Of a DNA stretch of 64,000 nt, positions 1 through 64,000 are shown in pieces. The stretch comes from Hansfordia pulvinata (lineage: Eukaryota > Ascomycota > Sordariomycetes > Xylariales): the NCBI GenBank assembly GCA_006538405.1, contig BJKQ01000002.1, positions 1,798,001 to 1,862,000 on the forward strand. The letters run 5' to 3'. The position numbers and the translations under genes were made by a program. The notes below the pieces were generated by a model, which saw only the letters and a list, made by a program, of their open reading frames with translations, had not been told where the DNA came from and did not search any database. How positions within the stretch are numbered: the stretch's first letter is position 1; each line of letters opens with the position of its first letter.

Positions 1-429
1 CAGGAATAGCTGCCTTACGGGCGAAGAATTGGGTGGTCATATCCGAAGCCGACGAGCGACTGATGCTACACGTGGCCGGTTTGCCCTATCCTGTTCACGT
101 AGTTGGGTACCGAGCAAATGATTGATCATCGCAAAGCATCAAGGCAGTGCTTGTATATTTGGGCCCAGTGGGCTCGTGACCTTGAGGTCGTCTTGCGTAA
201 GTAGTCAAACCCGCCAAAGACGCCGCCTCATCCTCTGATCTGATGATTCTGAGAATATCAAGGTATTCATGATGTAGTCCATTATCCGTAAAAGCCAACC
301 AACGCCAGTTTGCCATCTCAAAGATGTGTGTATCATGCCTGCCCATAGTAATATCACAAAGTTCGCCTCCAATCCACGCGTCTTCCTCCCAGCTGACAGC
401 TCCAGAGCAACGCAGCCATGATGACTTGC
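1..429. other. Intergenic, downstream of histone H4
   Basis: This is the 3' flank of the H4 gene, which runs leftwards. It is less GC-rich than most of the window. An 83-codon open frame on the minus strand (346 to 95) lies directly behind the H4 stop; I do not recognise it and it may simply be 3' UTR. Nothing else is supported. Confidence 0.5.
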
Positions 430-1034
<605 letters not shown>

Positions 1035-3021
1035 TGTGATGGAGGTTGAGTGTGGAGTTGTGTGAAGAGGTGGTGGTCGTTGATGTGGTTGGAGGTTGAA
1101 CCGTGATGGGTGCGGGTATAGAGTGGGAAAAGGAGAGAAAAGGCTGGTAGAGCGGGGATCGGGGGAGTTGTTTTTATGTGACAGGCCCTGGCAGGCGCGT
1201 TCTTGGGGCAGGAGGTGCTGATTGCAGACGGCTTGTACCAGCAGACGGGGGCTTTGCTGGGTTGAGGCGGTCAGTTCAGTCCTTGAGGTACTACTGATTG
1301 AGAGGACGGGCGCGCTAGTCTGGTTTGGGGGGCAGGGACGAGGACGGAATGCAGAGTACGAGGAAGGCGGGAGGGGTACGAGTATTTGAAGAGGGTGGGG
1401 GGCTTAAGGGGCAAGGTAATCAGTGTGCGGTGTGGTGGTGTGTGGTGGGAGACTGCCTGGGCGCGCGCGCGGGTGCTGCGTACCTAGCGTGCACGCAGGC
1501 TCTCAGCAAGCAGCTGGGCGTCAGAATTGCGGTGTTTTGGATGGAAAATCGGGACGGGTTCGGGGCCGGTTTGGCGCCATGTTTGCCTGCTGTCCGTGGG
1601 TGTGCTTTTGCCTGCGATTCCTGTCGCGAACCCCGTGGTCCGACTTGGTCTTTCCCTTATCGGGCGGAAAACCTTTTCATTTTGACCAATCACGGCCAAT
1701 ATGCTGTACCGGGGGGGGGCCTCCCGCGCAGCTAAGTCTCCTCGTCACGCCTGCATCTGATGCAGTCAGATCGCTTTAGAAGACACGTACCTAGGTACTC
1801 ACGCGGTGGTGCAAATTACGTTCGCGGTCGCCTTAACATACTCTCAAGGGTGAGCGCGAACGTCATTTGCACCACCGCGTGGTACTCTTCCCGCATCAAC
1901 CTCACGGTACCCACCAGCTCACTGCCAAAGTGGACGGCACTCATGATTGGTCTAGGCCACTTACAGAATGCCTAACTGAGCAAGTGCCTCTACATCTGCA
2001 CGCTGCTGATTACGCCGTATCGACAGGTTTCCGTTACCTCCCGCGACTCTTCCCCAGCATTGTCTTAATGATTTTAGTCCCAGCCAATCAATCACATTGG
2101 AGGATCAGCTTCTCTACCCGAATCATCAGAGACACGTTACCCGCGTCTGAGAACGCGTCAACGCCTCACTCACGATGAGAGCTGCGCCCTACACTGCTGG
2201 TACTCGTACGTCGCGTCAACACTCTTTTCACAGGACACCGTCTCGGCAAACAGGTTAACGTACCCACCTGCTTAATCGACAGGCAGTTATCGGCGGCCTG
2301 ACATCATTGCAAATGCCCATCGCTAACTTAGTTGCTATTATTGCATACTCCAGCAGCAGAAGCCATCCCTCAGACTCTAGTGGCTTCACCACCAGCATTC
2401 TCAGCGTTCTGAGTTTGCTTGCAGCAGCACCTTCATCAGCTTGACTTTGCAGTCGTGGTGACTAAATTTTGCTTGGCTCACTACCTTACGAGCTGTGGCT
2501 CAGCCTGTCCCCCTCTTGTCCGGCCTTTTCCCACCTCTTCACCGTCGAGCGAAACACGGTTGGTCGGGCTCAGCCCACCAACGTAAAGTGCAAGGTGAGC
2601 GAGCCGACACCTTCTCGAAAAGGTCCGGCTCTGCTGCATGTATTGGCGGGTGGGGGGTGGACATTGCCCACCTGCACCCTGCAAGGTCGTAATAGGTACC
2701 TATTCACAGAACCACCAATAGCCTCATACCTTTCCAAAATAAAAATCAATCATAGTCCACCTCATGCGTCGACTGTCCGAAACGCCAATGCCATGCCCAA
2801 TGGGACCAATGCTGCCATCAGAAACAAACCTGGGCCTGACCCCAGCCGCGCCTGGAGGGCGTCTCCACTCCGGCTGGACGCCAGAACCCCCGGCGCAACC
2901 AACTCCCGTGCGGCTCTTCCCGCCATTGACTGCCTCGCTAGTTTCGGCGTCAAGCACCGACCTGGAACGCCCTGGCAAACCCCACCCGAACAAGTCCAAA
3001 TCATGCCCGTCGTGTACCCCA
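1035..3021. other. Intergenic between histone H4 and CDC27
   Basis: This stretch holds the H4 promoter/leader (1035 to about 1300, purine-rich on the plus strand) and the 3' flank of CDC27. Between them is a lower-GC stretch (about 1750-2460) containing a long hairpin, listed separately. Open frames at 2469-3035 and nearby have no recognisable domain and look like chance frames. Confidence 0.5.
1800..1881. repeat. Long imperfect inverted repeat (hairpin)
   Basis: Bases 1800-1826 and 1855-1881 are reverse complements over 27 positions with a single mismatch. They are separated by a 28-base loop. No ORF or gene explains this. It lies about 770 bp upstream of the H4 start codon. It could be a small MITE remnant, a structured ncRNA, or a chance relic of an inversion. 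Confidence 0.8.
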
Positions 3022-5549
3022 TCATTCGATCATAGAATCATCAAAGCTGTCGTCGTCTTCGAGGCTCTCGATCGCCTCCTTGATTTGTTGGCTCGCCTAC
3101 GCGTCGGGGTCAGTCGGGTGCTCAGTGCCCGGGTCGGAGCAGTCGGAGCAGAACTTACCTTGGGGTCCAGGTTCAGTGCTATCGTGAAATGCCGCACTGA
3201 GGAGCTCTTGTCGTTCAGCATTTTGTACAGCTTGCCCAGGAGGAAGTGCACCGTCGCCTCGTCGGGCGCCATGTTCTTCAGCTGCTCGAGTTCGTCCTGC
3301 GCCGCTTGTATCTGGTTGAGTGCCATCAACGTCCGTGCCTTCTTGTACCGCGTCTGTGCCGCCTCGGGCGCCAGTTCCGACGCCTTGGTAAAGTAGTGTA
3401 GGGCTTGCACCATCTGGCGTTGCCTCTCCAGAACCGTCCCCACACAACACGTGAGCACCGCGTTGTTGGGGTTGATGGACATGGCCGAGTGGAAATGGGT
3501 GTAGGCCTTGTCGTAATTGCCAAGCTTCTCGTAGACGCGACCTATTCCATAGTATGCGTTGTAATGGCGCCGGTCTGCCGCCAGGGCCTGGCGGTATGCT
3601 GTAAGGGCCTTCTCGTACTCCTCGTTTGAGACGTGCTCGTGGCCTTGCAAGGTAAAGGCGTAGGCGAACTTGGGATTCAGTTGTGTCGCGCGCTTGAAAC
3701 AGCGCAATGCTTGCTCGTGATCACGAGCCAGTGACCACGCATTGCCAAGTGCGCACCAGGCCTGTGGCGAGTGCCAGGACGAGTCCACCAGCTCGTGGGC
3801 TAAGAAAGACAGATCCACCTCTCGCCTCAGAAACCATAGGATGGTAGAGTAAATCTCCATGTCCTCCTGGCGCATGGGGGCGACCATCCTCAGCTTCTTG
3901 TAGTATTGCTCGGCTTCTGTGTAGGATGCCTTTTCGTACAGCGCCTTGGCCATCTGTGCCAGAACCCACGGCGACTCCTGGTGGGGGCGAGGTAGTGTTT
4001 TGTAGACGGCCAGGGCATCCCGCGTCTCGTATTGAGCCAGCAAGGCATACCCCCGGCCATATATGCCCAGCAAATCGAGGGCATATTTGAGCGCTTCCTC
4101 CATCTTGAGCGCGTTGGATTCGCCTGTTCTAGTAGCCGCGGTCTGGTGAGTGATCTCCCGCACTCGGGGGGCCTCCGCATGGTCAATGTCCATGCCGTTC
4201 TCTTCCACGGGTTTCCGGTTTCCGCTGACCGCTCTGCCCACGGCGTTGCTAGAGTTTGGGCGCATAATCCGGGACACTTGTGGTGGCCTGGCTTTCTTGA
4301 GCTCTCGGTTCGCGGCCGTGCCCACGGCGGAGGTACCAGCAGCCGATTTCGTGGTCACGCTTTTTGAGTGATTAATTCTTGCGCTCCTCCTTTGTGGTAT
4401 GCCAGGCTCTTCTGACTGCTGCCTAGGCTGTACCGGATGGCCCGAGACTGTTCGTTTCCTCTCGATCCCGGGGAGCGCAGAGGTAGGAGCGCGCAACATG
4501 GTAGTATGCGAGTCTGTCATGACGTCTTCTTGAGCTCTATCCTGGGATTTTGCAGGTCGCTTTAGGAAACGGGTTCCAAACTTAAGAGAGTCCAACATTC
4601 CTGTGTCTGTTGGCCCAGGATTCCTCACTTTCCTGTTTGGAGCTTGAGGTGGTTCTGGGTGATAGCCGAGGCCGCGCATGCTGTTGTTGTCCAGAGCAGC
4701 TGCAGTAGGTGTTTCCATCCCCTCCCGCATGGGGCCTGGCTCGATACTCTCCATCCTGGATTTTGCTGCGTTGATCTTGGACATGAAGTCGTTCTCGGCC
4801 GTGTTAGCAGAGGTGAGGCTGTTGGTGGCCGTTTCATTCACCCCCAGGCCGCGGTTAGGGTCGAAGGGATCTGAAGGGTCGAGGACTGCTGCGCGAGCCG
4901 ATCTCTTCTGTTGGGGTTCCCCTGTCGCAAAGAGAGCCGAGTCTTTTGGCTCGGATGACGAGGCTGCGGTCTGGTCCTGTCGCGTTGCCTCGAGCAACGA
5001 TTCGTTCATTTTGAAAATGTTACTCGTCTTGACGGAGATTCCCATATCGCAGAGAGCCGTGAAAGCGTCCCACATGAAAGGGTTCAGCTTCAAAGCCTCT
5101 TCGAAACATGGTATCGCCTTCTTCTTGTCGTCGTAGGCTCGGTACAGCTTGCCCAGTAGGTTCAGTACGCTGGCAGCATCTGGATGCTGTGCCCTGCTCG
5201 TGGCAGTGTGCTTGCCGAAGCCCAGCTTGTTGCTCCATAGCCCTCTCGACTTTTCCAGGACTAGGATACCATCTCTGAATCGTTCCGTGACCAGGCAGGT
5301 CTGGGCGAAAACAAAGGCGCAGCCGAGGTTGCGAGACGCGGTGGCTTTGCTGATTTCGTACGCGGAGTGGAAGTCGCCGAGGCGAAAGTGGCTCAGGGAC
5401 AGCAAGTACGCGGATTCCGAGGAGCGGGGGTCGTGCGTGGTGAGCCTCTCGGCGAAGAAGAGGGCATTGTCGTATGAAAAGTTGTCGAGATGGTAGTAGA
5501 TGACCTGTTTCAGGTGGGCCGTGACGGCGGCAGTCGATGCTGGCGCCAT
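3022..5549 (-). CDS. CDC27: Anaphase-promoting complex subunit Cdc27/APC3 (BimA/Nuc2)
   Basis: TPR scaffold subunit of the APC/C ubiquitin ligase that drives anaphase and mitotic exit; in the family it binds the IR tails of Cdc20/Cdh1. Exon 1 runs 5549-3159 and exon 2 3096-3022, separated by a 62-bp intron (GTAAGT...TAG). The product is 821 residues and ends in an acidic tail, EDDDSFDDSMIE. Reading through the intron would give a spurious basic tail instead. N-terminal TPRs cover about residues 10-175, including LGKLYRAYDDKKKAIPCFEEAL. A long disordered linker covers about 185-480, and a tight C-terminal TPR array about 490-795, including the marker CALGNAWSLARDHEQALRCF. This arrangement and length match fungal Cdc27. 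The start is the first ATG, in MAPASTAAVTAHLKQ. Confidence 0.96.
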
Positions 5550-7155
5550 AGTAGAGACGCCGAGGTTGAGGGGTGAAGTAGGACAATGGTGCTACGGACA
5601 GCCTGCCATATGGTCGCTCCGAATCTAGGCAGCGTCCTGTGTCGGTAGCAGTGGCAGCGCGTAGAGGGGAGTGCGGTGGGCGCGGCTGAGAGCCTGGCGC
5701 GCCGGCGCAAGTATGTTCAGCCGGGGATATTATGAATTAATGGCTAGTATGGGATCGCGTGGGTAGGGCGTGCGGCGGCAAGAGGATTAGGAGTTGGTAT
5801 TAAAGTATGGGGATGGTCGAAGAGGAAGCGGCTGAAGCGAAGAAGTCGTCGAGTCGGACCGGATGGAGAGAATCTGACGGTGCATGTCTAAGATGCGGGA
5901 TCTGGCGGGGGGCCGACGCGGTGGAGGCAGGCTCGACGAGGCGGATGTGGCCGTGAATGAAGACAGCGCCGGGGGGTGGGTTTGCCAGCGCGAGATTATT
6001 GTCGACGCATTGGAGGATGAAAGGGCGGGCGGCGATACGGTGAGGATATCAAGACTGGAGCCAGTGCTGGGCGGGTGCCGGCGCGGCGCTGTGGGCAGTG
6101 ATGTTGACGTGGACGGACGAGCAGGGAACAAGGGAGGCGAGTCCCGGTCGAGTTTGCTCGGGACGCAGGCGCGGCTTGCAGCGTTGCAGGGTTGGCTGTC
6201 ACCCACCAAGAGACAAACCACCTGAAATGATCGTTGCGTAGGGCGCGGGAGACGAGGAGTACCAGCAAGAGGCGCTGGGGGCGGGGGGTGTTGACGTGAG
6301 GTTGTCGTGGTCGTCGGGTGCGGCGGGTGCGGCAAATGCAGAGCGTGCGAGTAGCGACTGCCACACACACGTTCACGTTCACGCTGGCTTCACAAGCGCT
6401 GGGCCGACCTGGGCTGCTCCTGCCTTGCGGTTGATGTTGTGGTGGAAGGGCAGAAGAACGGCCTCTGATTGGCCGATGCATCAGGTTTACAGACCCACAG
6501 CGACTTGCCAGTTGGGGCTGCCGCCGCCGAGGGCTGGCAGAGCAACAAAGTCGCACTCCCGTCGCCCACGGATGGCTCCAGCTCTCCGGGCAGCCCGCCT
6601 GCGAGTGGCGGCGTCCCCTGAAGAGGCCACTAACCTGCCGGCCCGAGAGCCCTGTGAGGCCCCTTGGTTGGTGCACAGAGTCTGGTGCCCACCAACCCCG
6701 CCAATTGCGTCGTGCCAGCCCCCGGTCGCTGGCTGATGTGAGGTCCCACTGCCCGGCTTGCGCCTCAGCCTCGTAACATTACCCAACCAGCCGAGCTACC
6801 CACAATCTACCTACCCATACCTAGACGAACGTGTCATTCCTGTCGTCCCCGTCTCTTGACTTCTGACGCGGACAAATTTTGATTCCTTCTTTTTAGAGTT
6901 CCTATCGGTGTTGACATCGGCTCGCATCTCCGCCACCGCCCAAGACCTCGCGGCCTCGTCCCAACCCGGCATACCCTGATTCACCTGCCGCCGACAAACC
7001 CACGAAATCCCGCCGCTGTATTCGACCATCAGCGCCACCCTCGATACGACCAGTCAAGCCGCTACAAACACCCCAGATCCGGACCCGGCGCATTCCCAGA
7101 TCGCCCTCGCTACCTCTCGATCCCCGGTGCACGCTCCCCGCACCGAGCCGAAGCC
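5550..7155. other. Divergent intergenic, CDC27 / SND2 promoters
   Basis: This 1.6-kb segment lies between the divergent CDC27 and SND2 start codons and must hold both promoters and leaders. The open frames at 5787-6368, 5996-6676 and 6296-6736 overlap one another on both strands, are Arg/Pro-rich, and show no domain. No specific factor site could be assigned with confidence. Confidence 0.6.
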
Positions 7156-7644
7156 ATGGCGCAAAAGGCGCGCAAGGACCGGGCCAAGTCCAACGCGGCA
7201 GCGCTCAGCACGCTGCACATCGGCACGCTGGCCGTCCACACCCTCTTCGTCGCCTTCACCCTGCTGGTGCGCCGGCGCTCGCTGCTGCTGTACGCCGCCC
7301 TGTCGGCGCCCAGCTTCGCCTGCGAGTACGTGCTGGAGCGGACGGGCCGCCCGCGCTACGACGCCGACACGGGCGCCCTGCGCACCGCAGGCGAGGACCT
7401 CGCCGCCCCGGGGCTCACCGAGTACATGTTCGACGTTGTCTGGATCACCTGGGCGTCGCTCGTTGCCGTCATGATGTGCGGCAACTGGGGCTGGCTGCTC
7501 TGGGCTGTCCTGCCTGCTTACGGCGCCTACAAGGGCTTCGGCCTGCTGAGCGCCGCCCGCGGCATGATGGGCGGTGGCCAGCAGCAGCCCCAGCAGGAGC
7601 CTGAGCCCGCGCAGCCCAACCGACGACAGAGACGAGCTGCTTGA
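7156..7644 (+). CDS. SND2: SRP-independent targeting protein 2 (SND2/ENV10), TMEM208 family
   Basis: Intronless 162-residue ER membrane protein of the TMEM208/SND2 (DUF788) family. In yeast Snd2 acts with Snd1 and Snd3 in the SND route that delivers proteins with internal transmembrane segments to the Sec61 channel. The N-terminus MAQKARKDRAKSNAAAL is the basic family signature. Hydrophobic segments lie at about residues 22-42 and 44-60, and a pair lies at about 100-132 (FDVVWITWASLVAVMMCG and the following GWLLWAVLPAYGAYKGF). The C-terminus is Gln/Pro-rich and ends in a basic RRQRRAA tail, usual for the family. The ATG at 7156 is the first in frame with the conserved N-terminus. The gene converges on the DUF3605 gene, 211 bp away. 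Confidence 0.92.
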   Translation: MAQKARKDRAKSNAAALSTLHIGTLAVHTLFVAFTLLVRRRSLLLYAALSAPSFACEYVLERTGRPRYDADTGALRTAGEDLAAPGLTEYMFDVVWITWASLVAVMMCGNWGWLLWAVLPAYGAYKGFGLLSAARGMMGGGQQQPQQEPEPAQPNRRQRRAA

Positions 7645-7855
7645 GGAGGACGGGCCGATTACCAGTGGTCCCGGGGTGGGGGGGGGGGAGGGGCAGGACG
7701 CGGACGAGACTACACATGAAGCTCGGGTCTACTCTAGGTATATTTTCTAGGCATGTCAATCCGATCTCATGTCTCCCTTTACCAGGAGCTGTGTTTTCTC
7801 ATCCGTCTCCTGCCATTTGTGAATGCCTCTGGTGGAGGTCGCGGCGAATCCTTGG

Positions 7856-8792
7856 TCACTTCTGCAATCTGTGGCAGTCGAGCTCCTTGGTCCACTCGTC
7901 GATGATATCCTGCCCTACGTCCTTGACGATGACGTGAACGTGATCTACCGACCGCACGCTCTGCAGCGCGACCCAGTTCTTGAACCACAGGACATGATCC
8001 TCCCCGCCAGGCCCGAGGCGATCGGCGAAGAAGCGCTGCACGAAGCGGCCTACCGTGTCGCGACTCTCGGGCGTCATGTCGCCGTCGCGGTTGGGATCGG
8101 ACGCGATGGGCACGCGCGACCACACCACGAGGTGCTTCAGGTCCGGGGTCATGCCATACGGCCAGTCGTTGACCAGCACGCGGTAGTCTGCCGGGTCCGC
8201 GAAGGGGCGGCCGGGGCGGCGGCGTCCGTGTAGGGCAGCGGGCCCCAGGCCGGCGGCAGGCGGTGGGTCGCCAGGAACTCGGTCATGGAGCCGTACGCGG
8301 CCTTGGTCTCGGCCGACCACGCCATGTACGCCCGCAGGTCCGACGGCCTGCGCTTGAACAGTTCGAGCTTGTTTTCGTCTGCTTGGTGCTCGTCCGCAGG
8401 TGCGCGACTCGCGGATGTGAGCCGGGCTTGAACGCTTCCCCATGTGGCTGATCTCATGTGTGGGTGTCGGATGGATATGTGTAGTGTGGCTTGGGAAACA
8501 GGGCGCACCCGGTGCTTCGGGATCGCGGGCTCGCGGGAACGCGGGATCACGGGATGCTCGGGCAGGTCGGCCGGTCGGCCAGGCTCAGAGGGGTGCGGGG
8601 CACGACGGGGCGTAGCGGGGGGTCGAAGAGAGCAGGGCTCGGCTCACCTATAAGCCTCCTCATGTCGGCGAAGTCATGCGGCACATACTCTTCGTCCGTC
8701 TGCGAGAGGATGAACCTGTCCAGGTCGGTCAGGGGGAACGGGGAGTCCTGAACCGCGGGCGGCTTTGGGTCCGCCCCTGCAGTCTGTGCCAT
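7856..8792 (-). CDS. DUF3605 family protein (Gig1-like), with an apparent one-base frame break
   Basis: Exon 1 is 8792-8648 (48 codons plus one base, MAQTAGADPKPPAVQ...) and exon 2 is 8378-7856. They are separated by a 269-bp intron (GTGAGC...CAG), which joins RRLI to DENKLELFKRRPSDLR. The NxLElFKRRPSDLR stretch, NDWPYGMTPDLKHLVVWSR and the ending GPGGEDHVLWFKNW...HVHVIV are hallmarks of DUF3605, the family of Candida Gig1 (GlcNAc-induced protein). The biochemical function is unknown. Exon 2 changes frame between about 8195 and 8235: upstream reads AWGPLPYTDAAAP and downstream FADPADYRVLVNDW. Frame is restored if one base is missing in the GC-rich G/C runs there; total length would then be 222 residues. 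No intron signals span the break. It is either a sequence error or a recent inactivating deletion. Confidence 0.85.
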
Positions 8793-9778
8793 GTTGCCTC
8801 TTGCTGGCCCCGGGGCTCGTGAGGCCGTTGATCAGGGCGCGCGGTAGATAACCTTTTGAGCCTGTGCTCTCTATCCGCCTGCCCTAGGAGCGGCAACCAC
8901 CACGACCCTGGATACCTTAGATAGCCAGGGGCAAGGCGAGGCGGGGTTGCAGATGCAGACGCAGACGAACCGGCGGCCGGCGGGGAAACAATATCGGCGA
9001 ATGCCGAAAGCTGTGGTCTTGGGAATGATTTCTTAAGAGGGTCGCATGTGTACTTGCTGCGCTTCGCTGCGCTGCCGGAGGCGGTTTCCGGGTTGTCGAC
9101 GCCGTGCGGTCGCGGGGAACAGCCGCATGCGACCGACGGGGCAAGATTGGACGGACGCGTGCGCGCTCCCACCTACGGAGCACGAGTACGAGTACCTGGT
9201 AGATCAGTGGACCTGGGCACGCTGGGCTGAGGTTCTCACTGTCATCGGCTGGGAGTGCGAGGGCGGTGGGCGGCCCGCGGCCCTGGGAGAGCCCTGGACA
9301 ACGCCGCCTAACTAGACCGAACGGGGTCGCGACAGCACACCCGACATCAGTGGGGGCTCCGGCGTCGGCTTGGGGCTCCAGTACATGTACCCACCAAACT
9401 CAGATACGTGTATGCGAGCTCAGCGCGCGCCGGCTCTGCTCTCTACGGCCTTGTCCAGATGTATCTGGGGACTTCCTGTACTCGTACCCGCGTCGTCAAC
9501 CCGGAGAACGGCCAAGAGCTCCCACGCCAAATGCCATCCAATTTGCCGAATTGGCAGGAACCCCCAAACCACGCCTGTTGTCCCGAAAACCCTTTATCCA
9601 CCGCCGTAGCTCTGCTGGTCTGCCCCCTTCACCACCAGACCTCCAGAGATTCGCCTCCCGACACTTCTTAAAGGCGCCGGGACACCAGCCGCGGGCGACG
9701 TCTCTCCCCTCTGCTTTTCCCTTCTCCGCACCTCTACCCAATCCTCGCCCTCTCTGATAGCTGCCAGCCGTCGACAAC
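8793..9778. other. Divergent intergenic, DUF3605 / CBR1 promoters
   Basis: This 986-bp segment lies between the two divergent start codons. The plus strand becomes pyrimidine-rich just before the CBR1 ATG (about 9690-9760), as expected for a fungal core promoter/leader. The small open frames are unsupported. Confidence 0.6.
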
Positions 9779-10884
9779 ATGAGCCAGCCGTCCCTGACGT
9801 CGCGGCAATACGCCGACGCCTTCTACATCCCCGCCGGCCTGCTGGTCTTTGGCACTTTCATCCTCAAGAGGGAATGGACCCCGTACGCGGCCATCCTGGC
9901 TGTTGGTCTGGCTGCCATCAAGTTCCTGCGAACGCGTACGTTTATCTCTCAGCCAGCCCCGTCTCGCGCAGCGCGTGCTCACATGCCTCGTCCACAGAGC
10001 CCAAGAAGGTCCTCAAGCCCGACGTCTTCCAGGAGTTCGAGCTCCAGGAGAAGACCATCATCTCCCACAATGTCGCCATGTACGTTCTCTCTCGCAAGCC
10101 GTGGCCGCTTGCCTACCTACTAGCTAACACTTGAAAAGCTACCGCTTCTCCCTGCCTAGCCCTCGCCACATCCTCGGCCTCCCCATCGGTCAGCACATCT
10201 CCATCGGCGCTGCCATTGAGCAAGAGGACCACACCACCAAGGAGATTATCCGCTCCTACACCCCCATCTCCGGCGACCACCAGCCCGGCTACTTCGACCT
10301 GCTCATCAAGTCCTACCCCACCGGCAACATCTCCAAGCACATGGCCTCGCTCGCCGTTGGCCAGTCCATTCGCGTCAGGGGCCCCAAGGGTGCTTTTGTC
10401 TACTCTCCCAACATGGTCCGCCACTTTGGTATGATTGCTGGCGGCACTGGTATCACTCCCATGCTCCAGGTCGTCCGAGCCATCATCCGGGGCCGCGCCG
10501 CTGGCGACAGAACCGAGGTCGACCTGATCTTCGCCAACGTTACCACCGAGGACATCCTTCTCAAGGAGGATCTCGACGCGCTCGCGGCCGAGGACGCTGG
10601 CTTCAGAGTCCACTATGTCCTTGACAAGCCTCCGGAGGGCTGGACTGGCGGTGTTGGCTACGTCACCCCCGAGATGATGACTGTAAGTGCAGCTTCCCGG
10701 TCGTTTTTGTTACTTGTCGCTGACCCCTGCACAGAAATGGCTCCCCAAGGCTGCCGACGACACCAAAATCCTGCTCTGCGGCCCCCCGCCTATGATCAGT
10801 GCCCTGAAGAAGTCTACCGAGGCGCTTGGTTTCAAGAAGGCTCGCCCCGTCAGCAAGCTCGAGGACCAGGTCTTTGCCTTCTAA
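9779..10884 (+). CDS. CBR1: NADH-cytochrome b5 reductase 1
   Basis: FAD enzyme passing electrons from NADH to cytochrome b5 (EC 1.6.2.2), which feeds fatty-acid desaturation, sterol synthesis and, in fungi, diphthamide synthesis. Four exons: 9779-9935, 9998-10079, 10139-10682 and 10735-10884. Introns are 62, 59 and 52 bp with clean GT-AG ends. The product is 310 residues, the usual length. Hydrophobic N-terminal segments at about residues 14-30 and 36-52 anchor it in the ER or outer mitochondrial membrane. The FAD-binding motif RSYTPIS is at 118-124, the nucleotide-binding [12 protein letters not shown] at 177-188, and LCGPPPM at about 275-281. The C-terminus EDQVFAF ends in the Phe typical of the family. 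All catalytic motifs are intact. Confidence 0.96.
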
Positions 10885-13800
10885 GCTTGAAGCGGTCGAG
10901 TTCGAATATACGCAAGCTGCGCCAGCGTGGAATGCCTCCCTGGCAGACAATCACCGGGCTGGTTCAAGCACAGACAAGTCAACGTAACTGGCGACTGCCC
11001 GGCCAGCCGCAGCGCGAGGATTTGGACGGCACTGTTGATCTACTTAAGCTGTAGATCTCCAAACCGATGAAGGCCGGTTCAATAAAGGACTGAACGTGAG
11101 ACGATATGTCTTGGTTACTAGACATCTACCTTAATAATAAACCACAAATGCAGAAAAAGACCACGACTCAGATCGCGTGTATGCCAGATGCACTTAACAT
11201 CCTAGAAGTGGTGGATGGCAAGAGTCACGAACGACTACAGCATTTTTACACCAGGGAACCCAGCTCGACTTGTAAGATACGCACTCTGCATACCTGTTTC
11301 TGCGAAGCATCCAGGCAAGTCGTCCAGCGTCTATGGCCACCATCCCCGATTCTGCATTCAGAGTGACTTTTGACGCTTCTGCGCCTCCTGCTTTCCCAGT
11401 CTCATCATATGCGCACTCAACTGTGGCTTCCGCCAGCCCCTCAACAGTTACTTGTTGCAGCGTCTGGCCAGGTCTTAAGCACGTCATGCACACCCGTGAT
11501 ATCTGGAAGGCATCCCAAGGGTTCGGATGGGGGCTCATAAGAGACCCCGGAGACACGCGGACTAACCCCCGGTGAGCGTCTGATGTTTCTCCAGTGGCTG
11601 AGCTCCTCGCTCTGTATCTGGTTGGTTCCCTGCGGCAGAAGGCACGGGCTATGTTGGGTTCGGACGAGGTCAGGGACGACCGATGAGCCGCGAGAGGGGG
11701 GTTTGGGCGGTCAAGCAGGCGGCGAGGGGTCGGGGCATGTATGTCCATCGCGGGCGCGTGTGCTGGAGGGACGCATCATCATGTACGGAGCAGGAGCTAA
11801 GACGGCATGCCATAAAGACGGCATCAATGATGCCATACGTCTCGGTGCCGGTCTGCGAGCTCTTGGGCCTAGCACCACGGCACCGCGGAACGAACCGGGG
11901 CCGGAGACTCCCATTCCTTCTTTCACCCCGAACCCCTTCTCGCCCCGGGCGATGCGGGTGGTTGTGTTTGTCTGTCCGTTCTACGAGCTCGGATGCCTAC
12001 GCAAACCAACGAGCAAACATCGCAAAGACTCTTTACAGCCAGCCACTCGGGAGGTTGAGGGTGTATGTACCTATGCACTTTGCCTCATGGTGAGCGGGGA
12101 GGAGGCTGACGAGTAGTGCAGGTACCTCGAGTATAGGTGTACTCCGGATGTGCGGTTGAAGAGCCGCCGTCACCGCCTGGTCGCGTGTAGGGATGGTCCC
12201 GGAAGGGTCGTGTCACGAGGCCCGGATTGACGAAGGAGTGCTGGCCTGCCCCAGTCCTGTCGAACCGGTCAGCAGTGGCCGAGCGAGGCTGCGCACCGCA
12301 CCGCACCGCACCGCACTGCATCAGACCTGGCTGGTCCTTTTTTCCAGCGTGCCGGTCTGAGCAGCAGCAGATGACCGGTATCTGTGCACGCCTGGTGGGA
12401 ACTGGAATGGAGAGAAGAGCTCAACTTGACCGTGTCGTTCCGCGGCGGGAACCGCCTCTGGGTGTCGTGCCGCGGCAAACGCATGTCAACTCACCTTACT
12501 CATCAGTTCCCATGTGTGCGATTTTCTACCATACCTTAGAGAGGAACCTACCTAGGCGGTCACACAGGCGCGTCAAGAGTGAGGGAGGTATCGACCGGCG
12601 TGCCGAGTCATGTCGGCGCACTTCAAGTGACGATTCCCCCAAGCCTGACGAGCGCCCGCATTGTTCGTCGGGCTGTCCATGTGACGCCTCGAAGCTGCGG
12701 TGTCGCACAAGTTCTCGTAGTGGGAAGGATCGCAGTGGCTGGTGACCCAGGTGAGGTTTGTGAAACGGCGACATCTCACCTATCTCCAGTCTTAATTATT
12801 ACTTACATCAGGTACATCCATTATGTAGTTTGAAGACCAAGTACGATCCAGTGCAGTGCCCGTGTGTGTGCCCAGGCAGTCAGCCGGTCCGTGACCTCGT
12901 TGTCTTCATAAAGTTACCTCGCTACCTACACGTACCTACGCACTACATGTAGGTACAGGAACTCGTACACTACCTTACTTGGAGTGGTTCCGTGGTTTCC
13001 GCTACATTTCGAGTGTCAAAAAAGTCGGACCGACGCTTGGAATGTGAAAACTCGCTCAATCAGGTTGCTGCCTTTCGACGACTATATATGATCTGTGTCC
13101 GCGTTCACCCTGGCACGAATACAGTCAGGAACGGCAGAGTCACGTGGATGCCTCTCCCCCCTCGGCCTTCTTTACCTCTCGAGTGAAATGTTGCTCGCCC
13201 CCCACGGGTGGAATTTCTCAGGGGCTTGCCCCTCAGGCACCGGCAGCGGTGCTCGCACGAGAGAAGACATGGCCGGAGCCATTCGGGTCGGTTTGCTGGT
13301 CGGTCGGTGATGAATACAGGCAAACTGTGGGCGGTAGCGACGGCGCAGTGTCCCGCCGTCCCCCCCCCCTTTCTCTAGCTTTTTCTGCGCGGTTGTCCGT
13401 CTCTATTTGTAGAATGTGGATTCCAAACTTTGACTGGTCAAAGCGGTCAAGTTTTCTAGCTGCGAAGAGAGGCGACACTGGGGAAAAGGACGCACGCAAT
13501 TTACAACCTTTCCCACGTCCGTCCGTCAGTGAGTCAATGCCTGCGAGGTTATGGGGTAGGAGATCGGCCAGAGTCAGCCGCAAGGGTCTCTGGGCACGTG
13601 CCACGCCTCGAAACCAGTTCACCCAATTAGAGCGTACCCCACCCGTAGTTCGGCTTGGAGGCTGCGCGGTGGACTGGCTGGCCGGTGTGCAAGAAAAGAA
13701 GGGCTTGGAAGACTTGTTGGAGGACTTGGCAGCCCCTGACCAGCGCGGCCCAGGGATCGGCAGGGAAAAAGTGTCAATCGGGCAAGGGCCGCTCGTGCCC

Positions 13801-16800
13801 TGGCGCTGTCTACCAAGTCGTCGGGGCTTCTGGGCCTTTGCCCAGCTTTCTAGATCCGGGTCCGGCTGGGCCTTGGCCTCCATGCCCTTCCTGATGATGT
13901 GATGCCCGGGCATCGCAGGTGTCCACGAGCATTGGGCTACTTGTATGTAGGTAGTAGGTACGGATAAGCGGAGGATTCCATTGGGGCGGATGCACGCCGA
14001 CCTGACATTTCGCCGGCGGCCGGCACCGCACCGTTCCTCCCTTAGGTACCTTGACCTATTTGTATCTAGGTACCTACCTGGATACGAGCGAGCCATCGGT
14101 GTAAGTGGGAGCACCCGACGTTCACACACAGCAGATATTGAACATCTACCAAGAGCCGACATCTGATTAGATGCACTTGATTGCCCTCAAATTCTACTCG
14201 TAGATATGACCCGGCGATCATTGGAGCCATATTACCTGCCAAAGATACCGTACATGTATGCAGGTAGACACGGACGAGTACCGTACGAGTACTGCCCTTC
14301 AGGGCTTTTAGAGAGAGACTTCGGATGACTGGTACACTGGATATCTACTAGGTACCTACCTTACCTAACCTACTTGTCATCCCCAAAAAGCGCGCCGGCT
14401 GGTCTCGTTCGAGGGGAGGTGGAGGAACCACCCAAGAACCCCCTCCCCTTCAAAGATCTTCGACCGACAGCGTATGAGTATCCGCAGATAACTCGCGACG
14501 ATCGGAGGATCCGTCCCCCATTTCGCCCTGGCCGCCCAGTCGGCTTGATGCGGCTCGTTTCTCCGCCGCGCTGCTGGATGCGAGTGTGACAAGCTAACAA
14601 AACCACGGCCTGCCCGGTCTAACCATCCATGTGACGAAGTCGTGCCAGCTGGGAGGTGCCAGCAGTGCCAGCCTATCGGGCCATCACTACCCCCCAGTGC
14701 GCCCCCTGCCGTGCTTGCCCCTCTGGTTCATCGATTCCTCTGAACCCGGGGTACTTGGGGTCGATCTGCACGATACATGCAGATGGCGGGCATCGCAGGA
14801 CGCGCCGCCTGTGCACGAGACCACCGGCACAAGTCCCTCGACGGCGCAGTCAGGCAGGCGTGCGTGGCAGGCACGACGCACACACACCACACCGACACGC
14901 CAGAGGTTCCCGCGACTGGGTTCCACCCATTGGATCGCACCCTGTCCATCCCATTTATGTTGGTACCTACATGTAGAGTCGAAGGAACGAGTTAGGTACC
15001 TATATATGCGCAGAAAAATCAAATGCATCGATGCAGACAACGAGTTTCCCAAGGTACACCCAAGGTGCGACTACACGCGAGTATCGTGGATCGAGTTCAC
15101 GGGCAGACAGACAATCCAATGTCCCTGCCTCTCAAGAGTGAGATAAGCTGGGGGATCCTGCCCAGCCGCGTTCGCTTGAGACGCAGAGCTGCATCAATTG
15201 TAAGCCCAGATTTTCCAGGTTCCATCACGATGATGTGTCTATCTACATAGGTAGGTACTTCCTATTTTGCTGTTACCTATCGGTACGGAGACTACCTAGG
15301 TACATGCCCTGTAGTTGGAAGCCCTCTCGATCGGTCTTCGACGGTACGTGTACCTGAGGTACCCCCATCTTACATATATGTAAGGTAGGTGCCTCTTCAG
15401 GCAGTTTTCGAGAAGGCTTTGACACACGGCCGTTCAGGCACGTACCTACCTCCACTTCATGTTGGTCATGGCAAATTGACGTTGTTGCAGACAGGAGTCG
15501 AGGTACAGCCGAGACTCGCTCGAACGACCCCGCTGATAGAGTACGGGGCACTCGCTCGTACGACAGGTTTGCACCAGTGAGAGAGAGGGAGCGCGGAAGA
15601 ACCCCTCCATGAATTCCATTCCATCTTGTCCATGCCTTGGGTACCGGTAGATACGAAAGGCAGATGCCATTCCCACCGACTACAGCCACTCTTCTCGTAG
15701 GTACGTCCAATGTACTATGTCCCGACCACCTGAGCCCGCTACCCCAGGTACGGGTACATGCGGTGCCGTGCATGAAAGCCAGGCTCGATCTTGTCTCCAA
15801 GTCCATTGCCCTCTCTCTGATCTCGTACCTGCCTGTAAACTTCTACCCCATACATACCTAAGGTACTCGTAGCCGTCTCATCCCACTCTGCACGCCCACA
15901 TTGATGAGAGTCGAGAATCGGTCATCCCACGCGGCAGACCAGGACCTCCCGACCGAACCAGGCTGTGCTGCGCTGCGCGGTGCCAAGCAGAGAGACCAGC
16001 ATTCCTCCTTGTTACACGGCTGCTCCGGCCGGCTGGCCCATCTTCTTTCAGCCTGCCACTGGACGCTGTCCGGTTACCCGTCCATTCGAGTCCAGAACGC
16101 CCACGCCACACAAGACCAGCACCTGACCCCGTCGACAAGGCAGAGACAACCCCTCCTCCTCCACTCTGCAGGGTTTTCCATCCGTCACTCTCTCGGTCCA
16201 AGCCCCCGGGCGTCACGCACAAACACCCACTCACTCACCCACCCACGCACACTCTCACGTACACGCGTTGACCCAGCCTGCGACCCAGCAGCCCACGCCC
16301 GTTTCCACGGCCCCCGTCATTCTGAAGAAGAGAGAGCGAGAGAGATCCGAGAGAGCAGGCGTGATAGAGAGAGGGCCCACCCATTGAGTTCATGTGCCCC
16401 TACGGATACGACTAGACAGAGATCGACACCCGGAGCCAGCACCCCTAATAAATCGGCACTGCAAGCCTGCCAGCCAGCAGACCCCGAAGTGCCTGCCCCT
16501 CGAGCCGTCCACCTCCGCTGCCGGCAAAAGAAGAAAAAAGCAACTTCAGAGCCGCCTTGTCTACGAGTAGCCTTGTTGTTCTCGCTACTCGTACTAGACT
16601 ATCCCGACTACCACGGCACGGCAGTACGCGCACACTCATCGAACACCCTCTCACCTCTCTCCGGTCACCAACGCCAGCAGATCCATACTCGTACTCTTGC
16701 CCCGTGCATCCCCAGTCCCTGCTTGTACGACGACGGCGTTCCGTCGGCTTGTCACCCAGCTACATACACACCAGCCACTACACACGACCACAGACGAGTG

Positions 16801-17441
16801 CTCGCACACGCCTCGCCCGCCCAGTCTCGCCGGTACCCGTCGAGTACCACATACGCGCTGGCAGACTTGCGCCGCACGCACGCACGTCCGCTGCCCCCCA
16901 GCCAAGCCGCAGCGCACCGCAGCGCCGTCCCGTCCGGGGTACGCCGTGAGTGCCCTTGGGTTGCGCGTCGTCTGTCTCTTGGTGTAGCGTTGCCTTGCAT
17001 CCACTCCCGTCAGACCGACCGCTGCGCCGCCGGCTCCCAAGCGCCGCCGCCTCAGCGTCTCGGAAAGCCAAATTCTTCCTCGTTGGGCCCTTGCCTTGCA
17101 CGCCCGCGACTGGAACTTGTCTGGCTCCCTTAAGACACTCCCTCCCCGTCCCCTTTCGCCCACGCTCCCCTTCCCCATATCCGGGGTTGGTCGATCGGTC
17201 TTTACCTTGCTTGAATCTGGTTGCGCGTGTCTGGTCTTGCACCCTAGCCTCACCTCTCTCTCTCTCTCTGCCTATCTTTGGCACCCATACACACACACAC
17301 ACACACCTCTCTCCCGCTACCCGGCCAAGACCAATTATGCGTGCTCTTTGCTCATTGGCCGTCTCCGACTGATCCCCTCCCCCCCCTTCCTCCCACCCGA
17401 AAGGCCCGTCTCGCCCAGCCTCTGCAAGCGTGATCGGCGCC
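10885..17441. other. Long intergenic region with leader of the 17.4-kb gene
   Basis: About 6.5 kb without a supportable gene. 10885-11100 is the CBR1 3' flank. About 12,900-15,850 is dotted with short TAGGTACC/TACGAGTA-type palindromes (for example near 14050, 14350, 15290). From about 15,900 to 17,440 the plus strand turns strongly C/T-rich with CT and CA microsatellites (17,249-17,272 and 17,287-17,308), resembling the long pyrimidine-rich leader common before fungal regulatory genes. The 410-codon frame at 15901-17133 lies wholly inside this C-rich tract and is a compositional artefact. Confidence 0.55.
11081..11086 (+). terminator. Candidate polyadenylation signal for CBR1
   Basis: A canonical AATAAA lies 197 bp after the CBR1 stop codon on the coding strand. 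Position and spacing fit a 3' end signal, but fungal signals are loose and no transcript was seen. Confidence 0.35.
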
Positions 17442-19439
17442 ATGAATGACACATCCGGCCTCGTGTCGGAGCTGCTCGACAAACTCGCCGACTTCGATCT
17501 CAAGGTCCACCACTATCGTCAGGACCTCGCCGGCCAGTTCCGCCACCATTCGTTGCAGCTTCTCCGGCACCAGCCCCGACACGTTTCGGACGAGGTCTAC
17601 CAAGCTGTCGCACGCTCTCTGCACAGCTATCCTGCCCTGGGCTTCATTCTGGGTGCCGACGGTCGCCTCGACGCGCCATCAGCCTCCGATTCTCGGGCAG
17701 GAGCGCAGGTTGCTGCCCCCGCCGCCGCCAACGCCGCCAACGACGACGACGACGAGGTGGCCGCCCGGAGGGCAAGGTCAAACATGAACTCCCCTCCTCC
17801 AGTCCTGCCACACACTTCGGGCACGCCTCCTCCCCAGGCGAGCGGCCTGATAAGCCCGGACGAGCGAGAGCACGATTTCCATGGTCTGTTCACACCGAGC
17901 TACCTCCCCCTGCTTGATGCGACTGAACGAAAACCCCCGCCACCGCCCGTTGGTACCTTGACCACTGCCAAAGCCATTGCCTCTACTCCTGCACCGCCTG
18001 CATTGTTGCCCCCCACTGGTCAAGAGTTGAAGCCTAACAAGATTCAAGAACCGTCTCCGCCCACTCCCGATGCCAGCCGCGGAGCCCCGACCCGCCCTGA
18101 TCCCATCCGACGCCTTACCGCGGACACCATCTCTTCCACTGCATCCGACGACGGCTCACATCCCCGGAGAAGCGCCCTCCGACGCTCATCCAGCTCGTCT
18201 ATCAAGGGGCACAGCCCGAGACGCGTGCGCTTCGACGTCGAGGGCGAGGAAGTCTCCACGACCACGTCACCGATGCTATCCCCGCGCCTAGCCGATATGG
18301 CTGGTCCTACTCCCCTCTCCAACTCTTCCGGCCTACTTACCGACACTCTCGAGCCGATGGACGGCGAGGAACTGCGATTGCTCTCCGACGACGAAGACGA
18401 CTCCCTTGGGCTGCTGGGTAGCTCACCTCCGGCCCCAAAGAAGATTTCCTCGACCGACCGACTCAAGGCCATGGCGAGAAGCTCGACCGAGAATACTTCA
18501 GATTGGATGGTTATGGGCAACGCGCAGGGTTCCGACGACGAGGACGAGGATGAGGGCTTCACCATGGGTATGAATGGGAAGAGGCGCTCGGCGGCTTCCC
18601 AGGCGACAGCCGCGTCTCAGACAGCAACGAATGGCAGAGGCGTCCACACAGCTGCTCCCAATGCCAGCGACAGTCGTACTTCTGCTCAAGTGAGGGCTCC
18701 GGAGACCATCCCCGAGCACTCAGATGAGGATGAGTCGGACGAGGATATATTGGAGATGCCAGCCTTGAGCTCGTTCAAGAACCGGAAGAGGTTTTCGCCC
18801 ACCGAGGCACAGCCGCAGTCGCAGGATACGATGGAAAGACCCAACGGGCAATCATCATCCGGGGCGACAGGGCTGAGCAATCTCAGCCCCCCACAAAGAC
18901 CCAGCTCCGGTGCGGCTTCCGAGCAGCGTCAAGGCAAAGCTGATCATGACGAGGAGGACATGTTCGACTTTGACGACGACGAGGACACCAACATAAAGGA
19001 GAACAAGGTCAAGCCGACTGCCAAGTACCTCGAAGAAGAGGAACCAGAAGAGATCGAGAGCGCGCAAGAAAAGGAAAAGCCCTTGGCAACTTCGAAACCA
19101 CCGGTATACTCGGCCTCGCCTGGGGTGCCCATTGTTAGGCGACCGACGGAGGCGCCTGTATCGCCGCAGCCCAGGATGCAAGTGGGGTCGGTGGGCTCCT
19201 ACAGGGGGAGGTCTCTGGTCATGGGTAGTGTCGTAAACGACAAGATCCACGAGAAAGCTGCGCAAATGGGCGACTTCTCGTCCTTCATCGGCAGCGTGGA
19301 TGGCCGCACCGGTCCCGACGAGTCGAGCAGCTACCGCCCGCCGGTGTCGTCTTTGAAGGGGACGCCCAAAAGTCTGAGCGAGCGTCTACTGAAAGAGGAG
19401 ATGGCCGAAGTGGAAGCAGGGCCTGGTGAAGGGATATGA
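17442..19439 (+). CDS. Conserved-looking disordered protein with an RVxF (PP1-docking) motif; function unknown
   Basis: A single 665-codon frame. The ATG at 17442 is chosen because the frame's upstream extension begins with GTG. Residues 1-75 look like a small helical unit (MNDTSGLVSELLDKLADFDL... to the Leu/Val/Tyr-rich stretch ending HSYPALGFIL). The remainder is disordered: Pro/Ser-rich to about 250, then acidic clusters (LSDDEDD, DEDEDEG, DEDESDEDIL, DFDDDEDT) alternating with Ser-rich basic patches. RRVRFDVEGEEV at about 260-271 contains RVRF (261-264), a textbook protein phosphatase 1 docking sequence. The last about 80 residues (GSYRGRSLVMGSVVNDKI..., then QMGDFSSFIGS) look more ordered and may be a second conserved block. 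I do not recognise the family. It converges on the transcription factor gene at 20.3 kb. Inference: a PP1-interacting or chromatin/cell-cortex regulator. Confidence 0.8.
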   Translation: MNDTSGLVSELLDKLADFDLKVHHYRQDLAGQFRHHSLQLLRHQPRHVSDEVYQAVARSLHSYPALGFILGADGRLDAPSASDSRAGAQVAAPAAANAANDDDDEVAARRARSNMNSPPPVLPHTSGTPPPQASGLISPDEREHDFHGLFTPSYLPLLDATERKPPPPPVGTLTTAKAIASTPAPPALLPPTGQELKPNKIQEPSPPTPDASRGAPTRPDPIRRLTADTISSTASDDGSHPRRSALRRSSSSSIKGHSPRRVRFDVEGEEVSTTTSPMLSPRLADMAGPTPLSNSSGLLTDTLEPMDGEELRLLSDDEDDSLGLLGSSPPAPKKISSTDRLKAMARSSTENTSDWMVMGNAQGSDDEDEDEGFTMGMNGKRRSAASQATAASQTATNGRGVHTAAPNASDSRTSAQVRAPETIPEHSDEDESDEDILEMPALSSFKNRKRFSPTEAQPQSQDTMERPNGQSSSGATGLSNLSPPQRPSSGAASEQRQGKADHDEEDMFDFDDDEDTNIKENKVKPTAKYLEEEEPEEIESAQEKEKPLATSKPPVYSASPGVPIVRRPTEAPVSPQPRMQVGSVGSYRGRSLVMGSVVNDKIHEKAAQMGDFSSFIGSVDGRTGPDESSSYRPPVSSLKGTPKSLSERLLKEEMAEVEAGPGEGI

Positions 19440-20332
19440 GCCCCATGCCCGGTCGTCCCAGGGGGCTCTGCGTACTCGAGGGGAGGCTCGACCAGCCCAG
19501 GTGTGCCTTATGGCACGTGGGGCCAACAATCGCTGCGGCGGAACGATCAGAATTGCATTTGCTCAGGCGTTTTGGCTGTGCCGGTGTCTTGAATGGACGA
19601 GTCACGACTTGCGGCATTGAAAGGGAATCCATTGCGGAAAATGCATATCGGTGGAAAATCTGGGGTTGGGTCTTTCTTTTTTGTCTTGTGTCTCTTTACT
19701 TGTGGCTTCTGTTGTATCAAAATGAAGGCAGGTGGCACATCGATTCTCGCGGCGCCCCACGGCTTCTGATGCAGGAGTTTGGCCGCACGCCTGAAGTCAG
19801 GCATGGGTGGGCAGGGTGCACATACACTACCGAATGTTAATTCCTTACAGAGTAGATGCGCGCGTGCGTTGCGGCGGAGGCAACAGGCGTTCGTCAGATA
19901 CCCAGTCGGATATATGATGGTCTGCGTTAATTGCGAAGTCGGACATCCTACGTGTCACCCGTGTGAATGCGAGCCATTGCCGTGGACATGCATAGTGCAG
20001 AGTGGATTGATTAGTTCATTCAAGTCTCATGAGAGGAGCAAGCCATTACCCGTCTACCGTATCGTACCCGCGTCGCAATATGCAAACGTCAACATGAGTC
20101 CGTGCCCTGAACGCCAGTCCCTGATCCGCCCTTGCCTTCTCTTGTTGCCATCTAATGCACCTTAAACAAAATGCCAAAATGCCTTGTTGTGCCTTGCGCT
20201 CACCCTCCGTCTTTATCTCACCTTCCTCTTTCCCTACGTGTCGATGTATTATCCCCTTGTCAAAATTCAGTATTTATCAGCTCCCAGCCAACGTTTTACC
20301 GTTGCCCTCTTCCTTTTTGCCCCGTCCGCTCT
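19440..20332. other. Intergenic between two convergent genes
   Basis: Shared 3' flank of the 17.4-kb gene (+) and the Zn2Cys6 gene (-). It is lower in GC and T-rich on the plus strand, consistent with 3' UTRs. No gene is seen. Confidence 0.6.
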
Positions 20333-23300
20333 TTACCCCCCCTGGCCCAAGCCGGCAGCTACGCCCCTCGCGACAGCATCCCAGTCTACCTGCCCCGCCT
20401 CGTTCATTAGCAGCCAGAGTGATGCCTCGGACTGCTTGGCCTCCGAGGGAGACATCTGACTGTGTCTTGTAGTGGCGGGAGCAGCGCCCCAGGATGTTGG
20501 CAGCGAAGCAGCGGCAGAAGCGGGAGCGGCGGGAGCAGCAGTCGAAGAAGCCGGCTCCCCCCCGCCACCAGCTGGAGAACCGGTTCGAACGGCCAAGTTG
20601 TACGCGCCGCCTAGGCTGCTGCCGCTCATTCCCGATTCGCGACCGGGGGAGCGAGACGGGACGTGCATCATGCCTTCCATACTCTTCATGCCCCAGTATG
20701 AGAGCGGGTCGCTGGAGGGTGAGAGTCTGCCCTCGTTCTTGTTATTCTTGTCGTTGTCGGTGCTGTTGGGCGGCGAAGGGCGCGAGGATGAGGACGAGGA
20801 AAGAGGGGTTCCGCCGCTGCTGCAGGTACTCCTCGTCTGGTCTGCCGTACCGGCGCCATTGTTGAAATTGGGAGAGGCTGCGGTAGTACTCGGGGCCGAG
20901 GTGCGCTTGCGCTTGTGGTTGTGGCTATTGTTGCCGCTGCTGTCTGTGACCACCTCGGAGACCCTCCTTGTCGTCACGTCCCCGCAGTCACCGAATCGCA
21001 ACGGGGAGCACGAGGCCGCCGAGGGCGGCGAGTCTGTTGTTGTCGACGGCGCAGGCGTCTCGAGGTAGGTGGAGAAGCCCGGGATGATCTCCGGGGCAGC
21101 CGGGTCGCATAACCACTGTCTAGGCGGCCGGGGGAAGTTGCGTCCAAAGAGGTTGTAGCCTGCCGGGCGTGTGCCGGCTCCGCCGTAGCCGTAAACGTTA
21201 CCTCCCTCGTCGGCGCTGCCACTGCTGGCCCATCGCGGAGAGTAGCTGCTGAGGAGACCGTTACTTGTGCGTTGCTCCATGCCGCAAAGCGCGGAGAGGG
21301 TGTTGGCTACTGTGTTGATGTCTGGGCGGGGCGACGCTGGCGAGAAGGCGTGAGGGTACTGATTTTGTTGGTGCTGTTGACTGCGCCACGGAGGAGGTCT
21401 GGCGTTCCGCCTCCGAGTGACGAGGGGCATATGATTGGACAGCATGGCCTCAGGCTCGGCGTTACACGGGTCGACCCAGGGGACAGCGATGGGCAGGGAG
21501 CGGTCGGCTAGAGGAGAGAGGTCGCGGCCCATCTGTCGCAGAAACGTACGCATCATCAGGTGATGGCGCGACAGCTCACCCATGACGGCCAGAACGTAGT
21601 TGAGATTTGCTAAGCTGGCTTCGGTCGAGGGGTGACCTCCTGGCAGCGGGGGCGGTTGTTGGTGCTGCTGTTCTTGTTGTGTCTGATTTGGTGCCTGTTG
21701 TTGTGGCGATTGCGGTGCTTGGGGTCGTCCTCTTCCCGGCGCTGTAGAGAAGTCGAGCTGGTCGATGAAGACGCAGCCTGCGCAATACAGCGACATGGCA
21801 GACATGGGACTGGACATGGGGCTCTTCTATGGCGGAGGCAGACAGCATGTCAGTAGTGGTACTTGAAAATGGAAGAAATACTGTGAAAAATGGGCGGGGC
21901 GAGGGATCGTGAGTAGACGGGGTGTGGATAGGGGCCACGGATAGGGTATCTAAGAAGAGGGGTGCCTCCAGAAGAGAGAAGAGGGGAAATTCGTACCGTG
22001 CTTGCCGACATTTTCCCGCTCATCCCGCTCATTTTCACAATGTTGACAATCTCCTGCGCTGATGCTGTCAAGCGATGAAAGCTGGCCTGCTCGACTGCCT
22101 CGGGCAGCTCGTGCTTCCTGGCCGTCTCGACGGCAGCGCTGTGAAGCGCAATGACGGCCGCGTGTAGGTTGAGGTTGTTATGGACCGAAACGGGGTCCCG
22201 CGAATTCTGCGGCAGCCGGAAGTGCTCGGGCATGAACATGAACGTGTTGCTCAGAGCGCTGTCTAACTCGCGGTGCCTCGCCCAGTATGCGCCGCCCTCG
22301 TGGTTCTCCGGATGGTCGTTTGGGGGAGGGCGGTGGATGTGCTTGATCATGCGGGTGAAGAGGCTGCCGACGACTACGGCGCCGGCAAAGGAGAAGTAGG
22401 GGGCGCCCTTGAGCGCGTCGTGGATGCTGCTCGTCTTGTGCTCGACGCCGCTGCTGAAGGCCTTCTCCGGGGCTGGGAGGAAGGTGGTCACGTCGGACGG
22501 TTCGATGAGACAGGGCCAGCCCGTCCAGATGGAGCTGTGGCCCTCTATGCAGAAAAGGGCCCAGAAGATACGTCGGCGCTCTTCGAGCTCCTGCCAGTCC
22601 TGGGCGGGAGGCAGGGGCGGGAAAGGGTCGGCCTGGTCCGGGCCGCAGTCGAGCCGGTGGAGGCCCATCATCTGGCACAGGCGGATGCCTCGCGACGTGC
22701 TGAGGGCGGACCGCGTGAAGAGCATGCTCTTGGCCTCGACGACGGCTAGCAGGCACCAGGCCTGCGCGTGCGCCACCGACACGGCCTGCTCGCCGTAGTT
22801 CCTCAGCTCGTCCGCCTCGAGGTACTGCCGGGCCCGCCGGTAGAAGACCTCATGGTAGTGGCGGTACTTGGGCGTCGCGTGGGAAGCCAGTGCCCACATG
22901 GCGTACTGCAAGCACATGGGCGGCTTCATGTGCGGCGCTGCGTAGAAGGCCTGGTAGTACCGGCCGGGGCTCACCGACGGCACAGTGTGGCTCTGCCGGT
23001 CGAAGTAGATTTGGTGGCTGGCAACAGGACGTGTCAGAGCGCGCTGGCAGCGGCGATGCGGCACAACAAACAAGAAACACTTCGACTTACAGGTCCTCGA
23101 TAATCTCCATCGGGGGCAGGCTCTCGGACAAACCCAGCTCCATCAGCTCACCGCCGAGTCCGCCGCCGAAAAGGGGCGAGCTGTGAGGATGTGAGGAGGG
23201 AGGGGCCCCACTGTTGATGCCCGGGTTCGCCATATCTTGGAAGAAGCCCCCCATTGCGGCGGCGGCGGATACGCTGTCTGGGCCGGCGGAAAAGTTGAAC

Positions 23301-24182
23301 GAGAAACTGGTGGCGCTCGGCTGCGGGGCCGGGGTCGGGGCGGCGGCCTGAGCCGTGTTCATGGAAGAAGGGGGGAAGTCGATGTTGAACCCGAAGAAGC
23401 CTTCCCCATCGCCGGCTGGTCCCGATCCTAGACCTGCCTCCGCTCCGGCAGCGCCCATGTCCATGTCCATGGCCATGTCCATGTCCGGGACGATCCCAGG
23501 TCCGGGCCCGAGCCCGGGACCGGAACCGGAGCCACGTCGGGTGGGGCCGGTGCTGGAGCCGGGGCCGGAGTCGGCGCCGACAGCCGGGGTCTGGTCTCGG
23601 CATTTTCGGCCCCGGTGTCGCGGCTCGCACCGAGGCCGCTTCCACTACCAGTAGCATCAGAGCCGCCGCCGTGACTGGCACTTGCGAGGGGCTCGCCGCC
23701 GCGCTTCACGACGGCTTCATTGAGCAGCTCTTCCACCTGGGCTGCGGGGGTCGCCCAAATCGCACCGGGCCTCCAGTCAGCCCGATGATCTGCGAGCGAG
23801 GGAAGAGGGAAACAAGCAAGGACATGGAAAAATCCAAGAGGCGCAGGGTGGGTGGGAGATACGACTCACCTAGCCTTGCCTCGAGCTCCTTGACGTTTCG
23901 CCGCTTGAAGGTCGGCTTGCGCCGCGACTCGGGGTAAACGCATTCGACCTTGCCCTTGGCGCAGCGGGCGCACTCGGGCTTGACGCGGTCGCACTTGAGC
24001 TTCCTGCTGCGGCAGGTTGCGCAGGACTGTACCGAAACACGGGCGAGCGGTTAGCGAGGCGTCTACGTTGTGAGCGAGACCAGGTGTATTACAAGGGCAT
24101 CGATCGCGACAGAAGCGGCCGTGTCGTCAGCCTCGGCCGGCGGCGGCATGTTTCCTGCTGCTGCTGCTGCGGGGGCGGTCAT
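20333..24182 (-). CDS. Zn(II)2Cys6 transcription factor with fungal-specific TF domain; one-base frame break
   Basis: Sequence-specific nuclear regulator. Five exons on the minus strand: 24182-24093, 24026-23870, 23741-23091, 23017-21997 and 21826-20333; introns are 66, 128, 73 and 170 bp, all GT-AG. The Zn2Cys6 cluster is at residues 32-59 (C-x2-C-x6-C-x6-C-x2-C-x6-C, CATCRSRKLKCDRVKPEC...), followed by a basic linker and a coiled coil (VKELEARLAQVEELLNEA) typical of dimerising members. The fungal_trans (PF04082-like) region is in exon 4 (YFDRQSHTVPSVSPGRYYQAF, SRGIRLCQMMGLHRLD, EERRRIFWALFCIEG). The C-terminal about 490 residues are Gln/Pro/Ser-rich and probably activating. Exon 3 changes frame between about 23,483 and 23,600, inside a Pro/Gly/GC-rich tract. 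Adding one missing base makes the whole gene 1137 codons plus stop. The target pathway cannot be told from sequence. Confidence 0.88.
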
Positions 24183-27100
24183 CCAAGGCGGCTATGGCGG
24201 CGCGCCCGCTCGGTCGACCATCCAGCGAGAGAGGGAGATGATTGTGTAGGGCAGGCAGGCAGCGAGGATGGGAGAGAGTGAAAGAGCTGGAGGGGTAGGG
24301 CGGCGGTTGGTTCGCGCTGCGTTATGCCCGACTACGCGTGCGTCAGCCGAGATGCATCAGATCAGATAACGAGATTCAATGGATACCTGGTACAAGTTAG
24401 GTAAGGTAGGTAGGTAGGGAGAGGCCCAGCATTGAACGTAGTGCACACCATAAGACGAGGCTGACAGAAGACTCTGCGCGTGAACCCGAACCCGCGGGGG
24501 TTCTGTTGCCTCGTCGTGCCTGCCCACCTGTCGTGCCTGCGAGTACCTGCCCCTTCTTCATCGGCTTTTGGGCTTGGCGCTCGGTCATGACTCAACGACT
24601 CGATTCGACGGCCGGATTCGGCCTGTTAGTTGTGCCGAAGACCGAGCAGACGCCGCGAGCCACCTCGGAGACAGGCCGGACGAAACCTCACCTCAGCTAA
24701 CGGCCTTCACAGGGTGTTACCTCCACTGTCAGGAGTGCACACGCAGGGTCACCAAACCGACTCCAGCCACCTCTGTCCGGGCTATCACATTGCCAACGAC
24801 CTAACAAGTCAATCCGTCAGTCTGGCACCCGCGTCTTGACAGGCGTCGCCTAGACCAAACGCGCCTGTCGCTTAACCGTCAAAGCGAGACAAACCTGTCA
24901 CTTCCGTGCCTGCCCGTCGTTGTCGCATGCTTCCCCTTCCCCCCGGATCATTGTCCGCATGAATCATCAATCTGCAGCAGTCATGTCTCACAGCACAAAC
25001 ACACATACGAGTACATTCGTTAGCCAGGACCCAGCGAGAATGACTGCCTCCCTGTTTTTCTTTCTTCTTTTTCTTCTTCTTTTTTTTTTCTCGCTTTCTT
25101 CCTCTTTGCTGAATACCCCGTTCATGGGATGCTGTCTATGCGACGTGCTCAGCCACCACGCGCTGCTCAACCACGTTGCGTTGCGGGGGTGACCTGCGGG
25201 GATCAGAAACCAGAACGTTGAGGATCATGAAACAGGTGGCCCCGAATCTGGCGGTGGGAAAGAGTAGGTAGGTAGGTACCTTGGGTACCCTTTATCTACC
25301 AGGTACCTAACCTGCCGAATACGTGCTCGTACTCTTGCGAACAGACATGGAGCTTGCAACCTCAGGCAGGCCTTGCCCGCCAAGGCCACGAATAGCAATT
25401 CGGGAGTAAAAGTATTGGCGATGGTCGATTTTTCGCGCTCACTACCTACGCAGGGGTGCCAGGGGCGACGAGCTGCGGATACCCAGCGCGTCAGTCCAGT
25501 GCTGCTGCTCGACCTCGTACGAGTAATAGGGAGGCCTATTTAGGGGCACTCGGTGAGCCAGCCCCCCCACATCCCATGGAGGGCACAGGCGTGGCCGACA
25601 GATGGAACCCAGGTATCGTACGGAATACCTACTTGGCCATCCAGATAGCACAAGACAGGGCCCGAGATCCTGGTCTGCCGCGGATCCCAGGGTGTCTGTC
25701 AGGATGTGTCATCAGGGTGCCAGGAGCGCGCCAGGGCAGGGTGCAAGCATGCGCGGGTGGTCGCGTCTCGCGGCACATCGCCCGAGCCCACTTTATGACA
25801 CCCCGGATGGAATGGAAGAAAAGAAGCAGGGGCCTTCAGCGAGAGATCGAGCAGAGAGCCCTAGCCTGGAGGTACTCGTACCTCGGGATCCCGTACGGCG
25901 GGAGCACGTTAGGTACCTACCTGGTAAGTACGAGTACTCACGCCTCGCCACGCCTTCCCGGACTCTTTCCATCCAAGTACCTGTACCCATCACTGAAAGC
26001 ACCCGTGCAACCAATCCCGCGCACGCAAGGGTTCCAATGTTGCCGACATGTCAGCAAGTGTCTCTTGAGTACTCGTACGAGTGCTCGTGCGTTCATCAGT
26101 TGCCTGGGCTTGGTGATTAGCCACATCCACAGCGGGCGGTGTTGATGATGAAATTGTGTCCTCACCTGGGAACCGGCACGGTTGCAGAAGCACGGGTCGC
26201 GAGTGAGTGGCTACTCCGTACTTCTCTCTCTCTCTCTCTCTCTCTTCCTCTCTTTCTTTCACATGTACATACCTACACACACTAACTACCTTGTACACTT
26301 CGGTGTTACAGTCGGGCCTATGAGTCTTATCAGATAGGAGAGATTCCGTCGCCTGTTGACGCGGGTCCGCACGAGTTGCGGGCTGGCTGTACTCCGTAGG
26401 CTGCTTTCTTTTTTATGGGCTCCCACGAAGAGAAGAGGAGGCGCGCCCCCGGCACCCAGACTCCGAACACGATCGGCCATGTTGTTCGGCACCGTTGGCC
26501 GAGATTTGTTCCTCCCCGTTCCCCGGGGCGGCGTGAGGTGTACGAGTAGTACTCGTACGCCATGCTGCTGCATGTGTCCTCTCCGTAAGCAGGCTCATCG
26601 CGATTGCCCGCAACAGGCGTACGTACGCGTAACGTAAAGTGTACCTACCTATCTGCGGAAATGGATAGCCTACATATATCCGCAGCGCCACGACATCTGC
26701 CCACGAGTGAATCAGGCACGACTACATGTTCGTGCGCGGACGAGTTCAGAGTGAGCGTTGGCTTGGCAGGGAGTACAGGTACAGCTCGCTTTCCCCCCCA
26801 CATCCCTTTCGGAGGATTTCGACATGCAGACGTGACAGGTGGGGACGGGGGTCTCGCCTGTACCTATACAAGCATTGAGAAATCCAGAACCCAGCATCTT
26901 GGCGTGCTCTAGCTTCAATGCTAAAGTAGGTGAGTACGAGTACATTCACCGTCCCATTCGAGTAGGTACGGTCTGAGATACCTAGGTCTCGATACGAATA
27001 CATGTAGGTATCGGAGATGGGTGGGCGTTGTGGGGCGAGCTCAGCATTGTGCGTGTACCTTACCTAAGTCGTCCACGGATGACTGAGCACAAGGAGGTGC

Positions 27101-28513
27101 AAGTACTCGTCCCTAGGTAATCGTACCTAGGTAGATACATACCTACCTACCTAAGTTGATCCCATCCCATCCCATCCCCGGAGGGCCCGTCTGGCCAGCC
27201 ACGCTCGTCGTCCACACAGGACGGACGGACGGATACTCGTACGAGTGCGCGTACAAGTACTTATCTACCTCAGGTTCCTGTTCATGTACCTGTCCACAAG
27301 AGGCCCTGGAGCCAATAGTCGTACCCTTGGCCATCAAATCAGCCAGCCGCGGACAGACACGGGCTGAGATATCCGTAATGCTGCGGTCGTTGCGGAAGTC
27401 GGGTTGGGAGTTAGTCTGGTTTCGTCACGCTGTGCCCTCGTAGGCACAGACCAACCAACCAACATGGATGCCAGGGGAATCGCCCCAGCGTCTCTGTGGC
27501 CGGGCGAAAATTATAAAAAAGCACGAGTAAGCGGGCACCTTCATGACCCCTGTACGAGTACGTACTTTCTTCCCTTGAGGGTGGCGCAAAGGGGGGGGGG
27601 GGGGGTGTTTAACGTTGTTGTTGTTGTTGTTGGACAGGCGAGCATGGGAAACAAGGTAGAGCTGATTGCGGACGCAAACCACTCAATAATGCCTGTTATT
27701 GCTGGCTGCCATGCGGTAGAACTCCGACGAGCAGATGTCGCGTCGCCCGAAGACTCTCGTCTTCCTTCCTCTGCCTCTCCAGCCTGAGGCACTCAGGCAG
27801 CAAGGAAAAAGGGGGGGGGGGGGCTTGCGATGCCAAAAGTATCGGCCTATGGACTCCGCAAATAGCGGCAAGGGTCCCCGGCCCCGTCTTTCTCTTCCAA
27901 CGGGCCGATTACTCTGGCGTTGGGCGACAGGATCCGCCCGCCGCAAGTGGGCTCTCTGTGTCCCCCAAGTGTCATTACGCATAGATCATTGCTGTTCCTA
28001 GCTGGCGCCCCTCTCTTCCTTCTGGGTCACTCACTCACTCGTACGGACTCTTCCAAGGGTGTGTACTCGTACTTTGGGGCTTGGTGACTGACAGGGGACA
28101 CACTTCAGCGGCACGTGAGCGGGCCCCCCGTTATATACTTATGGAGTTTCCCATCAGTCGCTTCTCACAGCGGCGACTTTACGAGTACTATCTACCTACT
28201 GTCCGTACTCGTGAAACCCATCGTCAAGCGTTGCCTGTCATGCACGTCCAAGGTTTGACTGAACCGGTCAAGCAGGAGACTGTCGTGGTTTTAAAAAAAG
28301 AAAAACATCATAGAGTCCACCAACCCGGCTCTCATGCTTGATCGAAATCCACCCCTGGAGGTACAATGCCTGCCGCCCTGCTGTCGAAGAGTCGGTCCAG
28401 GCCAGGACGCACTCGTGATATACCCAGTCTCTCTCACTCCCTCTCTCTCTCTCTCTCTCTCTCTCCCTCTCTCTCTCTCTCCTCTCTCATTTCTCGCCCG
28501 AGACCGGTAACGG

Positions 28514-28514
<1 letters not shown>

Positions 28515-28550
<36 letters not shown>
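28515..28550 (+). repeat. (CTG)12 microsatellite
   Basis: Twelve uninterrupted CTG units, followed by TTG CTG. It is preceded upstream by a long CT tract (28,431-28,483). Noncoding context. Confidence 0.95.
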
Positions 28551-28554
<4 letters not shown>

Positions 28555-29464
28555 TGGAGGTACGAGTAGGATTTGCCTAGAGCCCATAACACAACAAATA
28601 GCACGGCAAATAGACTCGTCGATGTGACGGGACGTCCACTCCGCACTAGTGACAGTTACAACTTACAATGCAAATACGACCAAATGCACCATTGGCACAT
28701 TGGCACGAGGACGAGCCAAATGGCGGCGGCCTCTTGGCCGCGAGTCCGGCGCGGACAGCTCGGATAAACCCCCCGACCCAGCACAAGGCAGCAGCAACAA
28801 CGTTGATGGTATCCTCGCGAAAGTGTGGAAGAGACGGGGAAGAATGGGCAGGGCCCTAAGTTAGCCGCCCAGCAGACAGGAACCCGAAGATCGTCGCCGA
28901 TTTACTTTCCAGGGCCCCGGGTGCGGCGTCACACATTTCGTCACGATGTGCTGCTGCTGCTGCTGTCATTGTACAAGTACAGAATAGCGCGTACTCTGGA
29001 ATTCTAGACACATCATCAGCCGCCAGAAGGGAACGGATGTGTGTTCTTGACTACCTTACCAGGGCGGCCAGCAGAACAAACCCCAGCCCTGAGTTGCCTC
29101 ATTCGCTGTGCAGCACCTTGAATTGCCAAACATGGGCATCCCTTATCACGTACAGTCCCAGGTTCCCACGTCACTCTCCTACTCGTAGAACCCTTTTCTT
29201 CTTTTTTTCTTCTTTCTTTTTTTGGGCATGGCTGGCAGGAACCGAGAGATTTCGGGGTCCGCTGCACAACCTAAGGTAAGTGGCGGTACGCGTGGTTGCC
29301 GAAAGTAGAAGCTCCGCACCCTCCCGCAGAGCATCGATAATGCCTGCCCGCCTGCCTGCCTGCCTGCCTGGCCGATTTCTTCTCTTTGGGATGTTGACGT
29401 TCGCCGCCAAACCTATACAAAGTACAACAACAACGTCACGGACGGCACATGCGAAGATCTCTCT

Positions 29465-29505
29465 CCCAAAGACCGCCGACAGGGCCCCTGTCGGCGGTCT
29501 TTGGG
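29465..29505. repeat. Perfect 41-bp palindrome (20-bp arms, 1-base centre)
   Basis: Bases 29465-29484 and 29486-29505 are exact reverse complements around a single C. The stem is GC-rich and would form an extremely stable hairpin. It lies in noncoding sequence with no gene nearby, so it is not obviously a terminator. Confidence 0.95.
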
Positions 29506-29864
29506 GGACCCAAGGGCGGCGAGATCCACTTACAGCCTGCCGGCATGGGATTCCTCCTCACTGCCTGGTGACTCGCCAGGACCCGGGCTGACAGGTGGGA
29601 ATGATTCATACCCGCCTCCCAGCAAATCGTACTCGCGGTGGTGGTCGTGGCCAGGCTGGAGGCGCGAGGCTACGTGTGCGTGGTAGGCGAAAGGCGAACA
29701 GGCCTCTCCGCTGGCCTCTTCTCGGCTCTGCTGGCCGCCCGCCTGGCTGGCTCGGCAGGCTGGCCTCCATCAAGAACATCGTGAGAGGAGAGGCCCGGAC
29801 CTCACCGCTCAGCACCGGCAATGCAAAAGGGTCTGTCGCATCATGGCTCTCGTAAGGAACTGGA

Positions 29865-29865
<1 letters not shown>

Positions 29866-29916
<51 letters not shown>
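29866..29916 (+). repeat. (CTG)17 microsatellite
   Basis: Seventeen uninterrupted CTG units in noncoding sequence, 1.3 kb from the (CTG)12 array and in the same orientation. Confidence 0.95.
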
Positions 29917-29919
<3 letters not shown>

Positions 29920-31278
29920 AGTGGCAAGAAGGCAGAACCCGACGAAGCACCAGATCAAGCATCGGACTTCATCTTATCTAGCTAGACCTCATGTGCGATG
30001 GCGAAGCCAGCAGCCCAGCCGCACTCCTTCGAGAACGCACACACACACAGACACACACGTAAAGCAACGTTGCGCCGGCGGAGTCCGGGGACCGGGGGGT
30101 ACGAGTGATAAATGGGGAGGGATCAAGTACTCGTAGAGACAAGCAGACAGACAGGCAACCCGCGCAACTCTGCAACACGCACGTCTCGTACGTATCTTGA
30201 TGACGAAGCGGGGGGGGGGGGGGGCGCCCAGCCAGGCAAGCCCAGCTGCCCGCCCACTTCGGCGATCCTCCAGGCCACACCGAACGCAGTACTCCGTATA
30301 TCTCGAGAAATCCCAAAGCGGCAAATCGGTGGAAAGAAGAAACCACAGTCGATCAGGCCTGCTCAGATGGGCGTGGCATGTCCCCAGCTGGAGTCCCCGT
30401 GAAGGAGCGCGCCCTCGCCTATCCTTCCACCCTGGCAGTGTGGCAGGACACGGTTACCGGCAACGACAATGCCTGCGCGCTGCACATCCCTGCGGAATCC
30501 TTCCCTTGTCACGTACGAGTGAGTATACCGGCCGCCGGTTGCTGGCCCTACCATCGGGATTCCAGTTTGGCGATTGATCTGCTGACACCTCGGCCTCCAC
30601 TTTCTTTCTTGCACTGGCTCGGATGCACCCGGCCAGCCAAGTGGCCCATCCATCCATCCATCCATCCACCACCCTCTCTCTGTCTTTCTGTCTGTCTGCC
30701 CTCGCAAGCCAAGCGGCGTCCAGCGTACGTACGTAAGGTACGTACTCGTTCGATCGTACTCATGTTGTCAATGCTATGCAATGCCATCCATGCATGCCAC
30801 ACTACACGTCGTCTCACTCGGTGGTCGCCTCTGTTGCCTTCATGTTGGTATCATTTCTTTTGCGTCGTGCCGCCCCCGATAGACGGGGACGACGCTGCCA
30901 GTGTAGTAATTCAATACATATCAATCGTAATTGCAGGAAATGCCCGCTCGTCATGCATGCCCACATGTCCAACTTTTCCACTCAAGTGCGTGGTTCAGCT
31001 CGCTAAATGCCATTTTACTCCCAATCCCGGTCCCATGCAACTCCCAGCTCGTGCCAGTGAAATGTACACCCAGTGCCCTTCGAAACCAAAAACAAATTGC
31101 GCTCGGCTCTTCCATGCTGAGTCGTCGCCGCCGCTGCTCGACCAAATGCTGTCGGACCAAAGTAAAAAGACAAGTATGTGCAAGAATCGGCCGGGGTGCA
31201 GAACTCTTCTGGTGGCCATGGCCAAGAAAACGTCCATGTTCCCTCGTGGTGCCTCGTTTGTGGGCCTCCTCTTTTGGT

Positions 31279-32797
31279 TTAGTTGCCCTCGACCTCAGGA
31301 TTGCTACCCTCGCCGTCACTCAAGGTAGCGCCGTCATCGCCGCTCTCTGTGGACTGCAAGACGGTTCCTGTCCGCCGGCCGTCCCGGGCGTCTTCTTCGG
31401 CGCGGGCGTTGTTGATCATGGTCGGCAATTGCCGCCTGCGAGCGTTGATGAACCAGTTGGAGATTTGGTCTGCGAAGAGGGTCGGAAGGTCAGCGCAAAG
31501 TCTCATAGGATACAAGATGCCATGTCCTAGCACAGGAAAACGTACTCATTTGCAAACCAGTCGTCGTCATCAACTGTTGCTTCTCATCCTCGCTCGGGTA
31601 AGGGTGCTGGAGGTGACTCATGAACCACGCGCGAAGCTTGTCTGTCGTCTCTTTGGGCAGGTTCCCCCGGCGCTTCCGCTGCTTGCTGTCGGCACTGGGC
31701 ACGACGCCAATGTCGCCGATGCGAACATACGAGTCCGAGTAAGGGTGCTGGTAGGTTCCAGGCGAGAACGGCGTCCGGTCGTACGGGTGAGCTGAGCCGG
31801 GCATGGGACCACGGGGCGGGGGCGCGCCGTAGGTCGGAGGGGCTTGTCTGTAGGCATCGGCTTCGCCCCGGGCATCGTAATGATGAGGGCGCCCCGGGCT
31901 GTGTGGTCCTCTGGCGTCGCGGTAGTAGGCGTCTCTGGGGTCCCTCGCACTTCTCGGGTCTTCTTGTCGCATATGGGCCAAGCTGGGCAGTGTTTGCCTC
32001 TGGTCGGCGCGTTCGGCATGCTCGTAGCGCCCGGGCTGCGAGTGTCCTGCCGTGCCGTTTGGGTATGGGGCGTCGTAGGGCCTTCCATGCGCCGCGGGGG
32101 GTGAGTCACGTTGGGCCGGGGCGAACTGCGGGCTGGCATGCAGCCTGCGGGTAGGGGTCCCCCTCTCATTCTCCAAGTCATGCTCTGCCGACAAACGATG
32201 CTTCCGGCCGTGGCTAGGTGACTGTGAATACTCCGGGGGCGTGTTGGGCACTGCTGCCCTTTGGCCCGCGTTGGAACCAGGCCGAGCAATGTCAGGGAGA
32301 TCTCTCAGGGCCTGATATACAGTTAGCTTCACGACAGGCGGTCTGAGTCCAGGATGGGGGCGTACCTCGTGAATCGGGGGAAGCCGGTACTGGCCGTGCT
32401 CGTCCTTCTTGAAAAGGCTCGGCTTTTCCGAAGCTGCCAAGGGCTGATAGTCGGGGCCGCCTCGCATAGCAGGCACCGACCGATGGTCGCGAGCCTCATG
32501 GCGGTACTCTACAGGGGCGCTGTCGTAGGCAGGTCGGGATTCCGGGTAAGAGTGCGCAGAGGAGGGCTGATCTCTGGACGCGGGCCGGTGAGGCAGGTAG
32601 TCGGCCCTGGGCCGTTGACTGGGCTCAGAGTCGGAGCCGTAGGCCGTCTGGCGCCAGATGTCGCGGGAGCCCATGGCTGGCGAGGCGCCGAAGACTCTGG
32701 GGTGGGAAGCGGTCATAACCTCGACCGACATTTTACTGGGAGAACGGGAGGCGTTGTTAAGAATTGTCGAAGTTGCCGTAGGCGGCGAGCCGGCCAT
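31279..32797 (-). CDS. TALE-class homeobox transcription factor (KN homeodomain)
   Basis: Nuclear DNA-binding regulator. Three exons on the minus strand: 32797-32366, 32311-31546 and 31469-31279; introns are 54 bp (with a GCTAAC branch-like site) and 76 bp. The product is 462 residues. The first intron is in frame and open, so a naive translation inserts 18 false residues after LPPIHE. The start is the first ATG (MAGSPPTATSTIL); the frame reads upstream only to a GTG. Residues 1-345 are disordered, rich in Arg/Pro/Tyr/His. The homeodomain runs about 356-416 (RKRRGNLPKETTDKLRAW), carries the three-residue loop insertion with PYP (HLQHPYPSEDEK), and has an intact recognition helix NQISNWFINARRRQLP assembled across intron 2. 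The last about 50 residues are acidic. It resembles fungal Tos8/Cup9-type TALE proteins, which in Sordariomycetes often govern sexual or conidial development; the precise orthologue is uncertain. Confidence 0.93.
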
Positions 32798-35700
32798 AGA
32801 CCACACGACGCTCCAAGATGGGGGGACCTGACGGGCTGAGCGATCTCCTGGTGGGGGGTGGGGGATTCTTCTTCCCGCTGTTGGCGAACGTGTGGTGGTG
32901 ATGTTTGTTGTTGAAGACCTCTCTCTACCAGTGGGCGGGCAAGCAGCGAGGGTGGGATGTTAACAGACGCTTGAGTCTGTTTGTGTATTTGTGCGGCTCT
33001 GCCAGAACCGTGCCGTGAGTGTGTTGTGGGTGTGTGGGTGGCTCCTGTGTGTGTGTGTATGTATGTTTGATATGGTGAGATGCAAACGAAGGTGTGCGGT
33101 GGGCGGGCAGACGATGTTATAGGAAAGGCAGGTGGCCGGGAGAAGGGAGATGGAAGTATATGAAGAAGGTCCAAAAGCCGGTAGCTCACGTTAGCAGGGT
33201 TTCCCACGGTTCGCAGCTGCATCATGTACGTACATACCTCCCGGGCTACACGCAGGTGGAAGATAGGTGGTAGGTACGTTTAGGCAAGTAAAGTGCCTCC
33301 AATGTACCGTCGGTCCAGTTCGGACGGGGCCACCCATGAGGCAGACGCACAGAACGTACGGGTAGCAGAGGCAAAGGTACTCGTACTTACCTACCGTACC
33401 TACTACCCATCCATACCGGCGAGCAGGCGGCAGGACAGTCGAGTCCGTCCGCGGCCAGCTAACGGATCCATCTCCCATGCCTCGTGGAGACGGGGCAGGG
33501 TGACAACCTAACCGGGCGTGACACAGCACCACCACTACCACCACGTTAGCCCCCCCTGGCGGCGAGTCTCCCCCGAAAGCCCAGCTCTGACCTCTGGCCC
33601 GAAACCTGGGAGCCCCACCGCGATTAACACGGACGTAATTCGGCGCAAGGAATGGCACGCAGGCCGAGTAGTTATTTCAAGACAAGGCGAGATGGAGGAA
33701 GACCCTGGCACGCTTACGAGCGGATACCTGAGCCCAGTCTCTGGCGGGTACGTTGGGTCCATGGCCTGTGGGTACTGCGTCTCCATCGCATTGGATCTTG
33801 GGCTGGGCTACTTCTCTGGTAAGTAGGCAGGCACCCATACTGGAAGCACCTTCTTTACTCTCGCTGGATCTCAGTCCGGTTCAAGGCCGGGCCACCTATG
33901 TGTAAGTGCGGTACCGTACATGTAGGTAGGCTGATGGGCCTCTCGTCTGTCGAGTACATTCTCGACACGGGCCGCCCAGTCTCTACCGTAACCACATGTA
34001 CGAGTATCTCTGTTGTTCAAACGAGTGGCCATTGAGACTGGCCCGGGGCTCGTCGGATCTCTCCTACCTACGTTGGGGTGCTTGCTCCTATCCTCTCCGA
34101 AGTATCTGGCCGCTGTGAACGAACGGAACAGAGCCCATGGGAGGAGAAATGGCTTGAGGGGAGGTACGGTACCCAGGGTGACATTCGGTCCCGTCTGCGT
34201 CAGGTTTCCGTCGGTGTTGGTCGCCAATCCAGATCTGTTGGTTCGACGCGAGCAAGGCAGGCGCAATATCGAGAGCACATTGCCTACCTGCACGTGTCGA
34301 GGCAGTCGCCTCCTCAGCTACGCGTAAGTACCTCTACTCGTACTGCCACGATCGGACTTCCACGAACGCTTGATGTAGGCAGGTACGAGTCGACGGAGGT
34401 ACTTGGCACGAGTTCTGGTTACTTTTAGCGTTCGGCCAGCGCCGCGACCCGAGAGGCGGGGAGCATGGCGACATACATTCATCTGCAGACTGGAAGCAAC
34501 ATGAGAAGAGGCATGTCGTATCTTTCCACCCATGCGCTACCTAGCACAGGCACGTCCATACCCCGTATGGCTGCTCTTCTGGATGTACACGTACTACCAA
34601 AGCAAGCAGTTCCAAGTTGAGAAGGGGGTGTTCCTCGTGAGGCAGGCTTCTCGTGATACTACTCTTAGAAGCACCCGAGCGACCCCTTGCACCACCACGC
34701 ACCACCACCACCCGCGGACGGGGTGCATAGGGCATGGATATACATCCACTGTATGAGAGCCCATAGACAAGGGCTGACGGGGCGAGACGAGACGACACCA
34801 GCGCGGCGAGTATTACAAGCACAAAGCACAGCGTCGGGCCCAGGTCCAGGTCCAGATTCAGGTTCAGGTCCGGTTCAATGGGGCCAGGTCCAGGTCCAGC
34901 CCAGGTCATTCCAGCCAGGGAGCTCGAGGTACTGTACAAGAGGCGAAGCGACGGGGGCGGATGCAAGATGGGCGTAGCCGAAGATGCCGTGCCCACTTTC
35001 CCCACAGAGCCGCCAAGCCCTCCCACCCTTCCTAAGGGGGCGCGTGGGCGCGCGCTTCGGAGGCACTCGGTCGGTGGGGGGAAAGGGCCCCGAAGTCACT
35101 GGCTATTGAAAAGTACCTACGTAGATCCTAGAGGCATGTACGGGTACGCCCATTCATTGTGATAAGGGGGTGAGATTGGATGTACGAGAAGGTAGAGTCC
35201 AACTTGAGATTCACGCCTCTTCCAAGTGCAACTGCAGTGCGTGCCTTCCCTGCGCCTAAGGTTGGCGACCTCGAGGTTGTTCCAAGACGGGCGGGCAGCT
35301 TAAGGTAGTTACGAGTACTACGAAGTGTGGCCTGTCTGAAGCCTGTCCACCCTGGATATCTGCAGCCATCAAGCGCTCCAGTGTCGCGCATCGGGGCCGG
35401 CGGTGGTCGGACCTAATTGTGCCTCCGGGAATTCACGCATGGTTGGATATGTATGTACATGACGCCCATCTCGGTCTGGGTCCCCCCCGTCAGGTCAGGG
35501 TCTCATGTCGTTCAGGGGGAGAGAGAGCATTGGAAATGCCGGCCCTGAATCGGCACCATCACGGACGACAGATCAATGAACGGGACATGGAAGGGCCTGA
35601 TGGATTCTGATCGAATAGCGGCTTCGTTAGCGTGCCAACTTGCCTGGTGCGAGTAGGTACATACCTGCCTCTCATGCTCGTACGAGAGTACCTCCTGACG

Positions 35701-38700
35701 TACATCGAAGCCAATGTGCCCTGGAACACACCAGACACACACCCTCGCTCGCCCACCCACCCACACCACAACCTCGCGCCCAACCACTCACACACTGCAC
35801 ACCACACACACCATACATCATACACGCCCCCCCCCCCCCCCTTCTGTTTCCAGTTTGGCAGGCGGGATCAGGGATCGTGCTGCCCTGCCAGACGCGAATG
35901 ACAGGCTGCGGCTGTGCACCTCGCAGACGGATCAACCTTGCCGCTGGGCTGACAGCACACCAATGCATCCCGTCCTGGCCATGGCGATTCCATCCTCCTC
36001 CGGGCCATTGGATGGCACTTGCCTTGGCCTCTCTCTCGGCGCTACTCGCGCCTTCGGCATGTTGATGACTGACAGCCGATCCACGAGTCCCCTCTGGCTG
36101 GCTCTCCGACGCCCGGTTCTGGGCGTGTGAGTGTTGCAACAGGGACAAGGCACGGCGAGATTGGGGAGAAGAGGTGCGTGGCCAGGTGACGCAGCTTCAC
36201 GAAACAACGATAACCCAGCCCACTGACCCGTCTCCCTCGACCGGCAGGCTTCCCGATAACCCACGCCGCATACGACGATGGAGTCTAGTACGGGCTACGA
36301 GTACTCGCACTCCAATCAAGTGCGCAACCACGAGTCCGAGTGCGTGCTCCGTAACGGTACCCGCCCGCCACGCCGCCTCGGGAGGCCAGCCCGAACGCCG
36401 CCGCGGACACACGAACATGGACACCTTGTGCTTGCGGGAACGCCCTGCCTGATATCTGCACTCGTACTCGCGAGCGAGCCTCATCAGGATCGAAAGCAGC
36501 GACAGCGCCCGCGGCTGGTGGACGGCATGGTGATTGTCGCCCAACCTACTCAAAAGCCACGGCAGGCACCGAGAGGTTCGAGCAGAAGGCGCCTCCTCGG
36601 TCGCTGGCCCACCCCTCGGCGAGGAGAGGATTTGGTGGCTGGCTCCGCAAAGAAGGAAAGAAAAAGTACATCCTTTTCTGATGAGTTGACCAACTCAGGC
36701 GGAGGCACAAACCAAAGGGGCAACACAAAATGATCACGATATTACTAATGATGATAGTAAAAAGCAGAATGATCATCCTACGGGGCCGTGGCTAGCATCC
36801 ACCCGACCACGCAGACCGAAGCTGGGGTTGCCTGTTGTTTGTCTGGTGCTGTGACCAAAACTCATCGGCAACGACAGGCCTGCGAACCTCATCTGCCGAG
36901 TCTGGTTGCCGAATCTCGAGACAAGGCAGGGCGGCGACGGCGGCGGCGGTGGGGCCACAACCCAGCCCAGGGCCACAACCAAGGGCAGTACGAGGAGTAG
37001 GCCGACTTTGTCCGTCCCTCGGATTCTTTGGCCGTCCCGCTCGGAGAAGATAGGCCGGAAAATGCATTTTCAGCACAGCTCCACCCGCAAGCCGACGGAT
37101 CGACAGGTATACGAGACGACAAGAAGTCCGCATGCCAAGTGTCGGACGCAAGCGAGAAGCCCAGACACACAGATGCGATGCGATGCGCTCCGTACTCTGG
37201 GCATCGTAGTTGGCCTCCGTCATGGCCTCCGTCATGATCCGATGATTCCTAATGAATTATTCATGCCTTGGAGCTGGCCCGAGGGGCAAGCAAAGCGCCC
37301 CAGCCAAGAACACCTACTGGACTGTGGCGAAAGCTGCGGAGAAAACTCGCAGAGAGGCGCAAGGCTTACGGTGCGCACCCAGACGGTGGGTGAGCTTTGA
37401 GCGCGGCGGCAGGCCGACTGGGCAGTGCCAGCGGGTGACGGGCTTGTCAACCGCATCATTGATGCAGTGCGAGGTGCCGATCCCTCCGTCACGCAGCCAC
37501 GCACTTCGAGTGGTGCTCGTAAAAGGGTTCACACTGCGATGCGACGTGAGAGCCTGGGCGGCGGCGGCGGGCGACGGCCGACGTGCAGCAACCACCCACT
37601 AAGAGGCCGTCGGCGGCGAATGGGATGGCGCAGACGCTCCCGGCACGTTGGCTCGCTCCTCTGTGTGGCTGCACGGGACAGGAGGCGCCGGTGGCACCCA
37701 AGAGGCGGGAACAGGACGGATACACCAGCCTGGCTGGCTTGAAGAAACCAACACAAAACCACTCACCCGTACCCTTCTCGCGATACCGCATCCGAAGTAC
37801 CGCACTGACCTTCTGCAGACAAGCACGTCTGGCAGGTCTCATTCGTCTACAGTGGGGGGGGGGGGGGAGGGTTCGGGGCCCGGGTCGCGAGCCGGAGCAG
37901 CGCCGAGCCGTGGATCTATGGGTACGGGTAGGTACTCGTACTCGCTAGGTTGGGGTTGGTACGGGTGGGATGCATTGGGTGCCATTGGGAACGCTGCGAG
38001 CGCCGTCTTGTGCTACCCGCGCCAGTTGCCGACTTAGTCGGCACCGTTCCGTTCCAGAAGCCAACCGCGTTGGTGGTGGTGCTGGTGGTGAGCCAAGGGC
38101 GGTGCGGTGCGGTGCGGTGTGGGGTATGGGAACGAGTACTCGTGAAGTGCGGGCTGTCTCTTTGTTGCTCCAGTTAAGCAGCTCTTCAAGAGTGGTTCCC
38201 GGCTGGAGTGAGTCCGAGTGAGTGACCGGGTTCCAGTGAGCGTCACTCCCACTTGTACCTTGAGTACGTACCTATTCTACCGAGAACATGCATGTAGGTA
38301 TCAGCCACCACGGCCGGCCACCTACTCGCTCGCACGCAAGTGAGGTACTCGTACGAGTACTCGATGGGTGGCAGATCTCCAATTCTGCCCACATGGTGTC
38401 TGTTCTGTTTGTTTCTGGTGTGCGGCTGAGCCTTTAGCCACCACCGCGCTGGCTATGGAATCTCCTCTTGGCCTTCAATGCGCTGGATATGCAGGACGCC
38501 GCCACGCCAAAGCCCGCAACTCCGAGTATCCGTACTTCAGGTAGACGATAATTCAGGTATTCGTATGGCATGGCCGCATTCGCCCCTCTACTCGGAGGTA
38601 GATGTGAAGGCGAGCACGCATTCGTAGCCGCGGATGTGTGTACAAGGTAGGTAGAGTAGAGTAGGTACTCATGATTGTAGTTGCACCTCTTGTCAGGCTA

Positions 38701-41700
38701 GTCCCGTTGCGGCTACTTGCTCCGCCCGGTGGTGCTGTCCTCTATTTTAGAAAGATCTCGGTCGGCGGGATCCCGCCCTCTTCATGACATTAAAATTGGG
38801 TTTCTTCCTGGGCATGACAGCAGGTACGGGCACTGACGTACTGTACTCGCATGAGAGGGAGACTTGCGCTAGAGGGGGTTCCAAAGCGTAGGTTAATACG
38901 AGTAAGTACCTTAGACACGCGTACAGATATTCCCCAAGATCCAGATCCTCTTGATCTTAAGCAACTTGGTGTTTTGCGAGTAACATAATCGCCAAGTAGC
39001 GAAGCAGGGAAGAACGTACACCCGCCCAAAAACAAAAGGTCCTTTTCGGAGAACGGCGAATGACAAGAGTTAACAAAAAAAAAAAAGTGGCCAATTGGGG
39101 GCCAGCTGAAGCTGACAGGAAGCACACGATGTACGGTACTTTCCAGGTTGCAGCAGCCGCTCGCTGCATAATGGCGAAAAGTACTCTTACGCCGTGGAGA
39201 TGTTACCTACATGAACACTCGTAGCTCGCTCTTTGGCTTGGATAGCGCGCAACACGGTAAAAGAGGACCTTAAGGTCACGAGAATACGTCAGTGAGGAGA
39301 CGGGTTCGTCTGGCTTGCGACCAAAGGAACCAAGAAGGGGGGGGGGGGGGGGGACTGCCAGCGAAAGACGGCATCAGTCCTCTGGGTTTCCAATCTCCAT
39401 TCATGCATGCCCGGCTGCGATGATACCACGAGTGTATGAGTGTGTGGGTGTGTGATAAGTGTGTGGGCTTCTAGCGCCGCGGTGATGTGGGCTCTGGGTG
39501 GCTCTCACGGCCCTCTGCCCGGATAAACGGCTGTCTGGCAAGGGCTAAGGAATGGGCCAAGCCCGCGGACAATGGGGTCAGCCCGCCGGATCCCGTCTGC
39601 CAGATCCCAAGCTTGCGCTCCTCCCCCATTCTTGGGTGGTGGTGGTGGTGGCAGCGGACGGGGCGCGTCTGCCCGCCGGGCGATGAAGTAGGTACCTCGA
39701 CATCCGCAGCAGAGGCAGTGGTCTCGCTGGACTGGTAGGTACGGGGGCTTGGGCGGGGCCTATTAGGCAGGAATGTTCTGCTGTGTCTGTTTCTGTGTCC
39801 GTTTTTCGCCGTTCGGCTGAATCCTCAAGACATGGCCCGCTCGGCTTCTTCCCTTGGCCCCAGTTTTCGGCAACTAGTTTGCCGCTCTAGCGAGGGTGCG
39901 CGAAGCCACTGGAGCGCCGTGAGCGCCTCATTGCTCCAGTATCGTACTCCGTAGGAGCCTGTGGAAGGCGGGCTCTGAGCGATGTGTGCGGCCGGCAAAG
40001 CGACCATCGGGGCCACTCCTCAGTAGCTGCTGCCAGGGATAGGGGAGCCACGATTGGAGCCGTCGACCTGATAGCCCGCCCGCCGGTCCGGTATGATGCC
40101 ATGCCAGCGCTCGTAACGAGAGCAGCGCCCCTAGGTACGAGTAGACTACAGAAGACCTCCGCAATCGAGCCCTCAAGCCCTAGACGGCTAGTTTGTGCGC
40201 TCGTGGATTTGTCACCCACCTCGGCAGCCCAGCGTGCTGGCTCCTGACCGGCATAGCTGGCCGAGCAGGACGCAGACAGGACGCAGGCAGGTCGCCGACA
40301 GGAGGAACAGCCGTCACACGCTTAGCCCCGGCCTTTGCGGCTCTATCATTGTCTTGTCTCTGGACCCGTCCCCCCTTTGACAAGTCGAGACCCTTTGACA
40401 ACTAACGTTAGCCGCCGACTAGTCGTCTGGCCTCTGCCGCTTGTGGCAGGCTCTGTCATTGCCAAGCCGGCTCTGATGCCGTGCGACTGCTCTTGGAACG
40501 CGCCTCACCACCATAATCGGCTGCCTCGGCCTAACCAAGGAACCGGCTGGAGTCATCCTCGAGCAATCAAAGGCGCGTGCTCGCGCCGGGCGGATTGCTT
40601 TTGGTCGCGAAAAGGACCGCCAAAAGCGCCCGACAAGAAGCTGCGTGTCGTTCGTGTCCATCAGCGGTCCCTTCGCGGACGGGTTCCAGGGCGGGATTCG
40701 ATCCAGAGACGCCTGCGAGTACGAGTATCGCGGGCATTAGTAATAAGAATCGTCAAGTGAGGGATTTGGCGGCCGAGCACGGTAAGGGGCATGTTTCGCC
40801 CATCCGAGTCATTGCGGCATAGCTATCCATAACCGCACGATTAATAGAAGCTTTGGCCGTCGGGGGTCAGGGGTCGGGCCTTCGGGGTCGCATTCCTGTT
40901 CGATCATAAACCGCCATGCTGTCGCGGTGTCAGTGCGCCCATGCCCAGGCTGCCAGGCCTTGACTCCGCGTGGTGGGCCTCGTACCGGTAAGTAGGTAGG
41001 TACAAGGGTCTGCTCCAGCTAGGGTCTCTTTTCTACGACCTGAGGGTCGCCCCTGTGCGCCCGGACTGCCAAGGCCGTCGGGCTTCGCCCACTTGCCGAA
41101 CGCTGGACTCGCGCGCCCGGGCCAGACCAAGCCAGCCCAGGGGACGAGCACCAAGCATCCGTACGAGGGTATCCGTACGAGTACCTGTAGCACACCACAT
41201 GCCGACCGTGGTCTGGGGAGCATTCCGGCCAGCCTCGCCTTGTCTGATGGGAACAGGAGGCAGCCACAGCGTGGCCAGGACGGGCCCCTGGCGATCCCTG
41301 CAGTGCCGACTGGAACAGCACGGAAGGCCCGTGGCGTGGTTCCTTGTCAGGAGGGGTCAAGCTGGCCAGGTCGAGCGACGGCGCGGCGCACGAGTTGGAG
41401 TTCGGGCCCGGGGTGCTCTCGCCCGTCAGTGCTCTCAGACGGAGACTGGTGATACGAGTAGACGACCGGCTAATTTCTGCGCCAGGCCCTCAGACGACGA
41501 GTGCTCGTGTACCCAAGGGTTGTTGTGTTGCCTCGCCCAGCATTGCACAGCACAATGGCGAGCCACGAGCCGCGAGTGGGTGGTGGGTGGCGGAGAGCGG
41601 TGCGAGCATCCAGCGTGGGTGGCGCGCAGCGCGCAGGCCGGGCCCGAACGAGAACCACTTCGGGCTGGAGCAGGCAGTCGGGGTCCAGTTGTCGTTGTCG

Positions 41701-43000
41701 TTGTTGTCGTCGACATGGTGCAGGCGTACCGTACGTACGAGTGAGCGGCGCGCGACTCGAGGGCTCGCTAGGACAGACGATCGGCGGAGCATGCGGAAGC
41801 GGTACGAGCACTCTCTCGTACCTGACCAAGAAGACGCCGCGGTGCGGCTGGCAGCTGTGGGTGGTGGGAAATGCGATTGGACCAGGGTCGGGGGGATCCG
41901 CGTGACACAGCAGACGGCTTTGGATGGTGCTCTGTGGCCGCAGGCTGTCTGTCCGTCGCGTTGGGCCTACTGCGCGGTGTCTGCGCAAGTCAGGTGCCAG
42001 CAGCTGGGGCGGCTACCACTGAGTGGGCGATGGTGTTTGGTGGTGACGATGATGTGGATGACGATGATGATGATGGGGATGATGCAGCAGTGACAGGGCC
42101 CGCGGCAGCATCGTAAGTGGTGACCCCGCGTCGCGTGTCACACGCAAGGCGGCGGCGTGGACGACGTTGGTGGCCGCATTTGGGAGTTTGACGCGGTAGG
42201 GTGCGTGCTTGACCTGCCAGGTTGACACTTGACAAGCGCGTGGGGGTCGCGGTTGGCGATTGGGCCGCCTGACGTGTAATAGTGCCTGAACGCGAGAACT
42301 CGTACCTTAGGTAGGTAGTACTTGATCTCGCTTCGGTACATACCGGTAGGTAGGGGCCGCCCAGGGCTTGGTGGAGTACTGGTATCAGCCCGTGGAGAGG
42401 AATCTAGGATCGAATCGCGGGTCCAGCTGGGAGTTTGAGAGGTACCCGTACGGGTGGCCGCCACTTCCACTAGATCGGTGCAGCACAAACGTTGCTGGCG
42501 TGGTGGCACGAGTACTCGACCACTCGCATCGGAAAGAACGACCGCCCGGAGGCGGGGTGTCCCGTCAGAAAAGCTTCGGGCTCAAGTACCGGTACGGAGT
42601 GCAAGAAGCACAATCGACGCGACGGTCAGTTACCAACATACATCTCGGCTTCCGGGAGGTTTGCCCGGAGAAGAAAGAATGATTAGAATGCCAGCACTTC
42701 GGTACTGGGCGTTGACGTCGCGTATGCATCGGATCGTACAGAGCATCTCACACGATCGGCTACGCGTACGAAGATGTGCCACCACCACGCCGCGTTGGCT
42801 ATCGTGGCATTGGTGGTGGCGGCGGCGGCGGTGGAGGCGACCGAGGCAAAAGCTGCAAGGTCGGGCGCGAGCGGCGAAGGCGGCGCCTCGCACCTTTGGT
42901 GTAAAGTGCCTAATAAGGGCTGCTCAGTCCATCCCGTCATCCGTCGGGCCAGAGTGCGCCGAAGAAGGGTCCTGTCATGGGCGCAAATGGACCACGATGC
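32798..43000. other. Gene-poor region, first half
   Basis: 32798 to about 33,200 is the homeobox gene leader; on the coding strand it is pyrimidine-rich with a TG/CA tract near 33,040. Beyond that I find no frame with a recognisable domain or plausible exon chain. The sequence contains a GGTCCA-like hexamer tract (about 34,837-34,915), a C15 run (35,827-35,841), G14 (37,854-37,867), G17 (39,337-39,353), GGTGC pentamers (about 38,099-38,122) and many GTAC-centred palindromes. Overlapping frames on both strands reflect high GC, not genes. Confidence 0.55.
38345..38360. repeat. Representative GTACTCGTACGAGTAC palindrome
   Basis: A perfect 16-bp palindrome, the full-length form of the TACTCGTA/TACGAGTA motif scattered through the noncoding parts of the window (see findings). 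I did not notice it inside the recognised coding exons. Confidence 0.9.
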
Positions 43001-44236
43001 TCCGATGCCACGCACCCAGCACGGAGATGCTCTATTTCAGACACCTCCTGAAAAAACGTTAGCAGGTGGTCCTGGTGATCGCTAACTGCCTAGTGCGATC
43101 GCACCACCTACCCACCTACCCTCGTTCATGGATGGATGCCCATCGTGCTCCTCGTGTTCGTCTGGCCGCTTCCACGGCACAGTTCTACTCAGATTGCGAC
43201 AGCCAACACCTTCCCAGTCCGCCCCCTGACCCTCTCCAAGGGGGCGCTCGTTCGCTACCAAGAAAGCAACCTACATCCAATGTACCTTTAGGTAGTCCCG
43301 TCGTACGAGAGGCACATTGGATGTCGGGCTCTCGGTCGAATGGATGGTCTGATCCACCCATCTGCGGCTGGCCAGGCGCGGCTGTAGCGTCACATCACAC
43401 GCAAAGCGACCGACCGAATGCTTAAAGAGGTACCTGATCAAGCGCAGACCCCTTCTGTCTCTGTTTCTATCCGGGTGCCGGTCACTACGCACGCGAGTAG
43501 TGATGAATGACCTCCGCATCCATGATTTCATGCAATCAGACACGATATGAGAAAGTCGTACGAGCAGGCTCGCGGCGTCTTAGCCTCGGTCTTGGAGAGG
43601 GCTGGACAGGCTGCAACGGGCAGCCTGTATCCGGTACGCGTACAGAGCTGCGGACAGGTCGCGGGGGTCAGGCTCCAGCCGTGACGCGCCCGAGCCGGTG
43701 TCTCGCTAGTGGCTGGCTGAGCGTACCGGTACGCAGAGCGCTGACCCGGCAAGGCGAGGTGAGGCGAGACGGGGTGGAGGGGCGGGCAGGCAGGTTCCTC
43801 GACTTGTCGCAGGCGGCTGGAACCTGACATCACGGACGAGGGCGGCCGGGTGGGGCCGTGGCAAAACGTCGGGTGGCAGGTGGCCTGACGCCGTAGTCCA
43901 AAAAGGGCAATTCGACTACAGACGACACAGAGCCAACACAGCACTGCGCACCCGCACCGTGCCCAGGCTACGCGCCACCCTTGTTCGACCCAACATCACG
44001 CCCTCCAGCTCGGCTGCCCCCAAGAAAGACAGAATGAAAGAAAGAGAGCGAAAGAAAAAAGAAGGAAAAAAACAGGGATGATGGCCTCTGCCTCGCTGCG
44101 TCTTCGCCCGCTTCGCCATCTTGGTCTGCCAGGCGGCGACGCATTGCTAGCAGCCCACGAGAGCTCGCACTCAAGGGGAGGGGGGGGGGGGGGATCCCTG
44201 TCCTGACCGCCGCAGTTCGCACCCCTCCCCCTTCAA

Positions 44237-44250
44237 GGTAGGTACCTACC
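44237..44250. repeat. Representative GGTAGGTACCTACC palindrome
   Basis: A perfect 14-bp palindrome. It is an example of the second dispersed noncoding motif family (GGTAGGTA / TACCTACC), seen dozens of times between genes. Confidence 0.9.
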
Positions 44251-47200
44251 TACCTGCCTATAGCCCACGGGCAATCGGAGTACCTTGCTAACGCATCATG
44301 CACGGGGCGCAGTGATATGGCAGCTGTCATTCAATGCCATGCCACGCCATGCCATGCCAATGCGACGGCGCCCATCAATCAATCAAACCATCCGTCCGTC
44401 CATCCATCAATCACCGCAGCCACCGCTACCACCACCGAGACCACTACGCGTACTCGTCCTGTACCCGCAGGGGCACGGCGCCGCGCTTGGGTCGATCCAG
44501 CCTGTCCATTCTCTGGCCTCCCTCTCCCTGGCGACAGCTGCATGTCATCTCCCATGACATAGCCGCGCCCACCCGCCTGCGTCAGGCCAGTCTCGGCCCG
44601 CCGCCAGTCATTCGATTCGTGCAGCAGCAGAAGCAGGGCAGCACCGGCGTGGCCGGCCGTGCAACGCGCCCGACGGCCACGGCTCGCGACCACGGTCCGG
44701 CTCCAACCCAAGTACTCGTACAGCGTCACCCGACGACTGCTGCTCGCCCGAGCACGAATGCCCCGAATCGGCCACAACCTGGACCATCCCGTCCCCCCTC
44801 TCCAGACCGGGCAACCAACTGCAGAGACAGGTGGACACTTGCCTGCCTGCCTGCCTGCCTGCCTGCCCTGCCGTCACACTGGTAAGGGTACGAGTACTCG
44901 AACCTTTAGGTGCCGGCCGTTCGCAGTGGCGCTGATTCACGATAAATCTGGAAATCGGGCGAAGCGTGAAGCGCACGATACACCTGTGCACGCGACAGGA
45001 TTCTACCCATACAGTACGCGTATGCTACACGCGTACGCAACTCCCCATACCCCGACCAACCACGTAAACAGGGTCGACGTACGAAACCAGCAAGAAGGGT
45101 CAAGCCTGAGGGGGGGTCAACAGCCAAGGGCCAAGGTATCTGGGGCTGTGTCGACGGCGGTGGCGAACGTTGGCCCGGTCAGGTGAGGCCTGGGCGGATC
45201 CTGACGTTCAATGCTGACAGGAAGAGGTGTGGTAGCCAATTTCGGCGGCAGAAGTGCCTCCGCCATGGCAGTTGGGCTTACCGCCCCACACGCACCTTGA
45301 TCTCTCCCTTACGTACAATTTTCCCATTCGCACATTCGCATAGAGCCCCGGCGGAGCGGGGGGCCAAGCCCGGCGCTAGCAACACGTACCGGGTGGTGTT
45401 TATGATGGCGCCGTCAGCGCGCCTAGGCGTTGGTTGACTAATGACGGCTGGAGCAGGCCTTTGGACGGGCCCCTGTGCGGACGGACGGACGGACGGGCGG
45501 GCGGGAGGTTGCGAGTACTGGGAGACGAGCAGCCGTCATGTCATGGCGATAGCTGTGTGTCATTGGGCCCGCGCCCCTTGACCTACAAGATCTCGGCGTT
45601 CTTGACTTGGATGCACCCCTGCTCCATGGGCGTCCTGCCCGGCCAGACCCCTGCGTCGAGTCGTCTGCCATTGGATGCTTGCTTTCCCCCCATTGCCGGT
45701 TCTGGAACGCCCGGGAGAAGTGCGTTCGGGGCAGGGCAGAGCAGCGCGTCGGGGCAACAGGTTGACAGGTTGCCGACGTTCGAGAAGCCTTGTTTGCGTG
45801 CAGATGAGTAAGATACCTACCTAGGTACCCAGGCACCTACCTCTACTCCGTAGGTAAGCCGTGGTAAGGTGTTTGCCCAGACGAGTACTCGGCCTCCGTG
45901 AAGCGCTAAAGCCGGGCGGCCAGACGACGATCGGCCAATGATGTGGCCTCGACGCGGGAGTCATCGGCGCACGTCAAATGCTCGGTCAGTCTCGACAGAT
46001 GCCAGTGCTGGCCCGCGCGTCTGGGCCGTGCGTCAGGCTCTCCAGAGTACGACCTAGTCAGTACACGACACGACACGACACGCTACGATGCATCATCCCC
46101 CCCGCTGGGGCGGCCCTGCGAGCGGCCGGACGAGCGGATATTGACGCCGACCATGTCTAGTACGAGAACTCGCAGCCGGGCAGGCAGCCGAGCCAAGAAA
46201 GGGAGGCCGGCCATGTTACATACATATACCATCCTATGTACGAGTATGATTAGGAGCAGAGCCAGACCGGGGTGCAGGTTGACTCGAGCTCCCATTTGCG
46301 TGATGTGCCCTTTGCGGGATCGATTGGATCGGGCCCTACGCGCGTGCCAGGTGCGAGTATAAGTACTCGTACCGCGGCATGTACCTAGGGCCTGCCTACC
46401 TGACGAATATGGGATTCTGGAATTGGCTTTGCGAGGCCCAGCCTCCATCCGCCGCGTCGAGGATAAGGTACCTAACGCAGCCGAAAGGGACGACCTACAT
46501 GTACCTTGGGTTTATGTAGGTAGCGAGTACGAGGAGGGCACCTGACTTACCCAAGTAACTCAATGGACGTGGATGTACTCGTACCATACGTGCCTTCGAC
46601 GGCTAGCGCGCGGTACGGAGAGTGAGGGGCCCAGGCCTGCGAGACCATGTCATTGTTGCTCGAATACCCGCACCGAGGTTTGTGGGGGTGGGAGTGCATG
46701 GGTGCCCTGCCATGATAAGATGGTGGCGAATCCGATAGTCAGAGCCATCAAGCTGCTGCGTTGCTTGAGGGAATATGGTGACAAACGAATGTGCGGCAGA
46801 AGCAAGGGACTTTGTTGTTTGTTGGTTTTTTTTTTTTTTCCTTCCTTTCTTCTCGGCGCGCGTACTCGTAGCGTCGTCGTCTATCAGTGCTCCCGTCGCC
46901 CGTGCGATTTTCCAGCACGAAAAAACCTTGGGTGCACGTAGGTAGGTAGGTAGCATCCACGTACTACTCGTAGTAGTAGGTAGTCGTCGGCCATAAGAAT
47001 ATCCAACTCGTCAGCGCTGTCGGTCTTAAGCCGATGTAGCTCTACTTTGGGCCCGTGACGTCCGTGCCCTGCCAAGATGGGGATGTGGCCGCCGCCCACG
47101 TGGTGCGCTCACACTCGTAGGGCGGCCCAGCTGGGGGACAGGGCTACGGATCCAAAAGGGCCAAGCGCCGCCGTACCTCTACATCCTGCATTGTCAGGTA

Positions 47201-48097
47201 ACGGAACTTGGGGCGTTGGCTGTTTGACGATCCGAGCCCGTACGGACACCTGATGAACCGAGCTGGCCCTTTCATTGCCTGTCTACAACCGCCTGGACGG
47301 CCATCGTGACAGTGCTCGACTCACAATCCGGTCCTGCAGGTTGGTGGCTGGCGAGGCTGGGCAGAGGACGTACCTACCTACCTACCTACCTTAGCTATTC
47401 GTAGGTACTTAGAAGGTTAGGTAAGGTACCAGGCACCTGAGGTGATACGAGTACTCGTAGACGGCTTCAGGGATCTTCCAGCTTGAGGCGTGTCGTTGCG
47501 ATCAAGATGACCGGGGAGAACTCGGGCCTTGGTAAAGGTATCTTCATGTTGGCTCGCACAATACCAGTCACACACATCATGACATACCACACATGACGTG
47601 GGGATTTAATGAGACGTTCGCCCTGCTCGGCTCTGCTCTACTTTACGGGCATTCTGCTCTGGAGTGCAGTGCAAGTGCTCGTACTACGCGTGTGCTCTGC
47701 TCTGCTCTGCTCCTCTCGCACGAGAGGGCGCGGTTTCGTTTCTCTCGGTTTCATTCGCGACCATTGCTCAATGGGGCAATTGATCGTGACGCGGGCGCCC
47801 GTTTCACTCGGCGCGCCGCGGCCCTTGACCCTGTTCACCGCTACCGCCTGCCGACCCGCGGCGCCACACGGGACTTGGGTACATGCTACTTTGGAAGTCC
47901 CGTAGCTCGCAGGTGAGGTGCCGCAGGTACGTACAGCTCATGTATACAGCCACCTAATCGTTGCCGAATACTCGCGCATGTGCCTCTCTCTCTCTCTTTA
48001 CGAGTATCAACCTTAACTCATCCACTCGCCACTCATCCCACTCGAGGTACTTTTCCCTCCTCGGGCTTGCCGAGATAATTGCATTACAGCTTGAATC

Positions 48098-48133
<36 letters not shown>

Positions 48134-48282
48134 CAGCGAGCCAAGGCCCGTTCAAATTGACCAGGGGCGGACTGCGCAATGCTGTGTTTCTGTATCATAT
48201 TTCTTCTTTTTTTTTTTTTTCTTTTCTCGCGTCTCCTGTCGGTCTCGTCAAGTTCATGCACTGAACATGCGGGGTGGGTAGG

Positions 48283-48366
48283 TGTCAATGTCAATGTCAA
48301 TGTCAATGTCAATGTCAATGTCAATGTCAATGTCAATGTCAATATCAGTGTCAGTGTCAGTGTCAA
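48283..48366 (+). repeat. TGTCAA hexanucleotide array
   Basis: About ten exact TGTCAA units, then a degenerate ATATCAG/TGTCAG tail. The hexamer makes all frames open (Met-Ser, Val-Asn, Asp-Ile repeats), which creates false ORFs. Confidence 0.95.
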
Positions 48367-51300
48367 CTCTCATTGCTTTTTCCTCGTCTGTGTCCCCCGG
48401 GGAGTGTGTGTCGGACAGCCGAAGACAAAACTCCACGATCCGGCACGATACGATATCTGAGACCCCTTGGTCAACGCTGCCCTCCACTCGCTGGCCACTG
48501 CTACCCTGGGGATCACCTGTCGCTCGCGGCTTTCCTGCCTGGGGCCGCTTGTTAGAAGAGGGACGAAGAAAGGGGGAGACGAAAAAAAGCGGGAAGAGAA
48601 GCTACTGGGACGAATGGGGAGAGACGGTCCGGTATGCCAGACGCTCATCCTGTCCCTTTCTCGTGCCGCCGTCGCAGCGGGGGACTGAGCCTGCGCCTGA
48701 ATTTCCCACCAAAGCCGGGGACGGTGGCTGGGAAAAGGGGGCAAGGGCTCTACCCAGGACATATCCAGCACAAGCTCGTCAATGGCCAACTGCATCGTTT
48801 ACGAGATCGTGGAGTAGTAGTAGGAGTAGTCGTATGGCACTTGCCAGTGGTCAAACGTCAACGTCGGATGTTGATGGGCCTCGCTTCTACTTTCCTTCAT
48901 CTTCTCTGCCTGATCATATTGGTCTTTACTCGGCATGCGTTGCTCAGGCTCGGGCCTCGAGCAACGGCCCCGCCTCTTTCTCTCTTTCTCTCTTTCTCCA
49001 TCGGCAGAGCCGTCCCGTCGCGGTTTCATGAGTGCCCGCAGTGCCTTTCGGCCCCGGGGCACGGGCGGGGGGGGGGGGGGGCTTGTCCTCGCGTGCGCGC
49101 TGCGCCTGAGCCACTGCGCGTCGTGACCCCGTTATGCCCGTGCTAGTCCCCTCCCCTTTTAGTGGTGGTGGCTCGTTTGAGTATCTGCTCCGGGTCTAGG
49201 CGCACCTTTGATAACATCTGTCTTCGGATCCGAACGCAGTGGCGGGCTTTGGACGGGGGTGGGGGGTTTGAGGCGTCGAGACCACCGACTTTGACTGCGT
49301 GCACGGCCGCTCTGCGCGCTTGAGCGACGAGGCTGGTTCTCTCCATGGCGATGTTTGATTATTCCGATCTCTGGTCTGATTCCCAGGCTGGAAGATGAAG
49401 ATACACGCGAGAGGCCGAGAACTATAGGACAGTCTCACATCTCTGATACCCGGCCACGTGAAATGGCCGCGTGCTGTGTCCCGCTGTCGATGCGAGGCCA
49501 TGGCACGCGCAGAGTACTTGCGGGCGCCGCCCATCACATCACGGGCCGGGCACGCTTTTACGTGTGGAGTTGGGCTTACGAGTGACCAGTACGGTTACTG
49601 CTGCTGCTCACGGCCTCTCGCAAAAGTAACCGGGGCGAACCCTCCCTTGAGGCTAAGAGTGTCCCCTCTCGTCGAACCCAGGAGACGCAGGGCTGAAGAG
49701 CCGCGGTTATCAATCGGGTCCAAAGCAGAAAAAAAAAAGGGGGGGTCGGGGCGGGCGCCACGGGTATGTTGAGTGACACCTTCTCTCAAAAACGCGCAAG
49801 CGGTGCTAGACCAGGCTGTCATCCTCTTGTCACTTGTCGGTGCCACTCTCCTGGTAGGGAGAGTGCTCGATGAGAGAGGCAGGGCGACCCAAGAAAGAGA
49901 GAGAGAGAGAGACCCGTGTGGGCATGCGAGGCACCGTGGGGACCCTGCGTGTCTGGCTAACTATTTTCTTCTCTATCCGGGCCGACTCTGTCAACCGAAG
50001 CCCGCCGCCCCTCTCTCTGCATCGCCTTCGACCTTGTTTCCCACCGGCTTCGCTTGGACGAGTAAAGTAGCCCATACGCAGTCCCAAGAATCGAGGAAGA
50101 ATGCAGGGGCCTCGCTCGCCGAGGTACGGGATGGCCAAGGGCAGTTTGCCATGCGATGCCCCCTGACGTCCCTCCTCTTCATCATCATCATCATCTTCGT
50201 CTTCTTTTTTTATCGTGACTGGCTCACCCCTGGCTTGGCAGCAGGAAGCGAATGCCAGACCAATCTTTTACGTACAGAGATGGGTGGAAGGGACCTCCTC
50301 GACGATGACGATGCTACTACGAGCATCGCCGCCGCCGCCGCCGTGGAGAGCCCCGTTTATGCCACGCTCTGTGGGCGGCATTCTCTGGATCTCTCGGTCA
50401 TAAGCCAGCCAGTCACCTATTCTTCTCTCTCTCTCTCGGCCTTGAAGACGGTGCTCTGCGGTGGAGAAGGGGGGGGGGTGGGTTATTTTGGCCTGAGCTG
50501 GTCTCCCGGGGGAGATGCCGTCAACGAGGCAGCAACTTGTTGCTTCTAAATCGAGGTCTGACAGTCGAGCTGTACACGCATTTTCTCCAGGAGGAGGGGG
50601 CGCTTCACGGAGCTGGGACCCGCCCCGGGGATGATTCGGCAATCGTGCCGCCTGCCTTGCCTGACCGCGGGCCACCTAGGAAATCCTCTTGACCTCATCA
50701 CGGTACTTCGATATGTGTTCCTTGGCATGTGGGGAGGGGGCCGGGGCTTGGGTGACCACGCCCAGGCCCTCCCCGGGAGAGGCGATAGAGGACAGAGAAT
50801 AGAGAGAGAACTCGCCACGCTGCTTCCTGTGCGGGTGCAGACAGCAGTCGGTCAGCCGTGGGGGCCAAGATACATCGGGGACTGTGCTTCCAGGGAAGGG
50901 TTGGTGACAGGGGATATCGTTCCTAGGCCACCGTATGAGAAAGAGAGAGGAGAGAGAGGAAGGGAGGCTTTGCCCTGGGAGGCACTGGTAGGGAAGTGTG
51001 GTGGGTAAGTGGGACGCGTGCGGCTGTCAGGACCCAAATAGAAAAGAAAGCCGAGAAGCGAAGAAGCCCGACGGGTGGAGCGAGACGGCGGCGGCGGTGG
51101 CGGCGGTGGTGAAGAAAGCAGGGCGGGCTATCCTTACGAGGACCTAACTGGACCTAAGGTGAGGCAAGGTAAGGTAAGGTATGTAAGCATCGCAAGTTTT
51201 AGCCGCAATGAGCGAAACGAATACTCGGGCGGAGTACTCGTAGACCGGGTGCACCGGTGACCGGGTGAAATACGGTCGGATAGGTATTCGTAGACGGATA

Positions 51301-51614
51301 GCCGGACGGGCCCGCCACCACCGTTCATTACGCGCCTGCCAATACTCGTCCCTCGTTTTCTTGGTGTCTTCTCCTTCCATTCCCGCCTCTCCACCTCGAG
51401 AGCTCCAGTCTCGTCTCTAACTACTCCCATAATGTATCTCACCTGGTACCTTAGTAAAGTGTACGAGTATGCAGGTGCCGTACCTACCCTGGCACGAGCT
51501 GGATACATCACACGAGAGGTGCGGATATCTCAGTTCTCCGCACCTGTATGTGCAAGTGGAGTATCGTGTGATCCCGTTCTGGCTCCGATGAAGATACGAA
51601 CGAGTATGGGGGCC

Positions 51615-51656
<42 letters not shown>

Positions 51657-53690
51657 CTATCGGCGGCACTGCGGCTGTGTCGATTCCTGACGTTTCCGGG
51701 TCCATCTTGTGTCTGGGTCTGGGTCTGGGTCTGGGTCCGAGTCTGGGTCTCCTCGTGGACGGATGGACCTGCATTTTCTTCCTTAGCTTCTAGGTACTTG
51801 TCTTTGGCACATTTAGGTAGGTAAGTTGTTGCCACTCCTCCTTTGCCTCTTCTTTCGTCCCTTCTTGGTGGTCCTGTGTTTCTCCACTACTGCGAATACT
51901 CGTACCCTGGCAGCATTGACATATCGACTGCCCTCACCACTGGGTTCCTGAGCACCATGTTGATTCCAGATCACTGCGAACCTGGGCCCTTGTGCCGGTA
52001 GGTGCTCGTGGGTGACCTGTGCGGGTGTTTCTCGGGTGGTGCGCGTCACGGGTCCCGCGATGCGCCCAAGCGCGATCCAACTTTGGAGAGGTCGGCTCAG
52101 CGACGCGCTCCACTCTGCCCGTGGCTGCCATCCCCGTTTCAGCCAGGCGTAACTCTCCGAGGTACGGGTACATACACTACTCTCTGTGGTCTCTGTACCT
52201 ACTTACGGAGCACAGGGTCTGGAGGGGACGAGGCTCACGGGGCATCTCTTGCATCTACCCAGGAACCCGGCACAGCGCCAGCCACAAGTTCAACATGAGC
52301 ACTCGTAATAACATGGAAGAGAGAGAGAGAGAGAGAGAGCTCTAGAGAGAGAGAGGCCGGGATGGTAGCCCTCCGAGAGGAACTGGAGGTCGGGCTTGGT
52401 TCCCAAGAAAGGCTGTCGTCTCCGTCCGGACCTAAACGAACAACCTTGCCCTGCTTCTTGCCCTGCTTCTTGCCCTGCTCTTGCCCTGCTCTCGCTCCTT
52501 CCCCCGAGTATGTAGCCAGTGTGATGACTTGTCCAGGGTCCCTTCCCCCTTCCCACTTCCCCTTCCCCCTCCTTCCCGCTCTTCTTGGAGAGGGGAGGCA
52601 AGCGAGATGGCCTTGAGTCACGAGTACCTAAGGTATCTACTACGGAGTACCTACTCGTACTGCTACCTACCACGGGCACTCTGCTACCGGGCAGGTCGCA
52701 TGCCAATGCCATGCGGCTGTCACGATGGCATCCCCAACAGGAGGGGTTTATTACCCTTATCTTCCATTCTCTGTCACCTGCCACGTTGACAAATTGCGAC
52801 ACCCGACAACTGGAAGCAGCGACTGGGACCAAATAAACCCTGGCAGAGGGGACCGGGCGGGTGTCCTGGCTGGCTCTGCCCAGCTTTCTCATCTATAATT
52901 CTCATACCTGCATCAGGTCAGGTACGGAGTAAAACATTCAAGTACTACTTAGGTAAGTAAGAGGTAGCTAGTATTGTTGTACGGATAATGTTGGCCTACC
53001 TACCTATAGGCAAGGTTATTACGAGTGCCTATAATGTAACCCCCCTCCAGATACGGATAGTCATCAGCCAGCCTTACGATTACAGGGCTGACTGCAACGG
53101 TGCACGGCGCCCGTGCTTGGCAGCAATTTATGACGACTTTCGGCCCGGCGAGCTATTCTATTGATTGGGGGGGGGGGATGATCCCGGGGTGCTCGACTGC
53201 TTCATCTCCTCCTCACAAGTAAGGTATGCTTATAGTATTGTGCTTTAGAGGAAGTGGATGACGGTCTGTACGTATCGAGGGCCAGGTAGGTACCGGCACA
53301 TCATTTACGTTTACGTGTACAAACCTACCCTAACATCCATAGCAGGCATGCTTGATATCCAAGTAACCTCCAAAACGCCCCCTCGTCAAAAAAAAAAAGG
53401 CGCCTCATGGATTCCATTCCGCCGCCACTCGGGCACTGCTCTGCATGTGGTCTCGGATGCCGCGCCTGACTGGGCCCACGTCGGGGATCTCGCCTCTTGA
53501 GGTCTTTCCAGCTTGACTCTTCCTCTTTCTCTCTCTATTTCTTTTCCGGGTTCCCCATCTCGCTTCGCTGCTCCAAGGACATGAGGCCTTGTACCGGTAC
53601 CTGGGATCTCTTCAGGGTGGATGCTTACACCAGAGGCAAGGAAGAGAGAACATTAGGCAGAAGAAGGTGAAGAAGGTGAAGAAGGTGAGG

Positions 53691-53790
53691 AAGAAGAAGA
53701 AGAAGAAGAAGAAGAAGAAGAAGAAGAAGAAGAAGAAGAAGAAGAAGAAGAAGAAGAAGAAGAAGAAGAAGAAGAAGAAGAAGAAGAAGA
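53691..53790 (+). repeat. (AAG)n trinucleotide array, about 100 bp
   Basis: An uninterrupted AAG run of about 33 units, preceded by interrupted AAGGTG units from about 53,660. It is purine-only on the plus strand, so it could form triplex DNA. It translates as poly-Lys or poly-Ser in false ORFs. Confidence 0.97.
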
Positions 53791-54480
53791 GAGATTTCGA
53801 TTTCGGCTTCCTACGGTCCCCTTCCCCGGTCCTCCCACGTGAGAGGCGGTGGGCGGCTCGTGCTTGTCCTTCCATGCCCACGACAGCTTACAGCCGGGAC
53901 TGGAGAGCAACAGATGGGCGGGATCTCGAGAGGCAGGGCAAATGGCAGGCCATGGCAGGCTATGGCAGGGGCGTCCACATTTGCCCCCCCCCCCACCCTC
54001 CCGGTTGTGGGATCACGAGCACTTATTCCATGCCGTTTCCCGCGGGCGTCAGCTTACGGTGATCCTATTGTTGGCAACAGCCGTCGGGGGGCGAAACCGG
54101 CAGAGGGAACGGGCGGGCGGCAGGTTCCGTTGCCTGCCTGCCTGCTTGCTCGCTCGCCGACGTATGAGTATCCGTGGCTGCTGTGTCTCCATGCTGCCGT
54201 GGCCACTGCGGGGCCCGCTTCTCCCCCCAAAACCGAGGTTCCAACACCGGGGCCTGGCCACGACGCCCACTTCGCCTCTTTGCCACGCGAGGCTGAAGAC
54301 GGCGAGCCGTGTTTTGTAACGGGAACGCATTACCGGAACACAAAATGACGATTTGTGTTTTTGCTGATGGACGTGGCCAGACCAACGAGGTGGGAGGCCG
54401 GAAGGCAGAGACGACCAAGAAGAGAAGATGGGGGCTGCTGTCTCTCCTCATGCCCGCCCCCCCCCCCCCTCAGGCAACAG

Positions 54481-55227
54481 CGCCAGCCATCTGAGGTTTC
54501 CATGTCGTGTCTGTAGGTATTGGTAGTTCATGAATAGACCAGTGTGTTTCGGTGAAGTAGAATATAATATGGCCCCGAGGAGAGGACTTGATATAAGAGA
54601 AAGTAGATATGTCACCATTGACATTGTAAAAGCCAAGATACCCACGGCGAGTGATGCACAATAACAGAGTGCGAAAGGGCGCCCTGGTGGTTTAACGAGG
54701 TTGCCGCCGCGCTTGGAGTTGCTAAGTCAGCTCCCTTATAGACGGCAATCGTCACTTTCATCAGCCTACTCCTCGTTCTCGCGCTGGCTCTAAAAGTGAT
54801 TCAACCCGCGGATCAGGCTGCAAATAAACGATAGACCTGACAAGTATAGGTTTAAGCGGATGTGGCCATTGGGTCTCCTCACTCGGCAGGAGGTCTTATC
54901 TACGACCGACGACTCGGAAGTAAATGCATCCCTTCTAAAGTCTTCCCCTCTCGCTACGTAGTTATACAAACAACCTTGATGCCAGGAGGGCTCTGCCTAT
55001 GTTATAGACTATAGGTGGTTATCAACATCACAAACAGGGACGCCGTGGCCACGGCAGTCCCCTAGAAGAACGACAGTGAAGCCACTGGAAGACTCTGGCA
55101 TATACACATGACTTAAAGAGCCCAGCTTCACCCGTATAGGCGCAGGTGACCTGCCCGAGGATAATCACAATGCAAGTTCAAGCCGCTGCGGGCGTTCTAT
55201 ATATACCAAGAGTCCAAGACCGCCTGT
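54481..55227. other. AT-richer, ORF-free island
   Basis: Visibly lower in GC than its surroundings. No frame of 60 codons or more exists on either strand between about 54,661 and 55,228, in contrast to the rest of the window. It is also free of the G runs and GTAC palindromes. It could be a decayed (RIP-affected) transposon fragment or the long 3' flank of the DUF7703 gene. Confidence 0.5.
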
Positions 55228-57460
55228 CTAGCACCTCACCACAGAGCTGCCACGCGGCTCACGAGCGCCCAATAGAAGACCCCGCCGCGAACATATCATA
55301 AACTCCGATCGTGATCCGCACGGGGCGCTCTCGCAGCAGGAACGAAGCATCCGGAATCGGTCCATCAGAAAAGCACCCGCATCAGAACCCCTCCCGGCCG
55401 ACTCCCGCCTCCCCCCCTTTTCCACCCTACGACCACGAAAACGGCCCAACAGACCGCCGCCTCCGCCCGCCCCTAAACGCCGCGGGCTCCGGGCGGTCGA
55501 CGGCACCGGGATCCGGAGGGGGGCCCGTTTCGAGCTCGCTCGCGACGCTGCCGTGGTCGTCGTCAACATCGCCATGGTCACGCCAGAGTCCGATGCTGAC
55601 GCCGCCGTCCCGACTTTCACCCCCCCCTCCTCCTCGTCCGAAAGCGACGAAAGAGGCGTCGCGGTGGACGACGCGGGGATGTGCACCTCGCGGTTGAACG
55701 TGGTGGACCGGGGCGACGCGGGCGGCGAATCGTCGTCGTCGTCGTCGTCGCCGCCGCGACGACCGGTGACGCCGCCGACTCCCGCGCCGAGAGATGCCGC
55801 CGCAGCGGCAGCCGAGATGAACCGGCACCGGCGCTCGCCCAGCCACTGCGCCTTCTGGCGCGGCGTCAGGCCCATCTCGCCCGTCATCCAGCCGTCCGCC
55901 GCCGCCGAGACTCTGCGGGGGTGGTCGACAACACCAACACCAGCCCCAACATCGCCACCATGTCCACCGCCAGCGCTGCCGAAGAAGGAGAAAGGGTTCT
56001 TGTTCAGGTCCAAGACGTCCCCCTCCTTGTTCTTCCTACCCCCTTTCTTACCATCGTCATCGTCGTCATCCCAACGACCCGCCAACTCACCACCACCACC
56101 ATCACGCTGGCCGACCGGAGGGACCAGGGACACGGTCAGCAGCTGGTTGAGGACGAGGAACTCGAGCTTGAGCTTGACGCTGTACACGAACGGGTGCAGC
56201 GTGCACTTTAGCGTGAAGGCGTTGCTGAAGCTGCACGCCGTCAGCCCCGCGTCCAGCGCGATGACCACCGCCTGCACCCCGATCAGCTGCGCCACCACCC
56301 GCCGCGCCGCAGAGGTGGCGTAGCTCGCCCGCCGGGCACCTCCGCCGCCGCCGCCGCCGCCGCCGCGGTGGTGATGATGGTGGTGGTGGTTGTGCTTGTG
56401 TTTCTCGGCGCTCCATACGCCCCCCTTTTTCGCCTCTCTAATCCTCCGGCCACTCGGCGACGGCGACGACGATGTGGCCGTGGAGGAGGAGGAGAGAGGA
56501 GATGAAGAAGAAGAAGGAAGAGAGACACGAGAAGAGTCGCCGCCGTGCCCCGACCGCAGGAAGCGCGCGGCAGAGTAGATGTACAGGGAGCTGAGCAGGG
56601 TCTCCTGCACGGCGAAGACGGTCTGCGAGATGCGGTCCCACACGCGCATCAGTGGCAGGAAGCGCGCCGGGTCGTGCAGCAGCCCGAATTCGCAGACGAC
56701 CTGCGGCGTGTAGAAGACGACGGCGCCGGCCAGGATCCCCGCGAGGATGCCGCGCAGCAGCCGCGAATGCCCGGTCCGGCCTCGGCCCCGGCCCCGGCCC
56801 CCTATTCCCCACCTGCCGCCGCCGCCGCCGCCCCCGCCGGGCCGACGCCATCTCCTCCTCCCCTCGCCCCCTCCTCCGGTCCACGCCACGGGCAGCACCA
56901 GGTGCAGCCGCGACCACAGCACGACCGAGAAGCCCAGCGTGCACGAGACCCAGCCGATCTTGACCACGACCGACAGCGCCACCTGGTTGGCGGGCACCTC
57001 GAACACCTTGAGCAGGTAGCCCGTCGTCTGCAAGATGGCGCCCACTGTTGCCGTCTGGATGCTCCAGAAGTATATTCCCCTCCGGCTCCGGAACGTCGCC
57101 CAGACGATGGGGATCAGCTCCAGGTCGATCCAGTATGTGATGGCGCAGAAAGAGGCGATCAAGCACATGGCCACAGGACTTTTTTTTTTTTGAGAAAAGT
57201 TCTTTTGTTAGTCATACTGTTGCTCCCGTAGATGTGCAGGTATTCGCTGGAGGTGCTGACAGCAGAGATGGGGCGTAAAGAAGGGGAAGTTTGGGGGGGG
57301 GGGAGGGGGCGTGTCTTGAACTGTTGACAGTATCGACCAAAAAAGGAACGAAAATAAAAGAATGACTGGGAAAGAAAACTCACTTCCACTTGTGCTCTGG
57401 CAGTCGGTAATCCCAGTTGAACTCGTTCAGGGGCACCAGTTCGACAGTGTATGTCCCCAT
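55228..57460 (-). CDS. DUF7703-type integral membrane protein with low-complexity inserts
   Basis: Fungal multi-pass membrane protein of unknown function. Exon 1 is 57460-57384 (MGTYTVELVPLNEFNW...) and exon 2 57178-55228, giving 675 residues. The 205-bp intron has a good GTGAGT donor, but its acceptor follows an A run rather than a pyrimidine tract; if this splice is wrong, translation would start at the ATG at 57168. Hydrophobic segments include VAMCLIASFCAITYWIDL, a stretch around GIYFWSIQTATVGAIL, QVALSVVVKIGWVSCTLG, LLRGILAGILAGAVVFYT, VVAQLIGVQAVVIALDAG and a final one around FVYSVKLKLEFLVLNQLL: six or seven in all. Long inserts of poly-Gly (loop after segment 3), poly-Ser and His8-Gly9 (later loop) interrupt the fold. 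The C-terminal about 300 residues are disordered with Asp runs. Membrane core recognition is fair; no function is assigned. Confidence 0.82.
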
Positions 57461-58614
57461 CTTGGCAGCACCGCCCCTTTCTTTCGGGCACAAGAACAGA
57501 GCAAGCTTGGTATCCCAACAGGGGTGGGGAGGGGAAACAGATTGCCGAGCCGAGCGGGGAGATGGCCCGTTATGAACAAACCCGGGAGGACCTCGAGATG
57601 GTGTCACTTCCCTCCCTGCCCGAGTCCCTGACCCCCCTCCCCAGCCCGCAGGGCTGCCTCTGCCAGGCCATGTGCGATTGGAACAAGCAGCTTCTGCACC
57701 GAACAGTTCCACGAGGCCCGGCTGCGACTGCGCAGGGCCCAACCCCCATATACGCCCGCAGCAGCCCGTGTGGTGGTGATGATGATGATTGGTGGCGAGC
57801 GCACCCCTCCCCTGGCGCGCAAAGAGAGCTGCGTTGCAACCTGCCGATGACTGTCGATGCTCCCCCAATCCAGCGGACCCCTCGCCTCAGCTCCCGCAAG
57901 AACCCCGTGTGCGGCCTTCGTTGACAGCGGCAGTCATGCAGCTGGAGCACGACCCTGTGTGTGCCGGTTGTGTCTGGGCTGCGTCAGCCGGTCAGCACAT
58001 CGTCAGCTTGCTGCACGAATAGGAGCGTGGTGGCTGCATCAGCCAGAGTGGTATCTGACAAGCATGCAACCCTGGTCTCGACAGCACCGCACCCGCGAAT
58101 CATGGTGCTCGGACGGGCCTTTGGTCTTTTCTCCATCGCCCCCTTCCCCCCCGGACCGGAACGACAGAGATCAAGTCTCTCCTGGTCTGCCGCCGAATTT
58201 AGCATTCATCACGCGTGTCCGTTAGATTGACTTGTCCAGGTTGGGACTTGGGAGTGAAAAAATGTCCAGATTGTCTCGTGGTGCTACATGACCCAAGATG
58301 CGAGTATGCTAAAATAGAATGCCCAGGTTCGCTCGATGCCTCGCGATTAGCTCAGCCATGCCTTTTCCCTTGTAAACCAAAAAGAAAACCTTTTACACCC
58401 CGTCAACTGGGGTATCATGATCGCTTGTATACCCAATAAGGCCGAATGCTCATAAAAATGGAACCCAAACCCCCATCTGCTCCACATGACGTGAAAACGT
58501 TACCAGCCCGCTCTCTTCCCATGATTGATCGATATCCATGCCAACAACTCCCCGCCTCACTCATAAGCGTCTGTCTCCGTCGCGTAGAAAATCCGTTGTG
58601 GCTGTTGCTGCCCA
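57461..58614. other. Intergenic, promoter of DUF7703 gene
   Basis: This segment lies between two minus-strand genes and holds the DUF7703 promoter and the 3' flank of the rhodanese-like gene (about 58,240-58,614, lower in GC). The 162-codon frame at 57380-57868 is open only because exon 1 of the DUF7703 gene reads upstream into its leader. Confidence 0.6.
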
Positions 58615-59960
58615 TTAACGGCCTTGGTCAGGCCGGTTACGGATGATGCGGCTGAAGAGACCCCGGCCTCCGCTTGGCCTTCCAGCTTTCCTCTCCTCTT
58701 CGAGATGTGCTCTGGATGCTGCCAATGCTTTCTGGTAGACCGGGTCGTCCTCATCCTCCTCCACAAGATCATATTCGGAGCCCGCCGATCGGCCCTTGAC
58801 GCTCCTCTTGGAATCGCTCATCGGCGTGGATCTGCCCGACCCTGGGCGAGCCTCCTGCATCTTGGATAGTCCGCGATCGAGTGACGGGACCAGGTTGGCT
58901 TTGAAATTCCAGTCACCCTCGGGCTTATCGCGAGCCTGCTTGGAGATGGCCGGCTCGAACTGCTCGAATTCAACCTCCAGCTGCTTCTGGTGCTGGACCA
59001 TGGCTTCCATGCGCTCTGCCTTGACGGCGGGCACGAGTTCGGTCTGGTGATGCCGCCCCTCGGTCTGCAGCTGCTTCAGCCACTCGTCGTATTGTCGCCA
59101 GTCCTCCTTCTGAAACATCGTTAGCTGTTGCGCGCTTCCTGCTGTTTAGGGGCGCCTGCACTTACCCTCTTTTCAAGGGCCCTTTCCTCCAGACTCTCGA
59201 GGTGCCTCCTCGCATTGTCTGTCATCTTGGTCCCGGCAATGTACTTGTCGAATGAGGCGGAGAACTCGCGGAAGTGTCCCTTGAGAACGAAGCACTGTCC
59301 GTTCCAGCCACGCCCTCTCAGTTTCTGATACATCGCCTCTGCCGTGGGTGCCTCCCAGGAGAACTCGACATGTTTGTCGTAAAACACGATGCATTTGCTC
59401 GAGATCCACTTGTGGAATGTCTCCCGCGCATCATCATCTGGAAGCGTCGCCTCAAGCATTTCAAGAGACGCTCTGGAGACCACAGACGCCGGTGCACGGA
59501 AGTGGAGCGCGCCGTGGATGTGAGAGCGCTCGTACTCGGCGGCAGAACGCAAGTCAACCACCAGGACGGAGCTTGGGGGCACAATCTCGAGGAGCCTGTT
59601 CATATGGCCTGGGAGGAGCATGTGGACATTTTGCGAGGACGATGTCCGGCTGCTGTCGTCGATCCGTAGGTTCTGGAGTCTCTCGGAGACCTTTTGTTGT
59701 TCCCGGCGATGGAAGAACCAGATCTGGCTTTGTTAGCAAGTGGGATGAGATATTGGCTTCAACACTGGACTTACATCAACATCGGTAGTTTCCACGCCCA
59801 GGTTCGAGGCCAGGAACTCCTTGACGGCGGTTGTGGGCGCAGGGTTGTCGCAGAAGTAGGACTCCAGTCTTGCTTGAATATGGGGAGCAAGCTCTGGCCG
59901 GTTGGGTATGTCCTCGCCGGATTCTAAAAACGTCCGTCTGCTGTTGCGTTGTTGATTCAT
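58615..59960 (-). CDS. Homeodomain-like plus inactive rhodanese-like protein
   Basis: Three exons on the minus strand: 59960-59775, 59723-59166 and 59109-58615, all phase 0, giving 412 residues. Introns are 51 and 56 bp, start GTAAGT, and the second has a GCTAAC branch site. Residues 21-75 resemble a homeodomain: RPELAPHIQARLESYF, then KEFLASNLGV, and a recognition helix IWFFHRREQQ (63-72) in which the DNA-contacting Asn of WFxN is His67. Residues about 95-220 are rhodanese-like: SSVLVVDLRSAAEYERSHI, GALHFRAP, CIVFYDKHVEF and FVLKGHFREF. The active-site Cys position is Asp178, so sulfurtransferase activity is not expected. The tail is charged, with a coiled-coil-like stretch (250-310) and Ser/acidic segments. 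Its ATG overlaps the stop of the caspase-like frame. Inference: a binding or regulatory protein. Confidence 0.85.
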
Positions 59961-61876
59961 GATAGGGACTCTCGATATGTTGTCGTGGAGATGCTTCTGG
60001 AAAGCATTGATGGCGGAGCGGTGTTTTGTCGGTGGGGCACGATCATGGAGTGTCCGGTGGTGGTGCCCCGGGACGCAATATCGTGCAGGCTGGACGGAGT
60101 GGCGAAAGACGCACCAGACCTAGCGCGGCTTCTTGTTGAAGGCGCGAACGATTTCTGGCTGAAGCGGCGAGACGGGTCGATAGGCGATCTGAACATGCTT
60201 TGGCGGTCGCCGCCCAGAGTGTCGGCGTCGTTGAACGTGTAAGCTGTGGTGCCCGAGAAGATGGAGAATCTGGATTCGTCGACTTCCGGGATTATCGGCA
60301 CCTCGGTCTCGATGGGTGTCGAGGTGCCGTGGTCCTTGATGGCAAGGTTGTTGGAGCGAACAAAGGCGATGAAGTTGCAAGCGTGGTTGTCCGGCAGAAG
60401 GTCCCAGACCATGACGGGCATGGACATCAGGAGCAGCGTCGAGTGACTCTTGAAAACACCCTGGACCTTGACATATTTTGCAATAGCGGGTATGCTCTGT
60501 AGCCACGTCTCCCACTCGTTGATGTTCAGCCGCTGATCCTCCTCCAATGCGAGAGAGATCATGACGTGGGGTACGTCCTCGTTTGGCTCGGTGTTCATGA
60601 TCTCCTGGGGGCCGGCAGAACGTCCTGCGAGGGCCGTAGACTCGTCAAAGTTGTCGTGAGCTTCGTGCAGCTCCATGGGTTCTTGCGGGGGCGACGGTGG
60701 TATCTGGTCTGCTGGGATGATTCTCGTCATTTCGATACTGGGCGCCTTGTGGTTCGCTGTCATCATGAAGTGAACCGGGGTCGACCGTGCTTCGAAATGC
60801 TTGCCATTCAGCATGATCGGTCTGGGGTGCTTTAACCTGGCAAGAACCTCGGCATGAAGCATAGCTGCCGAGAACGACCTCCTGTTCCACTCCTGAAGCA
60901 CTTCGATGAGGGCGTTGGTGAACGAGTAGCGGCCCGGGTCGGGGGCAATGGCATCCCAACTAGAGGCTGATATCGTCTCGGTGATGCTGTTACCCTGGGG
61001 AAAGGTGGCGCTCGCCGCTCCGGCACAGCAGTCCAACAAGATCAGCACGTCCGAAAGTGATCGTTCGAGTAGCGTCTGAATGGCAGACCACCTGAAAATA
61101 AGTCAGCGTCTCCGTCCCGTGGTTGACGCCATAGAATGCGCGACTTACTGTAGCCATGGCGAATCCGAGCTCCGGGTTCTAACGCGACAATGTCAGCTCG
61201 GTCAAGCAGCGAGGCGAGGCGGGCGGATGCGTGACTTACGCGCACCAGGTGCTTTGTCTGGACTCGTCGATTTTGGCATGGCCGCCGTAGTATACAATGA
61301 AAAGGGTGTCGGGCGACTCGTGCTCCTTGATCATGGTCGCCACCCTCAGCATCAACTCGAGGTGTGCATTGTCCGAGGGGATGGAGAAGGTCTCGGTGTC
61401 GAAGTTGAAGTCTTCGCGAAAGCACGTGTCGAGGTCTTCAAGCTCGGGCAGAACGAACAAGTCGTCGGATCTCCAGTGCAACAGTATGGCATGGACCTTC
61501 TTATAGCGCTGAGAGCTCCCACGGTTGGGAAAGGCGCGAGCGGCGGACTAATAGCGGATGGGTCAGCACCGATGAAGGGGCGAGGCCTGGTCGGCCCACG
61601 GGGTAGAGCGGCAATACGCACATCTTCGAGGCTTTTCGCAAAGTCGGGCAGGTGTTTGACGTGGTAGTTGACGCGGCTGATGTCGTGGGTCGCTGGTGGC
61701 GGCCTCTCATCTCCAGCGCTTGAGCCGTACTGAGAAGGAGTGATTAGATGGGAGGGGTTTCGGAAGACGTCTCTCTGCGTTTCACGACGTACGGCAGAAT
61801 CCCCGCTGCTCAAGCTGGTGCCATCGGCAGGCTGCCGCGAGCACAGCGTGACGAATGGCTGGTTGCGGTCCGCCAT
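59957..61876 (-). CDS. Caspase-like (peptidase C14) protein
   Basis: Four exons on the minus strand: 61876-61622, 61547-61240, 61178-61149 and 61091-59957; introns are 74, 61 and 57 bp with GT-AG ends. The product is 575 residues. The start is the first ATG (MADRNQPFVTLCSRQ); upstream the frame opens only from TTG. The caspase-like p20 region spans about residues 95-230: KVHAILLHWRSDDLFVL (first strand), TLFIVYYGGHAKIDES with candidate catalytic His175, and VLILLDCCAGAAS with candidate catalytic Cys220, aligned to the DSCHSG box of metacaspases. A tiny 30-nt third exon lies just before the Cys strand. Residues about 230-575 hold a small-subunit-like part (SFTNALIEVLQEWNRRSF, FEARSTPVHFMM) and a disordered Ser/Thr/Arg-rich tail. 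It lacks the Pro/Gln-rich prodomain of classical type I metacaspases. The frame ends in TGA overlapping the next ATG. Substrate unknown. Confidence 0.88.
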
Positions 61877-64000
61877 GGCGACCAACTCTCACACAGGCCA
61901 GCTGGAAGCAAGATGGACACGAATGATACGGGGCGGGACGGGAGGGCGGAGGGCGGAGGGCCCGCGGGCGCGCGCGAGCGAACAAGTAGGTACAGACAAC
62001 AGGCAAGAGGGCCAGCGAAGTAGGGAAGGAGGGGGAAGAGGGTCAACAAGAAAGTGATGGCCGAGACGAGGAGGGCATCACATGGCCCGGCCGCACGGCG
62101 CTGAGAGTCGAGTCGAGTCGAATCGTGACTTGGGGCAGCGCGGGCGTGTGTGGGCGGTAGACGAGGCGAAATCGGCAAGCGGGCGGGTATTGGACGTGGT
62201 GGTGTTGAGGAGGCGAAGAGGTAGGAGGGAGCGTATGTAGATTATGCAAGGCCGGCAGAGACACAGCAAGGAGGAGGGCACGCAGGTGTCAAGGCCCAGG
62301 TCGCATCGTCGGGCTCAGCAGGGTGGAAAGGGTCCGGAGCGAGCGTGCGTGCGTGCGTGCGTGCGTGCGTGAGTGCGTGGGTAGCGATGGAAGACCCGCG
62401 GGGATGGGATCAGTTGACAGACGGGCAGGGTGCCAAGCAAGCAGGGCGTAGTAGTCTCTGGCGGGAGGATGAGAGCGGGCGGACAGGCACGGGGCGGCGA
62501 TGATTGGTTGGGCGGAGGAGGGAAGAGAGCGCTGGCGGTAGTAGCGGGATGCAGCAGAAGACGACGGACGCGCACGAACGAGGGAGCGAGAGACGAAGAG
62601 GCGGCGCTGCGACGGATGGCTGCGGCGGCGGGAGGCAGTGATGTTGGTGGTGGTGGTGGTGGTGGTGGTCAGGTATCCCGGAGCGTACTGCAGGTCGCAG
62701 GTGCGCACGATCGTCGGGGCTGTCTGGGCGGAAGGCAGACGTGACAGGAGGGAGTGGAGGGGAGGCACGGCGTGGGCATGGGAGGCCATTCGCAAAGTCG
62801 GTCGTGCAATCGGGCTTAGCGTCCCCGGCCGCGGTGAACGGATCGAGGCAGTCAGCACGGCTCCAACATCCAAATAGGCCTGTCGGTAGGCAAAGTGACG
62901 GATGTCGCGCGCCTTCCAGCTACAGAGAAACGCCCAAGTGGGGCCCGACTTGTGCCTGCCTTGCGCCTTCCATTGCCGGTACCTGAATGAGGGGGGGACA
63001 TGGAGGAGGTATCTTTTCATGTATTTTCTTGCGAAGGGATACAGCACAGTCGGCAGCGTTGAGCTGGAATCCAAGGCAATTGGATGTCCACCCCACTCCA
63101 GTCTCATTTTTCGCGTTAAGCACCTGAATACAAGAATACTCGTACTGGATCCCCGACAGGTCTGTCGTCGGGACCTACCACCCACATGTACCTACATAGA
63201 GTGGTAGATACATGTACCTGAAGAAAAATGAAGTCCAATGCTGCCATACATCGGAGAGGCACATGTGCGAGTAGGGACCGAAAGGCAAGGAAGTCGCCTG
63301 GCTGTTCCATCATGCTCAGTTTCAGACACATTTAGGTGTACGTCCCTGATCTGATCTACGGCAGCAGCAGGTTCTTGGTTATCAGATCTTCCACAGCGCA
63401 GCACGTGGTTCAGGTCAGGTCCCGTTATACTCGTAGCCCTCACGGGCACTACGGTACGAGTACTGGGTACTCGTACTGGAGGTAGGTCTGCAGGCTGCCA
63501 TGGAAGCCTCAAGTGCTCGACACAGTACATCCAGTACTCCGTACTGCGCCAGAGGCCGTGCCTACGTCGTGCCCAGCATTTCCTCGCCCACCTGCAGACG
63601 TCGGTATTCCTGGAGGAAGCCCAGCCGTCGAGCCCCCAAACCACAACAACCATCAGCCGCACCCTGATGATTACCAACTTCGACTGCGAATCCCTCCATG
63701 TAAACAGCCGTGGCACCAGGCCAAACGCGAGCTCTGTCGCATCGCATCGGCAGCCTGGCGAATCCAGGACCTCAAACCGATCAGCCGGGTGTCTGGCTCT
63801 GACTCGGGCGCGATCAACACGCAAGCCATCATACCTATCCGAATGCAGCCGTACTCCGTACGCCGAGGACGGGCATGGGCATGATCTGATCTTCTGAGCG
63901 AATTTCTTCTGTCTTGGCCGGCGGTGCGAGCCCATCGTCCGTCCGCGGGAAGCACAATCATGACCATGACCCTACGTCCCTCGATTTGGTCGCGAGGTCG
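61877..64000. other. Leader/promoter of the caspase-like gene and flanking spacer
   Basis: About 2.1 kb with no supportable gene. On the coding (minus) strand 61,880-62,300 is pyrimidine-rich, suiting a leader. Microsatellites: GTGC units at about 62,343-62,370 and (GGT)n at about 62,643-62,668. Dispersed motifs TACTCCGTAC occur near 63,537 and 63,850, and TACGAGTAC near 63,455. The frames at 62289-63185 and 63192-63935 cross these and show no domain. Confidence 0.55.

What the first reader, a model, noticed from the sequence alone, without database searches (positions are those of the whole stretch)
59957..59960. ATGA stop/start overlap joins a caspase-like gene to a homeodomain/rhodanese-like gene
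The last codon of the caspase-like frame (TGA, 59959-59957) overlaps the ATG (59960-59958) of the next gene. Four-base overlaps are usual in bacterial operons but very unusual between fungal nuclear genes, because re-initiation is inefficient. Either one mRNA yields both proteins, or a single base is missing and the true product is one protein of roughly 990 residues: caspase-like, homeodomain-like, inactive rhodanese. Adding one base before the stop joins the frames, the same direction as the breaks at 8.2 and 23.5 kb. A protease-like domain covalently or translationally tied to a rhodanese-like binding module would be a new architecture to me.
Basis: partly seen in the sequence, partly recalled or inferred. 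Interest (0 to 1): 0.8.

Follow-up and report, generated by a model that had tools for sequence, protein, structure and literature searches.

The report
Frame break inside one fungal gene
The apparent two-gene overlap is one conserved fungal developmental gene whose reading frame is broken, most likely by a missing base in the genome assembly; the intact protein joins a caspase-fold domain, a homeodomain and a rhodanese-like domain.

Summary
The ATGA at 59960-59957 is there, but it does not join two genes. A search with the two products laid end to end gave 416 proteins; all 120 that were listed carry both halves, in order, in one protein of 767-1123 residues. Frame conservation switches about 25 bases before the ATGA: the TGA is the first stop after a break, the ATG an internal codon. 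ATGA overlaps follow from 6-57% of hypothetical breaks. Breaks in the same direction occur elsewhere in this assembly: two HSP70 genes, a CCT chaperonin gene, a protein kinase, an actin-family gene, and the DUF3605 gene at 8.2 kb. Assembly error is by far the likeliest cause; a real mutation is not excluded.

The parts
59957..61876 (-). 5' part of the gene: exons 61876-61793, 61729-61622, 61547-61240, 61178-61149, 61091-59957; 554 residues up to the out-of-frame stop
   Evidence: splice-site model and translation; matches all 120 listed relatives
60713..61627 (-). caspase-fold domain, about residues 63-303 of the first product (introns included in the span)
61278..61280 (-). His154; this column is His in 120 of 120 relatives (motif YYGGH; the string GGH in 118 of 120)
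61025..61027 (-). Cys199; this column is Cys in 115 of 120 relatives and gapped in the other five (motif LLDCCAGA)
59965..60000 (-). stretch within which frame conservation switches (best estimate about 59,990-59,980)
   Evidence: alignment to relatives and profile match of each frame apart
59957..59960 (-). ATGA: first stop after the break overlapping an internal Met codon
58615..59960 (-). 3' part of the gene: exons 59960-59775, 59723-59166, 59109-58615 (stop 58617-58615); 412 residues in the second frame
59691..59885 (-). homeodomain (residues 26-73 of the second product; spans the intron at 59774-59724), His where most homeodomains have Asn51 (recalled numbering)
   Evidence: Pfam PF00046 E 1.7e-8; residue counts; mapping
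59256..59570 (-). rhodanese-like domain (residues 114-218 of the second product)
   Evidence: Pfam PF00581 E 3e-10; best PDB sequence match of the product is the dual-specificity phosphatase 10 domain, and Foldseek's best match of the P0022 model is the same domain

Best explanation
There is one gene, orthologous to MoHOX4/PAH7, and its reading frame is broken in this assembly by a net shift equal to one missing base some 25 bases before the ATGA, most likely a consensus error rather than biology. In the relatives one protein of mostly 850-1120 residues is made: a caspase-fold domain with a conserved His/Cys pair, a second conserved region, a variable linker, an altered homeodomain, a rhodanese-like domain without the usual active-site Cys, and a helical tail. 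My working mechanism is inferred: the caspase-fold domain senses or cleaves a partner (or the linker of the protein itself), and the homeodomain and rhodanese-like parts act as nucleic-acid and protein docking modules, the latter possibly for a MAP kinase. Shown: the overlap, the break, the fusion in relatives, the conserved residues, and the folds in a predicted model. Not shown: that this base is an error in this strain, proteolytic activity, DNA binding or kinase binding.
For: All 120 listed relatives of 416 carry both halves in order in one protein. In the first-half search 88 of 114 newly listed proteins also match the second half. Among all 247 fetched proteins, 91 of under 780 residues match the first half to residue 426 or beyond and the second half from residue 31 or before, and in 85 of these the match stops at or before gene 2 residue 80, near the intron after residue 62; many are metagenome fragments that end in intron-like sequence, so their exon seems to run through the junction. 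Of 13 hits of the second product alone, five begin after the homeodomain and eight carry first-half sequence; none is a clean separate gene. In six families of the same assembly (210 matches, 124,530 matched bases), neighbouring matches of one gene differ from the profile spacing by 47 bases or more, as introns give, or by one base short: two HSP70 genes, one CCT gene and one protein kinase at -1; one actin-family gene at -10 has the same frame change. No pair was one base over; one further actin-family pair at -90 keeps its frame (frames read). The DUF3605 gene at 8.2 kb is split the same way. All seven breaks that I read frame by frame, this one included, go in the same direction.
Against: No reads or second assembly of this strain were available, so error is inferred from the pattern. 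There is no homopolymer of four or more bases in 60010-59960, where long-read errors would usually be expected (recalled). Deletion mutants of orthologues grow, so a real loss could survive. Relatives were seen as predicted proteins, not as their genomic DNA. A shift of two extra bases cannot be told from one missing. The survey sees matched stretches only, so its rate (5 per 124.5 kb) is a lower bound.
Confidence: 0.93

Rival explanations
1. The frame break is real: this strain carries a recent mutation that truncates the protein after the caspase-fold half.
For: Orthologue deletion mutants grow in Podospora and Magnaporthe with mild phenotypes, so loss could be tolerated. No long homopolymer marks the site.
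Against: Both halves are otherwise intact, with splice sites and conserved residues kept, and breaks in the same direction occur in HSP70, CCT and other conserved genes of the same assembly.
Confidence: 0.05
2. Two proteins are made from one mRNA by termination and re-initiation at the ATGA, or one protein by programmed frameshifting.
For: The ATGA geometry fits coupled termination and re-initiation as known in bacteria and some viruses (recalled).
Against: All 120 listed relatives are predicted as one protein. Frame 2 matches the relatives upstream of the ATG. By eye there is no slippery heptamer before the stop. ATGA arises at 6-57% of hypothetical breaks.
Confidence: 0.01
3. An unrecognised intron removes the stop and restores the frame.
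For: A donor-like and an acceptor-like sequence lie upstream of the stop by eye.
Against: Such an intron would remove the RQxTAPP motif that frame 1 shares with relatives. Frame 1 and frame 2 conservation leave only some tens of bases for the switch, and 85 of 91 junction-spanning short models run to the next intron.
Confidence: 0.01

Closest known systems
MoHOX4 (MGG_06285) / PAH7 / NCU00100 / CsHOX4 homeobox-rhodanese class of Sordariomycetes
   Same: Homeodomain followed by a rhodanese domain; the 120 listed relatives show 48-63% identity to the query, apart from two partial alignments at 70-73%; MGG_06285 is among them as P0116
   Different: As sequenced the window's gene is split over two frames; the papers describe a homeobox factor and the word caspase does not occur in them
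Caspase / paracaspase fold (caspase-6, MALT1)
   Different: 6-16% sequence identity; Pfam Peptidase_C14 reaches E 0.01 in 3 of 42 members scanned and not in the window's product; activity unknown
MAP-kinase-binding rhodanese domain of dual-specificity phosphatases (MKP5/DUSP10)
   Same: Best sequence match of the window's second product (E 2.2e-5) and best Foldseek match of the P0022 model (E 6.6e-4)
   Different: Modest scores; no phosphatase domain found; kinase docking untested
Caspase-like proteins with other tails in Leotiomycetes and Fusarium-like fungi (P0204, P0229, P0231, P0234, P0235)
   Same: Share the first half at about 42-52% identity and mostly the His and Cys motifs
   Different: Myb, DUF3295, YDR124W-type or C2 domains in place of homeodomain and rhodanese

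Membership tests
MoHOX4/PAH7 homeobox-rhodanese class | homeodomain (PF00046) | tested here: met
   E 1.7e-8, 34.6 bits over the cut-off of 22.9
MoHOX4/PAH7 homeobox-rhodanese class | rhodanese domain (PF00581) behind the homeodomain | tested here: met
   E 3e-10; named as characteristic of the class in PMC5666362 (passage)
MoHOX4/PAH7 homeobox-rhodanese class | similarity to named members over most of the length | tested here: met
   MGG_06285 (P0116) 54% over 92%; pah7-named P0114 and P0117 52% over 89%
MoHOX4/PAH7 homeobox-rhodanese class | one continuous reading frame | tested here: inconclusive
   two frames as sequenced; probably an assembly error
caspase clan (peptidase C14) | caspase fold | tested here: met
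caspase clan (peptidase C14) | His and Cys at the catalytic places | tested here: inconclusive
   motif columns: His 120 of 120; Cys 115 of 120 with five gapped models; geometry not measured
caspase clan (peptidase C14) | Pfam PF00656 over its cut-off | tested here: not met
   no match in the window's product; 3 of 42 class members at E 0.01 or better; of nine first-half relatives scanned, four pass the cut-off: P0231, P0234, P0235, P0237. Hence not filed as a C14 member
caspase clan (peptidase C14) | proteolytic activity | not testable with these tools
   none
sequence-specific homeodomain transcription factors | Asn at homeodomain position 51 (recalled) | tested here: not met
   His in the window; across 120 relatives His 101, Asn 7, Gln 6, other 6
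active rhodaneses | active-site Cys after the central strand (recalled) | tested here: inconclusive
   the position after the KCVVFY strand is Asp in 109, Ala in 8, Ser in 2 and Gly in 1 of 120, never Cys; placed by motif, not by structure

The most novel reading that the evidence does not exclude
The MoHOX4/PAH7 'homeobox transcription factors' are primarily caspase-fold proteins: members of a fungal module-swapping family in which one caspase-like domain with a conserved His/Cys pair is joined to homeodomain-rhodanese, Myb, C2, DUF3295 or other tails. They shape fruiting-body pattern and spore size by regulated cleavage, or as an inactive caspase scaffold, and not by classical homeodomain DNA binding.
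Probability: 0.35. Interest if true: 0.7.

Novelty: new member of a known kind. Interest (0 to 1): 0.33.

Why it matters
The overlap itself would mislead: it is the footprint of a frame break, and this assembly has others in conserved genes, so other single-frame oddities in this window deserve the same doubt. The gene behind it matters more. A class of fungal regulators named and deleted as homeobox factors carries a predicted caspase fold with a conserved His/Cys pair and a homeodomain that mostly lacks Asn51. That makes a direct test possible: does the developmental role of PAH7/MoHOX4 need the cysteine or the homeodomain?

Tried and rejected
Rejected: coupled translation and programmed frameshifting; hidden intron; two separate genes in relatives. 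Against my reading stand 26 of 114 newly listed proteins that match the first half only. Ten of them carry another named domain: Myb P0204, P0224; DUF3295 P0229, P0232, P0233; YDR124W-type P0231; C2 P0234, P0235, P0246, P0247. P0145 is a 427-residue Colletotrichum graminicola model; P0192 and P0195 are partial; the rest show no named tail and were not followed up. Suspected breaks at the 3' end of the APC3-like gene (about 3.1 kb) and in a cytochrome b5 reductase-like gene (about 10.7 kb) are ordinary introns of 62 and 52 bases. A PDB sequence search with the class profile showed no caspase among the 60 best of 146 rows; only fold comparison did. Paper searches for a caspase part of this class returned 0 papers, and 'caspase' occurs 0 times in the main text of the five papers, of which I saw passages only. 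The library lacks most subscription journals.

Limits: the 120 listed proteins are the best of 416, so more distant members are outside the counts. Class names of organisms are recalled; one listed hit bears the name Lasiodiplodia, not a Sordariomycete. The five gapped Cys models are four Monosporascus and one Xylariaceae. The model of P0022 has mean pLDDT 58 and pTM 0.41; only its domains are well predicted. Names such as CDK-like for the kinase rest on recall.

Full report
Observation. The minus strand carries a TGA at 59959-59957 overlapped by an ATG at 59960-59958. A splice model gives a 554-residue first product and a 412-residue second product. The second has a homeodomain and a rhodanese domain by Pfam; the first has no Pfam match. 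The window lies in contig C2 of a 46.8 Mb genome in 63 contigs.

Relatives. Searching with the two products laid end to end gave 416 proteins; the best 120 are listed, at 48-63% identity apart from two partial alignments at 70-73%. The organism names shown are mostly of Sordariomycetes, the best of them Xylariales (classes recalled). All 120 match both products, in order, in one protein of 767-1123 residues, 116 of them at least 850. The second product alone found 13 proteins: five begin after the homeodomain and eight carry first-half sequence. The first 425 residues of the first product found 391 proteins, 120 listed; of the 114 newly listed, 88 also match the second product and 26 do not. 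Among all 247 fetched proteins, 91 of under 780 residues match both sides of the junction, and in 85 of them the match ends at or before gene 2 residue 80, close to the intron after residue 62. Many of these are metagenome predictions that run out into intron-like sequence there, so their exon seems to pass through the junction; a few are annotated models.

Where the frame breaks. Aligned to the relatives, frame 1 carries the RQxTAPP motif and the following LSRSIS, while frame 2 carries DNISR and IMNQ in the relatives' register. A profile of the relatives matches frame 1 to residue 548 (profile position 532) and the open stretch of frame 2 from profile position 517, with 510 bits against 499 when only the part from the ATG is given. 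LSRSIS ends at 59987 and DNISR begins at 59984. The switch therefore lies roughly within 60000-59965, about 25 bases before the ATGA; the linker there is variable and the two matches overlap, so this is approximate. The ATG is an internal codon and the TGA the first stop met in the wrong frame. For hypothetical one-base-short breaks the first stop forms an ATGA with an in-frame ATG at 89 of 444, 178 of 313 and 41 of 675 positions in three coding stretches of this window, so the overlap needs no explanation of its own.

Error or mutation. I surveyed six conserved families in the same genome: Cpn60_TCP1, HSP70, tRNA-synt_1, kinesin and actin (69 matches, 54,651 bases) and protein kinases (141 matches, 69,879 bases). 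For neighbouring matches of one gene I compared the DNA distance with the profile distance. The differences are 47 bases or more, as introns give, or one base short, with two others. One base short are two HSP70 genes, one CCT gene and one protein kinase. One actin-family pair gives -10, the same frame change with alignment slop, its second match being below the family cut-off; another actin-family pair gives -90 in the same frame. No pair is one base over. tRNA-synt_1 and kinesin gave no break. Reading the three frames at the five places shows conserved sequence switching frame with no room for an intron. In the window the DUF3605 gene at 8.2 kb is split likewise, profile positions 10-59 in one frame and 61-154 in the next. 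All seven breaks go in the same direction. It is unlikely that HSP70 and CCT genes are dead, so I infer a common cause, consensus error. Two further suspected breaks in the window proved to be introns. I could not see reads, and the site has no homopolymer of four or more bases nearby, which leaves a small chance of a real mutation.

What the gene is. The Podospora paper equates PAH7 with MoHOX4 = MGG_06285, says pah7 had been missed because its region contained numerous sequencing errors, and reports that the only change found in the deletion strain was the distribution of perithecia (PMC3360767, passages). Deleting MoHOX4 makes smaller conidia (PMC2779367, passages). PMC5666362 (passage) names the rhodanese domain as characteristic of the class and gives NCU00100 as the Neurospora member. 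PMC6596325 (passage) reports a homeobox protein with a C-terminal rhodanese-like domain in Ustilaginoidea. PMC8406175 (passages) reports such a protein in Colletotrichum species and larger conidia on deleting CsHOX4, called orthologous to MoHOX4. The word caspase does not occur in the main text of these five papers.

Module swapping. Among proteins matching only the first half, Pfam finds Myb repeats (P0204), DUF3295 (P0229), a YDR124W-type helical domain with a caspase match (P0231), and C2 with a caspase match (P0234, P0235); a bZIP match in P0218 is below its cut-off. Of the 26 such proteins, 24 show YYGGH or YYAGH and 22 show LDCC by motif search. Five paper searches for such combinations returned nothing.

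Verdict. The overlap is the by-product of a frame break, most likely an assembly error, in a member of a known class. The worthwhile lead is the caspase fold in that class and its module swaps.

Noticed in passing
   Followed up: yes
window about 23400-23500, minus strand: Possible frame break near a gene with a Fungal_trans domain (21853-23142), in low-complexity sequence; not tested against relatives.
   Followed up: partly
window 31493-32959, minus strand: Open frame with a TALE-type homeobox (PF05920) about 26 kb from this gene; in Podospora pah5 (TALE) and pah7 are tightly linked, so the linkage may be old.
   Followed up: partly
G000 C4:2020660-2022536, C4:1329605-1329786, C1:1513794-1515208, C2:29074-29921, C3:1409519-1410714: Frame breaks in the same direction in two HSP70, one CCT, one protein kinase and one actin-family gene of the same assembly.
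   Followed up: yes
relatives P0040, P0071, P0081, P0109, P0001, P0128: Protein models that lack the segment with the conserved Cys; the five Monosporascus ones join SPWL to HITETIS. This could be an annotation habit or an in-frame alternative acceptor that makes a Cys-less isoform.
   Followed up: no
relatives P0204, P0213, P0218, P0229, P0231, P0234, P0235: A similar caspase-like first half joined to Myb, DUF3295, YDR124W-type or C2 domains in other fungi.
   Followed up: partly
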